A stretch of 64,000 nucleotides of DNA from positions 62,001-126,000 of the forward strand of contig JAFGUF010000031.1 of the NCBI GenBank assembly GCA_016938675.1. The letters run 5' to 3'. Shown piece by piece: positions 1 to 64,000 of the stretch. Each line of letters opens with the position of its first letter. Position 1 is the stretch's first letter. A program made the translations under genes and the position numbers. This DNA is from Clostridia bacterium. Lineage in GTDB: Bacteria; Bacillota; Clostridia; Christensenellales; UMGS416. Under the pieces are notes generated by a model. The model did no database searches, was not told the DNA's origin, and saw only the letters and a program-made list of their open reading frames with translations.

Positions 1-596
1 GCGTCTTCGGAATTAACCTTAAGGTTTCCGCCCGTCATCTGCATTATATCTAGGTATTCGCCGTCCAAGCTTTCGAAATGCGCGCTTCTTACATCGGGCT
101 GGTGGTCTTCATTTATTAACTCCAACCCGATTGGTATATACATCATAATATCTTGAATAGAAAACAGGCTGTCTTCATTTAATAGTTCTTTGTTTTCCTT
201 ATCTTTGAAGACCATGCTTGTATCAATAGAGGAGTGCTCAAGGTAGAGTTTTAGCAATTGCTCCTGCGCAGCATCGGAGGTTATTACAAATCCACTGGCT
301 GCAATTAACATTATGAGAATGACGGCGGCAGCGCGAATAATAATTTTTTTGGCTTTGTCGTATATTTTATTAAACTTTGGTTTTCTTGTCTGTCTTTTAT
401 AATCAGCTATATCATGCCGTATTCTTTTGTCCAGCTCTTCAGAAAACTCAATATCTGATATTTCTGAATCTGGAATTGATAGATTTTTGTTTTCTATGTA
501 CTCATGGGCGCCGGCCTTTATTAGCGCATCAATAAGTTCATCATTTATCTGTGCATCATTAAATGCAAGAATATTGAATTTCGCTTTTTTATTCAT
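1..596 (-). CDS. membrane-anchored anti-sigma-like protein (partial, C-terminus beyond window)
   Basis: The visible part is about 198 residues from an ATG at 594-596. An acidic and basic cytoplasmic N-terminus (residues 1-84) is followed by one hydrophobic segment at about residues 85-105, then an extracytoplasmic region that runs off the window. The start codon lies inside the end of the ECF sigma gene (8 bp overlap), so the two are translationally coupled. A single-pass protein in this position is the usual partner (anti-sigma or sensor) of a clostridial ECF sigma factor. The role is inferred from position and topology; I see no diagnostic anti-sigma motif. Confidence 0.65.
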   Translation of the reverse strand, partial: MNKKAKFNILAFNDAQINDELIDALIKAGAHEYIENKNLSIPDSEISDIEFSEELDKRIRHDIADYKRQTRKPKFNKIYDKAKKIIIRAAAVILIMLIAASGFVITSDAAQEQLLKLYLEHSSIDTSMVFKDKENKELLNEDSLFSIQDIMMYIPIGLELINEDHQPDVRSAHFESLDGEYLDIMQMTGGNLKVNSED

Positions 597-1146
597 TTGT
601 ATCCTCGCTTTCACTAAGCAGCTTTATGAATTTTTTTCGTGCTCTATGTATAATAGATAGCATTGTATTTTGAGATTCAACCTCAAACATTTCACATAAC
701 TCCTTTGTAGTGTAACCATAATAAAATTTACCGATCAAAACATTTGCATCCCTCTCATCCAGTTCTAGCAGGATTCTGCTTATGTTGAGACGGATTTCTT
801 TAAGGTATAGTTCATTGTAAGGCGAATAATCGGCACTTTCAATGTCAAATGTTTCATCAATGCTGACATTCTTGGATTGCCTGCTGTTTTTTCTTAAGTA
901 GTCAATAGAAACACTCTTAACAATATAAACGATATAAGCACGCTGTTTATTGCCTGTTAAACTTGAAATTATTGTTAAATTTTTTCTTATTTTGAAAAAA
1001 GATTCCTGAACCACGTCCTCAGCCTTCGTGGAATCCTTAAAATACTTTAAGGCAATTGCCATCATAAGCTTGCGATATTCATAATATATCTGAGTTATCT
1101 TTTCTTTTTCATCATCGCTGAGATTTTGCGTCAGCAAAATAAGCAT
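589..1146 (-). CDS. ECF-type RNA polymerase sigma factor
   Basis: This 185-residue protein has the two-domain layout of ECF sigma-70 factors. Region 2 spans about residues 20-90 and includes the segment DSTKAEDVVQESFFKI, the typical acidic region-2 signature. Region 4 (about 120-175) has the helix-turn-helix pattern YYGYTTKELCEMFEV. There is no sigma-1 or sigma-3 region, as expected for the group. The start follows a GAAGGAGAAG ribosome binding site. It overlaps the downstream membrane protein by 8 bp, forming a sigma/anti-sigma unit that probably controls an envelope response. The target genes cannot be told from this window. Confidence 0.85.
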   Translation of the reverse strand: MLILLTQNLSDDEKEKITQIYYEYRKLMMAIALKYFKDSTKAEDVVQESFFKIRKNLTIISSLTGNKQRAYIVYIVKSVSIDYLRKNSRQSKNVSIDETFDIESADYSPYNELYLKEIRLNISRILLELDERDANVLIGKFYYGYTTKELCEMFEVESQNTMLSIIHRARKKFIKLLSESEDTNE

Positions 1147-1320
1147 TGCTCTTCTCCTTCAATTGATATGTATTAAGTATAGCTATTTGTATTATTTTTA
1201 TATTATAGTATTTCTGCATAATTGCAATAGAAAATAAAAGTTTTTACATAATATACTCAAAAAAGACAAATTCTATTGCCTAAACAATGTAAGATTAAAA
1301 TTAAGAAATCGGCCGTAAAG

Positions 1321-1348
1321 TTGACATAAAGGAAATTACATCTATAAT
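1321..1348 (+). promoter_or_regulatory. sigma-A type promoter of the hemolysin III gene
   Basis: TTGACA (1321-1326) and TATAAT (1343-1348) are both perfect consensus hexamers with 16 bp spacing, 33 bp upstream of the TTG start of the next gene. Confidence 0.75.
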
Positions 1349-1380
1349 GAATTAAGTATTTGAAAAAGAGGTGAAATAGA

Positions 1381-2034
1381 TTGGATAATAAAAGAATCGA
1401 ATTATCATTAGGTGAAGAGATAGCTAACGCGATAACCCATGGAATAGGCGCGGGCTTAAGCATTGCAGGCCTTGTGCTGCTGATTGTTGCGGGATTCCAA
1501 CGTGGAGATGCAGCGGATATAACGGGAGTTATGGTGTTTGGTATAAGTATGGTTTTTCTGTATCTTATGTCTACATTCTGCCATTCATTCGGATTGAGCC
1601 AGAGAGCAGTAAGAAAAGTATTCAGGATACTGGATCATAGCGCCATTTATGTGCTGATAGCGGGAACATATACTCCTTTTTGCCTTTCAATAATTGGCGG
1701 AACCAAAGGCTTTATTATTCTTGGTATACAGTGGTTTCTTGCGATATTGGGGATAGTTTTCAGCGCAGTGTTCTACGATAAAAAGCGCTCTCTTCATACG
1801 CTTATATATCTGCTGATGGGATGGATGATTATCTTTTTTATCGGCTCTGTTTATGCGGCGCTTCCGCGTGCAGGGGTAGTTCTGTTGCTTGCAGGAGGCC
1901 TTTCGTATACGATAGGAGTTGTATTCTACGCTATAAGGCTGTTTAAGTATCATCATATGATATGGCACTTTTTCGTCTTAGCGGGTACAATATGCCATTT
2001 CTTTTTGGTATATTTTTATGTGATACCCAAGTAA
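1381..2034 (+). CDS. hemolysin III family (PAQR/YqfA-type) membrane protein
   Basis: This is a 217-residue integral membrane protein with about seven hydrophobic segments. Conserved motifs are EEIANAITHGIGAG at the N-terminus, FCHS-like TFCHSFG near residue 63, LDHSAIYVLIAGTYTPF around residue 85 and the C-terminal WHFFVLAGTICHF. The histidines and serine form the putative metal site of the PAQR fold. The gene starts with TTG at 1381, 8 nt after an AGAGGTG ribosome binding site, with its own consensus promoter. Length is normal for bacterial hemolysin III proteins. The family name comes from an early haemolysis report; the real bacterial function is unclear. Confidence 0.9.
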   Translation: MDNKRIELSLGEEIANAITHGIGAGLSIAGLVLLIVAGFQRGDAADITGVMVFGISMVFLYLMSTFCHSFGLSQRAVRKVFRILDHSAIYVLIAGTYTPFCLSIIGGTKGFIILGIQWFLAILGIVFSAVFYDKKRSLHTLIYLLMGWMIIFFIGSVYAALPRAGVVLLLAGGLSYTIGVVFYAIRLFKYHHMIWHFFVLAGTICHFFLVYFYVIPK

Positions 2035-2059
2035 TGCGACAGTAAAATAAAAAATTTCT

Positions 2060-2088
2060 AAGCGGCAGTGCATTTTTCACTGTCGCTT
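2060..2088 (+). terminator. hairpin after the hemolysin III gene
   Basis: An 11-bp stem (AAGCGGCAGTG with CACTGTCGCTT, one G-U pair) has a 7-nt loop and is followed by ATTTG. It is a likely rho-independent terminator with a weak U tract. Confidence 0.6.
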
Positions 2089-2133
2089 ATTTGCGTAATA
2101 TTGAATAAGTGAGAGTAGTAGCCGCAATCAAAG

Positions 2134-2163
2134 TTGAATAAATACAACAAAGTATGTTATAAT
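2134..2163 (+). promoter_or_regulatory. probable promoter of citrate synthase
   Basis: TTGAAT (2134-2139) and TATAAT (2158-2163) are separated by 18 bp. The transcript would carry a roughly 100-nt leader before the ATG at 2273; I see no riboswitch in that leader. Confidence 0.5.
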
Positions 2164-2272
2164 TATTCATATACTTTTATGGCATAACATATTTTTTTCA
2201 GCATATTTACATATGTATGTATCTGTTTTTAATTAATTTTACTATTATAAATATATAGAATGAGGAGGCATT

Positions 2273-3616
2273 ATGGACACCAACTTAATTAAGGAACTCA
2301 GAAAAAACGTAAAAAAGAATTCGGTAATACCAAGCAGACTATACGATGAATATAATGTTAAGAGGGGATTGAGAAACGAGAACGGAACAGGAGTCCTGGT
2401 CGGGCTTACAAGGGTTGGAGACGTTCATGGATATGTATTGGACGAGGGAGAAAAGATTCCCGTTGACGGCAGGCTGCGATACAGAGGGGTAAGTATAAAG
2501 GAATTAACCGACGGATTCCAGAAAAATAAAATGTACGGCTTTGAGGAAGTATGCTTTTTTCTTCTTTTTGGAGACTTACCTAATAAAGAACAATATGACA
2601 TGATGTGCCGGGAAATATCCGAGCAAAGGGAGCTGCCGGAGGGTTTTGTAGAGGAAATGATACTTAAATTCCCAAGCAGAGATATTATGAATAAACTGGC
2701 CAGAAGCGTTCTGGTTTTATATTCTTTTGATGATAACCCAGATGATGTCTCAATAGAAAATGTCATTAACCAGTCGATAAGGCTGATAGCGCAGATGCCA
2801 CTGCTGGCAGCCTATGGATATATAGCGCACGATCACTACCACTGCGGGGGCAACCTTTTTATAAACAGGCCTGATCCTTCGCTATCCTGTGCGGAGAATT
2901 TCCTGCATGTATTAAGAAAAAACAGCAAATACACAAAGCTTGAGGCGGAACTGCTGGACTTGTGCCTGGTGCTTCATGCCGAGCACGGCGGCGGAAACAA
3001 CTCATCATTTACAACTCATGTAGTTTCTTCGAGCGGCACGGATACATACTCAGCAGTAGCTGCATCTATTGGTTCGCTTAAGGGGCCTAAGCACGGCGGA
3101 GCAAACATAAGAGTAATGGAAATGATGGAAGACTTAATGGAGAATGTAAATGATTATTATTCCGATGAGCAGATAGAAGATTACCTGACACGGGTTATGA
3201 AAAAGGAAGCTCACGATAAAAGTGGGCTGATATATGGATTCGGACACGCGGTATATACATTGAGTGACCCACGTGCTGTTATACTGAAAGAAAAGGCAAG
3301 GGAGCTGGCGGAAGAGAGCGGCAACGGCGAAATCTTTCAGCTATATGACAGAGTGGAAAAGATTGCGCCTGAAGTATTTAAAAAAATTAAAGGAAGCGAT
3401 AAGCCGGTGAGCGCCAATGTAGACTTCTACTCGGGGCTGGTCTATAAAATGCTGCGGATACCAAAGGATCTCTACACTCCGATTTTTGCAATGGCGAGGA
3501 TTGTTGGATGGAGTGCCCACAGGATAGAGGAGCTGATATTCAAGCCGAGAATTATGAGGCCGGCCTACAAAAATGTATGTATGCCCAAAGAATATATCAA
3601 AATTGAAGACAGATGA
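2273..3616 (+). CDS. gltA: citrate synthase
   Basis: This condenses acetyl-CoA with oxaloacetate to citrate in the cytoplasm. The 447-residue protein has the citrate synthase catalytic triad in its expected motifs: His274 in GPKHGGAN, His325 in GFGHAVY and Asp384 in ANVDFYSG. The substrate-binding LHAEHGGGN motif is at 234-242. The start has a GAGGAGG site 6 nt upstream. The gene is monocistronic, ending in a strong terminator. In an anaerobic Firmicute it probably feeds glutamate synthesis rather than a full TCA cycle (inference). The symbol citZ would be equally acceptable. Confidence 0.93.
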   Translation: MDTNLIKELRKNVKKNSVIPSRLYDEYNVKRGLRNENGTGVLVGLTRVGDVHGYVLDEGEKIPVDGRLRYRGVSIKELTDGFQKNKMYGFEEVCFFLLFGDLPNKEQYDMMCREISEQRELPEGFVEEMILKFPSRDIMNKLARSVLVLYSFDDNPDDVSIENVINQSIRLIAQMPLLAAYGYIAHDHYHCGGNLFINRPDPSLSCAENFLHVLRKNSKYTKLEAELLDLCLVLHAEHGGGNNSSFTTHVVSSSGTDTYSAVAASIGSLKGPKHGGANIRVMEMMEDLMENVNDYYSDEQIEDYLTRVMKKEAHDKSGLIYGFGHAVYTLSDPRAVILKEKARELAEESGNGEIFQLYDRVEKIAPEVFKKIKGSDKPVSANVDFYSGLVYKMLRIPKDLYTPIFAMARIVGWSAHRIEELIFKPRIMRPAYKNVCMPKEYIKIEDR

Positions 3617-3641
3617 CTGAATCAATCCTGCTTTATCTCAG

Positions 3642-3667
3642 ACCGCATTAGTAATGCGGTTCTTTTT
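3642..3667 (+). terminator. rho-independent terminator of citrate synthase
   Basis: Perfect 9-bp stem ACCGCATTA / TAATGCGGT with a 1-nt nominal loop (the tip pairs open in practice), followed by TCTTTTTT. Confidence 0.85.
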
Positions 3668-3693
3668 TGCATATGATATGTATATTCAGTTAA

Positions 3694-3722
3694 TTGATAA
3701 ATACATTTTCATATGGTATATT
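3694..3722 (+). promoter_or_regulatory. probable promoter of the priA operon
   Basis: TTGATA (3694-3699), 17 bp spacer, TATATT (3717-3722), 28 bp before the chosen priA start. A second TATAAT at 3728-3733 lacks a convincing -35 box. Confidence 0.5.
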
Positions 3723-3749
3723 TATCGTATAATGCTGGAGGATAATTTC

Positions 3750-5987
3750 TTGCGAATAGCTGAAATAATTGTTGATGAGGCGCACGCTGATATCGACAGG
3801 GTTTTTGATTATTATATACAGGCTGACTGCGAAAATATAAGCGCAGGCAGCCGGGTTTTGGTGCCCTTTGGCAGAAGGAAAATAGAAGGCTATGTAATTA
3901 AATTAAAAGATACAACAGATGTCCCCAAAAACAAAATGAAAAGCATATTAAAGGTGCTTGATGAATATCCTGTGTTTACTGAAAAGCAGCTGGAACTTGC
4001 GCAGTGGATGAAGCAGCAATATTCCTGCCTGCTGATATATGCGCTAAGAGTTATGCTGCCTTCGCCTGTAAGGGGCGGCAGTGCATCTGCAAAGCAGCAG
4101 AAGTATGCAGAAATCAACTTTGATTTGAAAATTGCAGATGAAATAATTGAGACTCTGAAAAACAGCAAAAAGCAGAAACAAATAATAGAATATCTTCTTG
4201 AAAAGGGTGAAGATATTCCGCTATCTCAGATAAACAGTGACTTGGGTGAATCATCCGGTTCTATAAAGCTGCTTCGAGAAAAGAAGCTGATCAACATAAC
4301 TGAAAAGCGTATTTACAGGAAGCCAATGGGAACGATGGAAGATAAACAGGACAAAAGATTTGTCCATACTTCCGCGCAGAAGGCGGCAATAGAGAAAATT
4401 CTCAATAACAAAACGGGCAACAAGAAATTCATAATACACGGAATTACCGGAAGCGGCAAAACGGAGGTATATATGCATTTGTGCTCAAAGATGCTCTCTG
4501 AAGGTAAAGGAGTGATTATTCTTGTGCCGGAGATATCTCTGACCCCGCAGATGGTTTCATCCTTCAGAGCCAGGTTTAAGGAGGAAGGGGCTGTGCTGCA
4601 CAGCAGGCTTTCTGCGGGAGAAAGACTGGATGAATGGCAGAGAATACATTCAGGCGAGGCGAGAATAGTAATTGGAGCACGCTCTGCCGTGTTTGCGCCG
4701 GTTGCTAGCATTGGGCTTATAGTGGTGGACGAAGAACATGAGACATCCTATAAGAGCGAAACGCAGCCGAGATATGACGCAGTTGAAGTGGCGCAGTACA
4801 GATGCGCGCAGCATGATGCGGTACTGCTCTTGGGGTCTGCAACCCCTACAGTAAGCAGATATTATCAGGCTATAAATGGAGAATACAACCTGCTTTCCCT
4901 GCCTGAAAGGGTGGGTGATGCTGAACTGCCGGAGACTAGAATCGTGGATATGCGTGAGGAGTTCAAGGCGAAGAACATGTCCATCATTAGCAGGAAGCTA
5001 AAAGCAGAGCTTGAGGCATGCATAGACAAAGGAGAGAAGGCAATACTTTTCTTAAACAGAAGAGGCTACTCAACCCATGTATCATGCAGAGACTGCGGAT
5101 ATGTAGTAAAGTGCGAACACTGCGACGTAACAATGACATACCACATGACGGACTCTAGGCTGCGCTGCCACTACTGCGGCATGGAAATTAAGCCGCCAAG
5201 TATATGCCCCGAGTGCGGCAGCAAATATATAAAGTACTTTGGCGGTGGCACGCAGAAAGTAGCTGAGGAAGCCCAAAAGCTCTTTCCAAAAGCAGAAGTG
5301 ATAAGGATGGATGCTGACACAACGAATAAGAAGACCTCACATTATGATATACTTAGTGAATTCGAGAAAGAAGGAGCCAAGATACTAGTGGGCACCCAGA
5401 TGATAACCAAGGGACTGGATTTTCATGATGTGACATTGGTTGGGGTAATAGCGGCAGACATGTCTCTATATGCAAGCGATTACAGGGCAACAGAAAGAAC
5501 TTTCCAGTTGGTTTCGCAAGTGGCGGGAAGAGCCGGAAGAGGAAGCAGAAAGGGCAGCGTTGTTATTCAGACATACGATCCTGATAACTTCTCAATAATA
5601 CACGCGTCCAATCATGATTATGAAGCATTCTACGCAGAAGAAATAAAAATGCGGCAGATTATGCTATACCCTCCGTTTGCTTACTATTCTCGCTGGGTGT
5701 TTTTGAGCGAAGATGAAGAAGGGGCAAAATATGAAGCAGAAAACGCATTCAAAAAAATGAGGGAATACCTAGAGGCGAATCCTGACGCAGCAGCTTCAGT
5801 AATATCTATGGATATTGCGCCTACGCTGTATGTAAAGATAAAAGGGAAGTACAGGTATCAGCTGCTTATAAAATACTATACTAATGAGAATGGACAGAAA
5901 GCTATGAGCTTTTTCAGTTCTCTAAATCGATACTCTGTTTCTCTGGCGTTTATGACACTGGAAATAGACCCGTTGAATATGATATAA
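3750..5987 (+). CDS. priA: primosomal protein N', replication restart helicase PriA
   Basis: PriA is a 3'-5' DEAH-type helicase that reloads the replisome at stalled forks. This 745-residue protein has the N-terminal DNA-binding domain (LRIAEIIVD...DIDRVFDYYI), Walker A ITGSGKTE, Walker B VVDEEHE, and the family's zinc-binding insertion with eight cysteines between residues about 440 and 490 (CRDCGY, CEHC, CHYCG, CPECG). I start it at the TTG at 3750 because CTGGAGG lies 8 nt upstream and homologues begin with M-(K/R)-IAEV. An upstream in-frame ATG (3732) would place the ribosome binding site inside the gene. First gene of the housekeeping operon. Confidence 0.95.
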   Translation: MRIAEIIVDEAHADIDRVFDYYIQADCENISAGSRVLVPFGRRKIEGYVIKLKDTTDVPKNKMKSILKVLDEYPVFTEKQLELAQWMKQQYSCLLIYALRVMLPSPVRGGSASAKQQKYAEINFDLKIADEIIETLKNSKKQKQIIEYLLEKGEDIPLSQINSDLGESSGSIKLLREKKLINITEKRIYRKPMGTMEDKQDKRFVHTSAQKAAIEKILNNKTGNKKFIIHGITGSGKTEVYMHLCSKMLSEGKGVIILVPEISLTPQMVSSFRARFKEEGAVLHSRLSAGERLDEWQRIHSGEARIVIGARSAVFAPVASIGLIVVDEEHETSYKSETQPRYDAVEVAQYRCAQHDAVLLLGSATPTVSRYYQAINGEYNLLSLPERVGDAELPETRIVDMREEFKAKNMSIISRKLKAELEACIDKGEKAILFLNRRGYSTHVSCRDCGYVVKCEHCDVTMTYHMTDSRLRCHYCGMEIKPPSICPECGSKYIKYFGGGTQKVAEEAQKLFPKAEVIRMDADTTNKKTSHYDILSEFEKEGAKILVGTQMITKGLDFHDVTLVGVIAADMSLYASDYRATERTFQLVSQVAGRAGRGSRKGSVVIQTYDPDNFSIIHASNHDYEAFYAEEIKMRQIMLYPPFAYYSRWVFLSEDEEGAKYEAENAFKKMREYLEANPDAAASVISMDIAPTLYVKIKGKYRYQLLIKYYTNENGQKAMSFFSSLNRYSVSLAFMTLEIDPLNMI

Positions 5988-6053
5988 TAATATATTACAG
6001 TGGTTTATGGATCGCCCTATAAAGATCCAAATAAAATATATACGGAAACGACT

Positions 6054-6515
6054 ATGGCACTAAGAACAATTATTACAGATGAATCACCGAAGCTGAGGAT
6101 GATATCCAGAGAACAGACAACTTTTGACGAAAGACTGCACCAGCTTCTTGATGATATGAGAGAAACATTAGAGCACGCCAACGGCGCAGGTCTGGCGGCT
6201 GTTCAGGTAGGCATTTTAAGAAGGATTGCAATTGTTGACGTGGGAGAGGGAGTAATCGAATTGATAAACCCGGTTATACTATCAGCAGAGGGCGAACAGG
6301 AAGTTACCGAAGGATGCCTTTCTGTAGTCGGCAAATGGGGGAGGACGATCCGGCCTGCAAATGTGAAAGTAAAGGCCTATGACCGAAACGGAAAAGAATT
6401 CGAGATTGAAGGAGAAGGCATTCTCGCGCTTGCGATGGTGCACGAAATAGACCATCTGGACGGAAAGCTATATACCGATATTGTAATCGGAGAACTCTGG
6501 GAGGACGAGGAATGA
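6054..6515 (+). CDS. def: peptide deformylase
   Basis: It removes the N-formyl group from nascent proteins. All three deformylase motifs are present: GAGLAAVQ, EGCLSV (metal-binding Cys) and HEIDH (two His and the catalytic Glu). I chose the ATG at 6054, giving 153 residues and the typical start MALRTI; an in-frame GTG at 6000 would add 18 residues unlike the family. Its stop overlaps the fmt start (ATGA), pairing formyl removal with formyl addition as in many bacteria. Confidence 0.93.
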   Translation: MALRTIITDESPKLRMISREQTTFDERLHQLLDDMRETLEHANGAGLAAVQVGILRRIAIVDVGEGVIELINPVILSAEGEQEVTEGCLSVVGKWGRTIRPANVKVKAYDRNGKEFEIEGEGILALAMVHEIDHLDGKLYTDIVIGELWEDEE

Positions 6516-7435
6516 GAGTAGTATTTCTCGGGACTCCTGATTTTGCTATTCCTTCATTAAAAGCGTTGCTTAAGGACGATGCATTTGAAGTTGTCGCGGT
6601 AATAACCCAGCCCGATAAGCCAAGGGGCAGGAGCGGCGAAGCGACATATTGCCCTACTAAGGAATTCGCACTTAAGGAGGGGCTTAAAGTATACTGCTTT
6701 GAAAGAATAAGGAACGCAGAGAGCATTGAGATACTCAAATCGCTCCAACCGGACGTGATGGTAACCGCTGCATACGGGCAGATTCTTTCACAGAAAGTGC
6801 TGGATATTCCAAAGAGGGGCTGCATTAATGTTCATGGCTCTCTTCTGCCGCTATACAGGGGAGCAGCTCCAATACAGTGGGCTGTAATCAACGGAGAAAA
6901 GCATACAGGCATAACCACAATGCTGACAGAAAGAGGACTGGACTGCGGAGACATATTGCTACAGGAATCAGTTGAAATAAGCGAAAACGAAACAGCGAGC
7001 GAGCTCTTTGACGCACTGGCGGAGCTGGGCGGCGCTGTTCTGGTGCGGACTTTGCATGGGATTGAAGACGGAACTATTATTCCAAAACCGCAGGACAACG
7101 AAAAGGCCACACATTTTCCGATGCTTAATAAATCAGACGGAAAGATAAATTGGGAAAAATCCGCGCAGCAGGTTCATAATTTGGTAAGGGGAGTTAACCC
7201 CTGGCCGGGAGCATATGCCTATTACGATGATACGCTATTTAAAATATGGCGTACTGAATTGGCATCAGGAAGCGGCAAAAGCGGCGAAATACTGAAATCC
7301 GACAATGAACTTATCGTCGCATGCGGAGATGAAGCTTTGAAAATAACAGAACTGCAGGTTCCGGGCAAAAAGAGAATGACAGCGGACTCATTTTTACGAG
7401 GCTTTAAAATAGACACGGGAAAGAAATTTACTTAA
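6512..7435 (+). CDS. fmt: methionyl-tRNA formyltransferase
   Basis: It transfers a formyl group from 10-formyl-tetrahydrofolate to initiator Met-tRNA. The 307-residue protein has the N-terminal formyltransferase Rossmann domain (VVFLGTPDFAIPSL), the active-site motif INVHGSLLPLYRGAAP (catalytic Asn and His), the downstream catalytic Asp in ERGLDCGDIL, and the C-terminal OB domain beginning after about residue 205. It overlaps def by 4 bp and rsmB by one base (TAATG), so translation of the three is coupled. Confidence 0.95.
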   Translation: MRVVFLGTPDFAIPSLKALLKDDAFEVVAVITQPDKPRGRSGEATYCPTKEFALKEGLKVYCFERIRNAESIEILKSLQPDVMVTAAYGQILSQKVLDIPKRGCINVHGSLLPLYRGAAPIQWAVINGEKHTGITTMLTERGLDCGDILLQESVEISENETASELFDALAELGGAVLVRTLHGIEDGTIIPKPQDNEKATHFPMLNKSDGKINWEKSAQQVHNLVRGVNPWPGAYAYYDDTLFKIWRTELASGSGKSGEILKSDNELIVACGDEALKITELQVPGKKRMTADSFLRGFKIDTGKKFT

Positions 7436-8730
7436 TGATAGATAAATCAAGAAAAGCGGCTTATGAAGCGCTTAACGATATAATGAAAAACAAATCCTAT
7501 GGGAATCTTGCTGTTAAAACGGCGTTCAATAACTTGAATCTGCAGGAGAAGAAATTCGCTTCCAGGCTTGTGTACGGTACAATAGAAAAGATGATAACTC
7601 TTGACTGGATTATCGGGAATTATGTGCAGAAAAAATCGCCCGCTGCCCTACAGAATCTTTTGAGGTTAGGCGCATATCAGATATATTATATGGATTCTGT
7701 TCCAGTGCATGCGGCGTGCTCAACCAGTGTAGATTTGGCTAAGGCTATAGGCAAGGGCGGAGCATCCGGATTTATAAACGGAGTTCTGCGCAATATTGCA
7801 AGGGGCAAAAATACACTTGAGTTTCCTGAGAGGGATTTGAGCGTGAAGTTTTCCTGTCCTGAGTGGATAATAAATATGTGGATAGATGAGCTTGGAGAGC
7901 AGCAGACGATTAAGCTGCTTTCCTATCAGGATGATTCGGGCATTGTAATCCGAGCAAACCGGCTGAAGGGCTATACGGATGATATGCTGGAGGATGAGCT
8001 GAAACGAAGAGGGATTCAATTTCAAAAAGGAAACATTGTTCCGCATGCCTACAGAGTACAGGCAGGATTTGAAGAACTTAATGAAGAGCTTTTTGCAGAT
8101 GGAAAGATAGCCGTGCAGGATGAGGGATCAATGCTGATAGCACAGATCGCAGTTGACAGCAAACCACGGTACGTGCTGGATGCTTGCGCCGCACCGGGAG
8201 GAAAAACCGCTGCAATGGCGGATATATATAACGATGCAGAGTATTTTGCTACAGATATTCATCAGCACAGGGTGGATATTATGGAGAAACTCTTTGAAAG
8301 GCTTAACGTTACAGCAAGAGTATATAGGTTTGATGCTGCGGAAAAGCCATTTGAGCCGAAGGTTGACTGCGTTCTTGTGGATGCGCCCTGCTCTGGCCTA
8401 GGTACGATGTTTAAACAGCCGGATATAAAATACAATAAATCAACGGAAGACATTGCAAAGCTTGCAGAGGTACAAATAAAGATTCTTGAAAACTGTGCGG
8501 AATCAGTTATCCCTGGAGGTTACCTGATATACTCCACGTGTACAATATCCAGAGCCGAGAACCATGATGTAGTGGATAAGTTTTTAAAGAACACCAAGGA
8601 TTTTGAAATCGTTGTTCCTGAAGAGTATGAGAAGTTTAAGGACTCATATGACGGATACGGAATTCAGCTGCTGCCCCATGTGCACGGAACGTCCGGCTTC
8701 TACATAGCAAAAATGAGGAAAATCAAATGA
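7435..8730 (+). CDS. rsmB: 16S rRNA (cytosine-967 C5) methyltransferase
   Basis: The 431-residue protein has an N-terminal NusB-like RNA-binding domain (residues 1 to about 140) and a C-terminal SAM-dependent RsmB/Nol1 domain. The SAM motif is DACAAPGGKT (about residue 243), motif IV is VDAPCSGLGT and the catalytic cysteine is in YSTCTI. It starts within the fmt stop codon and overlaps rlmN by 4 bp. Both RNA cysteines needed for the m5C mechanism are present, so it should be active. Confidence 0.94.
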   Translation: MIDKSRKAAYEALNDIMKNKSYGNLAVKTAFNNLNLQEKKFASRLVYGTIEKMITLDWIIGNYVQKKSPAALQNLLRLGAYQIYYMDSVPVHAACSTSVDLAKAIGKGGASGFINGVLRNIARGKNTLEFPERDLSVKFSCPEWIINMWIDELGEQQTIKLLSYQDDSGIVIRANRLKGYTDDMLEDELKRRGIQFQKGNIVPHAYRVQAGFEELNEELFADGKIAVQDEGSMLIAQIAVDSKPRYVLDACAAPGGKTAAMADIYNDAEYFATDIHQHRVDIMEKLFERLNVTARVYRFDAAEKPFEPKVDCVLVDAPCSGLGTMFKQPDIKYNKSTEDIAKLAEVQIKILENCAESVIPGGYLIYSTCTISRAENHDVVDKFLKNTKDFEIVVPEEYEKFKDSYDGYGIQLLPHVHGTSGFYIAKMRKIK

Positions 8731-9758
8731 AGAGGTCATTGCTTGACTTAGATATAAATGAGCTTAAAGAAGAGCTTTTAAAAATAGAAAATAATAAATT
8801 CAGATATAAGCAGGTCTACAGTTGGCTTCAAAAGGGCGCGTCTTTCGATGAAATGACCAATATACCGAAGAGCCTTGTTGAGATTCTGAAGGACAATTAC
8901 AGCACAGGACACGCTGGAATACACACAAAGCTGGTATCGGAAATTGACGGTACTATAAAATATATTTTTGAGCTTCACGACGGAGTGCTGGTTGAAGGGG
9001 TACTGATGCCATACGATTATGGGAACACATTCTGTATGTCTACACAGGCAGGGTGCTCAATGGCTTGCGCCTTCTGCTCATCAGCGCTCGACGGAAAAAC
9101 AAGAGACTTGACAGACGGCGACATGCTGGCCCAGATTATTGCGGTAACTAAGGATGCCGGAGGCGAAAGGCCTGTAAATAATATTGTGATGATGGGAAGC
9201 GGGGAGCCATTTGACAACTATGAAAACACTGTAAGGTTTCTGCGCAGGATAAACAGCGAAAATTCGCTCAATATCGGATTCCGCAGCATATCCTTGTCTA
9301 CTTGCGGACTGGTCGAAAAGATGGACAGGTTCACTGAGGAAAACATACCGGTTACTATGTGCATATCGCTGCATGGCGGCAACGATGAGACAAGGCAAAA
9401 GATAATGCCGATAGCAAATAAATACGCAATTGCACAGACGATAGATGCCGCAAGGCGGTATTTCAATAAAACGGGCAGAAGAATAATAATAGAATATGTG
9501 CTGATAGATGGAGTGAATGACGACAGGAAAAACGCGGAGGATTTGGCTAAGGCGATAAAGGGGCTTAACTGCAATGTAAATATTATTAGGCTTAATGAAG
9601 GCAGAGAGGGGTTTTCGCCTTCAAGCAGGAACAAAACTGCAGAATTTATCAAGGCTCTTAGTGAAAATAAAGTGAAAGCAATATTGAGAAGAAACATGGG
9701 CTCGGATGTAAATGGTGCGTGCGGGCAACTAAGACATAACATAATAGGGGAAGATTAA
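8727..9758 (+). CDS. rlmN: dual-specificity 23S rRNA/tRNA adenine-C2 methyltransferase (radical SAM)
   Basis: It makes m2A2503 in 23S rRNA and m2A37 in some tRNAs. The 343-residue protein has an N-terminal RNA-binding region and a radical SAM barrel with the CX3CX2C cluster motif CSMACAFC. The methylated and resolving cysteines of the RlmN ping-pong mechanism correspond to the C-terminal GACGQLR motif and the upstream STCGL segment. MGSGEPFDN is the family glycine-rich motif, where most RlmN have MGMGEPL. It overlaps rsmB by 4 bp and prpC by one base. Confidence 0.95.
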   Translation: MKRSLLDLDINELKEELLKIENNKFRYKQVYSWLQKGASFDEMTNIPKSLVEILKDNYSTGHAGIHTKLVSEIDGTIKYIFELHDGVLVEGVLMPYDYGNTFCMSTQAGCSMACAFCSSALDGKTRDLTDGDMLAQIIAVTKDAGGERPVNNIVMMGSGEPFDNYENTVRFLRRINSENSLNIGFRSISLSTCGLVEKMDRFTEENIPVTMCISLHGGNDETRQKIMPIANKYAIAQTIDAARRYFNKTGRRIIIEYVLIDGVNDDRKNAEDLAKAIKGLNCNVNIIRLNEGREGFSPSSRNKTAEFIKALSENKVKAILRRNMGSDVNGACGQLRHNIIGED

Positions 9759-10528
9759 TGCTGCTTGGAAAATTTAAAAAGAAAGCCTGTATAGATATAA
9801 TAGGTGATACAAATATCGGCAGTGTCCGAAGTAATAACCAGGATTATTTCTATACGCCAAAGCCGGGGGACAAAATAACCCTGGCTATTGTAGCGGATGG
9901 AATGGGAGGATATAAAGGCGGAGATGTGGCCAGTGAGCTCTGTGTAAACACCATTGTAAGGTTCATAAACAGGAAATACAGCAAGAAAACTGACATTGAG
10001 GAATTGCTCTATGAGAGCGTAAATATCGCAAATATCGCAGTATATGACAGAGCAAGCGAGAGCGAATACTTACGAGGAATGGGTACAACATTAATTATGG
10101 CTGCATTTGTAGGAAGAACGGTTTATGTGCTGAATGTCGGCGATTCACGGGCTTATCATATTTCCGCGGACTATAAGGCGAAACAGATAACGGATGACCA
10201 TACTCTAGTGCAGGAATACATAAACCTGGGCAAGATAACAAAAGAAGAGGCAAAAACCCATAATTACAGACATGTAATAACAAGGGCTATAGGCACGGAA
10301 AAGCGCGTGATGGTGGATATGTTCAAGCTTGAAATTAAGCCCGGGGAGCACATTCTGCTATGCTCGGACGGTATGTATGAATATATCGAAATCAGGATGA
10401 TTGAAAAAATAATGGAAGCGGCATCAGACAGAAAGAGCGCGATAAAGACGCTGATGGATATGTCCAATCAGGCCGGCGGATCCGACAATATAACAGTTGT
10501 TATAGCTACAAATAAAGAAAGCGAGTAG
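9758..10528 (+). CDS. prpC: PP2C-family serine/threonine protein phosphatase
   Basis: The 256-residue protein has the metal-binding aspartates of PP2C phosphatases in SVRSNNQDYF, VADGMGGYKGGD, LNVGDSRAY, LCSDGMYEY and GGSDNIT. It is the partner that reverses phosphorylation by the PASTA kinase encoded 4 bp downstream. This gene pair next to rsgA and rpe is conserved across Firmicutes and links cell-wall sensing to translation and growth. Confidence 0.94.
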   Translation: MLLGKFKKKACIDIIGDTNIGSVRSNNQDYFYTPKPGDKITLAIVADGMGGYKGGDVASELCVNTIVRFINRKYSKKTDIEELLYESVNIANIAVYDRASESEYLRGMGTTLIMAAFVGRTVYVLNVGDSRAYHISADYKAKQITDDHTLVQEYINLGKITKEEAKTHNYRHVITRAIGTEKRVMVDMFKLEIKPGEHILLCSDGMYEYIEIRMIEKIMEAASDRKSAIKTLMDMSNQAGGSDNITVVIATNKESE

Positions 10529-10532
10529 CCGC

Positions 10533-12548
10533 ATGAAGCAAAGGGTATTAAACAGCAAGTACGCCATTCACTCGGTAATAGGCAAGGGAGGAATGGCTAT
10601 AGTATATAAAGGCGAAAACATAGATACAAATGAAGTAATCGCTATAAAGATGCTCAAGGAAGAGTTCCTCGATAATAAAGAGTTCGTTGCTATGTTTGAA
10701 AAGGAAGCTGAAATTGCCAAATTCGTAAGGCATGTGAACATGGTAAACACTTATGATGTAGGAATATCCGACGGCTGTCCATATATGATAATGGAATATG
10801 TTCAGGGCAGGACGCTGAAGGAATATATCAACATGAAAGGCATAATTCCTGAGGATGAAGCTATAGATATTGCGATTCAAGCGTGTGATGCGATGATATA
10901 CGCGCATGACAAAAAACTGATCCACAGGGATATAAAATCGCAGAATATACTTCTTAACAAAGACGGAATAGTTAAAGTGGGCGACTTTGGCATTGCCAGA
11001 ATGACAACATCCGCTACCATGACAATGGGCGGTTCAAATGTACTGGGCTCTGTGCACTATATGTCGCCTGAGCAGGCGATGGGAAACGTAGTAGACCATA
11101 CAACTGATATATACTCATTAGGTATAGTAATGTATGAAATGCTGACAGGAACACTGCCTTTTAAGGGCGACACCCCTGTTACAATAGCTCTTAAGCACGT
11201 GAATGACGGCTTGCCTTCGCCAATGACCAAAAACCACGAATTGTCCGAATCACTCAACAAAATAATAATGAAAGCCGCTAATAAGCATAAGGACTCAAGG
11301 TACCAGTCTGCCCAGGAGCTTAAAGAAGATTTGCTCAAATCCATGGAGGATAAGACTGGCAGCTTTGTAGAAATATTCACCGATGAAGGGGACACCAAGG
11401 AAATACCGGTGATTAAAAAAGAAAATGTTACAGCTAAGCATTCAGGAGCCGCAAATGGCGAGGAGCCACTCAATGAGAATGCAAACAAACCGAAAGAGAT
11501 AACAGATATCGGTTGGTATGAGAGCGAAACCCTGCGTCAGAATGACCAGGATACGATTCACAGGATAAAGGCGGCATCAAGGACCAGAAAGATAGTGACA
11601 ACTGTACTTGCAGGCGTGATATTGATAATTACAGCATTAGTATTGCTATTAATATTTGGTGACACAGGAGACAGAGTAACGACTTTAAATCAAAAAATCG
11701 AAGTCCCTGATGTGGAAAAGACCCTTGTAGATGAGGCAACAAAGACGATAAAGGCCAATGGCTTTAACTATGTGATTGATTATGTAGAAGATGATGCATA
11801 TGCTGAAGGAATAGTAATATCCCAATCTCCCAAGGGAGGAATGATGGTAGAAAGCAGCATAGTGATAAACCTGAAGGTAAGCAAGGGGCCCGAGCTTTTT
11901 GCTGTTCCGGATATTACGAACATATCATTTACTGAAGCCATAGCGATCATAGAAGAGGCAGGCTTTGAAGTCGGCGATGTATCACTGGAAGTATCCGATC
12001 TGCCTAAGGAGTATGTCGTGCGACAGGAGCCTAAGGCAGGCACTGATATACCAATCGGGGAGAAAGTGGACATATGGATAGCCACTCAGCAGGATACCAC
12101 CATACCAATTATGCCAAACGTTGTTGGCAGGACGCTTGAGGAGGCTATTTACCTATTAGATAGTATTGATATTGGAATAGATAGAATTGAGGTAATACCT
12201 ATCGACAGCGGGTATTCAGAGAATATCGTAATATATCATGAGCCTGAGGCAGATATTGTAATAGAAGATGGACAGAAAATAGTACTATATGTAAGCAACG
12301 GCATGGAGGAAAAGTACAGCATAGATAAAACCTTGCTTCTGTCGCTTACTGCTGAGACAACTAAGGTGCGCATTGTATATATAGATGAGGGCAACCCACA
12401 GGTAGTCTATGAGAAAACTCTTGCGAAAGGCGACCATAACATTAAGCTGACATTTTACACAAACACCCCCGGTGATAAGGACATAATAATTTACTATGAC
12501 GGAGTTGAATCGGGGCATGACAGGGTTACATTTGAGGTATTGGATTGA
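10533..12548 (+). CDS. prkC: PASTA-domain serine/threonine protein kinase
   Basis: This 671-residue membrane kinase has a cytoplasmic Hanks-type kinase domain: the GKGGMA loop, Lys39 in IAIKML, His131-Arg132-Asp133 in HRDIKSQN and Asp151-Phe-Gly with a threonine-rich activation loop. A linker is followed by one transmembrane helix at about 352-374. Three extracellular PASTA repeats cover about residues 389-590, ending with a beta-rich C-terminal domain (about 591-671). PASTA repeats bind muropeptides or lipid II, and the kinase controls dormancy exit and wall synthesis in relatives. It overlaps the rsgA start. Confidence 0.94.
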   Translation: MKQRVLNSKYAIHSVIGKGGMAIVYKGENIDTNEVIAIKMLKEEFLDNKEFVAMFEKEAEIAKFVRHVNMVNTYDVGISDGCPYMIMEYVQGRTLKEYINMKGIIPEDEAIDIAIQACDAMIYAHDKKLIHRDIKSQNILLNKDGIVKVGDFGIARMTTSATMTMGGSNVLGSVHYMSPEQAMGNVVDHTTDIYSLGIVMYEMLTGTLPFKGDTPVTIALKHVNDGLPSPMTKNHELSESLNKIIMKAANKHKDSRYQSAQELKEDLLKSMEDKTGSFVEIFTDEGDTKEIPVIKKENVTAKHSGAANGEEPLNENANKPKEITDIGWYESETLRQNDQDTIHRIKAASRTRKIVTTVLAGVILIITALVLLLIFGDTGDRVTTLNQKIEVPDVEKTLVDEATKTIKANGFNYVIDYVEDDAYAEGIVISQSPKGGMMVESSIVINLKVSKGPELFAVPDITNISFTEAIAIIEEAGFEVGDVSLEVSDLPKEYVVRQEPKAGTDIPIGEKVDIWIATQQDTTIPIMPNVVGRTLEEAIYLLDSIDIGIDRIEVIPIDSGYSENIVIYHEPEADIVIEDGQKIVLYVSNGMEEKYSIDKTLLLSLTAETTKVRIVYIDEGNPQVVYEKTLAKGDHNIKLTFYTNTPGDKDIIIYYDGVESGHDRVTFEVLD

Positions 12549-13435
12549 GCATGGATGAAGCGAAAACCGGAAGGATTATTCAGGGAATCGGCGGATACTA
12601 CACAGTTGTAGATGGAGAAGAAACCCATATCTGCAGGGCGAGAGGAAATTTCCGTGCGAGGAACATAACGCCGATGGTAGGAGACTATGTGGAGTATCTG
12701 CCGTCTACGGACGAAAAAGAGGGCTATATTACTGATATAATAGACAGGAAAAACCATCTAATGAGGCCAATGGTTGCAAATATTGATATGCTGATAATAG
12801 TAATTGCACCGGAAAGCCCCAAGCCGGACCTCAACTTGGTGGATATACTTCTGATAAATGCTGAGAAAATAGGCGCGGATGTATGCCTGGCTGTAAACAA
12901 GGCCGACCTTAACAAAAAAGAAGCAAAAAAAACTACGGATATGTATAGGCATCTCAATAAGAGATTTATTATCAGCGCAAAATCAAAAAAAGGCATAAGA
13001 AAATTCGAAAAAGCAATTGAAGGGAAAACAATATGCTTTGCCGGGCAGTCCGCTGTGGGCAAGTCATCAATATTAAACAGGCTCCTTCCGGGAGTAGACC
13101 TAGTAACTGGAGAACTGAGCGCAAAGACCCAGAGGGGTAAGCACACTACAAGGCAGGCAAACCTTTTAAAATATGGTGATGGGTATGTGGTTGACTCTCC
13201 GGGATTTTCTATGCTGGAGCTGGAAATAGAAGACCCGAATAATATAAAGGACTATTATCCTGATTTTAGGCAGCATTCGCAAGGATGCAAATTTGCAGGA
13301 TGCCTGCACTACAGCGAGCCGGACTGTGCCGTTATTGAGGCTGTGGAGCATGGTAAAATAGACAAAGATAGACATGAGAGATATAAAAAAATATTTGAGC
13401 AGATGAACGAAAGGTGGAAAAAGCGATATGGTTAA
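12545..13435 (+). CDS. rsgA: ribosome small subunit-dependent GTPase A
   Basis: RsgA (YloQ/YjeQ) is a circularly permuted GTPase in late 30S assembly. The 296-residue protein has an N-terminal OB fold, then G-motifs in permuted order: NKADL (G4), GQSAVGKSS (G1, about residue 166) and DSPGF (G3). A C-terminal zinc knuckle CKFAGCLHYSEPDC follows. The TTG at 12545 overlaps the prkC stop and sits 7 nt after GAGG; an ATG two codons later is too far (13 nt), so TTG is preferred. It overlaps rpe by 8 bp. Confidence 0.94.
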   Translation: MSMDEAKTGRIIQGIGGYYTVVDGEETHICRARGNFRARNITPMVGDYVEYLPSTDEKEGYITDIIDRKNHLMRPMVANIDMLIIVIAPESPKPDLNLVDILLINAEKIGADVCLAVNKADLNKKEAKKTTDMYRHLNKRFIISAKSKKGIRKFEKAIEGKTICFAGQSAVGKSSILNRLLPGVDLVTGELSAKTQRGKHTTRQANLLKYGDGYVVDSPGFSMLELEIEDPNNIKDYYPDFRQHSQGCKFAGCLHYSEPDCAVIEAVEHGKIDKDRHERYKKIFEQMNERWKKRYG

Positions 13436-14075
13436 AATTGCACCATCTATACTAAAAGCTGATTTTATGAAGATGGAGAAAACAATAAGAAAGCTGGAAA
13501 AGGGCGGCAGCGATTATATACACTTGGACATAATGGATGGCAGTTTTGTAGATGCTATTACAATCGGACCGAAAATTGTTGGCGATATAAAGATGATTAC
13601 TAGAGTCCCTTTGGATGTACACTTGATGATAGTGAATCCTGACAAGCACATTGAAGCCTTTGCCGATGCTGGGGCAGATAATATTACCATTCATGCAGAG
13701 GCCGTAAGCGATATTAAAAAAAGCTTGGAAGCAATAAAAAATAAAGGTATAAAATGCGCTGTATCTATAAAACCGAATACCCCAGTTGAGAGTATAGAGA
13801 ATGTATTAGAGGTTGTAGACATGGTACTGATTATGACGGTGGAACCGGGCAAAGGCGGGCAGGCACTTATTGAGGATACGCTTGATAAGGTAGCTGCACT
13901 CAAAAAAATTCGCGCCGAGAAAAAGTATTCCTTCATGATTGAAGTTGACGGGGGAATAAGCATAGAAACGCGGGATGCAGCTGTCTTAGCAGGAGCAGAC
14001 GTACTGGTGGTTGGCAACGCAATAACAAGCCAAAAAAACTATAAAAAAGTAATTAAGCAGCTAAAGGGCATATGA
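13428..14075 (+). CDS. rpe: ribulose-phosphate 3-epimerase
   Basis: It interconverts ribulose 5-phosphate and xylulose 5-phosphate in the pentose phosphate pathway. The 215-residue TIM-barrel protein shows the family motifs APSILKADF, HLDIMDGSFV (metal-binding His and Asp), VDVHLMI-like PLDVHLMIVNPD, VEPGKGGQ and the phosphate-binding EVDGGIS...VVGNAI. The position after rsgA is classical for Firmicutes. It overlaps both neighbours. Confidence 0.95.
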   Translation: MVKIAPSILKADFMKMEKTIRKLEKGGSDYIHLDIMDGSFVDAITIGPKIVGDIKMITRVPLDVHLMIVNPDKHIEAFADAGADNITIHAEAVSDIKKSLEAIKNKGIKCAVSIKPNTPVESIENVLEVVDMVLIMTVEPGKGGQALIEDTLDKVAALKKIRAEKKYSFMIEVDGGISIETRDAAVLAGADVLVVGNAITSQKNYKKVIKQLKGI

Positions 14076-14713
14076 TGAACTGCGTTATAATACTGAACGG
14101 AGATAAAACATATACATCGGAAGCAGAAAAAATTATTGAAAATTCGCAATTGGTGATATGTGCTGATGGCGGAGCAAAGTGGGCAAGCGACCAAAAAATA
14201 TCTATCGACGTTATTATCGGAGATATGGACTCAATTGATGAAAATTTATTAAGTGGATATATACAAACGCAGACGAAGATCATAAGAGTCCCTAAAGAAA
14301 AAGATGAAACCGACGGCGTGCTTGCAGTGGATTACGCGATTAAGGCAGGTGCGAAGTGTGTGAATATACTTGGCGCTGAGGGCGGCAGGATGGACCATCA
14401 GCTGGGCAACATAATGCTGCTTAAAAGGCTGCAGGAGGCCGGCTGCGAAGGAAAGTTGATTTTAAAAGGCGGCTATGCCTTTATGGCCGATAAGGCTATT
14501 GAGTTTTCATGCAGAGCAGGAGATATTGTATCAATAGTTCCCTTTGGAGGAGAATTGGTAATAAAGTCATCGGAAGGCCTAAAATACAAAATAACAGACG
14601 ATACGCCTTTCAGCTATAGCTATCCGGTGGGCGTCAGCAACATAGCTGCCAAAGAAAATATTAAAATTGAAATTGAAGAAGGAAACGCGCTGATATTTTG
14701 CTATAATATATAA
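14072..14713 (+). CDS. thiN: thiamine pyrophosphokinase
   Basis: It makes thiamine diphosphate from thiamine and ATP. The 213-residue protein has the catalytic-domain motifs ICADGGAKW, VIIGDMDSID and PKEKDETDG, followed by GGRMDHQLGN, and a C-terminal beta-sandwich thiamine-binding domain. Last gene of the operon that starts at priA; it overlaps the rpe stop (ATGATGA, two adjacent possible ATGs at 14072 and 14075). An AT-rich stretch follows but I see no clear terminator hairpin. Confidence 0.93.
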   Translation: MMNCVIILNGDKTYTSEAEKIIENSQLVICADGGAKWASDQKISIDVIIGDMDSIDENLLSGYIQTQTKIIRVPKEKDETDGVLAVDYAIKAGAKCVNILGAEGGRMDHQLGNIMLLKRLQEAGCEGKLILKGGYAFMADKAIEFSCRAGDIVSIVPFGGELVIKSSEGLKYKITDDTPFSYSYPVGVSNIAAKENIKIEIEEGNALIFCYNI

Positions 14714-14802
14714 GAAAGCATAAAAAAATTTATCTTTTTATAGAAAAAATTTAAAAATATAATAGTAAATGTATAATTGCATTTAGAAAGCAGGGTAATG
14801 AC

Positions 14803-16548
14803 ATGAAAAGAAAGAATATAGTCGGGCTTATTGCGCTTTTATTAATAGGGGCTCTTGCGTTTGCAGGCTGCGTGCCTTCAATATATTCAAAAGGGGTCGA
14901 TTATGGTGATTTTCCGGACAGGAAAATACCCATTTATGATGACGCTGTAGTATTTTCTTTTGATGGCAGCAAGACTGAATGCGAAATTGAATACGGAACA
15001 GGCGGAACAATAGAGGATATTACCGAGTTCTATCAGAAGGAGCTGGATGATGAAGACTATACAATACTGTGGGAAAGCGACAGCTACAAAGATGAATATT
15101 ATGTGGAAGGATATATTGAAGATATATATTTTGAGATAGAGGCAGAGGAAGCACCTGCAAAGCTGGAGAGGTATTTCTCAACCACTGTAAAAATTACAGT
15201 TGAGCCGTATATAGAAGAGGAAGAAGAGAAGGCTGTGCCTGAAGAAGATGAAAAGGCTGAGGCGACACCGGAAGAAAAAGAAGATGCGGAAGAAACCATA
15301 AAAGTGCCTTCGGACTTTAATCCCAGCAGGTTGGACGAGAAAAGGATTGCAGACTTTAACTGGGACAATATACCGCAAGAGATAAAAACAAAATTCGACG
15401 AAGGAATGGATTATTACGAAGAGGAAAACTATAAATTAGCCGCCGAAATATTTTTGGAATGCGCCGAGGCAGGGCATCCCACTGCAATGGGCATGATAGG
15501 AGACTGCTACTATTTCGGTGAGGGGAAACAGGAGGATGTGGAAAAGGCAGTATACTGGTACACGCGCGGCGCATGGCTGGGGGATGAATCATCGCAGTAC
15601 AGCCTGGCATATGCTTATATTTACGGAGAAAGCGTGGAACAGGATACTGAGCTTGGAATATTCATAATGGAGTGCGCGGCAAATCAAGGATATTTATATG
15701 CGCAGGATTATTTGGGATGGAGCTATGAGTCGGGCATTTATACTGAAAGAGACATTAAGCAAGCAGCATACTGGTACGCTATGGCTGCTGAGCAGGAGGA
15801 CATAGAAGCCATCATGTGGATGGTAGAATACTGCATGTTCGGAACAGAAGAAACAGACCCGGACTATGAGCAAGCTATTAAGTACCTCGAAATGGGAATG
15901 GAGCAGGCAAACAGCACAGCCTATTACTATATGGCCCAGTGCTACTATAACGGATATTACTACGAAGTGGACTTCGAAAAGGCAGTGGAATACCTGCAGC
16001 CGGCGCTGGAGGATGAATACGATTGGGCGCAGGCCATGATGGGATGGATGTACTACGAGGGCGAAGGCGTGGAGCAAAGCTATGAGCAGGCGGCATATTA
16101 CTATGAGCTTGCAGCGGAGCAAGGCAACCCTATGGGCATGAACAACTACGGTGACCTTTTCGAGACAGGACTTGGCGTGGAGCAGGATTACGATTTAGCC
16201 TTCCTATGGTACTCTAGGGCTGCCAATTACGGCGGCGACGTCGCCCAATATAACATGGGACATTTCTACTATGAAGGCTGGAGCGTAGAAAGAGACTACG
16301 AAAGGGCTGTTTACTGGTTTAAGCTATCAGCCGACCAGGGGTATGACGAATCGCAGTTCAGCCTAGGCAGATGCTATGAAAATGGCGAAGGCGTGGAGCA
16401 GGACCTATCGCTCGCAAAATACTGGTATCAGTTGGCGGCAGACCAGGGCCATGCAGACGCGACAGCAGCTCTGGAAGGAATGGAGGACGTGGAAGCAGCG
16501 ACCGAACCGGAGAAAGAAGAGCCTGACCAAGAGTGGAATATGGTATAA
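14803..16548 (+). CDS. Sel1-repeat lipoprotein
   Basis: The 581-residue protein has a lipoprotein signal peptide ending in the lipobox AFAGC (Cys at about residue 23), so it should be anchored on the outer face of the membrane. A small domain (about 25-130) is followed by a strongly acidic Glu-rich linker (about 140-165). Nine or ten Sel1-like repeats of about 36 residues follow, with the typical A-x-x-W/Y-Y-x-x-A-A-x-Q-G pattern and a very high Tyr, Glu and Asp content. Sel1 repeats are protein-interaction scaffolds. Its partner is not evident. It is probably transcribed separately from the upstream operon. Confidence 0.88.
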   Translation: MKRKNIVGLIALLLIGALAFAGCVPSIYSKGVDYGDFPDRKIPIYDDAVVFSFDGSKTECEIEYGTGGTIEDITEFYQKELDDEDYTILWESDSYKDEYYVEGYIEDIYFEIEAEEAPAKLERYFSTTVKITVEPYIEEEEEKAVPEEDEKAEATPEEKEDAEETIKVPSDFNPSRLDEKRIADFNWDNIPQEIKTKFDEGMDYYEEENYKLAAEIFLECAEAGHPTAMGMIGDCYYFGEGKQEDVEKAVYWYTRGAWLGDESSQYSLAYAYIYGESVEQDTELGIFIMECAANQGYLYAQDYLGWSYESGIYTERDIKQAAYWYAMAAEQEDIEAIMWMVEYCMFGTEETDPDYEQAIKYLEMGMEQANSTAYYYMAQCYYNGYYYEVDFEKAVEYLQPALEDEYDWAQAMMGWMYYEGEGVEQSYEQAAYYYELAAEQGNPMGMNNYGDLFETGLGVEQDYDLAFLWYSRAANYGGDVAQYNMGHFYYEGWSVERDYERAVYWFKLSADQGYDESQFSLGRCYENGEGVEQDLSLAKYWYQLAADQGHADATAALEGMEDVEAATEPEKEEPDQEWNMV

Positions 16549-16645
16549 AATGCGGCAATCTGGAAACGGTGACCAGAAGCTGAGTACCATTGCTTACAGT
16601 GCTATATCGGCAGGTGAGTACAGGAAAGAGACTCCGTAAAAACAT

Positions 16646-16673
16646 TTGACAGCAAAAATTAGTGTGATATAAT
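16646..16673 (+). promoter_or_regulatory. consensus promoter for smpB (and probably ssrA)
   Basis: TTGACA (16646-16651), 16 bp spacer, TATAAT (16668-16673), both perfect hexamers. ssrA begins 8 nt after the smpB stop, so this promoter may also supply tmRNA. Confidence 0.75.
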
Positions 16674-16704
16674 CTAATAGCAAATAATGAGGAGGAGTGC
16701 TTTG

Positions 16705-17169
16705 ATGGCAGAGGGCGAAAAAACACTAGTGCTGAACAGAAAAGCACGACACGATTATTTTATAGAGGAGACTTTTGAAGCGGGTATTGAGCTAAAGGGT
16801 TCCGAGGTGAAATCCTGCAGGATGGGTAAAGCCAACTTTAAGGACGGATATATAAACATCAAAGATAACGAGGCTTTCCTTGTATCTTCGCATATATCCC
16901 CCTATGAAAAGGGCAGCATGTACAATCCTGACCCGGACAGAGAGAGAAGGCTGCTTCTGCATAAAAAGCAGATAACATATCTGAACGAAGCATCTCAAAA
17001 GGACGGCATGACGCTGATTCCATTGAGGCTTTACCTGAAAAAGGGTCGCGTAAAACTGGAGCTTGGAATAGCGCGCGGCAAAAAGCTATACGACAAGCGC
17101 GACAGCAAAAAGGAAGCTGACGCGAAAAGGCAGATGGACAGGGCGATGTCCAGAAATCAAAAATATTAA
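16705..17169 (+). CDS. smpB: SsrA-binding protein SmpB
   Basis: SmpB binds tmRNA and delivers it to stalled ribosomes for trans-translation. The 154-residue protein has the conserved KARHDYFIEETFEAG and ELKGSEVKSCR segments, the OB-fold core, and a basic C-terminal tail (KREADAKR-like region ending KY) that mimics the codon-anticodon interaction. The ATG at 16705 is 8 nt after GGAGGA; an ATG at 16687 has no site and would add six atypical residues. It sits directly upstream of its RNA partner. Confidence 0.95.
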   Translation: MAEGEKTLVLNRKARHDYFIEETFEAGIELKGSEVKSCRMGKANFKDGYINIKDNEAFLVSSHISPYEKGSMYNPDPDRERRLLLHKKQITYLNEASQKDGMTLIPLRLYLKKGRVKLELGIARGKKLYDKRDSKKEADAKRQMDRAMSRNQKY

Positions 17170-17176
17170 TTTATCT

Positions 17177-17545
17177 GGGGGCGTACTGGTTTTCGACGGG
17201 GTCGGGGATCTATTGTAAGCGGGTCGCAGTTTCTCAAAATCTGCGTTAAAAAAGGTGAGATTAAATTTAAATGCAGAAAATAATACACAAAATTTCGCAT
17301 TAGCAGCCGCTTAATTTAAGCCTGCCGCTCATATCCTGCGAGGCTAGCATAACAGAATAGAGCGCTAAAAAATGCTAGATGCGGCTATCTAAGCTTTGCG
17401 ATAGTCTAAGATTTATGAAGCTACTTGCAGTTATGGTTTGTCATTTTGGACGGACTGTATAGGAAATTTTTCAAAGTGACTATATCCGTAGAAAGCGATA
17501 GAGTATCGGTTTCGGACAGGGGTTCGACTCCCCTCGCCTCCACCA
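17177..17545 (+). ncRNA. ssrA: transfer-messenger RNA (tmRNA, SsrA)
   Basis: The 5' end GGGGGCG pairs with CGCCTCC at 17535-17541 to make the tRNA-like acceptor stem, followed by A and CCA (17543-17545). The 5' motif TACTGGTTTTCGACGGGG and the T arm around GGTTCGACTCC are typical. The internal reading frame is at 17273-17314, starting at a GCA resume codon and encoding AENNTQNFALAAA then TAA. RNA length is about 369 nt. The 3' end is the integration target of the following island, and its last bases are part of the left attachment site. Confidence 0.95.
17527..17545 (+). other. attL: ssrA 3' end used as attachment site
   Basis: The T-arm and acceptor-stem part of ssrA directly precedes an integrase gene. 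A decayed match lies at 38206-38237, and a 10-bp exact match (ACTCCCCTCG) lies at 34915-34924. The exact crossover point cannot be fixed from this sequence. Confidence 0.6.
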
Positions 17546-17571
17546 AAAAACCACAACATGTTGTGGTTTTT
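17546..17571 (+). terminator. terminator after ssrA, perfect palindrome
   Basis: The perfect inverted repeat AAAAACCACAACA / TGTTGTGGTTTTT (13 bp per arm) ends in a U run. It would terminate ssrA but lies on the island side of attL, so it is element-borne. Its core ACAACATGTTGT recurs at 17585-17596, followed by GTTTTTT, giving a second, weaker terminator or a shared binding site. Confidence 0.75.
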
Positions 17572-17614
17572 ATTTATATCAGATACAACATGTTGTGTTT
17601 TTTGTAATTTACGT

Positions 17615-17639
17615 GGCGGTAAACCGACAAAAAACCGCC
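17615..17639 (+). repeat. CCG(A/C)C repeats at the left end (block A)
   Basis: CCGAC (17624-17628) and CCGCC (17635-17639) are spaced 11 bp, with an inverted GGCGG at 17615-17619. The 17-mer AAACCGACAAAAAACCG (17621-17637) recurs exactly at 34563-34579. These resemble arm-type integrase sites at an element end (inference). Confidence 0.6.
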
Positions 17640-17648
17640 AAGTTTGAT

Positions 17649-17677
17649 TTGATTTGATTCATGCCTAATGATATAAT
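17649..17677 (+). promoter_or_regulatory. probable integrase promoter
   Basis: TTGATT (17649-17654), 17 bp spacer, TATAAT (17672-17677), 54 bp before the integrase ATG. It lies immediately downstream of the CCG(A/C)C repeat block, so integrase binding there could autoregulate it. Confidence 0.55.
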
Positions 17678-17731
17678 ATATGTGTCAGTAAGTGTATTAT
17701 ATGATAATATGTCTATTTGAGAGGTGACTAA

Positions 17732-19114
17732 ATGGCACATGGCAGCATTAGAAAAATCGGTGATAAGTACGAAGTAACATTTGATTTCGGGAAAAATTCA
17801 GAAGGAAAACGAATAAGAAAATACAAACGCTTCTCATCATTCCGCAATGCAAGGAAAGCACTAGCTGAACATGACCATGCCGTTGAAGTAAAATCATTTG
17901 TTATGCCTACCGAATTAACATTAGGCGAATGGATGGATTTCTGGGTAGAAAGCATTATCGCGCCAAAATCAGCATATACCACAGTTTACGCATATAACAA
18001 CATAAAAAACAAATATATAAAGCCTCTGATTGGGCAAATAAAATTACAGGAAATTAATGCCCAACAAATTCAAAAATATTTATTACGTCTTAGCAACGAT
18101 TATCACTTATCACCAAACACAGTTATTAAACATTATGAGCTATTAAATTATTCAATGGGATTTGCATATAGGCAAGATTACGTTACCAAGAATCCCCTTG
18201 AAAAAGTTGAGCGACCTAAGAAACATCAGTATGAAGCAAAATTCTATACAACAGAACAATTGGCAGAATTGCTGACCTTAGTAAAAGGTGACCAGCTGGA
18301 GCTGACAGTAAATCTGGCAGCATATTTTGGATTAAGGCGAGGTGAGATATGCGGGCTGACATGGGAAGACGCGGATTTAGAGAACGAGATGATATATGTC
18401 CGGAGAACACGAACTTCCGCAGGTTCAGAAATTGTTGAAAAGGATACAAAAAACCGTGCATCGACAAGAAAACTGGCTATGCCTAAAACAATTAAATATT
18501 TGCTGGAAAAGGAACAGAAACATCAGCAGCAACGACGAAGGGAATTAGGAGCTGTATACATCGATACAGACTACATAATAGTAATGGATGGTGGCAAGCC
18601 ATATCGCCCGAATTATTTATCCCAACTTTTCGGGGAATTTTTAGAAAAGAATAACCTGCCAAGAATAGTACTTCACGAGCTACGGCACACATTTGCATCA
18701 CTTTCCAACGAAGCAGGAATACCTGAGTTTAATATCGGTAAGGCACTAGGTCACAGCACGCCGTCAACAACAAAGAAAATATATACTCACCTATTTGACC
18801 CAGTACAAACCAGTGCTATTAATAAGGTGGCAGAGATAGTAGACGATGCAGTAAAGCAACATAATACAGAAGCGGATAGAACAAATAGAACTGTAGTAAG
18901 TGTGATTAATGAATGGAATCCTATGAAATTTTCTGATGAAGATTTAGATTATAAGAAGGAAATAGAGTTGGTAGTAAATTATATGCTTGATGGTGGTGAT
19001 AAACAGTTGCTAGGGAAATTCATCTATGATACATTCAGGGAGAGCTTTGGGAGTAGGTTTTTTAAGTGTGATGAGGGTGAGTGTGAGTTGATTGGGAAGA
19101 GGATGCAATTATGA
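17732..19114 (+). CDS. tyrosine recombinase/integrase of the ssrA island
   Basis: The 460-residue protein catalyses site-specific integration and excision. The N-terminal arm-binding domain (about 1-50, basic) is followed by a SAM-like core-binding domain (about 60-150) and the catalytic domain. The catalytic set is Arg202 (LRRGEICGLTW), a Lys near 240, His315 and Arg318 (LHELRHTF), His341 (LGHSTPS) and the nucleophile Tyr351 (KIYTH). It runs about 100 residues beyond the tyrosine, which is longer than most relatives. The ribosome binding site is GAGAGGTG. It is directly adjacent to ssrA and overlaps the next gene by 4 bp. Confidence 0.95.
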   Translation: MAHGSIRKIGDKYEVTFDFGKNSEGKRIRKYKRFSSFRNARKALAEHDHAVEVKSFVMPTELTLGEWMDFWVESIIAPKSAYTTVYAYNNIKNKYIKPLIGQIKLQEINAQQIQKYLLRLSNDYHLSPNTVIKHYELLNYSMGFAYRQDYVTKNPLEKVERPKKHQYEAKFYTTEQLAELLTLVKGDQLELTVNLAAYFGLRRGEICGLTWEDADLENEMIYVRRTRTSAGSEIVEKDTKNRASTRKLAMPKTIKYLLEKEQKHQQQRRRELGAVYIDTDYIIVMDGGKPYRPNYLSQLFGEFLEKNNLPRIVLHELRHTFASLSNEAGIPEFNIGKALGHSTPSTTKKIYTHLFDPVQTSAINKVAEIVDDAVKQHNTEADRTNRTVVSVINEWNPMKFSDEDLDYKKEIELVVNYMLDGGDKQLLGKFIYDTFRESFGSRFFKCDEGECELIGKRMQL

Positions 19115-19680
19115 ACCCATTAGAAAAAGAAGTGACAATATCTTGTGATGATAAAATTTTTAATACAGGAAATGGACATGTTATTCATTTGAGTATGAGT
19201 AATCATGTAGTTGAGCTAAAATATGCAGGTGAACCACCACATGGTGATTTTTATTATGATATGTATATTGACGGTAATAGAATTAAGGGATATGTGTGGG
19301 CATGGACTATTGCTTTTCCATTTAAGCAGAAATACATAGTGTGTAACTGGATGAGTAAATTATATGAGAGAAAAACAATAATTATTGATATTGAAAAATT
19401 GAAATTTTTCGAAATAAAGGGACATTGGACAATAATTGATGTAACTGAGGATCAAGTTACATTTAGCGGTTATGAAAAGTATGAAGATCAGAATTCTGAA
19501 TTTATTACATTTGGAGCTAGTGAAGATGATTTTACAGAATGGCTGGATGAGGCTGTTTACCCCAAAAAATATATTGATGAACTTGAAAATGAAGCAAAGA
19601 ATGCTAAAGATAGAATTGCAAAGGGAAAACATAAAGTGTTTAGTAGTACAGAAGAGATATTTGAAGACTTGGGAAAATAG
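19111..19680 (+). CDS. hypothetical protein coupled to the integrase
   Basis: I do not recognise this 189-residue protein. It is AT-rich in codon use and has no signal peptide or membrane segment. The predicted character is a beta-rich N-terminal two-thirds (many aromatic and hydrophobic alternating residues) and a charged helical C-terminus from about residue 145. Its ATG overlaps the integrase stop (ATGA), so the two are co-translated. A role in integration control or immunity is possible but has no sequence support. Confidence 0.6.
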   Translation: MNPLEKEVTISCDDKIFNTGNGHVIHLSMSNHVVELKYAGEPPHGDFYYDMYIDGNRIKGYVWAWTIAFPFKQKYIVCNWMSKLYERKTIIIDIEKLKFFEIKGHWTIIDVTEDQVTFSGYEKYEDQNSEFITFGASEDDFTEWLDEAVYPKKYIDELENEAKNAKDRIAKGKHKVFSSTEEIFEDLGK

Positions 19681-19848
19681 ATTTAAAATTATACCGTACT
19701 TGTCGATTATGATCAGATATGCAATAAAGTAAGAAATTATTATAATTTTACATGTACTAAAAACCTGAATTATTATATATATACTTTTAAATATTTACAA
19801 TTTAAATGTTCTATAAGTCCATTATTTTAGGAATACCTTCAGTATTAT

Positions 19849-19876
19849 AAAAGGCTCAGTAGCAAGCCTTTTAATT
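19849..19876. terminator. bidirectional terminator between convergent genes
   Basis: Perfect 8-bp stem AAAAGGCT / AGCCTTTT with an 8-nt loop, between the genes ending at 19680 (+) and 19910 (-). A and T runs flank the stem on both strands. Confidence 0.65.
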
Positions 19877-19909
19877 GAGGTATAACCCCTATGGAATTGT
19901 AATTCATCC

Positions 19910-21388
19910 TTAGTTAGTCACTTTTTTTCCGCACTTTGCACAAAAATTAGAGCCCATTTTTACTTGTTCTCCACACTGTGGACAATACTTGAAATTATTA
20001 TCTGATAATATTTTATCTTTATTCTTTATAATAGTTTTTTCAGGGAGAATTTTACCAGCGTAATAATGGATTTCAATATCTTGGTTATTTTGTATAATGA
20101 AATGATATTCTTCACGAAAATCATATGCTTTAATCTTTATTGTATTGTCACAAACAGAAGTTTTAGTAACAAGATGGCTATTATTAGATAGCTTGCCTAT
20201 TACCTTACCATTTAGTTCAATAGTATGAGTTATTGCACAACCTGTAAAACATTTATCTCGATAAAGATTAATTTGACATGGTGATTTAAGCAATAAATCT
20301 GGTTCTATTTCTGTTTCGTTGAACAAAATAAATTTCAGCTTTTTAACTAAAATTATATAACCCATTATTTCATCTAGCTGATAAGTAGATCTTAACAAAG
20401 GGAACAATTCCTCGGTTTTACTTTTATATGTTAAATAGTTAATGTTATTTAGTGTACGAGTACTTGATAAATTATAAATATAATATGTGCTATCTTGTTT
20501 AGTAAACTGTACACCAGTCATTCCAGCTAAGTGATTAATGCTTGGGTCATAAGGAACTGTTTTTGAAAAATAGATAGTTTTTGCTTGTTCTGAGATAATG
20601 TTTTTATATTTTTGATAGTATTCTTTTGATACAACAAAACTTTTTATACTAAAATTTTTTTCAACCATTGCTGCTGTTGAAAAAGCAATATTTGAAACTC
20701 TTTTAGGCTCTTCATCTACAATACATAAACTGATTTCTTTATTCCATTCCTTTTTAGAACGCTCAAGTATCTCATTTATCCAATTTTTATAAAATCTTGT
20801 TGCAATTAAATATATTCCTATATATAATTGCATTTTTAGCGCAAAATTTTGTTTCTTTTGATTAGCGGTAATCTCGGCATTTACTGCACCTGCATAGCCA
20901 AAAAACATCGAACCTACTGTATTACTTGCTATTTTATTATATATTTTGTTTTCTTCGTCGGTTACAATATTTGAATACCCAATATTCAAATATTGTTTCA
21001 TATTGTTATAAAGTTTTCTGTATTCTTCTGATTCCTCAGGAACTGTAACAGACTCCAGATAAATTGCCTTTTCATTACTCAATATTTTTATTCCGTTTTC
21101 ATCATATAATTTATTAAATGTTGCTGAATATGGGATTACCGATTCATTAATTAGACTTGTTTGGTTTATGAAAATAATTGGTAATTTTGAACAACTTTGC
21201 TTCTCCAAGTCTTGTTCTAGCTGTCCAGTAGATACCTGATTTAGTTGAAGTTTATCAACGGTATTTTGATATGAAAATTTTATCTTCTCTACATCAATAC
21301 CTAATTTTGTTTTTAGTATAAAATTTATATCGTCACATACACTGATAGCCTCTATTCCTAATGGCATAACAAATAATTTATATCCCAT
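19910..21388 (-). CDS. hypothetical protein with C-terminal zinc ribbon
   Basis: This 492-residue protein of unknown function is transcribed opposite to its neighbours. The last about 25 residues form a double-CXXC zinc ribbon (CPQCGE...CAKCGKK). A weakly hydrophobic stretch near residues 165-200 may be a membrane-proximal or buried helix. The body (about 200-440) looks alpha/beta then beta-rich. There is no obvious enzymatic motif. The promoter region is shared with the divergent membrane protein at 21559. It may be accessory cargo of the island. Confidence 0.65.
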   Translation of the reverse strand: MGYKLFVMPLGIEAISVCDDINFILKTKLGIDVEKIKFSYQNTVDKLQLNQVSTGQLEQDLEKQSCSKLPIIFINQTSLINESVIPYSATFNKLYDENGIKILSNEKAIYLESVTVPEESEEYRKLYNNMKQYLNIGYSNIVTDEENKIYNKIASNTVGSMFFGYAGAVNAEITANQKKQNFALKMQLYIGIYLIATRFYKNWINEILERSKKEWNKEISLCIVDEEPKRVSNIAFSTAAMVEKNFSIKSFVVSKEYYQKYKNIISEQAKTIYFSKTVPYDPSINHLAGMTGVQFTKQDSTYYIYNLSSTRTLNNINYLTYKSKTEELFPLLRSTYQLDEIMGYIILVKKLKFILFNETEIEPDLLLKSPCQINLYRDKCFTGCAITHTIELNGKVIGKLSNNSHLVTKTSVCDNTIKIKAYDFREEYHFIIQNNQDIEIHYYAGKILPEKTIIKNKDKILSDNNFKYCPQCGEQVKMGSNFCAKCGKKVTN

Positions 21389-21558
21389 ATTAGACCTCTT
21401 TCAAAATTATGTTTTTATGTTTATAAATATAATTATATCAAATATAACATAATAATACACTAACAAGCTGTATATATTTATTAGCAAATATGTTATAATG
21501 TACAAAACATAATGTTCCACAGATAACATAAATAATTATTAAATTGCGGAGGTACCGA

Positions 21559-22161
21559 ATGAAAAAGTTTTTCGGCTATATTTTGCTTATTGTAGGAACT
21601 CTTATGCTGCTGTCATATTCGGCATATGCAATTAGTGAGTGGCGGGCAGTAATAGCTACTACTGAAGATACAATTGCTAACATTATAATAATCTTGTTCT
21701 TTGCAGCTATTATTCTTATAGGAAAAAGGCTGATAAAAAGTAAAAAAGCTGATAAAAATAATAGTTTTGATGCAAATACTCAAACCGAAAATAAACATGC
21801 TGTTTGGATATTCGCCTGTGAAGACTACGAAAAAGTTTGTGCGATGGCAATGTTTGAGAACGTGCAGCACTATTATTCGCAAGAGCACTCAATCGCTACT
21901 GTAAGAGAGCAATTATCAATAGGCGAAACTGAGAAAATGATATTTGTAAAGCCCGCAGAATGGGGAGCCCCAAAGGCAAAAGTAGTTGGCTCATCTTTCG
22001 ATGTTGATATGAATAAAGTTAATACAAATATTCTTAATTATTTAATTTCCTATGGATATAAAAAACAGGAAATTGAGTATGCACTTAGTCGTTCTTCAGC
22101 AACAATGAAACCAAATCTTGGCATACTGCTAATTAGCGTTAATCTTCTGAATATACATTAA
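21559..22161 (+). CDS. two-pass membrane protein of unknown function
   Basis: This protein has about 200 residues. Hydrophobic segments at about 5-24 and 38-56 flank a short loop, followed by a basic stretch (KRLIKSKKADK) and a soluble domain of about 130 residues. The ATG at 21559 has GCGGAGG 6 nt upstream; an in-frame TTG at 21544 would put that site inside the gene. It is divergent from the zinc-ribbon protein and in the cargo part of the island. No family recognised. Confidence 0.6.
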   Translation: MKKFFGYILLIVGTLMLLSYSAYAISEWRAVIATTEDTIANIIIILFFAAIILIGKRLIKSKKADKNNSFDANTQTENKHAVWIFACEDYEKVCAMAMFENVQHYYSQEHSIATVREQLSIGETEKMIFVKPAEWGAPKAKVVGSSFDVDMNKVNTNILNYLISYGYKKQEIEYALSRSSATMKPNLGILLISVNLLNIH

Positions 22162-22346
22162 ACAATTTGGTTTGAGACTATATTCATACAAATTACATGT
22201 TTCAAGGTTGGCTTGCCTATTTTATAATTCAAATAATTCTATTGCCTATTTTTATTCTTGCCTATAAGCAATATTTTGATTCGCTGGCGATAGCATAAAT
22301 ATGATTGCAAATAGTTATGTACTATAATGATTAAATGTTATATAAT

Positions 22347-22376
22347 GCCCCCACAATGCCCTGTGTGGGCTTTTTT
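22347..22376 (+). terminator. rho-independent terminator
   Basis: A 9-bp stem GCCCCCACA / TGTGTGGGC with one mismatch and a 6-nt loop is followed by TTTTTT. It ends transcription before the mobilization module. Confidence 0.75.
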
Positions 22377-22449
22377 CATATCATTTGATACAATATACAT
22401 ATTAAAGAATTAAAATTTGTTAAAAGCAAACAATAATTCGCATATATGA

Positions 22450-22478
22450 TTGACGAGTTCTTGCGATAGTAGTACAAT
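22450..22478 (+). promoter_or_regulatory. promoter of the excisionase/replication module
   Basis: TTGACG (22450-22455), 17 bp spacer, TACAAT (22473-22478), 110 bp upstream of the excisionase-like ATG. Confidence 0.6.
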
Positions 22479-22588
22479 TATATTCCAATACTCTTTGAGG
22501 GTCGGTATACGAAAATAGATGCATATTTCAAATTTGAAGGCTATAAGTCGTTAGAGAGAAAAGAGTAAATAATATACACGGAGGTTAC

Positions 22589-22801
22589 ATGAACAGTAAC
22601 AATTATTTCAAGAACTTATCCGATTTACCGCTTACCTTGAATGCGACCCAAATATCTCAAATTCTAGGACTATCCAGAGCAGGTGCATATAATTTGCTTG
22701 GCTCGAAGAACTTCCCCACCCTTCGTGTCGGTAAAAGAAAGCTTGTTCTGCGGGATAAGTTTATTGAATGGATGGAAGACAATTCAGGAGTGGCAGTATG
22801 A
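22589..22801 (+). CDS. excisionase-like helix-turn-helix protein
   Basis: This 70-residue protein contains a MerR/HTH_17-type winged helix: LTLNATQISQILGLSRAGAY then the wing LRVGKRKLVLRDKFIEWM. Such proteins are recombination directionality factors (Xis) or small regulators in mobile elements. It has a GGAGG ribosome binding site and its own promoter. Its stop overlaps the start of the DUF927-type ATPase (ATGA). It probably controls excision of the island together with the integrase 3.5 kb upstream. Confidence 0.8.
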   Translation: MNSNNYFKNLSDLPLTLNATQISQILGLSRAGAYNLLGSKNFPTLRVGKRKLVLRDKFIEWMEDNSGVAV

Positions 22802-24558
22802 CAGTCTGCCAGAAATCAAACTGGACAGACGAATTATATCCCAAGCCATATATAATAATAAACAACGAGCTCTATATGGAGTATGAAAGAAACGGTGACG
22901 TGCTCACCAAAAAGCTATGTAACTTTCTGCCCTATATAACAGGCGAAATAATCCATGATGACGGTGTAGATACCGAGCGATATGTATTATTGCAATGCAT
23001 CGATTCAAAAGGGAATATTTTGCCGGAGATTGAGCTTAAAGCATCCGACTTAGCCAATACATCTCTTAACTGGATAGTTAAGCACTGGGGGGCCAGATGC
23101 AACATTATGCCCGGGTATAATTCAAGAGACCATATACGCCATGCAATACAATGCACTGTCAGAAGGGTTATAACAGAGACTTTGTATAATCACTTTGGCT
23201 GGCGAAAGGTAGAAGGAAGATGGCACTTTTTAATGACAGGGCAAAGTTTTAAGGTAAAATCTGAAGGCGCACTAAAGAATTATTTCTTTAAAATTCTGCA
23301 TGAGAAAAAATCTGTAGAATCTGCATTTGAATTTTTCAATTGCAATGTTGTGCCGGACGAAATTTTATATCCCCTGTTGAGTTTTGTGTTTCTAACGCCG
23401 CTAAACCATTTTCTGAAGATTGCGGGTTGTGAAACCAAAACAGTCATGTGCCTGGTAGGCAAGACCGGAACGAAAAAGTCTACGTTAGCAGCACTGATGT
23501 TATCTTTCTTTGGTAGCTTTACAAATACGGAGCTGCCGCTATCATTTCGTGATACAGCAAACAGCATAGTGCACAATGCATTTTTTCTGAAAGATGTTTT
23601 GACAGTAATTGATGATTATCATCCATCCACTAAGAATGAAGAACAACAGATGAATTCAACTGCACAAACAATAATGCGAGCCTATGGGGACAGGGTGGGC
23701 AGAAACAAGCTGAGGAGCGATAGCTCCTTGCTTGTTGGCAAGCCGCCGAGAGGTAATGCATTAATAACAGGCGAGCAAGCACCGGATATCACTGAAAGCG
23801 GTGTTGCAAGAACTATACAGCTGGAAATCAAAAAAGATAGTATTGCTATTGAGCCATTGTGCAAAATGCAAAACATTGCTGCAAAAGGTTATTTGTCATC
23901 AGCAATGTATCACTATCTCAAGTGGATTGAAATAACTAAACTGAGCAATGAGCATGCGTATGCAGAATCATTGAAGACAGACTTCGATACATATCGACTA
24001 AAGCTAATACACAGGCTGAATGCCGATGGTATCACATATCATGCAAGGCTACCTGAAGTTGGGGCTCATTTGAAAATAGGTCTTTTGCATATGATGGAAT
24101 ATTTCATGTGGAAGGGCATGCTTTCGGTTGATGAATACGATCAGAAAGTACTGGACGGTACAAATGTTATTTATGAAATAATTAAAGAGCAGGCAGGTGC
24201 TGTAAGAAATGATGAACCGAGTACAAAGTTTATTTCAAAACTGAATACGCTACTAGACTCTGGAAAAGCAGTAACGGATAATTTGAGTTCACCATCGGAT
24301 ATAAAACCTCATGGGTTTATAGGCTATGAAGATAATGAATACTATTATTTGCTATCAGATATTGCTCACAGCATGGTGAAGAATTTATGCTCCGAGCAAG
24401 GAGAACTGTTTACTGCATCAACAAAGAGTCTGCAGAAGCAACTAAAGGAAGAAGGTTATTTGTCCACGAATGATGGACGGTCAACTACAGTTGTAAAGGT
24501 AGCAGGGCATCCCACTCGGCTGCTAAAAATACCTAAGAACAAACTCGACTGTGCATAA
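22798..24558 (+). CDS. DUF927-type replication ATPase/helicase
   Basis: This protein has 586 residues. The N-terminal half resembles the DUF927 region found in plasmid and phage primase-helicases. The ATPase core has Walker A LVGKTGTKKST (about residue 217) and Walker B VLTVIDDYHP, then an arginine-rich sensor region. Superfamily-3-like ATPases of this sort drive autonomous replication of integrative mobilizable elements in Firmicutes. I start it at the ATG at 22798 overlapping the excisionase stop; an in-frame ATG at 22768 lies inside that gene. The iteron-like repeats just downstream are a plausible origin for it. Confidence 0.8.
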   Translation: MTVCQKSNWTDELYPKPYIIINNELYMEYERNGDVLTKKLCNFLPYITGEIIHDDGVDTERYVLLQCIDSKGNILPEIELKASDLANTSLNWIVKHWGARCNIMPGYNSRDHIRHAIQCTVRRVITETLYNHFGWRKVEGRWHFLMTGQSFKVKSEGALKNYFFKILHEKKSVESAFEFFNCNVVPDEILYPLLSFVFLTPLNHFLKIAGCETKTVMCLVGKTGTKKSTLAALMLSFFGSFTNTELPLSFRDTANSIVHNAFFLKDVLTVIDDYHPSTKNEEQQMNSTAQTIMRAYGDRVGRNKLRSDSSLLVGKPPRGNALITGEQAPDITESGVARTIQLEIKKDSIAIEPLCKMQNIAAKGYLSSAMYHYLKWIEITKLSNEHAYAESLKTDFDTYRLKLIHRLNADGITYHARLPEVGAHLKIGLLHMMEYFMWKGMLSVDEYDQKVLDGTNVIYEIIKEQAGAVRNDEPSTKFISKLNTLLDSGKAVTDNLSSPSDIKPHGFIGYEDNEYYYLLSDIAHSMVKNLCSEQGELFTASTKSLQKQLKEEGYLSTNDGRSTTVVKVAGHPTRLLKIPKNKLDCA

Positions 24559-24564
24559 ACGCTG

Positions 24565-24625
24565 CGGTAACAACGGTAACGAGGGTTACCAATATATCAC
24601 GGTTACCTAAGTTACCGTGGTTACC
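24565..24625. repeat. GGTAAC/GTTACC iteron-like cluster (candidate origin)
   Basis: Six copies of a 7-bp unit occur in 61 bp: CGGTAAC at 24565 and 24574, then in opposite orientation GGTTACC at 24584, 24601 and 24619 and GTTACCG at 24611, mostly 8-10 bp apart. The cluster lies between the replication ATPase and mobilization genes, where replication or transfer origins are expected. Confidence 0.65.
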
Positions 24626-24721
24626 CTTATCTAAAGATAGTCTACAAACTGAAAAGATAGAGTTATGGATGTAGTTAGTCTTTAGTGCACGCAAGCATAG
24701 CATCAAGATGCCATCTGCTTA

Positions 24722-24735
24722 TTGGGTGAACCCAA
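24722..24735. repeat. perfect inverted repeat, candidate oriT element
   Basis: TTGGGT-GA-ACCCAA, a 6-bp perfect inverted repeat just upstream of mobC. Relaxase nick sites commonly lie 3' of such a repeat, but the nick sequence itself is not recognisable here. Confidence 0.4.
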
Positions 24736-24766
24736 ACCCCTTTATTACATGCGAAGTGAGGTATAG

Positions 24767-25075
24767 ATTATAGAAAATAAACATAGATTTCATGTAAGAT
24801 TTAATGATAAACAATGGGCAAAGCTCATAAAAAATTCTGCTAATGCAGGACTAAGCAAAGCCGAATATATCCGCAAATTAGTGGATGGAAAAGAGATAAA
24901 GCCTAAACCACCTGAAACATATAAACAGCTGATTTATGAAATTTCAGCTATTGGAAACAATGTGAATCAAATTGCTCATCAGGCAAATGCAATGGAACAT
25001 ACCACGAAGATGCAGGCAGATAATGCGGTGCTGCTGGTTAATAAATGTATAGAGCTTATTAGGGAGATGAGGTAG
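24767..25075 (+). CDS. mobC: MobC-like relaxosome accessory protein, non-AUG start
   Basis: This protein has about 102 residues. The N-terminus matches the ribbon-helix-helix MobC type (NKHRFHVRFNDKQWAKL...GLSKAEYIRKLV) and the C-terminus has the NNVNQIAHQAN motif of mobilization proteins. No ATG, GTG or TTG exists before Leu-Val (GTG at 24881), which would delete the DNA-binding domain. GTGAGG at 24756-24761 is placed for an ATT at 24767 or ATA at 24770, so a non-AUG start is likely. It helps the relaxase encoded 4 bp downstream open oriT. Confidence 0.75.
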   Translation: MIENKHRFHVRFNDKQWAKLIKNSANAGLSKAEYIRKLVDGKEIKPKPPETYKQLIYEISAIGNNVNQIAHQANAMEHTTKMQADNAVLLVNKCIELIREMR

Positions 25076-25078
25076 TGT

Positions 25079-26497
25079 ATGGCTTATACAAAAATTATTG
25101 CTATCCATGATAGACTGGATTTAGCGATTAATTATGTGCTGAATGAAGAGAAAACAACCAGTGAACATCAGCAATTACATGGTGCCGCAAATTGCTCAAT
25201 TGATAAAGCATATAGACAGATGGTTGAGACTAAGGAGCAATTTGGCAGCAAGGGAAATATCAAAGGCTATCATATTATTCAATCATTTAAGCCGGATGAA
25301 GTTGATCCGAAGGTTGCTTTTAAAATTGCACAGCAATTTATCATAGAATACTTAAGTGATTATGAAGTGATTTTCTCGACACATGTCGACAAAGACCATA
25401 TCCACAATCATATAACTTTTAATTCAGTTTCATTTATTGACGGCAAAAAATACAGAAGCAATCGAAGTACATATTACAACGGAATAAGAAAAGTAAGTGA
25501 TGAATTATGCTGGCAGTACGGTTTATCCATAATAGAACCCGACAGAGAAAATACAAATTTAACTTATGCTGAATGGCTCGGAGAAAAGACGGATAAGGTT
25601 ACTTGGAATAAAATTATTCGAGATGATATCGATCATGTGGTTAAAGTGTGCTATTCTTTAGGTGAGTTTATTTTGGATATGGAGTTCCTAGGATATCAGG
25701 TAAAAGTAGGCAAATACATTTCTTTTAGACCGCAAGGTAAAGAGCGATTTGTGCGAGGCAAAACGCTGGGCGATAAATATACCAGAGAGTATATAAAGGC
25801 GTTAGTGGAAGGACAAACCCTGCCTTTGGTTTACGAACCATTAAAACGGCAGACGATGCCGAAACCCAAGCAAACACCTAAATTATTTATGACAGATATT
25901 GAGCGCAGTTATTGGCACACAATGTATAAACTAAATTTAGTTAAAAAGCATACGGCACCTAGACCTGTAAGCAAGTATTATAAGCAGGATCTTTTGCTGT
26001 TTGAAAGGTATAAAGAGCAATTTGAATTTCTGAGAAAAAATAATATAAAATATGAATCAGAATTTTATGAATATAAAAATAACTTGGAATTAAAGCTGGA
26101 ACAATGCCAAGAGAAGATGCAGCCAATAAAGAAAGAGATTGCAAAGCACTGGATTGAATTTAAAGCACTAAAGGATATTAAGCAATATGAGAGGGCTTAC
26201 AAATTGTTTATGGATGGTTGCGATGTTATGCAGCCGGAGCGTGATATATATGAAAGTGCTATAAAGCGACTGGAGTGCAAGGGATATAGCATTGCTGATT
26301 TAGACAAGGTAAAAGAATTGCAGGTTGACTTATATAATCAACGTTCTGAATTGAATCAGGAAATTCAAGGCATAAGAGATGAACTGAGGATATGCAAAAA
26401 CATAGAAAACAGCAAGGAATATATCAAAGATAGAGAAGAACGTTTTCAAAAAACTATGGATAAAAGCCTAAAAAAGGATAAAAACCGTGTTCGATGA
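25079..26497 (+). CDS. relaxase/mobilization nuclease
   Basis: This 472-residue protein of the MobA/VirD2-like (PF03432, MOBP-type) family nicks oriT and pilots the strand in conjugation. It has the N-terminal tyrosine region (AYTKIIAIHDRLDLAINYVLN), GYHIIQSFKPDEV and the metal-binding triad in HVDKDHIHNHITFNSV (about residues 101-116). A Lys- and Glu-rich helical C-terminus of about 200 residues follows. The pairing with MobC and the absence of VirB/VirD4-like genes mean transfer would depend on a helper element. Confidence 0.92.
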   Translation: MAYTKIIAIHDRLDLAINYVLNEEKTTSEHQQLHGAANCSIDKAYRQMVETKEQFGSKGNIKGYHIIQSFKPDEVDPKVAFKIAQQFIIEYLSDYEVIFSTHVDKDHIHNHITFNSVSFIDGKKYRSNRSTYYNGIRKVSDELCWQYGLSIIEPDRENTNLTYAEWLGEKTDKVTWNKIIRDDIDHVVKVCYSLGEFILDMEFLGYQVKVGKYISFRPQGKERFVRGKTLGDKYTREYIKALVEGQTLPLVYEPLKRQTMPKPKQTPKLFMTDIERSYWHTMYKLNLVKKHTAPRPVSKYYKQDLLLFERYKEQFEFLRKNNIKYESEFYEYKNNLELKLEQCQEKMQPIKKEIAKHWIEFKALKDIKQYERAYKLFMDGCDVMQPERDIYESAIKRLECKGYSIADLDKVKELQVDLYNQRSELNQEIQGIRDELRICKNIENSKEYIKDREERFQKTMDKSLKKDKNRVR

Positions 26498-26853
26498 GAA
26501 GGCGCTATTGAGGTGCTTTTGAATGTGCTTTTGTGGCTCCTAACTGATGATGGATGAAAAGAGGGCAAAAGCATATTTGTTGTATATAGGTAAATTTTGC
26601 ATTGGCTCCTGGTGGCTCCTCAAATTATCCAATCACTGCAAATGTGTCCAGCATAATGCAGTTGCGTGGCTCCTGGTGGTTCCTGCACTCCAAACTTGTA
26701 TAAAACAGCAAATAATCCTTTATAAATGATAGGGCTGATAAATTCAGCCTTTTTATATTTACTCTATTTTTTATATGACAAACATATGTTATAATTAATT
26801 AAATTGTAAAATTATAACACATCATAAACTAATATAGATTACAGGGGAAAAAC
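26498..26853. other. intergenic region with TGGCTCCT repeats
   Basis: This 356-bp gap lies between the relaxase and hsdM. It contains five copies of TGG(C/T)TCCT (one at 26534-26541, two each in 26603-26620 and 26666-26684), then a terminator at 26733-26754 and a possible -10 box TATAAT at 26790-26795 for the hsd operon. No protein-coding frame is convincing. Confidence 0.55.
26733..26754 (+). terminator. rho-independent terminator before hsdM
   Basis: Perfect 6-bp stem GGCTGA / TCAGCC with loop TAAAT, followed by TTTTT. It separates the mobilization module from the restriction-modification operon. Confidence 0.75.
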
Positions 26854-28344
26854 ATGGCTGAAAATTCACTTAACTTTGAAAAAGAACTCTGGGCAGCTGC
26901 GGACAAGCTGCGCGGCAGCATGGATGCCAGCGAATACAAACACGTAGTGCTGGGATTAATATTCCTGAAGTACATATCCGATAAATTCGAAGACAGATAC
27001 AACGAGCTGGTGGAAGAAGACGAAGGCTTCGAAGAGGACGTTGACGAGTACACAATGCAAGGCATTTTCTTTGTGCCGCCTGAAGCCAGATGGAGCCACA
27101 TACAAAACAACGCCACAACGCCTGAAATCGGCAAGCTGGTGGATGAAGCAATGACAGCCATTGAAACCCAGAATAAAAAGCTAAAGGGCGTGTTGCCCAA
27201 AAACTACGCACGCCCGGAGCTGGATAAGCGCAGGCTGGGCGAAGTTATCAACCTATTTTCCAATCTGAAACTCCACGGCAAAGAAGAAAGAGACACATTA
27301 GGCAGAGTATATGAATATTGCCTGTCTATGTTTGCAGAAGCTGAGGGCAAGCGCGGCGGCGAATTCTACACCCCTGCGTGCGTGGTTCAAACCATTGTTG
27401 AAGTGCTGCGCCCATACAAAGGCAGAGTGTACGACCCTGCGTGCGGAAGCGGCGGCATGTTTGTGCAGTCGGCAAAGTTTTTGGAGGCACACCAAGGCAA
27501 TCTGCAGGATATATCCGTGTATGGGCAGGAGAGCAACCCCACCACATGGAAAATGTGCATGATGAACCTTGCTATCCGTGGCATTGAGGCAAACCTCGGT
27601 GAGTACAATGCAGACTCATTTACAAAGGATATGCACAAAACATTGAAGGCTGACTTTGTGCTTGCTAATCCGCCATTTAATATGGACTGGCCGCAGTCGC
27701 AGGTGGCAAATGATCCACGCTGGAAATATGGCCTGCCGCCCAGTGCCAATGCCAACTACGCATGGATGCAGCATATGATACATCACCTTGCGCCAAATGG
27801 TAAGCTGGGCTTAGTACTTGCCAATGGTTCGCTTTCTTCTCAGGCATCGGGCGAGGGCGACATCCGCCAAAAGATACTGGAGGATGACATGGTGGAGTGC
27901 ATCATCGCTATGCCGTCACAGCTTTTCTATACCACGCAAATCCCTGTGTGCCTGTGGTTTATATCCAGAAATAAAAAACGCAAAGGCGAGACTTTGTTTA
28001 TAGATGCCAGAAACATGGGCACTATGGTCTCCCGCAAGCTGCGTGAGCTGACGGAAGAAGACATAAAATTAATTGCAGACACAGTGAAAAGCTGGCAGGA
28101 AGATGACGGCTATGAAGATGTTGCAGGCTTTTGTAATATGGCAACATTAGATGATATTAAAAAGAATGACTACATTCTCACCCCCGGGCGCTATGTGGGG
28201 CTGCCGGAGGAGGAAGAGGATGATGAGCCTTTTGAGGAGAAGATGGATAGGCTGACTAGTGAGTTGTCACAGCTTTTTAAAGAGGGTGATAGGCTGCAGG
28301 ATGAGGTTCGGGAGCAGTTGAAGGGGATTGGGTATGAGCTTTAA
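26854..28344 (+). CDS. hsdM: type I restriction-modification methyltransferase subunit HsdM
   Basis: This 496-residue N6-adenine DNA methyltransferase has an N-terminal HsdM helical domain (FEKELWAAADKLRGSMD...KYISDKFE), the SAM-binding motif YDPACGSGGMF (about residue 194) preceded by GGEFYTPACVV, and the catalytic motif ANPPF. It uses codons richer in G and C than the neighbouring hsdS, more like the host chromosome. The order hsdM-(small membrane gene)-hsdS-(membrane gene)-hsdR differs from standard operons only in the inserted genes. Confidence 0.95.
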   Translation: MAENSLNFEKELWAAADKLRGSMDASEYKHVVLGLIFLKYISDKFEDRYNELVEEDEGFEEDVDEYTMQGIFFVPPEARWSHIQNNATTPEIGKLVDEAMTAIETQNKKLKGVLPKNYARPELDKRRLGEVINLFSNLKLHGKEERDTLGRVYEYCLSMFAEAEGKRGGEFYTPACVVQTIVEVLRPYKGRVYDPACGSGGMFVQSAKFLEAHQGNLQDISVYGQESNPTTWKMCMMNLAIRGIEANLGEYNADSFTKDMHKTLKADFVLANPPFNMDWPQSQVANDPRWKYGLPPSANANYAWMQHMIHHLAPNGKLGLVLANGSLSSQASGEGDIRQKILEDDMVECIIAMPSQLFYTTQIPVCLWFISRNKKRKGETLFIDARNMGTMVSRKLRELTEEDIKLIADTVKSWQEDDGYEDVAGFCNMATLDDIKKNDYILTPGRYVGLPEEEEDDEPFEEKMDRLTSELSQLFKEGDRLQDEVREQLKGIGYEL

Positions 28345-28576
28345 ATGGAATGATGTAAAAAATAAATCAAGTAAAGAATTATATGAAATTCTTAATGATG
28401 AGATAATTAATAAAGGCGGTAATGTTTCGATTGAGTTTCTTTCTAGTGAAATGAGAAGAAAAGAACAGAAGGAACAAAACAAAATAATGATTATATGTAC
28501 TGTAGCTATAACATTAATGACACTGGTGATTTTGTTCGCAACTTTGATAAGTGCGAATATAATTAGTTGTGGGTGA
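28334..28576 (+). CDS. small membrane protein embedded in the hsd operon
   Basis: This 80-residue protein has a charged N-terminal helix (EMRRKEQKEQNK) followed by one hydrophobic segment at about residues 54-76. It starts at the ATG at 28334 inside the hsdM end, 7 nt after AAGGGG, and its stop lies just before hsdS, so it is translationally linked to both. It is AT-rich. No family recognised; not part of standard type I systems. Confidence 0.55.
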   Translation: MSFKWNDVKNKSSKELYEILNDEIINKGGNVSIEFLSSEMRRKEQKEQNKIMIICTVAITLMTLVILFATLISANIISCG

Positions 28577-28580
28577 TAGT

Positions 28581-29834
28581 ATGAATGAAAGGAGAATATA
28601 TAAATTTGAGGATATATTTATTATTAGTTCAGGATTATCAAAAAACAGAAAAGATTTTGGGTTTGGCTTCCCTTTTTTAACATTCAAAGATGTTTTCTAT
28701 AATTATTTTTTACCTGCCAAATTAGAAAATTTAGCAAACACAAATGAAAGAGAAAGAAAAACCTGTTCTATTGAAAAAGGTGATTTGTTTTTAACAAGGA
28801 CAAGTGAAACACAAGATGAATTAGGCATGAGTAGCGTTGCTTTGAAAGATTATAAAGATGCTACCTTTAATGGATTTACAAAGCGGCTAAGAATTAAAGA
28901 TGATTATAAAAGTAAGATTGATTTTTTATATTTGGGTTATTATATGAGAAGCTCGAAAATACGAAATCAAATTGCTAGTCTTTCAGCAATGACGACTAGA
29001 GCAAGTTTAAATAGCTCAATGATTAATAGCTTAGAACTCAGCATTCCACAAATAGAAGTGCAGAAAAAAATTGGGTGTATTCTATTCTCTCTTGACAATA
29101 AAGTAGAAAACAACCGCAAAACAGCAGAAAAGCTGGAAGAAATAGCACAGGCGATTTTTAAAAGATGGTTTGTGGATTTTGAGTTTCCTAATGAGGATGG
29201 CGAGCCTTATAAATCTAGTGGTGGGGAGATGGTTTATTGTGAGGAACTGGGAAAGGATGTGCCGAAGGGGTGGGAAGTTACATCTTTAATAGATATGGCG
29301 GAATTTGTTAATGGATTGGCTTTGAAAAGATTCCCTCCCAAGAATACTAACGATGAGCTCAAAGTTTTAAAAATAAAAGAACTAGGTCAAGGTTATTGTG
29401 ATGAAAACAGTGATTTAGCAAGTAGAGAAGTTGATGACAAGTATATTATAAATGCTGGAGATTTAATATTTTCATGGTCAGGTAGTTTGATGGTTAAATT
29501 TTGGACAAGTGATACTTGTTTTCTTAATCAACATCTATTTAATGTCCTTAGTAAAGAAGGATATAATAGAGCATTTTTATATTTGGTTATTCATTATTTT
29601 ATTGATGTATTTAGATTAATTGCATCATCAAAGGCTACAACAATGGGACATATTAAAAGGTCTGATTTGGAGAATTCGTATTTTCCAATTGATAAGGATT
29701 TAGTGGAACGATTCAATGATATTATTATGCCAACTATTGAAAAGATGATACATTGTGGAGTAGAAAATGAAAGGCTACAAAAAGTTAGGGATGCTTTATT
29801 GCCGAAGTTGATGAGCGGGGAGATTGAGGTATAG
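28581..29834 (+). CDS. hsdS: type I restriction-modification specificity subunit HsdS
   Basis: This protein has about 417 residues. Two target-recognition domains (about 1-150 and 215-370) are each followed by a conserved helical spacer: IPQIEVQKKIGCILFSLDNK...LEEIAQAIFKRWF in the middle and RDALLPKLMSGEIEV at the end. Each domain reads one half of a split DNA target. The start at 28581 follows a GGGTGAT site; an in-frame GTG at 28569 adds four residues. Its AT-rich composition contrasts with hsdM, consistent with exchange of recognition domains. Confidence 0.93.
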   Translation: MNERRIYKFEDIFIISSGLSKNRKDFGFGFPFLTFKDVFYNYFLPAKLENLANTNERERKTCSIEKGDLFLTRTSETQDELGMSSVALKDYKDATFNGFTKRLRIKDDYKSKIDFLYLGYYMRSSKIRNQIASLSAMTTRASLNSSMINSLELSIPQIEVQKKIGCILFSLDNKVENNRKTAEKLEEIAQAIFKRWFVDFEFPNEDGEPYKSSGGEMVYCEELGKDVPKGWEVTSLIDMAEFVNGLALKRFPPKNTNDELKVLKIKELGQGYCDENSDLASREVDDKYIINAGDLIFSWSGSLMVKFWTSDTCFLNQHLFNVLSKEGYNRAFLYLVIHYFIDVFRLIASSKATTMGHIKRSDLENSYFPIDKDLVERFNDIIMPTIEKMIHCGVENERLQKVRDALLPKLMSGEIEV

Positions 29835-29838
29835 ATAT

Positions 29839-30456
29839 ATGGATGCAATAAGACCAGAAGTTCAAGAACAAATTGTACGAATATTAACTGAATTAGAAGC
29901 ATATCTTACAAAAGCTAATCAACTAGACTGGATGGCTCTTTCTAGTATAATAGCCAGTTTTTTAATAAGTGTAGTGGCAATTTGTATTAGTTTAAAAACA
30001 GCTAAAGATCAAAAAAAGCTTTTGCAAAAACAGAATGATATTGCGTTATTTGATAAAAAAATAGAGTGCATTAGCAAGTTTAAGGATTTTAGCTATGCTC
30101 TATATTTTTGCTTGATGCATTCTGAAAGCGAAGAAGCTTTTATTGATAGATTTTACTATAAGTTAGGAATAACAGAAAAAAATGAAAAAGAAAAAGCAGA
30201 ACTATTTATCTATGATATAAGAACTGTGAATAGTTTGAAGTATTTATTTAGTAATAAAGTGAGTGATATTATTGAAGAATGGTTTGCATTATCGCGAACA
30301 ATATTTTTTAATATAGCTTTATATTCTTTTAACGCAAAACTTATTGATGAGGATATTAAAGCATTTTACAAAAAAAAGCAAGAATATATTAGTTTTTATG
30401 ATGAGAAAATTGCGAGTGAGCTTTTTGGAGCTTTTAAAATTGAGATTAAGTTATAA
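29839..30456 (+). CDS. single-pass membrane protein embedded in the hsd operon
   Basis: This protein has 205 residues. A hydrophobic segment at about 33-52 is followed by a helical KTAKDQKKLLQKQNDIALFDKK stretch and an alpha-helical soluble domain. A Q-x-x-x-x-x-LFDKR-like motif after one transmembrane helix is common in small membrane proteins of mobile elements and defence islands (from memory, not a search). The ATG at 29839 lies 8 nt after GAGGT, overlapping the hsdS end region; hsdR follows 16 bp downstream. Function unknown. Confidence 0.6.
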   Translation: MDAIRPEVQEQIVRILTELEAYLTKANQLDWMALSSIIASFLISVVAICISLKTAKDQKKLLQKQNDIALFDKKIECISKFKDFSYALYFCLMHSESEEAFIDRFYYKLGITEKNEKEKAELFIYDIRTVNSLKYLFSNKVSDIIEEWFALSRTIFFNIALYSFNAKLIDEDIKAFYKKKQEYISFYDEKIASELFGAFKIEIKL

Positions 30457-30472
30457 TACAGGAGATTAGAAT

Positions 30473-33223
30473 ATGGTCGCGTCATTCACCGAAGCAAACT
30501 ACGAAAACGCAATAATAGAACTATTCGAAAATGAACTGGAGTATGAATATATACCCGGTTACACTTTTGAGCGCGATTACAAAGATGTAGTTCTAGTAAA
30601 AGAATTGCGCCAGCAAATCCAGCGCATCAATCCCACCGCAGATGCCTTGGCTGTGGATGAAGCCATAAGGCTGGTTCTATCCTGCGATTCCCCAAACCTT
30701 ATACATAACAATAAAGCCTTTCATGACCTTTTAACTGCCGGTGTTTCGGTGAGTTATTATAAAGGTGGCAACAAAAGCGACCACATATGGCTGGTTGATT
30801 TTAACAATACAGACAATAACAGCTTTATCATTTCCAATCAGTTTACAGTGGTGGATAATGCCACAAAAAGACCCGATGTAGTAATTTTTATTAATGGTCT
30901 TCCCCTCGTTGTACTGGAGCTGAAATCCTGCAGCAGAGAGCAGGCAGATGCCAGCGAGGCGTTTTTGCAGATACGCAATTATCTGCAGGCAATACCAAGC
31001 CTTTTCACCTATAATTCATTCTGTGTGCTATCCGATATGATAAATACAAAGGCAGGCACAATTACAGCGGATGAAGACAGATTTATGAGCTGGAAGTCAA
31101 CAGACGGCAGCTACGAGGACACTCGCCTTGCCAGCTTCACTACGCTGTTTAAAGGCATGTTTGATAAAGACCGCCTGCTGAATATCATCAGAAACTTTGT
31201 ACTATTTGTCGGCACTCGTGATGATGAACCCATTAAAATACTATCTGCGTATCATCAGTTCTATGCAGTAAATAAAGCAGTGGATAAAACATTTCATGCA
31301 GTCAAGTCAGACGGTAAAGCAGGCGTATTTTGGCATACGCAGGGCAGCGGCAAGTCGTTGTCTATGGTTTTTTATTCCGCCATGCTCAAGTCCATTTTAA
31401 ACAACCCGACCTTGGTTATCCTGACCGATAGAAACGATTTGGACGACCAGCTTTTCAATACATTTTCCAGCGCAGCCAGCCACCTTCGCGAAGTACCTGT
31501 GCAGGCACAGAGCAGAGCGCACCTAAAGGAGCTGCTGGATGGCATAGAGGCAGGCGGCATTATATTTACCACCATGCAGAAATTCGAGGAAGGCACAGCA
31601 ACTCTTTCCGAAAGGCGAAATATTGTGCTCATTGCAGATGAAGCCCACCGCAGCCAATATGGGCTGGAAGCACAGGTGGATAGAAAGACCGGCAAGCTAA
31701 GCTATGGCATGGCAAAGTATGTCCGTGACGCTCTGCCTAATGCGTCATTTATCGGCTTCACAGGTACACCTATAGATTCAAAGGACAGGTCAACGCAGGA
31801 GATATTCGGCGACTATATCGATATATACGACATGACACAGGCAGTGGAAGACGGCGCAACCAAGCCGATATTCTATGAAAGCCGTGTAATGAACCTAAAG
31901 CTGGATGAAGATATTCTGAAGAAAATTGACCAAGAATACGAGAGCATGGCAGAGATTGCAGAGCCGTATCATATAGAGCGTTCACAAAAAGAACTTGGCA
32001 ATATGGAGGCAATACTCGGCGCAGATGAAACGATAGCCGAGCTTTGTGGCGATATCATCAGCCACTACGAGGACAGAGCACATATCCTTGAAGGCAAGGC
32101 AATGATAGTAGCCTATTCGCGTAAAGTCGCAATGAAGATGTACAACAAAATACTAGACATGCGCCCAGCTTGGAAAGATAAGCTGGCAATTGTAATGACC
32201 AGAAACAATAAAGACCCGGAGGAGTGGTTCCAATTAATCGGCGGCAAAACCGAACGTGATGAGAGAGGCAAGCAGTTTAAAGACCCGAAAAGCGAGCTTA
32301 AAATATGCATAGTTGTTGATATGTGGCTTACAGGCTTTGATGTACCCAGCCTTAACACGATGTATATCTATAAGCCGATGCAAGGGCACACCCTTATGCA
32401 GGCAATCGCCAGAGTTAACCGCGTGTATGGTGATAAGGAAGGTGGACTGGTCGTTGATTATGTTGGAATAGCAAGCGCACTAAGAAAAGCCATGAAGGAC
32501 TTCACAAATCGTGATAAAAAAGCCTTCACAAATAATGATATCGGTAAAATTGCATTGCCAAAGTTTATGGAGAAGCTGGAGATATTGCGTGACTTGATGT
32601 ATGGCCTTGACTACAGTTCTTTTTTTGGTGAAAGCGACACAGACAGAGCAAATGTTATCGCAGATGGCATTAACTTTATCTATAACGACCCTGAAAATAA
32701 AGACATATATCTAAAAGAAGCTACAGCTCTAAGGCAGGCTGAAACACTGTGTCGATCCTTACTGGATGAAAGAATAAAAATGGAAGTTGCATTTTTTGAG
32801 GCTGTTCGCAGTGGTATATCTAAAATATCAGGAACAGGAAAGATAAGTGTTAGGGAAATAAACGCTAGAATAAATCAGCTGCTTAAAGAGAGTATCAAAA
32901 GCGAAGGCATTATTAATATCTTTGAAGATAACAAAGAATTTTCAATTTTCGACCCGGAATATCTATTAAGTCTGCAGAATATGAAGCAAAAGAATTTAGC
33001 GGCAGAGTTGCTTAGAAAATTATTGGCTGACGAAATAAAAGGATATACTAGAACTAATCTTGTTAAGTCCGAGCTGTTCTCAAAGAAGCTAGAAGATCTT
33101 ATGAAAAAGTATAGAAACAGTCAGATATCCAATGCCGAAGTTATTGAACAACTTATTAAAATCGCTGAAGAAATTGCAAAAGCTCATAAAGAAGGAAATG
33201 ATATGGGCTTAAACGCTGAGTAG
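30473..33223 (+). CDS. hsdR: type I restriction endonuclease subunit HsdR, ends at a premature amber codon
   Basis: This 916-residue frame has the N-terminal nuclease domain (RPDVVIFINGLPLVVLELK, PD-ExK type, about residues 140-160) and a translocase motor with Walker A HTQGSGKSLSM, DEAH in IADEAHRSQYG, motif III GFTGTPI and motif VI QAIARVNRVYG. The frame ends at TAG (33221-33223), and the same frame continues without a gap into the family's usual C-terminal helical domain. The product would lack about 97 C-terminal residues that contact the methylase. Base composition shifts to AT-rich after about 32.6 kb. Confidence 0.9.
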   Translation: MVASFTEANYENAIIELFENELEYEYIPGYTFERDYKDVVLVKELRQQIQRINPTADALAVDEAIRLVLSCDSPNLIHNNKAFHDLLTAGVSVSYYKGGNKSDHIWLVDFNNTDNNSFIISNQFTVVDNATKRPDVVIFINGLPLVVLELKSCSREQADASEAFLQIRNYLQAIPSLFTYNSFCVLSDMINTKAGTITADEDRFMSWKSTDGSYEDTRLASFTTLFKGMFDKDRLLNIIRNFVLFVGTRDDEPIKILSAYHQFYAVNKAVDKTFHAVKSDGKAGVFWHTQGSGKSLSMVFYSAMLKSILNNPTLVILTDRNDLDDQLFNTFSSAASHLREVPVQAQSRAHLKELLDGIEAGGIIFTTMQKFEEGTATLSERRNIVLIADEAHRSQYGLEAQVDRKTGKLSYGMAKYVRDALPNASFIGFTGTPIDSKDRSTQEIFGDYIDIYDMTQAVEDGATKPIFYESRVMNLKLDEDILKKIDQEYESMAEIAEPYHIERSQKELGNMEAILGADETIAELCGDIISHYEDRAHILEGKAMIVAYSRKVAMKMYNKILDMRPAWKDKLAIVMTRNNKDPEEWFQLIGGKTERDERGKQFKDPKSELKICIVVDMWLTGFDVPSLNTMYIYKPMQGHTLMQAIARVNRVYGDKEGGLVVDYVGIASALRKAMKDFTNRDKKAFTNNDIGKIALPKFMEKLEILRDLMYGLDYSSFFGESDTDRANVIADGINFIYNDPENKDIYLKEATALRQAETLCRSLLDERIKMEVAFFEAVRSGISKISGTGKISVREINARINQLLKESIKSEGIINIFEDNKEFSIFDPEYLLSLQNMKQKNLAAELLRKLLADEIKGYTRTNLVKSELFSKKLEDLMKKYRNSQISNAEVIEQLIKIAEEIAKAHKEGNDMGLNAE

Positions 33224-33517
33224 TTGGCTTTCTATGATGCCATATCAAAACCACAGAATATAAATGATTTTTACTCAAATCAAGAACTTATTGATATGAC
33301 ACATGAGCTTACAGATATGCTTAGGAAAAATCGTACAATAGATTGGCAGCTAAAAGACCAAGGCAGAGCAAAGATGCGTTCTATGATAAAGCGGCTTTTG
33401 AAAAAATATAAGTATCCACCGGAAGAAGAGCAGAATGCAATTGATATTGTGTTAAGGCAGGCTGAGAGTATGGATATGGAAACTAACAACTATCGAGGAG
33501 AAAGAGCATATGGTTGA
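33224..33517 (+). pseudogene. C-terminal HsdR fragment after in-frame amber stop
   Basis: Ninety-seven codons continue the hsdR frame directly after TAG. The segment LAFYDAI...TIDWQLKDQGRAKM...IKRLLKKYKYPPEE is the DUF3387-type C-terminus of HsdR. The first codon is TTG, but no ribosome binding site is present, so it is not a separate gene. It is expressed only if the amber codon is suppressed or bypassed. Confidence 0.85.
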
Positions 33518-33557
33518 TACGGATTCGGAATAATATAAACAGAAAAAATAAAATATA

Positions 33558-33586
33558 TTGATATTGTTCCGATAAAAGCATATAAT
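33558..33586 (+). promoter_or_regulatory. promoter of the Fic gene
   Basis: TTGATA (33558-33563), 17 bp spacer, TATAAT (33581-33586), 17 bp before the ATG with an intervening GAGGTG ribosome binding site. Confidence 0.7.
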
Positions 33587-33603
33587 ACACATGAGGTGTA
33601 ATT

Positions 33604-34521
33604 ATGTATTTATCTACAAAGCAAATAGCCGAAAAATGGGGAATAAGCGATCGTAGAGTTCGTATTCTTTGTGATGAAGGCAAGCTTGATGGAGCGTTTA
33701 AAGAAGGAAAGTCATGGAGAATACCTGAAAACACTCAAAAGCCAATAGATAAAAGGCTTAAAATAAGCGAAAATATTCCTCAAGAATTTGAAAGCATTTT
33801 TACACGTATTGAAAATAAAAGATCTGAACTTAATAAAAGACGTCCACTTACTAAGGGAGAGGTTGAAAGACTGAGGAAAGAGTTCTTAGTGGAATTTACC
33901 TATAACTCTAATGCAATTGAAGGCAATACATTAACATTAAGTGAAACAGAAGCAGTAATAAATGATAATGTCACTATTGGTGGCAAACCACTAAAAGACC
34001 ATCTTGAAGCGATAGGGCACAAAGAAGCGTATGAGTATATGCTCCAACTTGCAGATAGCAAAAAAACCTTTTCAGAGAAAATTATAAAAGAAATACATTC
34101 TCTTGTATTAGCAGATAAACAAGAGGATAGAGGCATTTACAGACGTATTACTGTAAGGATATCAGGAGCGCTTCATGAGCCTCCGCAGCCTTATATGATT
34201 TCACCTCTTATGGAAAAACTGATTGCCGAATATAAGGACATGCAAGACTTGCATACTATTGAACGTGCTGCATTGTTTCATTTGAAATTTGAGAGCATTC
34301 ATCCATTTATTGATGGCAATGGTCGATGCGGTCGATTGTTGCTTAACTTTGATTTGATTAAGAACGGTTATCCGAATATAAATATCAAGTTCACAGACAG
34401 ACAGAAATATTATGATTGTTTTAATGATTATCATTTGCATAGTAGCCATTCTAAAATGACTAATTTACTAGCTGTATATGTTGAAGAAATGCTTGATAAA
34501 TATTTAGATATATTGCTTTAA
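33604..34521 (+). CDS. Fic family protein with N-terminal HTH
   Basis: This 305-residue protein has an N-terminal MerR-like helix-turn-helix (about 1-45: STKQIAEKWGISDRRVRILC), a Fic_N helical region and the Fic core. The catalytic motif HPFIDGNGRCGR (about residue 237) has all AMPylation residues. The inhibitory motif S-x-x-x-E-G is present as SNAIEG (about residue 100), so it is a self-inhibited class II enzyme. It likely transfers AMP to a protein target. It has its own promoter after the hsd operon. A toxin, regulator or defence role is possible. Confidence 0.9.
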   Translation: MYLSTKQIAEKWGISDRRVRILCDEGKLDGAFKEGKSWRIPENTQKPIDKRLKISENIPQEFESIFTRIENKRSELNKRRPLTKGEVERLRKEFLVEFTYNSNAIEGNTLTLSETEAVINDNVTIGGKPLKDHLEAIGHKEAYEYMLQLADSKKTFSEKIIKEIHSLVLADKQEDRGIYRRITVRISGALHEPPQPYMISPLMEKLIAEYKDMQDLHTIERAALFHLKFESIHPFIDGNGRCGRLLLNFDLIKNGYPNINIKFTDRQKYYDCFNDYHLHSSHSKMTNLLAVYVEEMLDKYLDILL

Positions 34522-34565
34522 TTGCAAATAATTTATATCGTGTTCACCCTTATAATTTGACAAAA

Positions 34566-34671
34566 CCGACAAAAAACCGACATCAAAACCGCCAACTGAA
34601 ATTATAAAATATTTTTATGAAAACAAGTAAAATTTATAATTAGCTTGTTTTTGTTTTATATGCCCAAATTT
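34566..34671 (+). repeat. element-end repeat block B
   Basis: CCGAC at 34566 and 34577, CCGCC at 34589, then the conserved TGCCCAAATT at 34661-34670. The 17-mer at 34563-34579 is identical to block A at the island left end. Confidence 0.6.
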
Positions 34672-34740
34672 CTACAATGCATTGTAGTCAAAACAGTGTA
34701 GAAATAACATTAGATTAAATGTTATTTAATATATGATTAA

Positions 34741-34851
34741 CCGCCAAAACCGCCTTAAAATAGCCAACTCAGTGTAATTATTGCTCAGCTTTTGCTTTGC
34801 ACAAAAATTATGCAGGTTTTAATGATTTTTATTGTCTAGTGTGCACAAATT
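34741..34851 (+). repeat. element-end repeat block D
   Basis: CCGCC at 34741 and 34750, a degenerate TAGCC at 34761 in the same context (GCCAACT) as block B, then GTGTGCACAAATT at 34839-34851, aligned to GTGTGCCCAAATT of block C. Confidence 0.55.
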
Positions 34852-34914
34852 AATTAGTAATACTTTATCTAGTTCTGCTGTGTTTTTATTTATAACCATT
34901 TTGAGAAAAGCAGT

Positions 34915-34933
34915 ACTCCCCTCGTGTTAAGTA
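34915..34933 (+). other. possible internal attachment-site remnant
   Basis: ACTCCCCTCG (34915-34924) is identical to ssrA positions 17527-17536. It lies about 71 bp after the conserved motif of block D, the same distance at which block C is followed by its tmRNA remnant. The following bases have diverged. Confidence 0.45.
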
Positions 34934-35088
34934 ATATATTCAGTAAATATTTCAGATTTAGCTATTGTTAATCGATCAACATCGTAATTATAGTATCTTT
35001 GATATTATCTTAAAAAATATTATATTACAGTTTGAAAACTATTGTATTTATGTATTAATAGTAGATAAAGTGATAATAATAATAAATA

Positions 35089-35145
35089 TTGCAAAATATG
35101 GATTACATGTTATACTATATGTATGGTATTAATAGTATGATACTA
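35089..35145 (+). promoter_or_regulatory. promoter and operator-like palindrome of the HD cassette
   Basis: TTGCAA (35089-35094), 16 bp spacer, TATACT (35111-35116). It is followed by the perfect inverted repeat TAGTAT-G-ATACTA (35133-35145) between the promoter and the first gene, which could be an operator. Confidence 0.5.
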
Positions 35146-35176
35146 CAATATAATGTAAATGTTGCGGAGGAAGGAA

Positions 35177-35557
35177 ATGTCTAAATCAGAACTGGCTAGA
35201 AAACATATTATGCAGGCAATGAACAATAATTTGGGTAAAACAAGAGAAGAAATGGGTGTTACACCTAGGGTTGCATTTGACAATGTCCCTGAAAAGAGTA
35301 CTCTAGAAAAGAATGACTATGCAAATTTTTTCAACAATTTTTTAATAGTTGAGGAAGATTGGTTTAGAGAAGAATTTGAATATGTATTGTCATTTATTTC
35401 CACGGGTAAAATGTCTACTAAGAAACAAAAAACAATTAAAGTTTTCAAGTATGCAATACATCAATATGGTCAAGATAATGCTAGTGTTTCAGAGGAGTGG
35501 GTTGTAAGAAACACAAAAATGATGAGAGATTTTATTAACAGTTTTCCTAATCAATAG
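35177..35557 (+). CDS. small hypothetical protein of the HD cassette
   Basis: This 126-residue protein is of unknown function. The N-terminal third is basic and helical (SKSELARKHIMQAM), a Phe-rich acidic centre (YANFFNNFLIVEEDWF) follows, and the C-terminus is helical. There are no membrane segments and no metal motif. The ATG at 35177 is chosen because GGAGG lies 8 nt upstream; an in-frame ATG at 35159 would contain it. It lies 65 bp before the large HD-like gene in the same orientation, with similar AT-rich codon use, so the two form a probable operon. Confidence 0.6.
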   Translation: MSKSELARKHIMQAMNNNLGKTREEMGVTPRVAFDNVPEKSTLEKNDYANFFNNFLIVEEDWFREEFEYVLSFISTGKMSTKKQKTIKVFKYAIHQYGQDNASVSEEWVVRNTKMMRDFINSFPNQ

Positions 35558-35622
35558 AGCTGGAATCGTTTTGTATATTTAATTTAAATTATACGGGAGA
35601 GGGCTTTAAAAAGGAGCAAGAT

Positions 35623-37983
35623 ATGTATTTTGGAAGTGATATTAAGCGAACTATTTATATAAGTCTTTTTGAGAACAATGAGAATATCAATTATAGAAAA
35701 GAATTTGATTTATTAAAAGATAGGATATTCCCTAATATTAATTTATTTAAAAATTTTTTGATGTGCACTCAGAATCAAGAAAGATTTGAATTAGCAAAAA
35801 GAATAGTACAACAATTGTCTTTAGAATCTAATTTTACTCCTTCATATGAATATTATAAAATACTTTTTCGTGCAGAACAAAAGGATAATTTTAATGACAA
35901 ATATATTGGGAAAGATCATTTTATACACATAGTACATCTTTATTTATTCGGAATTTATGTGTTTTTTTATAATAAGAAATTAAGTTCAAGAATTATTAAT
36001 CAACTATCTTATTCTAGAACTAATCAAATGGGTAGTACTGTTCTTGATTCTATAAGGGATTTTGTTAGGTGCTGGAAGTACTTTGTTTTATATCATGACA
36101 TAGGATATATAGCGGAACTTAACGATAGCGCTTCTATAGATTTATTTGAAAAAATGAAAGTTAAGATTGGCACCTCTCTAAATATGCAAACTAGAATAGA
36201 TGTTATTTCACGATTATTTGTTATTGTTTCAAAAGTTTTTGAAAAGAACAGAAATTACTCGGACAATTTATATGAGATGCGGAAATATAATGACAGCCTG
36301 AATAATGGATTTAGATTCGGTGAAGAAATACTAAATAGCATGAAGGATTATTGGCTATTAGAGGATGTAAATGATTTAAGTGATTTAAAATATTTTTTAC
36401 TAGTTTATAGTAAAAATGATTTTTGTATCTTATATAGAAGGAAATACTCAAGAGAAATATTAGCAGCTTATTACAAATATGATGGTATTATTGGTGATAA
36501 AAAAGACAAAGTAAAATTTATAATTAATGAAGGTGCTCTCTCAGATGTATCAGATAAAGATAATAAATTGTTGTATGAATTAAAGCAAAATCCTGAAATT
36601 GTAATATCAAATAAGTATTATAGCTTTGATAATATTGAGATGCTATTTTATGTAGTGGAACCAAAAGACAAATTAGACAAGTATTTAATTCAGAATTTTA
36701 ATAGTGAGTACTTTATAGCTAGAATAAAGAATGAAAGTATAATAGAGTATTTTTACGAAAATGTATCATTTTTGGTTAATGAATGCAGTAAAGGAAATGA
36801 GCTTTCTAGTATTGATGATAGCCTATCAGTAAAAAACTTATACATGAACATATATAAATATGTATATGAGTTTTTAATGTCTCTAGATAATAGAGAAGAA
36901 AAATTATATTTAGAAGTGTTGGAAAAAAGTATTGATGATATTTCCAGCGACTTATTAAGCCAAGTGCTTAAAGAGACTGAAAACATTAATTATGAAGAAG
37001 AGGATTCTTCATATAGCAATATTAATAATGTTATAACAATGTTTTCCAACAAAATGTTCAAGAAACTTGATTTGGTATTAAGGGATGAAGCAAAGAAAAA
37101 GTCAATTATAAAATACTTGTATTTTAAACATGGGAATATTGTAAACATGAGAGACTTTATATTTGAATCCTATAGAAGTTTTAAAACAAAAGAGTTAAAT
37201 TTGAATTTTGATGGAGAAGGAAATAATTTATATTCTTCACCATTATCATTTGAGTCATTTTTTGATGATCTAGATAAATCATTCAAAAGTACAAAACATA
37301 AAAATAATATTGAGCTGTTTAGATGCAGATTTGAAGAATCATATATGAATATTCTGATTAGTTGTGGAATTAGAAAAGAAAATATTTCTTATAATATAAT
37401 AGAATCATATAAAAACCCGCATTCTAAATATGACCATAGTCTTATTTCTACAGAAATATTGTTGACGCATATAAAATATTATTTTTGGTTGCTGAAAAGT
37501 TTTGATAGAAATTCTATAAATCTATTCAATGAACAAATGTCATCAGTTAGTGAAATTATAGAAAAATATTCAGCAACATTACATCATGTTATTTTGGCAG
37601 TTATTATGCACAATATATATCCAGGTAATTTCGAAAAAATTGATAGGGAAGTAGATTATTTAAATTCAAAATTGATTAATTGTAGAATATCACTTACAAA
37701 TTCACCATTTATTTATTTTGCTTGTTTATGTGATAGTTTGCAGACATGGGATAGACCATATTGTAAGAATCCAGCGTTTAATAGGCTTGATGAAACAAAA
37801 AGTTTTTTAAATAATTTTAGTAATATCAAAATAGAAAATGATGAAATTATTATTAAGCTTACGGGATATTCTAACAATGACATTAAGAAAGCTGTTGATA
37901 TGTTTTCATTAGGATTAGATAGCTATTTAAAAAATGCCTCGCTAGTTGTAAAATTTGATACTTCTAGTAGTAGCAATATATGA
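35623..37983 (+). CDS. large protein with two HD-like phosphohydrolase modules
   Basis: This 786-residue protein is AT-rich. The N-terminal module has His99, His102 and His105 (GKDHFIHIVHLYLFG) and His158-Asp159 in LYHDIGY. The C-terminal module has His600, Asp604-His605 (NPHSKYDHS), His654-His655 and His663-Asn664 (HHVILAVIMHNIY), and Asp704 in CDSLQTWDRP. This order of His, HD/HN and late Asp is that of HD metal-dependent phosphohydrolases. The middle (about 200-590) is unrecognised. It probably acts on a nucleotide or RNA substrate (inference). It lies between two element-end copies, so it is mobile cargo. Confidence 0.6.
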   Translation: MYFGSDIKRTIYISLFENNENINYRKEFDLLKDRIFPNINLFKNFLMCTQNQERFELAKRIVQQLSLESNFTPSYEYYKILFRAEQKDNFNDKYIGKDHFIHIVHLYLFGIYVFFYNKKLSSRIINQLSYSRTNQMGSTVLDSIRDFVRCWKYFVLYHDIGYIAELNDSASIDLFEKMKVKIGTSLNMQTRIDVISRLFVIVSKVFEKNRNYSDNLYEMRKYNDSLNNGFRFGEEILNSMKDYWLLEDVNDLSDLKYFLLVYSKNDFCILYRRKYSREILAAYYKYDGIIGDKKDKVKFIINEGALSDVSDKDNKLLYELKQNPEIVISNKYYSFDNIEMLFYVVEPKDKLDKYLIQNFNSEYFIARIKNESIIEYFYENVSFLVNECSKGNELSSIDDSLSVKNLYMNIYKYVYEFLMSLDNREEKLYLEVLEKSIDDISSDLLSQVLKETENINYEEEDSSYSNINNVITMFSNKMFKKLDLVLRDEAKKKSIIKYLYFKHGNIVNMRDFIFESYRSFKTKELNLNFDGEGNNLYSSPLSFESFFDDLDKSFKSTKHKNNIELFRCRFEESYMNILISCGIRKENISYNIIESYKNPHSKYDHSLISTEILLTHIKYYFWLLKSFDRNSINLFNEQMSSVSEIIEKYSATLHHVILAVIMHNIYPGNFEKIDREVDYLNSKLINCRISLTNSPFIYFACLCDSLQTWDRPYCKNPAFNRLDETKSFLNNFSNIKIENDEIIIKLTGYSNNDIKKAVDMFSLGLDSYLKNASLVVKFDTSSSSNI

Positions 37984-38040
37984 TATGTAACGAAAAATAC
38001 ATATTCATGGAAAACCCGTCATCCCCCCTTCGTACAAAAT

Positions 38041-38150
38041 CCGCCAAAAAACCGACTTGAAACCGCCAAGTCGGTTTTGCAACTTCTTAGACGATGCTTC
38101 ACACCATAGATTTAGTGAAATTTCATAGATTTTCTTTGTCTTGTGTGCCC
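38041..38150 (+). repeat. element-end repeat block C
   Basis: CCGCC (38041), CCGAC (38052) and CCGCC (38063) are spaced exactly 11 bp, followed at 38144-38155 by GTGTGCCCAAAT. AACCGCCAAGT is shared with block A at the left end. Confidence 0.65.
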
Positions 38151-38205
38151 AAATTTAATAGACATATTATAGAAAATGTAACAAAATTTACTAATTAGAA
38201 AACGG

Positions 38206-38237
38206 GAACACCAGGTCGACCCATCTTGCCTCTACCA
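38206..38237 (+). other. decayed tmRNA 3' end, probable attR
   Basis: Ungapped comparison with the last 32 bases of ssrA (17514-17545) gives 22 identities by hand count, including GTCGAC-like TCGAC, GCCTC and ACCA at the very end. It is followed within 7 bp by a terminator hairpin. Confidence 0.6.
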
Positions 38238-38243
38238 TTTATA

Positions 38244-38266
38244 ACCGTCTGAATAGGCGGTTTTTT
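38244..38266 (+). terminator. terminator, probably the original ssrA terminator
   Basis: Stem ACCGTC / GGCGGT (one T-G pair) with a 6-nt loop, followed by six T. It is positioned directly after the tmRNA remnant as expected for a displaced ssrA terminator. Confidence 0.65.
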
Positions 38267-38773
38267 AATGTTATTATGGTAGAAATATTAGAGCTAAATA
38301 GAAGACCTATGCATAGATAAATCACATTACTTTATTCCGTAAAATACTTTTAATTACGAGTATGAGATATAGTTGTACCATTTATGCAATTTTAATGGCA
38401 ATAAAATGTTATACTATGTATATCATTATAAGCAATTTATGCTTAAAATGTATCAGGTACATGAAATTTATACGAAATAAATTTTCCTTATCACCAGTCT
38501 TTACAAACCACAAATAAAACGCTCTCCAATCTAATCCAACGCCAGCGAGGTTTAATAGCATAACTTATAAAGTATCTCAGATAATTTCTATTGTTTTAAG
38601 CAAGCGTTCCATTCATAATAAAAGTTCATTCAAATAAAGTGTATAATTAAGTGTTAAACCACTCATATAAAATAGGTATCTGTTTTCTTATCAATTTTTC
38701 GAATAAGAATTAGCATCTAGATCAGTTTGCCTACCACTTAATGCATTATTGCGACGTAATAGCCAAGATTGAG

Positions 38774-39229
38774 ATGAAGATAACTATTGATAATGTGGCC
38801 ACGAAGGAAATAGAGATAATCATAAAAGGGGATGCATCAAGCGGAAAGATGAAGAACCTGATTGATCTATTGAGCAGCGTTGGAGAAGAACGAGTGTCAC
38901 GGAGCGTTATAGGCAAAAGGGACGATCGTGATTATGTGCTGCATATAGATGATGTCGAGAGCTTCTATAGCATTGCATCACAGACATACGCGTATCACAA
39001 GGGAGATGAATATCGCTTGGCTAACAGGCTTTTTGAAGCCGAGCAGATGTATGCCCAATATGGATTTCGCCGGATATCAAAAAGCATATTGTTAAATTGT
39101 AATCATATTAAGTATATTCAGATTGAATTTTCAGGTAATTATTGTGTAGCAACAAAAAGCGACAGAAAGTTAACTATATCTAGGCGGTATGTAGGAGAAG
39201 TGAAGAAGTATATTAAGGAGGAAATGTAA
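38774..39229 (+). CDS. LytTR-type DNA-binding regulator
   Basis: This protein has about 151 residues. The C-terminal LytTR domain (about 55-148) has the pattern DYVLHIDDVESFYSIASQTYAY...RRISKSILLNCNHIKYI. It lacks a receiver domain, as in the small LytTR regulators that pair with DUF3021 membrane proteins. I start it at 38774 (MKITIDNV), where relatives begin; an in-frame ATG at 38741 is possible, and neither has a strong ribosome binding site. The next gene follows 2 bp later. Confidence 0.85.
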   Translation: MKITIDNVATKEIEIIIKGDASSGKMKNLIDLLSSVGEERVSRSVIGKRDDRDYVLHIDDVESFYSIASQTYAYHKGDEYRLANRLFEAEQMYAQYGFRRISKSILLNCNHIKYIQIEFSGNYCVATKSDRKLTISRRYVGEVKKYIKEEM

Positions 39230-39231
39230 TA

Positions 39232-39639
39232 ATGAAAAGAGTAATTGATAGAATATTTGGCGGACTAGGAATAGGCTTTATCGCTACAAATATAATGATG
39301 TATATATTCGCAAGGGATTTAAGCGGGGCGCAGGTGATTAATGCATATATCTTGTGGATGTTCGCTGGAGCTGCTTACGGATTATTATCTTTGCTATATA
39401 ACGCAAAGATGAACAAGGTATTTGTGGTGATGATACATATCATCCTGACTATGAGCATCACTTTTTTTGTGATACTTATTATGGTAAAAAGCATATTCAA
39501 AGTGGATATGTACGTCAACTATTGGGTTGTTGGATTGTTATCATTTGGTATATATATTCTGATTGCGGGCGGTATATACCTATACTTAAGATTAAATGTA
39601 AAAGCACTTAACAAAAAGCTTGCCTTAAGAAAAGATTAA
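39232..39639 (+). CDS. DUF3021 membrane protein
   Basis: This 135-residue protein has four hydrophobic segments and a short basic C-terminal tail. It has the typical N-terminus for the DUF3021 family (RVIDRIFGGLGIGF) and sits directly behind a LytTR gene with an AGGAGG site. Such pairs form LytTR regulatory systems in which the membrane protein inhibits the regulator. Self-control of its own promoter is likely but the operator was not located. Confidence 0.85.
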   Translation: MKRVIDRIFGGLGIGFIATNIMMYIFARDLSGAQVINAYILWMFAGAAYGLLSLLYNAKMNKVFVVMIHIILTMSITFFVILIMVKSIFKVDMYVNYWVVGLLSFGIYILIAGGIYLYLRLNVKALNKKLALRKD

Positions 39640-39785
39640 ATGTTGATTGAGCTATTGGGCGCGGAATTTTGGCTCTGAACTCAGAAAGCAATTGAGGTTA
39701 AAAGTATAAAAATCAACGACACAAGATTTCAAGGTGTTTTATGCTCTGTGTCAAGAAAAAGGTACAATAAAAAAGAAACTTATTA

Positions 39786-39821
39786 AGGTGACTTCTAAAT
39801 TCCATAGGAGTCATCTTTTTT
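39786..39821 (+). terminator. rho-independent terminator
   Basis: A 12-bp stem (AGGTGACTTCTA / TAGGAGTCATCT, two G-U pairs) with a 7-nt loop is followed by five T. It lies in the 305-bp gap before the nucleoside hydrolase gene; the rest of that gap shows only the promoter at 39887-39916. Confidence 0.8.
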
Positions 39822-39886
39822 AGCGCCAATTGAGGGCTTTTGAAGTTACAATATACCTTTATCTATCTCTTTTTGTTATGCTTTTA

Positions 39887-39916
39887 TTGAGTTATAAGGA
39901 ATAAGTATGATATAAT
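39887..39916 (+). promoter_or_regulatory. probable promoter of the nucleoside hydrolase gene
   Basis: TTGAGT (39887-39892), 18 bp spacer, TATAAT (39911-39916), 28 bp before the ATG. Confidence 0.5.
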
Positions 39917-39944
39917 TTAAAAAATAGAATTTCGGGGTATACAT

Positions 39945-40943
39945 ATGAAAGTAGTAAAGAAAATATTAAAAGGGATACTCTTTTTCATCTTATCTATTGT
40001 AGTTTTAGTTGCAGGTTTTTTTGCTATAATTATATTTAATAATAGCAATGGTGAAGACTATACAAAAGATAGCTATGAGGTAAATGAGGAAGATAAAATT
40101 AAGGTGATTTTAGATTGTGACAATTCACTAGGGTCGTTTTGGGAAGTTGATGACGGCTTAGTTCTAAGTTATTTGCTAAACAAACCAGAAGCAGATTTAC
40201 TGGGTGTTACGACAACTTTTGGAAATAGAACCTACGATCATAAATATACTGTTAATATGCTTGAAAAAGCAGGAAGAACAGATATACCAGTATTCAAAGG
40301 TGAACAAACGCCAAATGATGGTATTACGGATGCTGCAATATTTTTAGCAGAAACAGTTGCTATGTATCCCGGAGAAGTAAGTATTATTGCAGCTGGTCCA
40401 GTAGGCAACTTAGCCGCAGCCTATGAATACGATAATAACTTTTATAATAATGTAAAGCAGATAACTGTTATGGGTGGGTATACAGAGGACTTGACCATGG
40501 GTAACAGAGAGATAGATGAATTGAATTTATCTGCTGACTATAAAGCTACATATGAAATGATAAATAGCGGTGCAAATGTAACAATAATGACAGGACAGGC
40601 ATGCTTAGATGCTCCATTTAAATTCAGTGATTTTAAAAAATTGAAATACTTTCCTGCTGATTGGGAATTTTTCTGTGCCTTCTGGACGGTATTAAACAAA
40701 GTTGGAACTGGTAATAATTATTTTGTAGTGTGGGATATGCTTCCAACTATTTATATGTTCCATCCAGAGTATTTTGAAGATAATTATATCTATATCAATT
40801 CAACCTTGGAGGATTTAGAGAAGGGATACTTAAAGATATCTGATAGTGGTGAAGGAGCAAGGATAAACGTACCTGATGGAATCTTCGATACAGAATCATT
40901 TTTTGAAGATATGTTTGTTAATTTAAATAGACAAGGAAGATAG
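39945..40943 (+). CDS. membrane-anchored inosine-uridine nucleoside hydrolase-like protein
   Basis: This 332-residue protein has an N-terminal transmembrane anchor (about 10-31) followed by a nucleoside hydrolase fold. The first metal loop reads DCDNSLGSFWEVDDGL: the usual D-x-D...DD set is present but separated by about six extra residues. The family motifs GVTTTFGN, IPVFKGEQTP and AAGPVGNLA are recognisable. It would cleave nucleosides or related N-glycosides outside the membrane. It is a single gene with its own promoter. Substrate cannot be predicted. Confidence 0.82.
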   Translation: MKVVKKILKGILFFILSIVVLVAGFFAIIIFNNSNGEDYTKDSYEVNEEDKIKVILDCDNSLGSFWEVDDGLVLSYLLNKPEADLLGVTTTFGNRTYDHKYTVNMLEKAGRTDIPVFKGEQTPNDGITDAAIFLAETVAMYPGEVSIIAAGPVGNLAAAYEYDNNFYNNVKQITVMGGYTEDLTMGNREIDELNLSADYKATYEMINSGANVTIMTGQACLDAPFKFSDFKKLKYFPADWEFFCAFWTVLNKVGTGNNYFVVWDMLPTIYMFHPEYFEDNYIYINSTLEDLEKGYLKISDSGEGARINVPDGIFDTESFFEDMFVNLNRQGR

Positions 40944-40967
40944 TTTGAAAGATTGAGGTTCAAGTAA

Positions 40968-41023
40968 GGACAAACAGTGCCAGCATAGGGGATAACCTTT
41001 TAGTTTGGCTTGTCCACTTTTTT
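40968..41023 (+). terminator. probable terminator of the nucleoside hydrolase gene
   Basis: Outer stem GGACAA / TTGTCC encloses a large partly paired loop and is followed by ACTTTTTT. Weaker than the other terminators in the window. Confidence 0.5.
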
Positions 41024-41177
41024 ATTATATGGCGCAGTCTCTCTGGTGCCATTACCATACATAGATATTACCCGCAATATCCTAGCAATAAAAATAGTAC
41101 GCTAAGAACCCCTACCCCTAAACAACACATTAATATATAATTAAACTATAAACAAAATCACACTCAGGAGGCATATT

Positions 41178-41849
41178 ATTATAATACCAGTAATCCTTGC
41201 AGGTGTATGCGCGCTAAGCGCGGCTTTCTTTATCTGGACAGAGTACAACTGGCCGCAGAAAAGAACGCTTATTACAAAAGGTATAACTTCGCTGCTTTTT
41301 ATCGCAATCGGTGTAACGGGATACTATATAATGAAGACTCCGGGAGAGTATGCGCTATGGATAATTGCCGCGCTTATAATGGGCCTCATTGGTGATTTGT
41401 TTCTGGTGTTTCCTAATATAATTAGAAGCTTCATTCTTGGGCTGGCGGCATTTCTTGTGGGGCAGATAATATATGGAGTTACTTTTTTAAGGTTCGGCGG
41501 ATTTGCGTACTATGATATTATAATCTATGCAGCACTTGTGGGGGCAAGCCTTTTTGCATACAGCAAAAGCAGCCTTAATCTTGGCAAAATGAAGATACCG
41601 GTGCTCTTTTATCTGTTGATTATTTCCTTTATGTACACAATGAGCGTATCGATATTGTATAAGGGCGGCTTTAATCAAATGACAGCAGCACTAATAGTTA
41701 TAGGGGCTACTTTATTTTTAGTTTCAGATATCGTTTTAGCGTTTGTAAGATTTCAAGAGAATGCCAAACCATGCTTAAGAGGCACCAACCTGGCTCTTTA
41801 TTACATCGGGCAGATTTTGCTGGCATTGAGTATATGGACGTTCAAATAG
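41178..41849 (+). CDS. YhhN/TMEM86-type lysoplasmalogenase-like membrane protein, non-AUG start
   Basis: This protein has about 223 residues and about eight transmembrane segments. The family pattern includes the LMGLIGDLFLVF motif (Asp in a membrane helix), FLVGQIIYGVTF and the C-terminal VSDIVLAF...YYIGQILLA. A perfect AGGAGG at 41166-41171 precedes ATT (41178) and ATA (41181), and no ATG, GTG or TTG occurs in frame until 41331, which would remove about 50 residues including the first two helices. An AUU start is therefore likely. YhhN proteins are linked to plasmalogen or lysoplasmalogen hydrolysis, fitting a clostridial membrane. Confidence 0.8.
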   Translation: MIIPVILAGVCALSAAFFIWTEYNWPQKRTLITKGITSLLFIAIGVTGYYIMKTPGEYALWIIAALIMGLIGDLFLVFPNIIRSFILGLAAFLVGQIIYGVTFLRFGGFAYYDIIIYAALVGASLFAYSKSSLNLGKMKIPVLFYLLIISFMYTMSVSILYKGGFNQMTAALIVIGATLFLVSDIVLAFVRFQENAKPCLRGTNLALYYIGQILLALSIWTFK

Positions 41850-41936
41850 AACGAGCTTTGCTGTCCTAATAATATAGAGGGATGTTTCTTGATAGAATCA
41901 TCCCTTTACGTATATATTAATATGTTCAGTAATAGC

Positions 41937-42701
41937 TCAGCAAAAAAATTTTGAAGCAATTAAAATAGCAGCACCTGCGAAAAGGAAAAATAGGCCCATT
42001 ATGTCATCCTGCATTGTCTTTTTGCTTCCATACCTGCTTTGCATCGGCTTATATAATATCCAGAAGACACCGACAGCTGCTAAAACAGCCGCAGAGGCTA
42101 TCTGTACATATTTAATAATGGATTCTCCGTAAAATGCAACAAGGCGTAGAAGGCCGGAGAGCACAGCACCAGTTGTTGCTCCGAAAAACACATAGTACAT
42201 AGGGTGGTCATAGTCGATGGGCTCACTAATTTCCTTTATAGGGACATCTGGGGCAAGTTGTACTAAATCATTTTTAAATTGTTCAAAATTTTCAAGCCCG
42301 TTAATATAGATATTATTCGAGTCAGCTATTCCGATTTTTATTTCTCTTATTGTTTTATTAGTAGTTCTCTTGATTCGAATATCTGTAATATTTTTCACTA
42401 AATACTTTTCTTCTGATTTTTTAAAATATCTCAGGAGTTCAATTTCTGATAAATATACCTTTTTTTTGGATTCAATTTTAAAGGTATTCCTGAAAATGAG
42501 CCATTGCAAAAACAAGACGATTGCTGATATTATCAAAATAGGTAAAGCTAAAAAAGGACGCTTTATTATGAAATCTATACTGCAAATAGAAGCGCTGATG
42601 TAGAAGCAAATTATAAGCCGCATAAATGCATTTAGCCTTCTTTTCATTTCGCTGTTTGAGGCTCTATATTCTTTAAATCCATGGTTTAGATTATTATCCA
42701 T
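41937..42701 (-). CDS. hypothetical membrane protein
   Basis: This 254-residue protein has two N-terminal hydrophobic segments (about 25-42 and 48-65), a soluble middle of about 100 residues, and three hydrophobic segments in the C-terminal part. The middle resembles a PH-like domain (KKVYLSEIELLRYF...ITDIRIKR), typical of small bacterial membrane proteins. The ATG at 42701 follows GAGAGGTG; an in-frame ATG 39 bp earlier lacks a site. No family assigned with confidence. Confidence 0.65.
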   Translation of the reverse strand: MDNNLNHGFKEYRASNSEMKRRLNAFMRLIICFYISASICSIDFIIKRPFLALPILIISAIVLFLQWLIFRNTFKIESKKKVYLSEIELLRYFKKSEEKYLVKNITDIRIKRTTNKTIREIKIGIADSNNIYINGLENFEQFKNDLVQLAPDVPIKEISEPIDYDHPMYYVFFGATTGAVLSGLLRLVAFYGESIIKYVQIASAAVLAAVGVFWILYKPMQSRYGSKKTMQDDIMGLFFLFAGAAILIASKFFC

Positions 42702-43006
42702 ACGTTCACCTCTCGGCTTTTTATTATATTGTAGCAGCAATGGAAAATTATATCAATCCTAATCTTTGTATGGACTTATAAATAATAAAATAAAATTGCA
42801 GTAGGGCTGTTAAGACATTATTCAGTTGATTTCTTGCATAATGAAGTAACGAGTAATATAATTATTGTATATTTGCATATTAAATAGAAATTCAGTAGGA
42901 AAGGAGATTATAAGCAGAATTAATTCGTAAATAAATGACTATTTAAAATTTCCATAGATGGACAGACAAAAACTACGCAATGTATTTTAATAAGGGAGGT
43001 AGACCT

Positions 43007-44065
43007 ATGAAATGTAGAAACTGCGGAGAAGATAATGCACCTGGTGCAAAGTTTTGCAACAGCTGCGGCAAACCGATGGAGCAAGTTGAAATAAAGAAAG
43101 ATGAAACTTTGCAGCCTGAAAAAAGCAGCCCACCGGTTAACAAAAACAAGCTATTGCCTATAATAATTGCGCTGCTAACAGTACTAGCAGCTCTCATAGT
43201 TGTTTTGATTATAATTTTGACTAGCACAGGAAACGTAGAGGGGAAATGGTATAGCCCGGCAATGGAGAGAGTGCTTGAATTCAGAGATGACAATGAGGTA
43301 ATAATGTATACACCCCAAGGAGCGCAAATTGGAAAATATACATACAGCAGCCAAAGCGAGGGCGGCACATTGCAGTTTTTTGGAGAAGAATACAGCTTTC
43401 AGGCAGAAGATGGAAGCATTACTGTGTACGGCAGCTCAGGGGACTCAGAGACATATGTAAAAATGGATGATAACTCTGATATTGAATCAATTATAACAAT
43501 GAAAGAGGAAACAGCTCAGCCTACGGAAGCTCCTGCTGTGGCAACTCCCACCGCTGAGCCGCAGGTATCGGATACAAACACTTCCGAGCCTACGCCTACT
43601 GCTACAGCCACGCCAACGAATTCTCCTACTGCCACACCCACTGTCACACCCACTGCCACACCGTCTGCGGCTCCTGGGTCAACACCGACACCAATGATAT
43701 GGTTTACTATTAACCCGACATACATTCCGTTGAATACGCCAACGCCGTTTATATTGCTTACGCTTTATCCTATTATACCATTATACACTCCCTCGCCTAA
43801 TGCGGATATATTGGGTACGTGGTACAGCAAAACAGGCACTGATGGAGTATTTGTGTTTACGGATGATTTCAGGTATTCATTTGACGCAAGCGGTGGCGGA
43901 GTGCTTTATACAAGCGGCGACTTTAGCTACGATAACGCAAATGACAAGGGCAAGCTTTATCCTGATTTTACATTAATATCAAAGACATTTACATACAATG
44001 TATCAACGGATGAAATAACAATTGACGGAGTTAAGTATACCCAGACATTTGTGCCGCAGTCGTGA
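43007..44065 (+). CDS. zinc-ribbon membrane protein with two lipocalin-like domains
   Basis: This protein has 352 residues. An N-terminal zinc ribbon (CRNCGE...CNSCGK, residues 3-25) is followed by a transmembrane segment (about 47-72). One beta-rich domain starts at GKWYS, a Pro/Thr-rich repeat linker (about 175-265) follows, then a second beta domain starts at GTWYS with the same VF.FTDD-like pattern. The two domains look like duplicated lipocalin-type (DUF5640-like) units. The zinc ribbon would be cytoplasmic and the rest outside. The start has GGAGGT 6 nt upstream. The role is unknown, perhaps envelope sensing. Confidence 0.72.
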   Translation: MKCRNCGEDNAPGAKFCNSCGKPMEQVEIKKDETLQPEKSSPPVNKNKLLPIIIALLTVLAALIVVLIIILTSTGNVEGKWYSPAMERVLEFRDDNEVIMYTPQGAQIGKYTYSSQSEGGTLQFFGEEYSFQAEDGSITVYGSSGDSETYVKMDDNSDIESIITMKEETAQPTEAPAVATPTAEPQVSDTNTSEPTPTATATPTNSPTATPTVTPTATPSAAPGSTPTPMIWFTINPTYIPLNTPTPFILLTLYPIIPLYTPSPNADILGTWYSKTGTDGVFVFTDDFRYSFDASGGGVLYTSGDFSYDNANDKGKLYPDFTLISKTFTYNVSTDEITIDGVKYTQTFVPQS

Positions 44066-44093
44066 TACCTATTTACCACATGAAGGACAACTG

Positions 44094-44840
44094 ATGACAA
44101 CAAGCAATGAAGCAAAAAGAGCAGCAGAAATAATTAGGAAAGCAAATCATATTACAGTATTCACCGGAGCGGGGATTTCTGTTGAAAGTGGAATTCCCCC
44201 CTTCAGGGGTGAAGGCGGGCTTTGGAGCAAGTATAATCCAATAATATTGGACTTAGGGTATTTCAAATCAAATCCGAAAGAATCCTGGGCCGCTATTAAA
44301 GAAATATTTTATGATTTTTTCGGCAGAGCGAAGCCAAACGATGCACATATAGCGATTGCTAAAATGCAGGATAAAATGCTAGTCAATAAAATTATCACGC
44401 AGAATATTGATAATCTTCATCAGGAGGCAGGAAGCACCAATGTGTACGAATATCACGGCACAATGAAAACCCTGACCTGCATGAAGTGCGGCAAAGGATA
44501 CAAAGCTGAAGACGTAGATTTTGAGAAGCTGCCGGTGCTTTGCGGTAAGTGCGGAGGACTTGTTAAGCCGGATTTTATCTTCTTCGGTGAGGGAATACCG
44601 CAGAAGGCGATGGCTGCGTCATATGATTCAATTGACAATTCAGATGCGTTTATCGTTATAGGCACAACGGGCGAAATAATGCCTGCTAGCAGCGTGCCAA
44701 TTATGGCAAGGGCAAATGGCGCGAAGATAATAGAAATAAACATTGAAGAGACAAATTTTACGCGACAGATTACCGACGTTTTTATAGAAGGCAAAGCAAC
44801 TGAGGCAATGAATGCGCTGCTGGAGGAATTGGATATATAG
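44094..44840 (+). CDS. cobB: NAD-dependent protein deacylase, sirtuin family
   Basis: Sir2 proteins remove acyl groups from lysines using NAD. The 248-residue protein has the NAD-binding motif FTGAGISVESGIPPFRG, TQNIDNLHQEAG, the catalytic His in EYHGTM, a four-cysteine zinc site (CMKCGKGY...LCGKCGG) and the late VIGTTGEIMPAS motif. The ATG at 44094 follows GAAGGA by 7 nt; upstream in-frame codons overlap the previous gene. It is probably co-transcribed with the zinc-ribbon membrane protein 28 bp upstream. Confidence 0.93.
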   Translation: MTTSNEAKRAAEIIRKANHITVFTGAGISVESGIPPFRGEGGLWSKYNPIILDLGYFKSNPKESWAAIKEIFYDFFGRAKPNDAHIAIAKMQDKMLVNKIITQNIDNLHQEAGSTNVYEYHGTMKTLTCMKCGKGYKAEDVDFEKLPVLCGKCGGLVKPDFIFFGEGIPQKAMAASYDSIDNSDAFIVIGTTGEIMPASSVPIMARANGAKIIEINIEETNFTRQITDVFIEGKATEAMNALLEELDI

Positions 44841-45415
44841 TTTTGATAAGGTCAATTAATAAATTTATACCAAGGATTATGCAGATTTGTATAGCATAAT
44901 TTAATATTTTTTTTCAATTTCCGTCTCGTTATCTAGACCTCGTATAAATATTTCGAAATCCTTGGGAAGAAAAACTATTTTGAAAAATAATTCATTTTCT
45001 TGAAGGCAATTATTGCCTCAAGAATGCCTTTCGTGTAATCTATATTAATATGAGAAAAGCAAACAAACTAAAGCAGAAAAGACTAAAGAAAGTTAAAGAC
45101 CACGGAGTAGTTTTAGTCGCTATATCAATTATTTTTATATAGCGCTGCTCATTCTAGAAGGTGCTGTAGGCGTTATTATGAACGCAGAGGCAGTGCGAGG
45201 GCGTAAAGAATCTTAACTGCTTTTAGTGCCGTACAATAGTCAGGGGGATACTGGTCGATTTGGCAGTGGAAGTTGAATCTAATGAATCTGCTAAGGAAAG
45301 AAACAAAATAGATTCAGATATAGTAAAAGCGATACTAATAATCTTAAATCAGTGCTACAAGTGCATGCACAGATAAACCCAGATGATTAATGAATAGAAT
45401 AGAAAGGCTATAAAT
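44841..45415. other. 575-bp region with degenerate coding traces
   Basis: No intact gene. A 30-codon frame at 45050-45142 is listed separately. A second stretch (about 45225-45375) stays open for about 45 codons without an ATG. The region looks like decayed coding sequence. A purine-rich stretch before 45416 serves the next gene. Confidence 0.4.
45050..45142 (+). pseudogene. short basic/hydrophobic ORF, possibly frameshifted membrane-protein remnant
   Basis: Thirty codons: a very basic start (RKANKLKQKRLKKVK) then a hydrophobic stretch cut by TAG. A shift of one base at the end would extend it by another hydrophobic stretch (ALLILEGAVGVIM) and about 15 more residues to a stop, giving a plausible single-helix protein. 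It could also be chance. Confidence 0.25.
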
Positions 45416-45808
45416 ATGCTTAGCAGAATTTTATGTACCATAGGCAGCGTAATCACAATTGGCTTCGGAGGTTGGCATTTTTTTGTGCCGAAGGCTTATA
45501 AATGGTATTCTTACATGGATGAAAATGCTACAGAGCTTGTGGTGGCTGTCCGTGCAATCAATGTATTTTTTTCTTTGAGCCTTGTTTTAATCGGCTTATC
45601 GAACATTATTTTTGCTTATTTTATTAAAGACAGCAAACAAGGATATATTGTTTTAATGGCAATGTCATCAGTCTTGTGGCTGGTTAGGGTTATTATGCAG
45701 ATAGTTTATCCTCAGGGCAGCATCAATCCTTCACTGCAATATGGCATGCTGGCAAGTTTTATTATAACCTTTTTACTCTTTACATTATCTTTTATATTTG
45801 CTCTTTAA
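45416..45808 (+). CDS. four-helix membrane protein of unknown function
   Basis: This 130-residue protein is almost entirely hydrophobic, with four predicted transmembrane segments (about 5-22, 43-66, 75-93, 107-128). The first loop contains GGWHFFVPKAYKWY, seen in small DoxX-like or DUF-type membrane proteins, but I cannot assign a family firmly. GAAAGG precedes the ATG. No partner gene is evident. Confidence 0.65.
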   Translation: MLSRILCTIGSVITIGFGGWHFFVPKAYKWYSYMDENATELVVAVRAINVFFSLSLVLIGLSNIIFAYFIKDSKQGYIVLMAMSSVLWLVRVIMQIVYPQGSINPSLQYGMLASFIITFLLFTLSFIFAL

Positions 45809-45902
45809 TAATTTTATATAAATATAGAAATACCTATTGCCATTTTTGTAATTTTGATATATTATGAAATTCGGCAATAAAAAATGAAAATACTTATTGT
45901 TT

Positions 45903-45978
45903 GGGGCATTGGCTCAGTTGGTAGAGCGCTGCGTTCGCAATGCAGAGGCCAGCGGTTCGAATCCGCTATGCTCCACCA
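45903..45978 (+). tRNA. tRNA-Ala (anticodon CGC)
   Basis: Full cloverleaf: acceptor GGGGCAT / ATGCTCC, D arm with GGCTCAGTTGGTAGAGC, anticodon stem CTGCG / TGCAG with loop TTCGCAA (anticodon CGC reading GCG), T arm AGCGGTTCGAATCCGCT and an encoded CCA (45976-45978). 76 nt. Confidence 0.95.
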
Positions 45979-45979
45979 G

Positions 45980-46010
45980 GGCGACATTCTATTAGGGAAG
46001 GTCGCCTTTT
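45980..46010 (+). terminator. terminator after tRNA-Ala
   Basis: Perfect 6-bp stem GGCGAC / GTCGCC with a 15-nt loop and a TTTT tail, starting 2 nt after the tRNA CCA. Confidence 0.75.
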
Positions 46011-46026
46011 AGAAATTTAATTCAAT

Positions 46027-46440
46027 TTAATTAATCTTTATTTCATATGTCAGCTCTAAGCCCTTTTTCAATAGCTCGCTTACGCCGCAGTATCTATCTT
46101 GTGAGAGCGATACGGCCTTTTCAATCTTTGCAGGATCAAGGTCCTTTCCTGTGAATTCATATACCATGTGAATTTTGCTATAGGTTTTTGGGTGCTCTTC
46201 TGTCATTTCAGTCTCAACTGACATATTGAAGCTTTCAATCTCTACTCTCATCTTTTTAAGAATAGATACAACATCCATCCCTGTGCACCCGGTGAGAGCA
46301 GCTATAATCAATGGCTTTGGCCTTGGCCCCTGGTCATGGCCGCCAACATCCTCTGAGGCATCCATCAGTATTTTGTGTCCGGATATTTCCGTTTCGAATG
46401 CCATGTCACTTACCCATTTTGTTGAAAAACTTGATTTCAT
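46027..46440 (-). CDS. OsmC family protein
   Basis: This 137-residue protein has the OsmC/Ohr fold layout. The two conserved cysteines are in LTGCTGMDV (about residue 52) and DRYCGVSELL (about residue 117), and the conserved acidic and Arg-Pro loop is present (GPRPKPLIIAAL). Members reduce organic hydroperoxides or act in osmotic and redox stress. This one has the YhfA-like short form. Monocistronic on the minus strand, convergent with the tRNA. Confidence 0.88.
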   Translation of the reverse strand: MKSSFSTKWVSDMAFETEISGHKILMDASEDVGGHDQGPRPKPLIIAALTGCTGMDVVSILKKMRVEIESFNMSVETEMTEEHPKTYSKIHMVYEFTGKDLDPAKIEKAVSLSQDRYCGVSELLKKGLELTYEIKIN

Positions 46441-46612
46441 TTTATCAGCATCCTTTGCATTTAATAAATTAATTTTAATGTAACTATCTCAAAATGTAAA
46501 GTGACATAGTTACTATTGCCCGTATACGCTGCTATATTATAAAAAACTTTGCAATAATTTATACCGTGGTATAATTATATAAAGGGTTAATCCTTTTAGG
46601 TATGGAGCTGCC

Positions 46613-47749
46613 ATGAAAAAGTTTCTAAAAAAAGTACAAATAATTATGCTTGCAGCTGCAATGTTCCTATCTTTTGGCGGTGCAGCCCAGTCATATGCAG
46701 CGGGAGCTGATGAGGAAGAGCTTACGATGATGAACGACTGGCTGATAAACATACAGCTTGAAAACGGCGCTATGCCGATGTATGGGATACAGGACGGAAA
46801 AGAGCCGGTTGTGCCATATTTTTCCTCTGTAGCGGTTATTGCCTTGCTTAAATATAGCGCTGATGATAAAAGCCTGAAAACTGCGGAGAAATATTTTGAC
46901 TGGTACTTCGGACATATGAATCATGACGGTACAATATATGATTATGAAATATCCCTAAGAAATGGTGAAATTCAAAGTGAAATTTCAAAGGAAAGCTACG
47001 ATTCGGCCGATTCCTACGCTGCGTTTTTTTTGGCGGCACTGTGGAATTATGCGGAGTCCGGCGGCAGCAGGGAATATCTGATTAGCAAGCAGCAATATAT
47101 ATTAAGAATAATTGACCTTATGCTATCTTTAATTGATGAGGATGGATTCAGCAGGGTTAGCGAGACAAACCACACCAAGTATCTGATGGATAACTGCGAG
47201 GTCTCCTGGGGGCTCTCGTGCGCGGATAAATTACTAGGGCAGGTCTTCCTGAATCAATATGACTTTTGGTCCGATGAGTACTGGGCAATGATGCGGAGCA
47301 TTGTTGATGTAAAAAGAGCGCGGTTTGCGCTGAACGATGCGATAAATGAAAAGCTATGGAATATGGATGAAAACAGGTATGAAGTTGGGCTGAGCTCAAA
47401 CGGAGCCTATTTGGAGGCAGAAGGCTGGGCAGAATTCTATCCTGACGCTGTGGCGCAGCTTTTCCCCATTGTGTTCGGAGTAATAGACGCAAAAGGTGAC
47501 AGGGCGCAGCAGCTCTACAGCAGATTCAGCGATCAGTACCAGTGGGAGATGCTTTCGCACAAAAATGACGGCCATAGCAGGTTCTACTGGGGGATTATTG
47601 CATACTGCGGTGCAATGATGGGAGACGACGAAAAAGTTAACGAATATATAGGCAATTTTAAAAAGAATGTGCTGCCGGATTTCAAATATCCTGCATATAA
47701 CGCCGATGTTGCATGGACATTGCTGGCGGCCATATATAAAGAAGAATAA
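46613..47749 (+). CDS. secreted protein with alpha/alpha-toroid (six-hairpin) fold
   Basis: This 378-residue protein has a Sec signal peptide (KKFLKKVQIIML...AQSYAAG, cleavage likely near residue 30). The mature part is helical with repeated aromatic- and Trp-rich motifs (MMNDWLINIQLENGAMP, YFDWYFGHMNHDG, DSADSYAAFFLAALW). This pattern is typical of six-hairpin glycosidase or terpenoid-cyclase-like toroids. It is probably an extracellular glycan-processing or binding protein; no catalytic residue can be fixed. The next gene follows 15 bp later in the same orientation. Confidence 0.75.
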   Translation: MKKFLKKVQIIMLAAAMFLSFGGAAQSYAAGADEEELTMMNDWLINIQLENGAMPMYGIQDGKEPVVPYFSSVAVIALLKYSADDKSLKTAEKYFDWYFGHMNHDGTIYDYEISLRNGEIQSEISKESYDSADSYAAFFLAALWNYAESGGSREYLISKQQYILRIIDLMLSLIDEDGFSRVSETNHTKYLMDNCEVSWGLSCADKLLGQVFLNQYDFWSDEYWAMMRSIVDVKRARFALNDAINEKLWNMDENRYEVGLSSNGAYLEAEGWAEFYPDAVAQLFPIVFGVIDAKGDRAQQLYSRFSDQYQWEMLSHKNDGHSRFYWGIIAYCGAMMGDDEKVNEYIGNFKKNVLPDFKYPAYNADVAWTLLAAIYKEE

Positions 47750-47764
47750 ATAAGGAGAGAGAGC

Positions 47765-48781
47765 ATGCAGAACGAAATCAAAAAAATGACACAGCTATTA
47801 GACGAAAAAGGCAAAATAGCTCAGCCAGGGTACGCGACCAAAATGATGTATGAATACAACAGGGAAAACATCAAAGCTAGCCCCTTTGCAAAGAAGGAAT
47901 GGGACTTTTATCAAATTATAACAGGTGACTATGTTCTGAAATTCACAATAGGAAATATATCATATGTAGCTGATTTTTCAGCGGAGCTTTTCAATGTGAA
48001 GACTAAAGAGCTATATTCATTTTCCAGAATGAGAATGCTGCCTTTTGAAAGTATAAAGATGCCCTTAAGCCCTGAACCGGAAAGCATCATAAAAGTTGAG
48101 GGTAAAGATTACGAAATGTTCTTTGAGGTTAAGGACACATATAGAAGATTTTTTCTGAAAGCAACTGATGAGAAAATAGGTGCTATAGATATTGATGTAT
48201 ACCTGAATAATGATGTAACAAACGAGAAGATGGTGATAGCAACACCATTTGAGAAGAAAGGAAAGTTTTATCTTAACTGCAAGGAAAACTACTTTGGCGG
48301 AAAGGGCAGAGCTTGGTTTGGCGACAAATGCTTGGATATTGATGAATCTGCAACTGCTACGCTGGATTGGGGCAGAGGCGTTTGGCCATTCTCGCAGGAG
48401 TGGTTCTGGGGCAATGGCGCTGCGTATGTGGACGGTAACAAATTCGGCTTTAATATCGGCTGGGGCTTCGGCGACCTAAAGAACGCTACTGAAAACATGT
48501 TCTTTTGGAACGGCAAGGCACACAAGCTAGGCAAGCTGGATGTGGAAGTAGACACTAATGATTATTTCAAGCCATGGAAATTTAAAGATGAAGACGGTAA
48601 ATTTGAGTTTACTCTTACTCCTTTATATGATAAATTGGCCGACACAAAGATTGCCTTTATTCATATGTACTGTCACCAGCTTTTCGGTGTATATAGTGGA
48701 TTTATAGTACTTCCTGATGGAAAAAAAGTCGAGATAAACAATATGCTGGCTTTTTGCGAGCATGCGATGAACAAATGGTAA
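47765..48781 (+). CDS. DUF2804 family protein
   Basis: This 338-residue protein matches the DUF2804 layout: AKKEWDFYQIITGDYVLKF near residue 40, WGRGVWPFSQEWFWGNG around residue 205, and the C-terminal HQLFGVYSGF. The family is a soluble beta-rich protein of unknown function, often encoded next to lipid or cell-surface genes. It has a GGAGAGAG ribosome binding site and a strong terminator after it. No signal peptide. Confidence 0.8.
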   Translation: MQNEIKKMTQLLDEKGKIAQPGYATKMMYEYNRENIKASPFAKKEWDFYQIITGDYVLKFTIGNISYVADFSAELFNVKTKELYSFSRMRMLPFESIKMPLSPEPESIIKVEGKDYEMFFEVKDTYRRFFLKATDEKIGAIDIDVYLNNDVTNEKMVIATPFEKKGKFYLNCKENYFGGKGRAWFGDKCLDIDESATATLDWGRGVWPFSQEWFWGNGAAYVDGNKFGFNIGWGFGDLKNATENMFFWNGKAHKLGKLDVEVDTNDYFKPWKFKDEDGKFEFTLTPLYDKLADTKIAFIHMYCHQLFGVYSGFIVLPDGKKVEINNMLAFCEHAMNKW

Positions 48782-48801
48782 ACTAAACAAATAATAATCA
48801 A

Positions 48802-48842
48802 AAACAGCAAGCAGGAAATTTCCACAGCTTGCTGTTTTTTTT
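48802..48842 (+). terminator. strong rho-independent terminator
   Basis: Perfect 11-bp stem AAACAGCAAGC / GCTTGCTGTTT with a 14-nt loop and a long U run. Confidence 0.9.
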
Positions 48843-48890
48843 AATATTGTTATCGAATTGATAAATTATCTATATTTCTTAAAAGTTTTA

Positions 48891-50096
48891 TTAGGAGAAA
48901 TCAAAGAAGTCTGTAATTTCAAGCCAATTCAAATAATCTTCAGAAAGCTGTTCAGGTGTTATTCCCAGCACGGCGCTCAGCACTTCACTGGTCGTTTGAA
49001 TATTATCTGCTTTGAATGATTCGTTGGCTACGCTGTCATTGAAAGGTTTCTTACCTGCTTCATTGTAGAGTTCAATGAATTTATCAACACCATAGGTTTC
49101 GACGATGTATGCTACATATCCGAATCCTGTATTGTACCAGTCCCATACCTGCTGCTGGCTTTCTGCATGATACAGGTCAGTATTATTAAGGTCGTCAATT
49201 GTTTGTGCAATATTTTCTTTTTTCAGATTAGCTAGTGAGTTTGTCAGGGAATAATCGTAGTATGCGTTTCCGTAGTATACCGCAGTTCCCTCCAGAAGCC
49301 AGTCCGCCAGATTGTTATTACAGATTTTTATGGTAATGTGGTGAACTAGTTCGTGCTGGATAGTTCCGTGATAACTCTCGATATCTGGATGCCCAGTGTA
49401 GAGCTTTAGTGATTCATTCGGCTCACCCCAGCCAGTAAATAGAAAAGCAGCGGAGGGGATTGTTCTTTGGCGTAGCATTTCTCTGTCCCAAAACAGTTTT
49501 ATTTCAAAATTGTCGTCTGCCTTTTCCGCAAACACAGCTTCAAGATTGTCATAAGCTGTGTCTATCATCTCTTTGAATTCGTTGATACGCGTCTCACCGG
49601 ACATATATTTCAGTGTATAGCGAGGAGTTACTATGGATTCGAAATTATAGCCATAGTCCATCCATTCACCTTTATCAAGCTTAAACAGCAAAGGATATGT
49701 AAAGTCAAAATGTTCGCCGTTTCCGGTGTGCGTTTGATGAATCACTGCTTCAAGCGTTGATTCATCAATTGACTTTACAGATACAACCTCCAGATGAATT
49801 TCGCTTATTACTGATTGGATCATTTCAGAATACCAACGGGATTGTTCGTTATAGTAATAGGCATCGTTTTGAGTAACTGTAGAAAGGTACGAGTCAATGT
49901 CTTTAGTTTCAAGTGCATGCATCTTGGTATTTATTACTTCTGATATCTTCCCCTCCAAAGTTTCCTCTAATGAAGGAGAAGCTGTCGGCGACGGCGTCGG
50001 AGCTTCGGTAACTTCCGCAGATTCATTGCAGCCTGCCAGCAGAAAAAGTGCGTATAATGTAATGACTATATAAGCTATTATCTTCCTTGCTTTCAT
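48891..50096 (-). CDS. lipoprotein with gluzincin-type metallopeptidase domain
   Basis: This 401-residue protein has a lipobox LLAGC (Cys at about residue 23), a Pro/Thr/Ser-rich linker, an NTF2-like domain (about 50-165) and a C-terminal peptidase MA-like domain. The zinc motif is HELVHH (about residue 250) with the downstream Glu in LLEGTAVYYG, giving the HExxH-(about 20)-E arrangement of gluzincins. It should be a surface-anchored protease or peptidase-like protein. Transcribed alone; downstream terminator shared with the convergent gene. Confidence 0.85.
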   Translation of the reverse strand: MKARKIIAYIVITLYALFLLAGCNESAEVTEAPTPSPTASPSLEETLEGKISEVINTKMHALETKDIDSYLSTVTQNDAYYYNEQSRWYSEMIQSVISEIHLEVVSVKSIDESTLEAVIHQTHTGNGEHFDFTYPLLFKLDKGEWMDYGYNFESIVTPRYTLKYMSGETRINEFKEMIDTAYDNLEAVFAEKADDNFEIKLFWDREMLRQRTIPSAAFLFTGWGEPNESLKLYTGHPDIESYHGTIQHELVHHITIKICNNNLADWLLEGTAVYYGNAYYDYSLTNSLANLKKENIAQTIDDLNNTDLYHAESQQQVWDWYNTGFGYVAYIVETYGVDKFIELYNEAGKKPFNDSVANESFKADNIQTTSEVLSAVLGITPEQLSEDYLNWLEITDFFDFS

Positions 50097-50132
50097 AGAA
50101 TTCTCCTAAAATTTTTATCGTTGTAAAAAAAA

Positions 50133-51509
50133 TTATTTGAGTATCATTTTTATAAGGCCCAGTTTTTTCTTATAGGGAGCATAACGAAGCGGCACATCAA
50201 AAAGGAAATTTTGCTTAAGCACGCTTTTTGTGTGAGAGAATGTATCGAATCCCTGTATGCCGTGGTAGTTGCCCATGCCGCTTTCGCCCACACCGCCAAA
50301 TGGCATATTTCCGTTTGCTATATGCATTACAGTATCGTTGATGCAGCCTCCTCCAAAATGGAGATGATGCGTGGCAATCCTTTGCACTTTCTTATCCTTC
50401 GTAAAGAGGTAGAGTGCAAGAGGTTTTTCATATTTTCTTATTATAGCTACCGCTTCATCCATACTTTCAACTGAAATTATCGGAAGTATTGGCCCGAAAA
50501 TCTCTCTCTGCATTACAGGGGAATCTAGGGCAGGGTTATCAAGCAGAGTAAGCTCAATCTTCATTGACTTTTCGTCATATCTGCCGCCGTCAAGTATTTT
50601 CTGGCCATCAAGCAGCTCAACCAGTCCCTCGAATGCCTGCTTTCTGATTATCTTTCCGAAATCCTCAGACTCTGTCATGCTTTCTCCGAAGTATTTCTTT
50701 TTGTACTTTATCAGCTCTTTTACCAGTTCATCTTTTACATCCTTATGCACCAAAACGTAATCTGGAGCTACGCAGGTCTGTCCGGAATTTATGGTCTTGC
50801 CCCACACTATCCTTGCAGCGGTCATAGATATATTTGCATCTTTGTTTACGACGCAGGGGCTTTTGCCGCCAAGCTCCAATGTAATGGGGGTCAGTGTACT
50901 TGCTGCAGCCTGCATAACCAGTTTGCCGACCTTTACGCTGCCGGTAAAGAATATATGGTCGAATTTCTGCTCAAGCAGAACTTGGTTTATTTCTCGGTTT
51001 CCTTGGAATACGCGCATATATTTTTCGTCAAAGGTTTCGTCTATTATTTTCTGAATCAGAGCAGAAGTATTTGGTGAATATGATGACGGCTTTATGGTGC
51101 AGCAGTTGCCTGCAGCAACAGCAGCAACTACCGGCGCCAATGTTAGCATAAACGGATAATTCCAAGGAGACATTACAAGCACTGTTCCTAATGGCTGTTT
51201 GTATATCTTGGATACTCCGCCAAAGCTGGCAATTGGCGTAACTACGCGCTTGGGCCTCATCCATTTTTTTAGGTGCTTTACCGCGTGGTTTATTTCGCTG
51301 TATACAAGTGATATTTCTGTTCCGTATGATTCAAATTCGCTTTTGCCTAGGTCACTTTTCAGAGCTTCAAATATTTCGTTCTCATGCAGTTTGATTGCAG
51401 ATTTCAGAGCTTTCAGCTTCTCAAGGCGGAAGCTAAGATTTAATGTCTCTCCGGTTAAAAAGTATTCATGCTGCATTTTTACGGTTTCTTGTATCTTTTC
51501 GTTTAGCAT
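50133..51509 (-). CDS. aldehyde dehydrogenase (class 3-like)
   Basis: This 458-residue NAD(P)-dependent aldehyde dehydrogenase has the catalytic cysteine in NSGQTCVAPDYV (about residue 245), the glutamate in TLELGGKSP and the cofactor-binding FTGSVKVGK. The C-terminal NDTVMHIANGNMPFGGVGESG motif is typical of the class 3/coniferyl aldehyde branch, which handles fatty or aromatic aldehydes. A hydrophobic tail is present. The start has AAGGAG. It follows the iron alcohol dehydrogenase by 3 bp, so the pair interconverts an alcohol, its aldehyde and the acid. Confidence 0.92.
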   Translation of the reverse strand: MLNEKIQETVKMQHEYFLTGETLNLSFRLEKLKALKSAIKLHENEIFEALKSDLGKSEFESYGTEISLVYSEINHAVKHLKKWMRPKRVVTPIASFGGVSKIYKQPLGTVLVMSPWNYPFMLTLAPVVAAVAAGNCCTIKPSSYSPNTSALIQKIIDETFDEKYMRVFQGNREINQVLLEQKFDHIFFTGSVKVGKLVMQAAASTLTPITLELGGKSPCVVNKDANISMTAARIVWGKTINSGQTCVAPDYVLVHKDVKDELVKELIKYKKKYFGESMTESEDFGKIIRKQAFEGLVELLDGQKILDGGRYDEKSMKIELTLLDNPALDSPVMQREIFGPILPIISVESMDEAVAIIRKYEKPLALYLFTKDKKVQRIATHHLHFGGGCINDTVMHIANGNMPFGGVGESGMGNYHGIQGFDTFSHTKSVLKQNFLFDVPLRYAPYKKKLGLIKMILK

Positions 51510-51512
51510 TTT

Positions 51513-52739
51513 TTATTCTCCTTTGGCTGTTGGTGCGTTTGGAAGCATGGTTAATAGGAATTTTTCCATCTCTTTTCTGGTAATAGGGTATGGAACGGGA
51601 TATGTGCTGTTGGCTTCGGCTATTGCCCTCTTTGCTATCAGCTTTATATCCTTTTCCTCTAGTTTATCTGTATACACTGGTATTCCGAGGCTTTTATTAA
51701 GAGCTTCGATTTTCTCTATAAATTCCATAGCGTTTTCCTTTTCCGAACGGGACTGGCTTCCTACGCCCGCCTTTATAGATAAATCAGATAGTTTTTTATA
51801 AATCGCTGAATAAAAATATCTTAATATATGTGGAAGCACTATGGCGTTTGCAAGGCCGTGAGGCACATGATAGAGCTCGCTTAATCTGTGGGCTATGCCG
51901 TGGACATAGCCTACGCCCGCCGTGCGGAAAGCATATCCACCGTATGCTGCACCTAATGCCATCTGGCTGCGGGCTTCGATATCGTTTCCATCATCATATG
52001 CTTTTTGCAGATTTTCGAATATTATCTTTGTTGCCTTAATGGCATAATCATCAGTAACTTTGAATTTCCAGTTGCCTATATATGCTTCCATTGCGTGAGT
52101 TAGTGCGTCCATCCCGGTCGCCGCAGTTATTCCCTTTGGAAGCCCTGTCATCAGTTCAGCATCTAGGAATGCATAATCCGGCGCTAGTTTTTTATCTGTT
52201 ATCGGCATTTTTTTGCTTCTGGCCGTATCTGTGATTACAGCGGATATTGTCACTTCAGAGCCAGTTCCCGCTGTGGTAGGTACGGTGTAGAGTTTTGCCA
52301 TCTTTGCTATCATAGGGATCATAAGGTCGTAGCGCTTTACTGGCTTTCCTGAGAGCACGACGACTCCTGTTATCTTGGCGCAGTCCAGCACAGAGCCGCC
52401 GCCGAAGGCAACGATGGCCTGGCATTTATTATCGAGGTATATTTTCTTTGCTTCCTCAATATTTTCAATAGTGGGATTCGGCACAACATCGCTGTATGTA
52501 TGATAGGCTATTTTCTGCTGGTCTAAGCCCTCAATCATACCTTTTAACAGGCCTAAAGAGAGAATGGTTCTATCAGTAATAATAAGAATATTTGTGAAGC
52601 CGTCTTTTTTCAGGTATTCTGCGATTTTCTTTGAAGCGCCAGCTTCATGAACTATCACAGTCTTTTTGATTCTGAAGGTTAGTACATACAGCTTAAGTAT
52701 CTGTTGGTATACCTTCATTCCCCAGCGAAACAAGAACAT
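51513..52739 (-). CDS. iron-containing (type III) alcohol dehydrogenase
   Basis: This 408-residue protein has an extended hydrophobic/basic N-terminus before the usual fold. The NAD(P)-binding motif is AFGGGSVLDCAK, and the metal ligands fall in the Asp region of KKLAPDYAFLDAEL, THAMEAYIG, YVHGIAHRLSELYHVPHG and downstream His residues. AGGAGG lies 7 nt before the ATG. It is in an operon with the ALDH gene; physiological substrate unknown, perhaps a medium- or long-chain alcohol. Confidence 0.92.
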   Translation of the reverse strand: MFLFRWGMKVYQQILKLYVLTFRIKKTVIVHEAGASKKIAEYLKKDGFTNILIITDRTILSLGLLKGMIEGLDQQKIAYHTYSDVVPNPTIENIEEAKKIYLDNKCQAIVAFGGGSVLDCAKITGVVVLSGKPVKRYDLMIPMIAKMAKLYTVPTTAGTGSEVTISAVITDTARSKKMPITDKKLAPDYAFLDAELMTGLPKGITAATGMDALTHAMEAYIGNWKFKVTDDYAIKATKIIFENLQKAYDDGNDIEARSQMALGAAYGGYAFRTAGVGYVHGIAHRLSELYHVPHGLANAIVLPHILRYFYSAIYKKLSDLSIKAGVGSQSRSEKENAMEFIEKIEALNKSLGIPVYTDKLEEKDIKLIAKRAIAEANSTYPVPYPITRKEMEKFLLTMLPNAPTAKGE

Positions 52740-52880
52740 AGTTTATTCCTCCTCTTCTTTACCAGATTTTATGATTTGTATCTGATTATTTAATTATACA
52801 GTTATTTCAATACTCGAACAAGGACTTAATTGCCATACCTATAAAACAAAAACAGAAAATATTATGTTTCCTGCGAAAGT

Positions 52881-53720
52881 CTATTTTAAGTCCTGTCTCA
52901 CTGTTTCGGGCGGAGTCTCCAGAAGCTCTGGGTGGGAAAGATACCTTGTTAAGTGGCCGTAGGCCCTGGCAAATGTTACGCCTGCGCAAATTCTTTCATC
53001 CACCACTACGCCAAGAGGGATAAGCGTCTGTCTTTCGCCATTTACAGGCGGATTAATTCTTGGCTTGCCGATGCTTATGAATACACTGGTTGTACCAAAC
53101 TCATAAGTATGGTGATATACTGAGCCCGTATTTATGGAGGCCATATTTGTAACAAAAAGGCTGGTATGGAAGGGCAGCTGCTCAATGAATGAGCCCGGCA
53201 GAAGGCCTAGGACATCTCCAAGCTTAACAGCGTCTATTACAAGCCTGGAAAGAAGAGGTATGCTCATAAAAAACTTAGCAAGCTTGTCAGATGAGTTTTC
53301 GTTTTCCGCTTTTCTTCCTTCATCAATGGAATCATTTATTTTTTTTGCCACTTCGAATATTGTGTCAGTATAGTCGAATTTCAGCTTTATGACAGTCTCG
53401 ATTTTGTTTTCTACTATGCTTCCCTTTTTGAGCACCACAAATGATACCCAGAACCCTTTTCTAGCGTAAACCTTTCTGTTCATTACAAAACGGTTAAGCT
53501 CAGGCATTTGGGTTATCATGCGCAGGTATGCAGCAATAAGCACAGACATAAAGCTTATACTTATGCCTTCTTTTTGCTTTAGGTTTATGTATTTTTTGAT
53601 TTTTGAGTAGTTGATTTCAGCTTCACCGGAAACCTGCGCATCGTAACGCTTTGTCATAAGATGTGGTATTATCTGAAACATTGGGTCGAGTGTTTTTATT
53701 CTTCTGCCGTCCGCTCTCAT
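52881..53720 (-). CDS. 2-oxoacid dehydrogenase E2-like acyltransferase domain protein
   Basis: This 279-residue stand-alone protein has the fold of the catalytic domain of E2 acyltransferases (chloramphenicol acetyltransferase-like), without a lipoyl domain. The trace of the family's C-terminal motif D-H-R-x-x-D-G reads DERICAG: the catalytic His is replaced by Glu and the second Asp by Ala. The upstream FGTTSVFISIGKP motif is conserved. It may transfer acyl groups by another mechanism or be non-catalytic. It lies 141 bp upstream of the Fe-ADH/ALDH operon in the same orientation. Confidence 0.8.
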   Translation of the reverse strand: MRADGRRIKTLDPMFQIIPHLMTKRYDAQVSGEAEINYSKIKKYINLKQKEGISISFMSVLIAAYLRMITQMPELNRFVMNRKVYARKGFWVSFVVLKKGSIVENKIETVIKLKFDYTDTIFEVAKKINDSIDEGRKAENENSSDKLAKFFMSIPLLSRLVIDAVKLGDVLGLLPGSFIEQLPFHTSLFVTNMASINTGSVYHHTYEFGTTSVFISIGKPRINPPVNGERQTLIPLGVVVDERICAGVTFARAYGHLTRYLSHPELLETPPETVRQDLK

Positions 53721-53826
53721 TAATAATTCTCCTTTTCTTTATATCCAGCTTTTTATATAGATATTAATTATATCAGAGAAAAATTACTAATAAAAGCTGT
53801 ATAACCAATAATGATGTATTATAAAG

Positions 53827-54585
53827 CTAAAACTTAACTTCCATTTCCACATAGGTTCGGCCCTTTTTGCTGACGCCGCCGATATTGTTAATGATTATTC
53901 GGCCCTTTCTTCTAACGGAGATAATATGGCCTTCCTGAACAATAAAAGTAGGTTTGGCGATATTCTGCCAGTTCACATATACCATTTGGTCATTGATCAG
54001 TTGCGCCGCTTTGCTGCGGGGGATCTTCATCGCCAGCGAAAGGACGCAGTCAATCCTTAGTGATGCGACAGTGCCGGACACTATAACCGGATTACCTGAA
54101 TTCAGATTAAGAGAGCTTAAGTCATCAATGTATTCAGCAGAGACAGCCGCTCTGGAGACATATGAAAGATTATGGCATATGTACTCAGCCATCTGCTTTG
54201 CTGCGATTATGTATGCTGTATCGTCATCTATTATGATGTCGCCTATGCCGTCCCTTTTTATTCCCAGAGATAGCAAAGAGCCAAGTATCATACGATGATT
54301 AGAGTATTTAATATCGTATTTGCTGAAATGTATTTTAATAGCTGCGAAGTACTCTTGAGGATTGGGAGCTTTGCCTTCCGGGAATATAATAACAGCATTT
54401 CTTTCGCTGCCTTCATAGCCGCCGTATAGCTCATATTTTATGCCCGGTATTCTCTGCAGCTTTTTGCATGCAGCTGATATTTCCGGAGGGCTTAAAAACC
54501 TAGAAACACTCACTTGGTTCTTATATATTGCTGCATCTGTCAAATCATCTATTCTGCGAAGCAGTTCCTTATCATTTTCATTCAT
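53827..54585 (-). CDS. ylmH: YlmH-like S4-domain RNA-binding protein
   Basis: This 252-residue protein has the YlmH layout: an N-terminal RRM-like domain (about 60-150) and a C-terminal S4 RNA-binding domain (about 180-240: LRIDCVLSLAMKIPRSKAAQLINDQMVYVNW). YlmH binds the 50S subunit and acts in ribosome quality control in Bacillus. Its usual neighbours (sepF, ylmG, divIVA) are absent here, so the gene has moved out of the division cluster. AAGGTG precedes the ATG. Confidence 0.88.
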   Translation of the reverse strand: MNENDKELLRRIDDLTDAAIYKNQVSVSRFLSPPEISAACKKLQRIPGIKYELYGGYEGSERNAVIIFPEGKAPNPQEYFAAIKIHFSKYDIKYSNHRMILGSLLSLGIKRDGIGDIIIDDDTAYIIAAKQMAEYICHNLSYVSRAAVSAEYIDDLSSLNLNSGNPVIVSGTVASLRIDCVLSLAMKIPRSKAAQLINDQMVYVNWQNIAKPTFIVQEGHIISVRRKGRIIINNIGGVSKKGRTYVEMEVKF

Positions 54586-54602
54586 TTTATATGCACACCT
54601 TT

Positions 54603-55244
54603 TTATATAAGTCGGCTTTTTTTCAAAGCTTTCTTTTTTATCAGGTTTAGTGTTTCTGGACGTTCATTCACTGAGTACAGCACAGCCCTGTTCACGAAGT
54701 CGCATATATAGAGCCTGTCAAAGCAATTAATAAAGCAGATATCAAAATTCATTTTGTATTTGGCTAAATCAATATCAAAGCACTGTTTAACTTCATCTTC
54801 TGACATGCTTTTGAAAGTGAACATATAAAGATGGTTTTCTGAAAAATGGATATAGTTTTTATTAAGCTTCTCTGTTTTATATATATACCTTTTTTTAAGG
54901 TTATTAATATTTGATATATCTGAGTAATCAATTATGCTGATGCCCGCAGCTTTGGCGGATTCTGACCGTTCTCTTTCCCTGTCTATTATCTGCTCTGCTA
55001 TGTTATCTTTAACAAATACATTGCCGAAATATTCATTTATTATATTATAGGCAAGATAAATATCCTTGTTGATTGCACGGGTTACTTCAACTCCTGTGTC
55101 AAGGCTGCTGCTGTGCCAGTCGGGGCTTTCTCCCTTTTTTAGCTTTCTATAGTCCCGCCTATAGGACATTATAAGAGAGTATTTTGCGTAGTACTCAAAA
55201 AACTCCCGGTTTATTTTGCTATTTGTGTTGTTTGTTTCGCTCAT
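54603..55244 (-). CDS. hypothetical protein, possible nuclease-like fold
   Basis: This 213-residue protein is mostly alpha/beta and charged. The segment SPDWHSSSLDTGVEVTRA (about residue 40) resembles a PD-(D/E)xK-type core in which the final Lys is replaced by Thr, but this is only pattern reading. The ATG at 55244 is preferred because AGGAG lies just upstream, although spacing is short; an in-frame ATG at 55274 has no site. Stand-alone gene between ylmH and a truncated acetyltransferase. Confidence 0.55.
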   Translation of the reverse strand: MSETNNTNSKINREFFEYYAKYSLIMSYRRDYRKLKKGESPDWHSSSLDTGVEVTRAINKDIYLAYNIINEYFGNVFVKDNIAEQIIDRERERSESAKAAGISIIDYSDISNINNLKKRYIYKTEKLNKNYIHFSENHLYMFTFKSMSEDEVKQCFDIDLAKYKMNFDICFINCFDRLYICDFVNRAVLYSVNERPETLNLIKKKALKKSRLI

Positions 55245-55325
55245 ATGCTCCTGCTGAGTTATACTATTTGTCATTTGTAATTTTATAATTATTATAACAC
55301 AATTTTAATTGCTTATGGATAGAGT

Positions 55326-55583
55326 TTAAAAATAACGGACAATATAGCGACCATCTGCGTAGCATGCAGCTGAAGCTTCCGTGGGAACCTGCGCTGGCTT
55401 GCCATTGCAGTAATACCCTGCCAGAAGGCTACCGGAATATATGCAGAAAAATTCTCCGTTTAGTAGCTCATCCAGTGCAGAATCAGAATAAGAAAAATTA
55501 TAAATATCGAATGGAGCGGGGTACTTCCAATCCAGTATAGAGAGCGCAGCTTCTTTATTCATTTTTTCTTTTCTAAATTCCAT
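55326..55583 (-). pseudogene. truncated GNAT-type acetyltransferase
   Basis: The 85 residues match the start of a GNAT-like family (AALSILDWKYPAPFDIYNF...LAGYYCNGKPAQVP), where full-length proteins run about 150-170 residues and include the acetyl-CoA loop. Here the frame stops at ADGRYIVRYF, before that loop. No continuation is seen in the following 80 bp. Probably a degraded gene. Confidence 0.6.
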
Positions 55584-55595
55584 ATGTTTTCTAAG

Positions 55596-56855
55596 CTATG
55601 AGAATAAGTATTTATTTGGGTAACTGTTATACTTTTTGACCAGATTATTGCCTTTGCTGTCCAATATCTCAAAATAGTCGAAGACGAAATCCACATTCAT
55701 AAGCATATCATCAAAATCACAACCTTCAACTACGAAGTATCCTGCACGCGCAGTAGCATTTACCAAGCGCTTAACAGTATCTCCTGTTTGGTATCCGTAT
55801 TGTGCAGCCTTAACAAACGGCAGGTTCAGAATGTCCTCCAAAGGGGTCATATAGGCTATTGTGCCTGCATCACAGAAGAACATTTGTGTAGAAAGATAGA
55901 TTTGGTTATTATCCATTGAGTAATCTTTCAAAGCGGAAGTATCGGCCTTGTTGTATTTGCAGTAGTCCAGCACCATTTTAGTAATGTCTATATTTGCTAT
56001 CATAGGTATGGTAATGCTTTCGTATGCCGCGCCGATTCTCATTGCCACCTCGTTCACTTTCAGCCCCTCATCACCTAAAAGGTATTGGAAATAAACAGGG
56101 CCGTTAAGCATATTAAATGCGGACACTATTTCATGTGTAAGGCTAATGAGTTCATCATGGTATTTTTTGAAATAGACGGACGGAAAGTTATGGCAGGGGC
56201 ATATTCCTATGTGATTATCCTGCTTTATTGTAATTCTGTCCACTACAGATATAATTTTCAGCTCTCCATTATCCAGCCAGCCGTTAACTGTTATCTCGTC
56301 ATTTTCGTAGAACTCCTCAAGCAGTGCTACATCTTCCATGGAATACGATAGAGTGCTGGCGATTTTTAATCGTATTTCATCTGTACTGAATATTTTGTAT
56401 ACTCCCCTCTGGCCTTGACAGTCTACGGGCTTTAATACTAGAGGGAAATTCAGCGATGATATATCACTTTCAGAAAAGTCTTTTTTGATTAGGCAGTATT
56501 TCGGAGTGGGAATATTGTTTTTTGTGAAAATTGATTTCATTAGGATTTTGTTTGTTACGGCTTTTGCAAGCTCAGGGTCGGCGTAGAAGCCAATGCCAAG
56601 CTCCGCGCTGACGATTGCAGCCGTCAGAACAGGCTGGTCTGCGCCAGCGGTAACTATGGCATCAATCTTTTGCTGCTGCGCTATTCTTTTTATGTTTTTT
56701 GCATCTTGCGTTGATATCATTATGTGCATATCAGCATACTTTTTACCAGGGCAGTCCAATTGGTAATCAATAAGGATTGCTTCATCGCCTTCCTGCTTCA
56801 CTTTTTTTATTAATTCTACCTGGTTGCTTCCGCCGCCTAATACCATCACTCTCAT
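55596..56855 (-). CDS. ATP-grasp family ligase
   Basis: This 419-residue protein has an N-terminal pre-ATP-grasp Rossmann domain (MRVMVLGGGSNQVELI), a central ATP-grasp domain with LVLKPVDCQGQRGVY and a metal-binding VNEVAMRIGAAYE motif, and a C-terminal lid. The overall form is like carbamoyl-phosphate-synthase-type ligases that join a carboxylate to an amine. GGAGG is 5 nt before the ATG at 56855; an earlier ATG at 56882 is unlikely. The substrate is not predictable; the neighbouring truncated acetyltransferase suggests a small-molecule or surface-polymer modification. Confidence 0.85.
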   Translation of the reverse strand: MRVMVLGGGSNQVELIKKVKQEGDEAILIDYQLDCPGKKYADMHIMISTQDAKNIKRIAQQQKIDAIVTAGADQPVLTAAIVSAELGIGFYADPELAKAVTNKILMKSIFTKNNIPTPKYCLIKKDFSESDISSLNFPLVLKPVDCQGQRGVYKIFSTDEIRLKIASTLSYSMEDVALLEEFYENDEITVNGWLDNGELKIISVVDRITIKQDNHIGICPCHNFPSVYFKKYHDELISLTHEIVSAFNMLNGPVYFQYLLGDEGLKVNEVAMRIGAAYESITIPMIANIDITKMVLDYCKYNKADTSALKDYSMDNNQIYLSTQMFFCDAGTIAYMTPLEDILNLPFVKAAQYGYQTGDTVKRLVNATARAGYFVVEGCDFDDMLMNVDFVFDYFEILDSKGNNLVKKYNSYPNKYLFS

Positions 56856-57094
56856 CTTATCCTCCGATATATACTGTCTCAAGGGCTATAAAACGAAAAG
56901 GTTCCCCTCATATCTAACTGTATCTAGTCTAATTATTACTCTAGCTCTGGCTGTTTTTCTCAACTGCAGCGTTAAAGTTACTAAGGCTTTACTTGTTTAT
57001 ATTTGTTTCACTCTTTATTATATAAGTATATCTTCATCATTTCAAGCATGCAGCAAATGAAAGCGTTTACCTATAACTTTTACTAAAACCATTT

Positions 57095-57123
57095 AAAAAA
57101 CCTGCCGTATAAAAAACGGCAGG
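57095..57123 (-). terminator. terminator of the YkvA gene
   Basis: Read on the minus strand: 8-bp stem CCTGCCGT / ACGGCAGG with a 7-nt T-rich loop, followed by TTTTTT. The region up to 56856 holds no gene. Confidence 0.85.
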
Positions 57124-57136
57124 CTGCAAGCATTGT

Positions 57137-57580
57137 CTATTTCTTTTCAGGGTCTATTATGAGCACGGTGTTCTCCTCTTCCTGCTGTTTCTGCGTTTGC
57201 TTCCACTCTTTGTAGTCATCTAAATCTTTGCTTATTTGCTTGATAATAAAGGCGAGCACCGCAACGTCATCACCGAAGCCAAGCCCAAAAATGAAATCCG
57301 GGATTATATCAGTAGGAATTACAAAATAAATGATGCCTACTGTTATCATGGCAATAGACTTAAATGGGATAACTTTGTAGCGTCCCTTTATCCAGTCATC
57401 AAACACACTGAAAAAAAGCTGGATTTTCTCCCATGCATCCTGCAGAGGCCCGTGTTTTTTTTCGGCTTTCTGCTTTGCGCTGTCTAGAAGGTTCATTGCT
57501 TTCTCTTTGTCGTTTAGATATTTGTCCGCTCTTTTCTGGTATCTTTTATAGCCCTTTTTTCCGACTTTTTCTGCGTTCAT
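57137..57580 (-). CDS. YkvA family (DUF1232) protein
   Basis: This 147-residue protein has the DUF1232 core VGIIYFVIPTDIIPDFIFGLGFGDDVAVLAFIIKQI, containing the conserved P-x-D-x-I-P-D and GFxDD motifs with a hydrophobic pair of helices that probably associates with the membrane. The N-terminal 70 residues are Lys-rich and helical. Function of the family is unknown. Single gene with its own terminator. Confidence 0.85.
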   Translation of the reverse strand: MNAEKVGKKGYKRYQKRADKYLNDKEKAMNLLDSAKQKAEKKHGPLQDAWEKIQLFFSVFDDWIKGRYKVIPFKSIAMITVGIIYFVIPTDIIPDFIFGLGFGDDVAVLAFIIKQISKDLDDYKEWKQTQKQQEEENTVLIIDPEKK

Positions 57581-57747
57581 TCCAATCTCCTGCTTTGCTA
57601 ATATAAAATGCTTTCAGTCAAGAAATCATTTCAATGCAATAATATCATAAGAATATAATCTTGTCGATTAATATAAAACAACGTGCATTTTCGCTTTCGA
57701 ATTAAAATACCAAATAATTTAAGAAACGTGCTATAATAATACAATAT

Positions 57748-58320
57748 ATGAAAAAGTTCTATGATACAAAGGAGGAGGCGATTGCTTCCTTTGCGGGGCG
57801 GGCGATACCGCTTACCGACAGATACAATAAAGAGCATGCGGCTGTCTTGAGAGAAAAGAACGGCAAGTATTATTATACGAAAATCGAGAGGGGCTTCCAC
57901 GCAACTGTATGGCCAACGGCACTTAAATATGCGCTTGCAAGGGGCGAAAAATATTTTCTGCACACGCATCCAAACAGCGGAAAGCTGGATTCCAAGGGTA
58001 TGCCAAGGGATAACAACCCATTTTCTGGCATTCCGGGCAGCAGAAAGCTGAAGGACGCAGGCGACGCCATGGTGGTGGATGTTCTAAAATATAATGGGAT
58101 CTACCTGTTGTCTGCAATGGGCAATGCATACCTTTACGAAGGCAAGGGTGCCATAGGAAGCGACAAGAATACGCATGCTAACAATAAGAATGAATTCAGG
58201 AACTTAAAGCCTGTTCATAGCGGGCTCGCAAGGTCTGAGTATTGCTATAGAAGGATAAAGAGTAAAAAAAGAAAATTTGAAAAAGTATCGTGGACAATTA
58301 GTAATGAAAGCAAAGAATGA
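57748..58320 (+). CDS. hypothetical protein, DUF4329/JAB-like, probably leaderless transcript
   Basis: This 190-residue protein has a central FLHTHPNSGKLDSKGMP motif and a PGSRKLKDAGDAMVV segment. This resembles the JAB-type (DUF4329-like) hydrolase fold in which His and Ser/Asp bind zinc, but the assignment is from pattern only. The C-terminus is basic. No ribosome binding site precedes the ATG, and a TATAAT at 57732-57737 ends 10 bp before it, so the mRNA may start at or next to the ATG. The HAD gene follows 24 bp later. Confidence 0.6.
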   Translation: MKKFYDTKEEAIASFAGRAIPLTDRYNKEHAAVLREKNGKYYYTKIERGFHATVWPTALKYALARGEKYFLHTHPNSGKLDSKGMPRDNNPFSGIPGSRKLKDAGDAMVVDVLKYNGIYLLSAMGNAYLYEGKGAIGSDKNTHANNKNEFRNLKPVHSGLARSEYCYRRIKSKKRKFEKVSWTISNESKE

Positions 58321-58344
58321 GAAAGGCTGCTATATAACAGTAAA

Positions 58345-59217
58345 ATGAAAGAAAAGAAACCAACCATAGCTATAATGTATGATTTTGATAATACATTGTG
58401 CACGAAGGATATGCAGGAGTACAGCTTCATACCCAATCTTGGCATGGAGCCGAAAGATTTCTGGGAAGAATGCAACGAATTCTCCAAAAGCGAAAAAATG
58501 GACAGCATACTTACCTGCATGTACAAAATGATCGATAAATCCAACGCAAATCATAATTCTATTAAAAGAGAAGATTTTGTAAAGCTCGGCAGAGAGATTG
58601 AGTTCTTCCCTGGGGTGGAAAAGTGGTTTGATTTAATCAATGCATACGGAGAGGAGCTCAAGCTTAATGTTGAGCACTACATTATATCATCCGGCATAAA
58701 GGAAATAATCGAGGGTACGCCAATTGCAGGCGAGTTTAATCAGATATATGCCTGCGAATATTACTACAACCAGAACGGAACGGCTGTATGGCCGAAGATG
58801 TCAATAAACTACACAAATAAGACCCAGTTTTTATTTCGAATCAACAAAGGTGTCTTTGATGTATCGAATAATTGTGATCTAAATAGGGTAATCCCGGAGA
58901 ATGAAAGGCATACGCCGTTTACCAACATGATCTATTTAGGCGACGGGATGACAGACATCCCCTGCATGAAGCTGGTAAAGGACAGAGGAGGCAAATCAAT
59001 AGCCGTATACAAAGAGGGACAGAAAAACAAGGTAGATTCCCTGCTTATTGATGACAGGGTAGACTTTTTGTCACAAGCGGACTATCGCGAGGGAAGCGAG
59101 CTATACAATATTGTAAAAAGTATTATGATGAAAATAGCATCGCAGAATACGTTGGAAGAAATACACAAAGAACACATGAATAATATTGAGGGCGGCAAAG
59201 CAGAATTCGACTGCTGA
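58345..59217 (+). CDS. HAD-superfamily phosphatase
   Basis: This 290-residue protein has motif I DFDNTLC (nucleophile Asp about residue 13), motif II SSGIKEI and motifs III/IV KTQFLF and LGDGMTDIPCM. The layout with a helical cap between motifs I and II resembles phosphoserine phosphatase-like HAD enzymes. It probably dephosphorylates a small metabolite. It likely shares a transcript with the upstream DUF4329-like gene and ends in a strong terminator. Confidence 0.88.
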   Translation: MKEKKPTIAIMYDFDNTLCTKDMQEYSFIPNLGMEPKDFWEECNEFSKSEKMDSILTCMYKMIDKSNANHNSIKREDFVKLGREIEFFPGVEKWFDLINAYGEELKLNVEHYIISSGIKEIIEGTPIAGEFNQIYACEYYYNQNGTAVWPKMSINYTNKTQFLFRINKGVFDVSNNCDLNRVIPENERHTPFTNMIYLGDGMTDIPCMKLVKDRGGKSIAVYKEGQKNKVDSLLIDDRVDFLSQADYREGSELYNIVKSIMMKIASQNTLEEIHKEHMNNIEGGKAEFDC

Positions 59218-59231
59218 TAAATTAAAAAAAC

Positions 59232-59257
59232 AAGGGCATAAAGCCCTTATTTTTTTA
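59232..59257 (+). terminator. terminator between convergent genes
   Basis: Stem AAGGGC / GCCCTT with loop ATAAA, then A and eight T. It overlaps the stop codon of the convergent regulator gene. Confidence 0.85.
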
Positions 59258-59984
59258 AATAGTTTTTTATGGATTGGCATATAAATTCAGCGAGCCCCTC
59301 TCCGTGCTTGTTTATATTGTCGCTGAATCGTTGGTCGCCTACATACATATCGGCAAGCCCAGAGAGGATTTCGTCCGTGCAGTCATAAAAATGATCAGTT
59401 ATATGTTTCTGCCATTCTATTACTAAAGCATCGGAGCTTTTGCTGCCGGGCTTAGCGTTCATGCAGTCTGCGAATTCATCAAAAATTCTGCTGTTCTCGG
59501 TCGTAATCCTTTTCCAATCCTCGTCTTTATATGCGGCAGTTTTTTTGCTGCTTTGCCTGTAGGCTTCTGTATCGCCCCAGCGCTGTTTCACCTCTTCTTT
59601 ATACTTGTTTATTTGCTTCTTAATTTCAGTCATGTCAAACTCCTTTAGGTTTACTTTGCCAGATTTAAGATTGTCGTCCAAAAGCTCAATCAATCTATCA
59701 AGCCTTTTTCTCTGCAGAATAAGAAGGTCTCGGTGCTTTTTAAGTGCCGCAGTTCTGTCATAAGCAGGGTCATCCATTATTTCACGGATATCTTTTAGCG
59801 GCATATTCAGCTCCTTGAAAAATAATATTTCCTGCAGCCGTTTCAATGCCTCTTCGTCATATAGCCTATATCCGTTTTCTGCAACTATGCTGGGCGTTAG
59901 CAACCCCACTTCATCATAATAATGAAGCGTACGCACAGTTATTCCGCTAAGCTTTGCAGCCTGATTGATGGTTAATGGTTTCAT
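59247..59984 (-). CDS. MerR-family regulator with TipAS-like ligand domain
   Basis: This 245-residue protein has an N-terminal MerR winged helix (LTINQAAKLSGITVRTLHYYDEVGLL, then NGYRLYDEEAL), a dimerisation helix, and a C-terminal TipAS-type domain (about 130-245) with the aromatic pattern seen in the thiostrepton-binding family. Such regulators respond to drug-like ligands and activate efflux or modification genes. It is convergent with the HAD gene; its target promoter was not identified. Confidence 0.9.
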   Translation of the reverse strand: MKPLTINQAAKLSGITVRTLHYYDEVGLLTPSIVAENGYRLYDEEALKRLQEILFFKELNMPLKDIREIMDDPAYDRTAALKKHRDLLILQRKRLDRLIELLDDNLKSGKVNLKEFDMTEIKKQINKYKEEVKQRWGDTEAYRQSSKKTAAYKDEDWKRITTENSRIFDEFADCMNAKPGSKSSDALVIEWQKHITDHFYDCTDEILSGLADMYVGDQRFSDNINKHGEGLAEFICQSIKNYLKK

Positions 59985-60056
59985 ATATGTACAACCTTTA
60001 AATCTGATTTATCTACATTATAAACTATTACGTAACGTCAGAGTCAATAGAAAAAT

Positions 60057-60087
60057 AAAAAACTGTCTGATTCTGCAGACAGTTTTT
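60057..60087 (-). terminator. terminator of the persulfide dioxygenase gene
   Basis: Stem ACTGTCTG / CAGACAGT with a 6-nt loop and A/T runs on both sides; reads as a terminator on the minus strand. Confidence 0.8.
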
Positions 60088-60108
60088 GAAATCTTTATAA
60101 ATATATCA

Positions 60109-61152
60109 TCAAGCTCTGTAATTGACCATACCGCCTTCCAATATCTTAACGCTGGTAAAGCCCTGAGATATGAGAATCTGCGCTGCAGTGACGGAGCGCA
60201 CGCCAGAATGGCAGATAACAATAATCTGCCGATACTTATAGGGGGATAGCTCGCCAAGGCGCCTGCTTAATTCTGCAACCGGAATATTGACTATTCCATC
60301 TATATGCCCCAGAGGCCCATTCATGTCCTTCTCCTCCCGCACATCAACCAGTATAGCAAAATTAATAAGGTCAAAGTCATCTTTGCTGATGTATTCAACG
60401 GGAATGTGTGCTACATCTTCAGCCATAGTTCCTTTTATTTCGCAGGCAGGTATATTAGTAGGTATAAAGGCTGCGTCTGGATCTTTAGTACATTTTTGGT
60501 TAGCCTTCAATACATATCTCATCCATTCAGCAGGGCCAAGCTTTAAATCGCTGATATATGTTACGAACGCATCCTTGTCGGTGATACTAAGGTGAGGATT
60601 TTTCTGTCTTTGGTTATCCAGGCTGGACGGTTCGCGGTTTCTGTATTCATGTGCTGGATATACAATTATATTGCCTGATAATGGCTTTAACTTCTGCAGG
60701 CTTTCCCAGTGGGCATTTGCGCTGCCGCCGGGCAAGTCGTCGCGTCCTGCTCCCGCATCCTCAAGAAACAGAAAATCCCCTGTAAAAATCATATTGTCAA
60801 ACAAAAGGGATATGGAGTCTTCTGTGTGTCCCGGGGTTTCTATGATCTTGGCCTGCATCCCGGCGATATTGATTATATCTCCATCTGATACGCGGGTAGT
60901 GACGCAAGGGGCATGCGCATTTTTATGCATTATGTACTCGCAGCCTGTTGCTTCCATCAATGATGCACCTGCAGAAATATGATCTGCGTGTGTATGGGTG
61001 TCTATTACGTGGGTCAGCTTAAGATGCCTGTCTTTCAGAAGCTTTAGGTAATCTTCTTTGTAGATAATCACAGGGTCTATAAGCACGCAATCTCTATTTC
61101 TGTCTGATAATAAATACGTCCAGCAATTACCGGGATTTAGCCTCTCAACCAT
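60109..61152 (-). CDS. metallo-beta-lactamase/rhodanese fusion, persulfide dioxygenase-like
   Basis: This 347-residue protein has an N-terminal MBL-fold domain with THTHADH (His53, His55, Asp57, His58) and the ETHE1-type motifs TPGHTEDS and FTGDFLF, and a C-terminal rhodanese domain with the active-site loop CHSGVRS (about residue 317). ETHE1-like persulfide dioxygenases oxidise glutathione or protein persulfide; the fused rhodanese supplies sulfane sulfur. AGGAGG precedes the ATG. In an anaerobe it may serve sulfide or persulfide detoxification on oxygen exposure. Confidence 0.92.
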   Translation of the reverse strand: MVERLNPGNCWTYLLSDRNRDCVLIDPVIIYKEDYLKLLKDRHLKLTHVIDTHTHADHISAGASLMEATGCEYIMHKNAHAPCVTTRVSDGDIINIAGMQAKIIETPGHTEDSISLLFDNMIFTGDFLFLEDAGAGRDDLPGGSANAHWESLQKLKPLSGNIIVYPAHEYRNREPSSLDNQRQKNPHLSITDKDAFVTYISDLKLGPAEWMRYVLKANQKCTKDPDAAFIPTNIPACEIKGTMAEDVAHIPVEYISKDDFDLINFAILVDVREEKDMNGPLGHIDGIVNIPVAELSRRLGELSPYKYRQIIVICHSGVRSVTAAQILISQGFTSVKILEGGMVNYRA

Positions 61153-61178
61153 CTTAATATCCTCCTAACTTAACGCTC

Positions 61179-61988
61179 CTAACCTAATCCTACATCAAGG
61201 CCCATCATGACCATAAAGCCTAGTATGACTCCTATGGTCGCAATATCTGAATGCCCGCTGTGAGCTTCTGGGATCAATTCTTCCGCAACGACGTATATCA
61301 TTGCGCCTGCGGCAAATGCCAGAGCATATGGCAGCATTGGCTGAAATGCCGTAACTGCCAGCGCGCCAAGGACGCCGGCTATTGGCTCAACCATTCCAGA
61401 GAGCTGTCCCCAGAAGAAGCTTTTTCCGCGGGACATGCCTTCTCTTCTTAAGGGAATTGAAACCGCAGCACCTTCAGGGAAATTCTGAATGCCGATACCA
61501 ATTGCCAGAGCAACAGCCCCTGCGAGGCTTGCACCGCTGAAATTGGATGCAACAGCTCCGAACGCTACGCCGACTGCCAAGCCCTCGGGTATATTATGCA
61601 GAGTTATAGCACTAACCAGCAGTATGCTTTTTCTCCAGTTGCTTGGAAGGCCTTCCTTTTGTCCGCCCTCCATTGTCAGGTGCATATGGGGCATCAGCTT
61701 ATCCGCGCCCAAAAGGAATGCGCACCCGAATCCAAAGCCTACCAGCACAACAATCCATGGAATCTGGCCGGCCATTTCAGACATCTCTATGGCAGGAGCC
61801 AGTAGTGAAAAGAAGCTGGCAGCTATCATTACTCCGCTTGCGAAGCCAAGCATTCCATCAAGGACTTTTCTATTTATTTTCTTGAAAAAGAATACTAGCG
61901 CAGCGCCAAGCATTGTTATGCTGTAGGTAAAAAGTGTACCCAAAAGGGCCTGCACTACATGCGAATACTGTCCTAAAAATTCTAGCAT
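61179..61988 (-). CDS. ZIP family divalent metal transporter
   Basis: This 269-residue protein has about eight transmembrane helices. The metal pathway motifs are HNIPEGLAVGVAF in helix 4 and QNFPEGAAVSIPL in helix 5; the latter has Gln-Asn where many have His-Asn. The His-rich loop HMHLTMEGG lies between. ZIP proteins import zinc, iron or manganese. The ATG at 61988 has AGGAGG upstream; the in-frame ATG at 62006 lies before that site. The order suggests co-regulation with the sulfur-redox genes, but a terminator separates it from the rubredoxin-like gene. Confidence 0.92.
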   Translation of the reverse strand: MLEFLGQYSHVVQALLGTLFTYSITMLGAALVFFFKKINRKVLDGMLGFASGVMIAASFFSLLAPAIEMSEMAGQIPWIVVLVGFGFGCAFLLGADKLMPHMHLTMEGGQKEGLPSNWRKSILLVSAITLHNIPEGLAVGVAFGAVASNFSGASLAGAVALAIGIGIQNFPEGAAVSIPLRREGMSRGKSFFWGQLSGMVEPIAGVLGALAVTAFQPMLPYALAFAAGAMIYVVAEELIPEAHSGHSDIATIGVILGFMVMMGLDVGLG

Positions 61989-62003
61989 TATTCCTCCTGT
62001 ATA

Positions 62004-62031
62004 CAAAAAAAGGCCAAATCAATTAGCCTTT
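62004..62031 (-). terminator. terminator of the rubredoxin-like gene
   Basis: On the minus strand the stem AAAGGC / GCCTTT has an 11-nt loop and is followed by a run of T. Confidence 0.7.
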
Positions 62032-62050
62032 TATGTATTTTATATATTTA

Positions 62051-62386
62051 TTACCATTTTCCTTTGCCGACGTGCCCGGCAATTTCGGCCTTTGACCGCT
62101 GCTTGATAACCCATGCTTCATCAACGGCATTTTTAAATAGTGCCACACATGGCGGATCAAGATTTATCTCGATGCCTTCAAGTGCGAGTTTCTGGATTTT
62201 TGAAGCCAAAGCTACGATTTCCATATGTATATCATTTGTTCTGTCGGAAGCATATACTTTGTCAGAAGCTTCTTTGTCAAGCTCTGCAAATTTCTCTTTT
62301 GGAGCTCCGCATTTTGGGCAGAAATCCGGTGCATCTTCGCCTTCGTGGATATATCCGCATACTGAACATTTAAATAATTTCTTCAT
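62051..62386 (-). CDS. rubredoxin-like iron-sulfur protein with helical C-terminus
   Basis: This 111-residue protein has an N-terminal rubredoxin-like metal site: CSVCGYIHEGEDAPDFCPKCGAPK (given here by its two CxxCG pairs at about residues 7-10 and 23-26). It is followed by a helical tail of about 75 residues with a single Cys. The N-terminus matches the rubredoxin part of rubrerythrins, but the four-helix diiron ligands are absent, so it should be an electron carrier or metal-binding protein. The cluster with NifX-like and MinD genes is typical of clostridial redox islands. Confidence 0.78.
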   Translation of the reverse strand: MKKLFKCSVCGYIHEGEDAPDFCPKCGAPKEKFAELDKEASDKVYASDRTNDIHMEIVALASKIQKLALEGIEINLDPPCVALFKNAVDEAWVIKQRSKAEIAGHVGKGKW

Positions 62387-62522
62387 AATTTTCTCCTTTG
62401 TGTATTATTTTTATTTATTCTTAATAATACCATAGGGGAAACTTATTTACAATAATGACATAGTGCTTTGCAAACGCTTTACGTGCTAATTTTAAATATT
62501 TTCTTTCAATTTAAACAAAAAA

Positions 62523-62861
62523 TTAATGATCGCAGGCGTTTTCTCCGTATATAAGCTCACCAGCGAGGTATTTTTTCACTAATTCCTCGGGCTGCATTGA
62601 AGGTGCACCCGGGAAAACCTGAATACCTCTTTCCGCAAAAAGTTCCTGTGCTTTCTGCCCCATACCGCCGGTTATAATCACGTTGACATTCCTTTCGTGC
62701 AGCCATCGCGGCAGCAAGCCAGGCTCGTGGGGAGGCGGGGTAACAAGCTCATGGGTGACTATTTCTTTCTGCGACTCATTGACCTCACAAATGTAGAATT
62801 GCTGGCAGTGCCCAAAGTGCTGGCATAGTAAATTGTTCTGTACAGGTATTGCTATTTTCAT
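62523..62861 (-). CDS. NifX/NifB-type (dinitrogenase iron-molybdenum cofactor) domain protein
   Basis: This 112-residue protein has the IAIPVQNNLLCQHFGHCQQFYI start and VNVIITGGMGQKAQELF motif of the NifX/VnfY superfamily, which binds metal clusters. In Clostridia such small proteins stand next to MinD-like ferredoxin ATPases, outside nitrogen fixation. Conserved Cys, His and Asp could bind a cluster. It follows the ATPase by 19 bp with AAGGAGC before the ATG. Confidence 0.87.
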   Translation of the reverse strand: MKIAIPVQNNLLCQHFGHCQQFYICEVNESQKEIVTHELVTPPPHEPGLLPRWLHERNVNVIITGGMGQKAQELFAERGIQVFPGAPSMQPEELVKKYLAGELIYGENACDH

Positions 62862-62880
62862 AAATTGCTCCTTAAAAGTT

Positions 62881-63750
62881 TTAGTTGCTTATTTCAATGA
62901 AGGCCTGCCACATTTCCTTTATAGCTTTTGAAGCAGCCCCATCTGAATACTCTATTATAGTTTTTCCCTCTATCTGCGCTTGAGTTATCTCACTGCTGTA
63001 TGGTATTTGCCCGATGAGTGATACATTTCTGCTTTTGAGAATGTCAGTAATTTTTTTCGCTACCGAGAGATTAATATCGTATTTGTTTATGCAAGCGTAG
63101 GCTTTTATCTGGAAGTGCTCAGCCAAATCAAGCACTCTTTCCATATCATGCAGCCCTGACAATGTAGGTTCAGTTACTATTATTGCAGCGCTTACGCCGG
63201 TCATAGACGCGATTACAGGGCAGCCTATTCCCGGAGGGCCGTCTATTAATATAAATTCGCTTTCCTTGCTCTTGGCAATTTTTCGGGCTTCGTCCCGGAC
63301 CTTGCTGACAAGTTTGCCGGAATTCTCGGCTGCCGCCTTCAGGTTGGAATGTACGAGAGGGCCCAGCCTTGTATCTGAAATGTACCAATGGCCGCATAGA
63401 TTATCATTGAAATCAATAGCTGATGCTGGGCAGGACCATACGCATACGCCGCAGCCCTCGCAGGCAACAGCGTCAACGGAATAATTGCCGTCTCTTATTT
63501 TTATGGCATCAAACTTGCAGTTTTGCTGGCATACTCCGCAGGATAAACAGTTGGATTGGTTGATCTGCGCCAGATGGCCGGATATAAACTCGTTTTCCTC
63601 TTTTATATCAGGGTTTAGAATTAGGTGCATATCCGCTGCGTCCACGTCGCAGTCGGCCATTACTGAATTCTTTGCGATGGAGGCCAGCGCAGCAGTAATG
63701 GATGTCTTTCCCGTGCCGCCTTTGCCGCTGACTATCAGTATTTCTTTCAT
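62881..63750 (-). CDS. MinD/Mrp-family ATPase with two [4Fe-4S] motifs
   Basis: This 289-residue protein has a deviant Walker A SGKGGTGKTS at the N-terminus. Two ferredoxin-type clusters are inserted at about residues 65-110 (CLSCGVCQQNC and CEGCGVCVWSC), with the switch motif LIDGPPGIGCP and PTLSGLHDMERV following. Proteins of this type are thought to carry or assemble iron-sulfur or metal clusters with NifX-like partners. It overlaps the upstream gene end by a few bases (ATGA). Confidence 0.9.
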   Translation of the reverse strand: MKEILIVSGKGGTGKTSITAALASIAKNSVMADCDVDAADMHLILNPDIKEENEFISGHLAQINQSNCLSCGVCQQNCKFDAIKIRDGNYSVDAVACEGCGVCVWSCPASAIDFNDNLCGHWYISDTRLGPLVHSNLKAAAENSGKLVSKVRDEARKIAKSKESEFILIDGPPGIGCPVIASMTGVSAAIIVTEPTLSGLHDMERVLDLAEHFQIKAYACINKYDINLSVAKKITDILKSRNVSLIGQIPYSSEITQAQIEGKTIIEYSDGAASKAIKEMWQAFIEISN

Positions 63751-64000
63751 AGGCTTTTCTCCATGATACTATCGAGTATCTTTCTGAGCTCAGGCTTTAG
63801 CTGCGGCATGGCATCCAGCAGGCTGCCGCCTTCTGAATAGGATTTTGCAACAGCAACACTTTCAGGTATTTCAAGCAGTATATCAATGTTTTCGTTTTCG
63901 CAGTATTGCTGCACATTTTTGTAGCTATCTGAAGCGCGGTTTATTATTACTCCGAATGGAATGTTTATCTCCCGAATCGCATTGATAGTAATCTTAAGGT
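63747..64000 (-). CDS. C-terminal part of a second MinD/Mrp-family ATPase (partial)
   Basis: About 84 codons are visible, the end of a gene extending beyond the window. The residues include NIPFGVIINRASDSYKN and IPESVAVAKSYSEG, close to the C-terminus of MinD/Mrp ATPases. Its stop overlaps the next gene's ATG (ATGA). Paired MinD-type ATPases beside a NifX-like gene are common in Clostridia. Confidence 0.8.
   Translation of the reverse strand, partial: LKITINAIREINIPFGVIINRASDSYKNVQQYCENENIDILLEIPESVAVAKSYSEGGSLLDAMPQLKPELRKILDSIMEKSL

Follow-up and report, generated by a model that had tools for sequence, protein, structure and literature searches.

We analysed a stretch of 64,000 nucleotides, here called the window, which comprises bases 62001-126000 of contig C1 in a genome of 2.62 Mb and 45 contigs. 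Two adjacent genes, A and B, occur in it as the sole cargo between two copies of an element end (34741-34867 and 38041-38171). The genes and the parts of gene B are as follows.

35177..35557, forward strand: gene A, 126 amino acids (132 amino acids from an in-frame ATG at 35159), without homologue or family in the sets searched
35623..37983, forward strand: gene B, 786 amino acids, HD-superfamily-type protein with a predicted single split HD domain
35848..36255, forward strand: N-terminal half of the HD domain, residues 76-211, with DH99..H102 and H158-D159 (YHDIGY)
36256..37344, forward strand: insertion of ~360 residues (212-574) that none of the relatives found possesses, with a low-confidence model
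37345..37887, forward strand: C-terminal half of the HD domain, residues 575-755, with DH605, H663-N664 and CD704..Q707.W709.R711

Both genes are intact open reading frames, separated by a gap of 65 nt and each preceded by a ribosome-binding-like site. A preliminary description of the locus had reported both frames, which are indeed present and open, and had quoted a series of His and Asp residues from gene B, every one of which we found: H99, H158-D159, H605, H663-N664 and D704 (in CDSLQTWDRP). The cassette has a G+C content of 26%, against 36-43% in the surrounding DNA, and is known in one copy only.

Homologue searches with the whole B protein or with gene A returned no true relative; weak matches (L002-L005, L007 and L012) proved to be unrelated proteins of chance similarity, and scanning viral contigs for DNA motifs yielded chance matches only. 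The first relatives came from a search whose alignment combined the real B sequence with hand-written motif variants modelled on HD families, and which was used for steering only. Its product, L013, whose two motif sets both fall inside 250 residues, seeded a scan across some 85,000 species genomes, and the conclusions below rest on confirmed natural sequences. The scan yielded 62 loci, with tblastn E values down to 6e-11; DH605 and HN664 lay outside the search patterns, and the tblastn values are independent of them. The family alignment was confined to the HD region; a full-length MAFFT alignment misplaced the C-terminal half.

A family profile built without B matched B in two places, residues 76-211 (profile positions 77-203, 41 bits) and residues 575-755 (profile positions 225-366, 42 bits). 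The HD domain of B belongs to the family by this profile, with an E value of 7e-21 against 2000 shuffles of B, the best of which reached 0.11. The two halves are collinear, and in every relative they are adjacent to each other. The distance between D159 and H605, however, is 446 residues in B versus 63-123 in 69 family HD domains, and the HD-to-CD distance is 545 versus 127-223 residues. Collinear halves at such a spacing argue, therefore, for a single HD-type site interrupted by ~360 inserted residues, so that at the level of sequence B is a single HD-type domain, H99...H158-D159...H605...H663...D704, with the extra residues inside it. The preliminary description had instead read B as a double HD protein. 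A pair of independent HD domains with one metal site apiece would account for the two separated clusters of His and Asp residues, but each half hits a different stretch of one domain and the spacing is off; moreover, the N-terminal half has no DH, HN or CD motif of its own and the C-terminal half no HDIGY, which makes two domains very improbable. A split HD site can evidently be mistaken for two domains.

The 69 full-motif HD domains share one motif order: DH..H, HDIGY, DH, HN and LCDxLQxW.R. In the family alignment of 70 sequences H99, H102, H158, D159, G161 and Y162 are invariant, as are H605, C703, D704, Q707 and R711, and the motif residues overall, DH605 and HN664 among them, are invariant or nearly so. 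This conservation is partly selected, because the relatives were first picked by motif. The H...HD...D metal motif of the HD superfamily is present as H99, H158-D159 and D704, together with H605 and H663, and the earlier suggestion of an HD-type metalloenzyme is supported. B would be a metal-dependent HD-superfamily phosphohydrolase or phosphodiesterase-like enzyme with one catalytic domain, whose candidate ligands are H99, H158, D159, H605, H663 and D704, in the order H-HD-H-H-D.

B matched no model in Pfam, NCBIfam or PADLOC and nothing meaningful in PHROGs, in keeping with the earlier statement that it is not part of a named system. Pfam HD (PF01966) gave a match in one of 39 family members (E 0.0054), and of five relatives examined four (L014, L037, L044 and L055) gave sub-threshold hits at HDIGY (E 0.03-0.16). 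The preliminary description had proposed structure prediction and a fold search as a check. AlphaFold with the family alignment placed the motif helices of B at pLDDT >90 and most of the insert at <50 (the mean was 35 when B was modelled from its single sequence), but fold searches with the B model against the PDB and viral models found no significant match. A profile search of PDB sequences was likewise negative. Because neither search gave a match, the HD fold is deduced from the motifs; the assignment appears strong by motif and weak by fold.

The family is patchy in distribution, occurring in 7 of 381 genomes of the class, and its HD domain is usually fused to RyR/R12; the other partners are LRR-Roc-COR or P-loop modules. 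RyR (PF02026) was found in 25 of the 39 members scanned and LRR-Roc-COR in two. B (motifs DH..H, HDIGY, DH, HN and LCDxLQxW.R) has the same HD domain as this accessory HD-RyR family (L013-L075), one member of which is also encoded in the genome of the window (contig C23). Unlike them, B has no RyR domain and carries inside its HD domain the insert of ~360 residues that no relative has. Nor does B have a fused LRR-Roc-COR or NTPase module: Pfam found none, and the profile of the relatives' tail scored 2.8 bits. A hidden RyR domain within the insert was considered and rejected on the same score. Whole-protein searches found no close homologue of insert 212-574, which may take the place of the fused sensor module.

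B sits on a very long branch of the family tree. Closest to it (local support 0.95) are two LRR-Roc-COR-HD proteins (L015 and L029) and a P-loop-HD protein (L014), which have in common with B the motifs and the segment preceding the HD domain. They differ from B in their length of 1296-1451 residues, their N-terminal sensor or NTPase part and their unbroken HD domain, whereas B has no NTPase or LRR match.

Several members of the family are of interest in their own right. L015:4461-8546 and L029:4686-9041, from the same genome, combine LRR-Roc-COR with a C-terminal HD domain, an NLR-like architecture with an HD effector. The 1296-aa protein at L014:5178-9068, the top-scoring relative of B, has a Walker-A type N-terminus, an HD domain and zero Pfam matches, and its gene adjoins that of a serine recombinase. 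Tandem pairs of HD-family genes occur at ten loci (L019, L027, L030, L036, L043, L053, L059, L063, L069 and L071), mostly in Methanobrevibacter, and small genes of similar sequence often lie upstream of them. The second HD-family protein in the genome of the window (C23:62424-63626; L087 7906-9642, minus strand) is an ordinary HD-RyR protein of 578 aa; the neighbours of its gene are a TGHRDL-type SLOG-like gene without a Pfam match, a kinase-like gene and two HTH-like genes.

We then counted TIR genes around the family loci, pairing contigs by number and coordinates. Twelve of the 36 TIR genes in 19 genomes (~45 Mb) fall inside 20 family loci, which cover ~0.31 Mb or about 0.7% of the DNA; this is roughly 50 times the expectation. 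At L023, L026, L046, L066, L075 and L077 (and L039) the next gene on the same strand is a TIR gene, with gaps of about -25 to 32 nt. These TIR-adjacent HD genes, mostly HD-RyR, are candidate Thoeris-like operons with an HD effector. Neighbours of the relatives also match the PADLOC models MADS, AriA, HEC, AbiLi and PDC, a set that includes generic ATPase families and comes without a background rate. Phage proteins with an RyR domain bind cADPR signals or degrade them (PMC13232231), so HD-RyR-TIR loci are plausible signalling systems. B itself adjoins neither a TIR or SLOG gene nor any gene for making a signal; its island also carries a type I restriction-modification system and a Fic protein. 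The defence context is, thus, strong for the RyR-bearing relatives and indirect for B.

The island that contains the cassette is inserted at ssrA, and its features are the following.

17177..17545, forward strand: ssrA (tmRNA), the insertion site
17732..19114, forward strand: tyrosine integrase of the island, next after ssrA
26854: HsdM-like island gene
28569: HsdS island gene
30473: HsdR island gene
33604: HTH-Fic island gene
34562-34587: related CCGACAAAAAACCGACA box, grouped with the inner right end
34741..34867, forward strand: inner copy of the element right end, which aligns with the outer copy
34915..34924, forward strand: ACTCCCCTCG, 10/10 identical to the ssrA 3' end, a candidate decayed att site that alone is within chance
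38041..38171, forward strand: outer copy of the element right end, which aligns with the inner copy
38216..38262, forward strand: candidate outer attR, with ssrA 3'-end-like TCGACCCATCTTGCCTCTACCA (17/22) and then a hairpin

The integrase has a relative of 48% identity just 3' of ssrA in another genome (G002), from the same taxonomic family. Up to ~34521 the island encodes a relaxase, a type I restriction system and an HTH-Fic protein. Pfam matched neither a 596-aa island protein (22768-24558) nor a 210-aa gene between HsdS and HsdR; the restriction system and the HTH-Fic gene after it span 26854-34521.

The preliminary description had placed the gene pair between two element-end copies. Indeed, the inner and outer right ends align with a score of 77, where none of 300 dinucleotide-shuffle pairs exceeded 61, although the two copies have diverged to about two thirds identity. 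Both right ends share the box AAACCGACAAAAAACCG(C/A)CA (AAACCGACAAAAAACCGCCA) with the left end, next to ssrA at 17621. The offset of ACTCCCCTCG from the inner end repeat approximates that of the outer ssrA-like copy, ~45 bases beyond each end, and a terminator-like hairpin (38243-38262) directly follows TCGACCCATCTTGCCTCTACCA. Taken alone, the likeness of ACTCCCCTCG and TCGACCCATCTTGCCTCTACCA to the ssrA 3' end falls inside the shuffle range; the pieces are credible because of their position and the terminator, and we read TCGACCCATCTTGCCTCTACCA with its hairpin as the displaced native ssrA end. The locus thus has an integrase beside ssrA, recurring ends and an ssrA duplicate that is weak (17/22) but accompanied by a terminator, as an ssrA-targeting integrative element does, and the earlier inference of mobility is supported.

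The cassette may be what remains of an earlier element at this ssrA site, or its passenger, A and B having been left as a small cassette of their own between the two right ends of elements inserted there in succession. On this reading, small cargo cassettes can remain stacked at ssrA. The strong divergence of the end repeats, the barely recognisable inner att site and the lack of any known close relative would also suit a decaying, functionless remnant, left in AT-rich form by some older ssrA element. Against decay, stop codons interrupt neither the 126-codon nor the 786-codon frame, at a G+C content of 26%, and all candidate catalytic residues are retained; we regard a functionless cassette as quite improbable.

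Gene A matched no family in Pfam, NCBIfam, PADLOC or PHROGs, antitoxin families included. We could not find a homologue of it beside any of the 62 loci related to gene B, nor did searches of 399 genomes from the phylum, of plasmids, of phages and of viral contigs yield one. The two-gene unit is therefore a local observation, and the two-component module of the preliminary description lacks conserved linkage. The operator-like palindrome reported upstream also fell away, as dyads of 6-7 nt in the 80 nt upstream were reached by 53-56% of shuffles. These results bear on whether the genes form a toxin-antitoxin style pair, in which B would be a toxic HD enzyme, A its antitoxin and maintenance of the mobile element the main function. 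The small gene directly upstream at 65 nt, the ribosome-binding sites of each gene and their position as sole cargo of a mobile cassette fit such a pair, and restrained toxicity has a precedent in a two-gene HD defence system, Clover, whose CloA is toxic without CloB (PMC12265719). Yet gene A resembles no antitoxin, the relatives of B manage without it and the palindrome is at chance level, so that we consider a pair of this kind unlikely.

Because its distant relatives lie in immune-signalling loci, B is probably a phage-defence effector; that it is one gated by its insert, and perhaps by gene A too, we put at a probability of roughly 0.5. B would belong to an accessory HD family fused to sensor modules (RyR/R12, LRR-Roc-COR or P-loop) in immune-type neighbourhoods, with its insert of ~360 residues as the regulatory part. 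The insert, with or without the gene A product, would hold B off until a cue of phage infection freed it, whereupon the HD site would hydrolyse a nucleotide or nucleic-acid substrate and phage growth would stop. In a wider and more doubtful form of this proposal, the HD-RyR family might be an as yet unrecognised class of immune effectors gated by a signal. TIR or SLOG-like partners would produce or detect this signal, of ADP-ribose type, RyR/R12 would bind it, and killing would fall to the HD domain; in B the insert would replace RyR and sense infection directly.

The main rivals of the defence-effector reading are the toxin-antitoxin pair and an enzyme that degrades a signal. Cyclic-dinucleotide phosphodiesterases are among the HD enzymes that have five or six His/Asp ligands, and B could have a regulatory role, breaking down a nucleotide second messenger and so controlling how much signal is present instead of killing. 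Such a role would suit the relatives, which adjoin TIR genes and contain RyR/R12, a domain family that in phages binds cADPR signals or degrades them (PMC13232231). B, however, has neither a RyR domain nor an adjacent signal-making gene, and we think a second-messenger regulator improbable. If the defence-effector reading is right, this HD enzyme family joins the effectors of bacterial immune signalling and is linked to RyR/R12 domains, for which work of 2026 demonstrated binding and degradation of cADPR immune signals in phages, and the HD-RyR-TIR operons are concrete and testable.

The HD chemistry class is already known, as are HD effectors in two-gene defence; the libraries and open-licence literature searched contained neither the split HD nor a named family nor the HD-RyR/TIR association. 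Clover consists of the dNTPase CloA, toxic on its own, and the nucleotidyltransferase CloB (PMC12265719). A and B would share with it the plan of a two-gene defence with an HD metalloenzyme effector, and are set apart from it by models only: neither gene matches PADLOC, and gene A (126 aa) has no Pfam nucleotidyltransferase match. In Thoeris, where a TIR protein is paired with a ThsA-type effector, TIR makes cADPR, which phage RyDEP (PF02026) degrades or sequesters (PMC13232231). No TIR was found among the cassette and island genes scanned, PADLOC matched neither A nor B, and B has neither RyR nor TIR; its link to Thoeris and to RyR/R12 signalling proteins runs via the family, whose members, like those systems, combine RyR domains with adjacent TIR genes.
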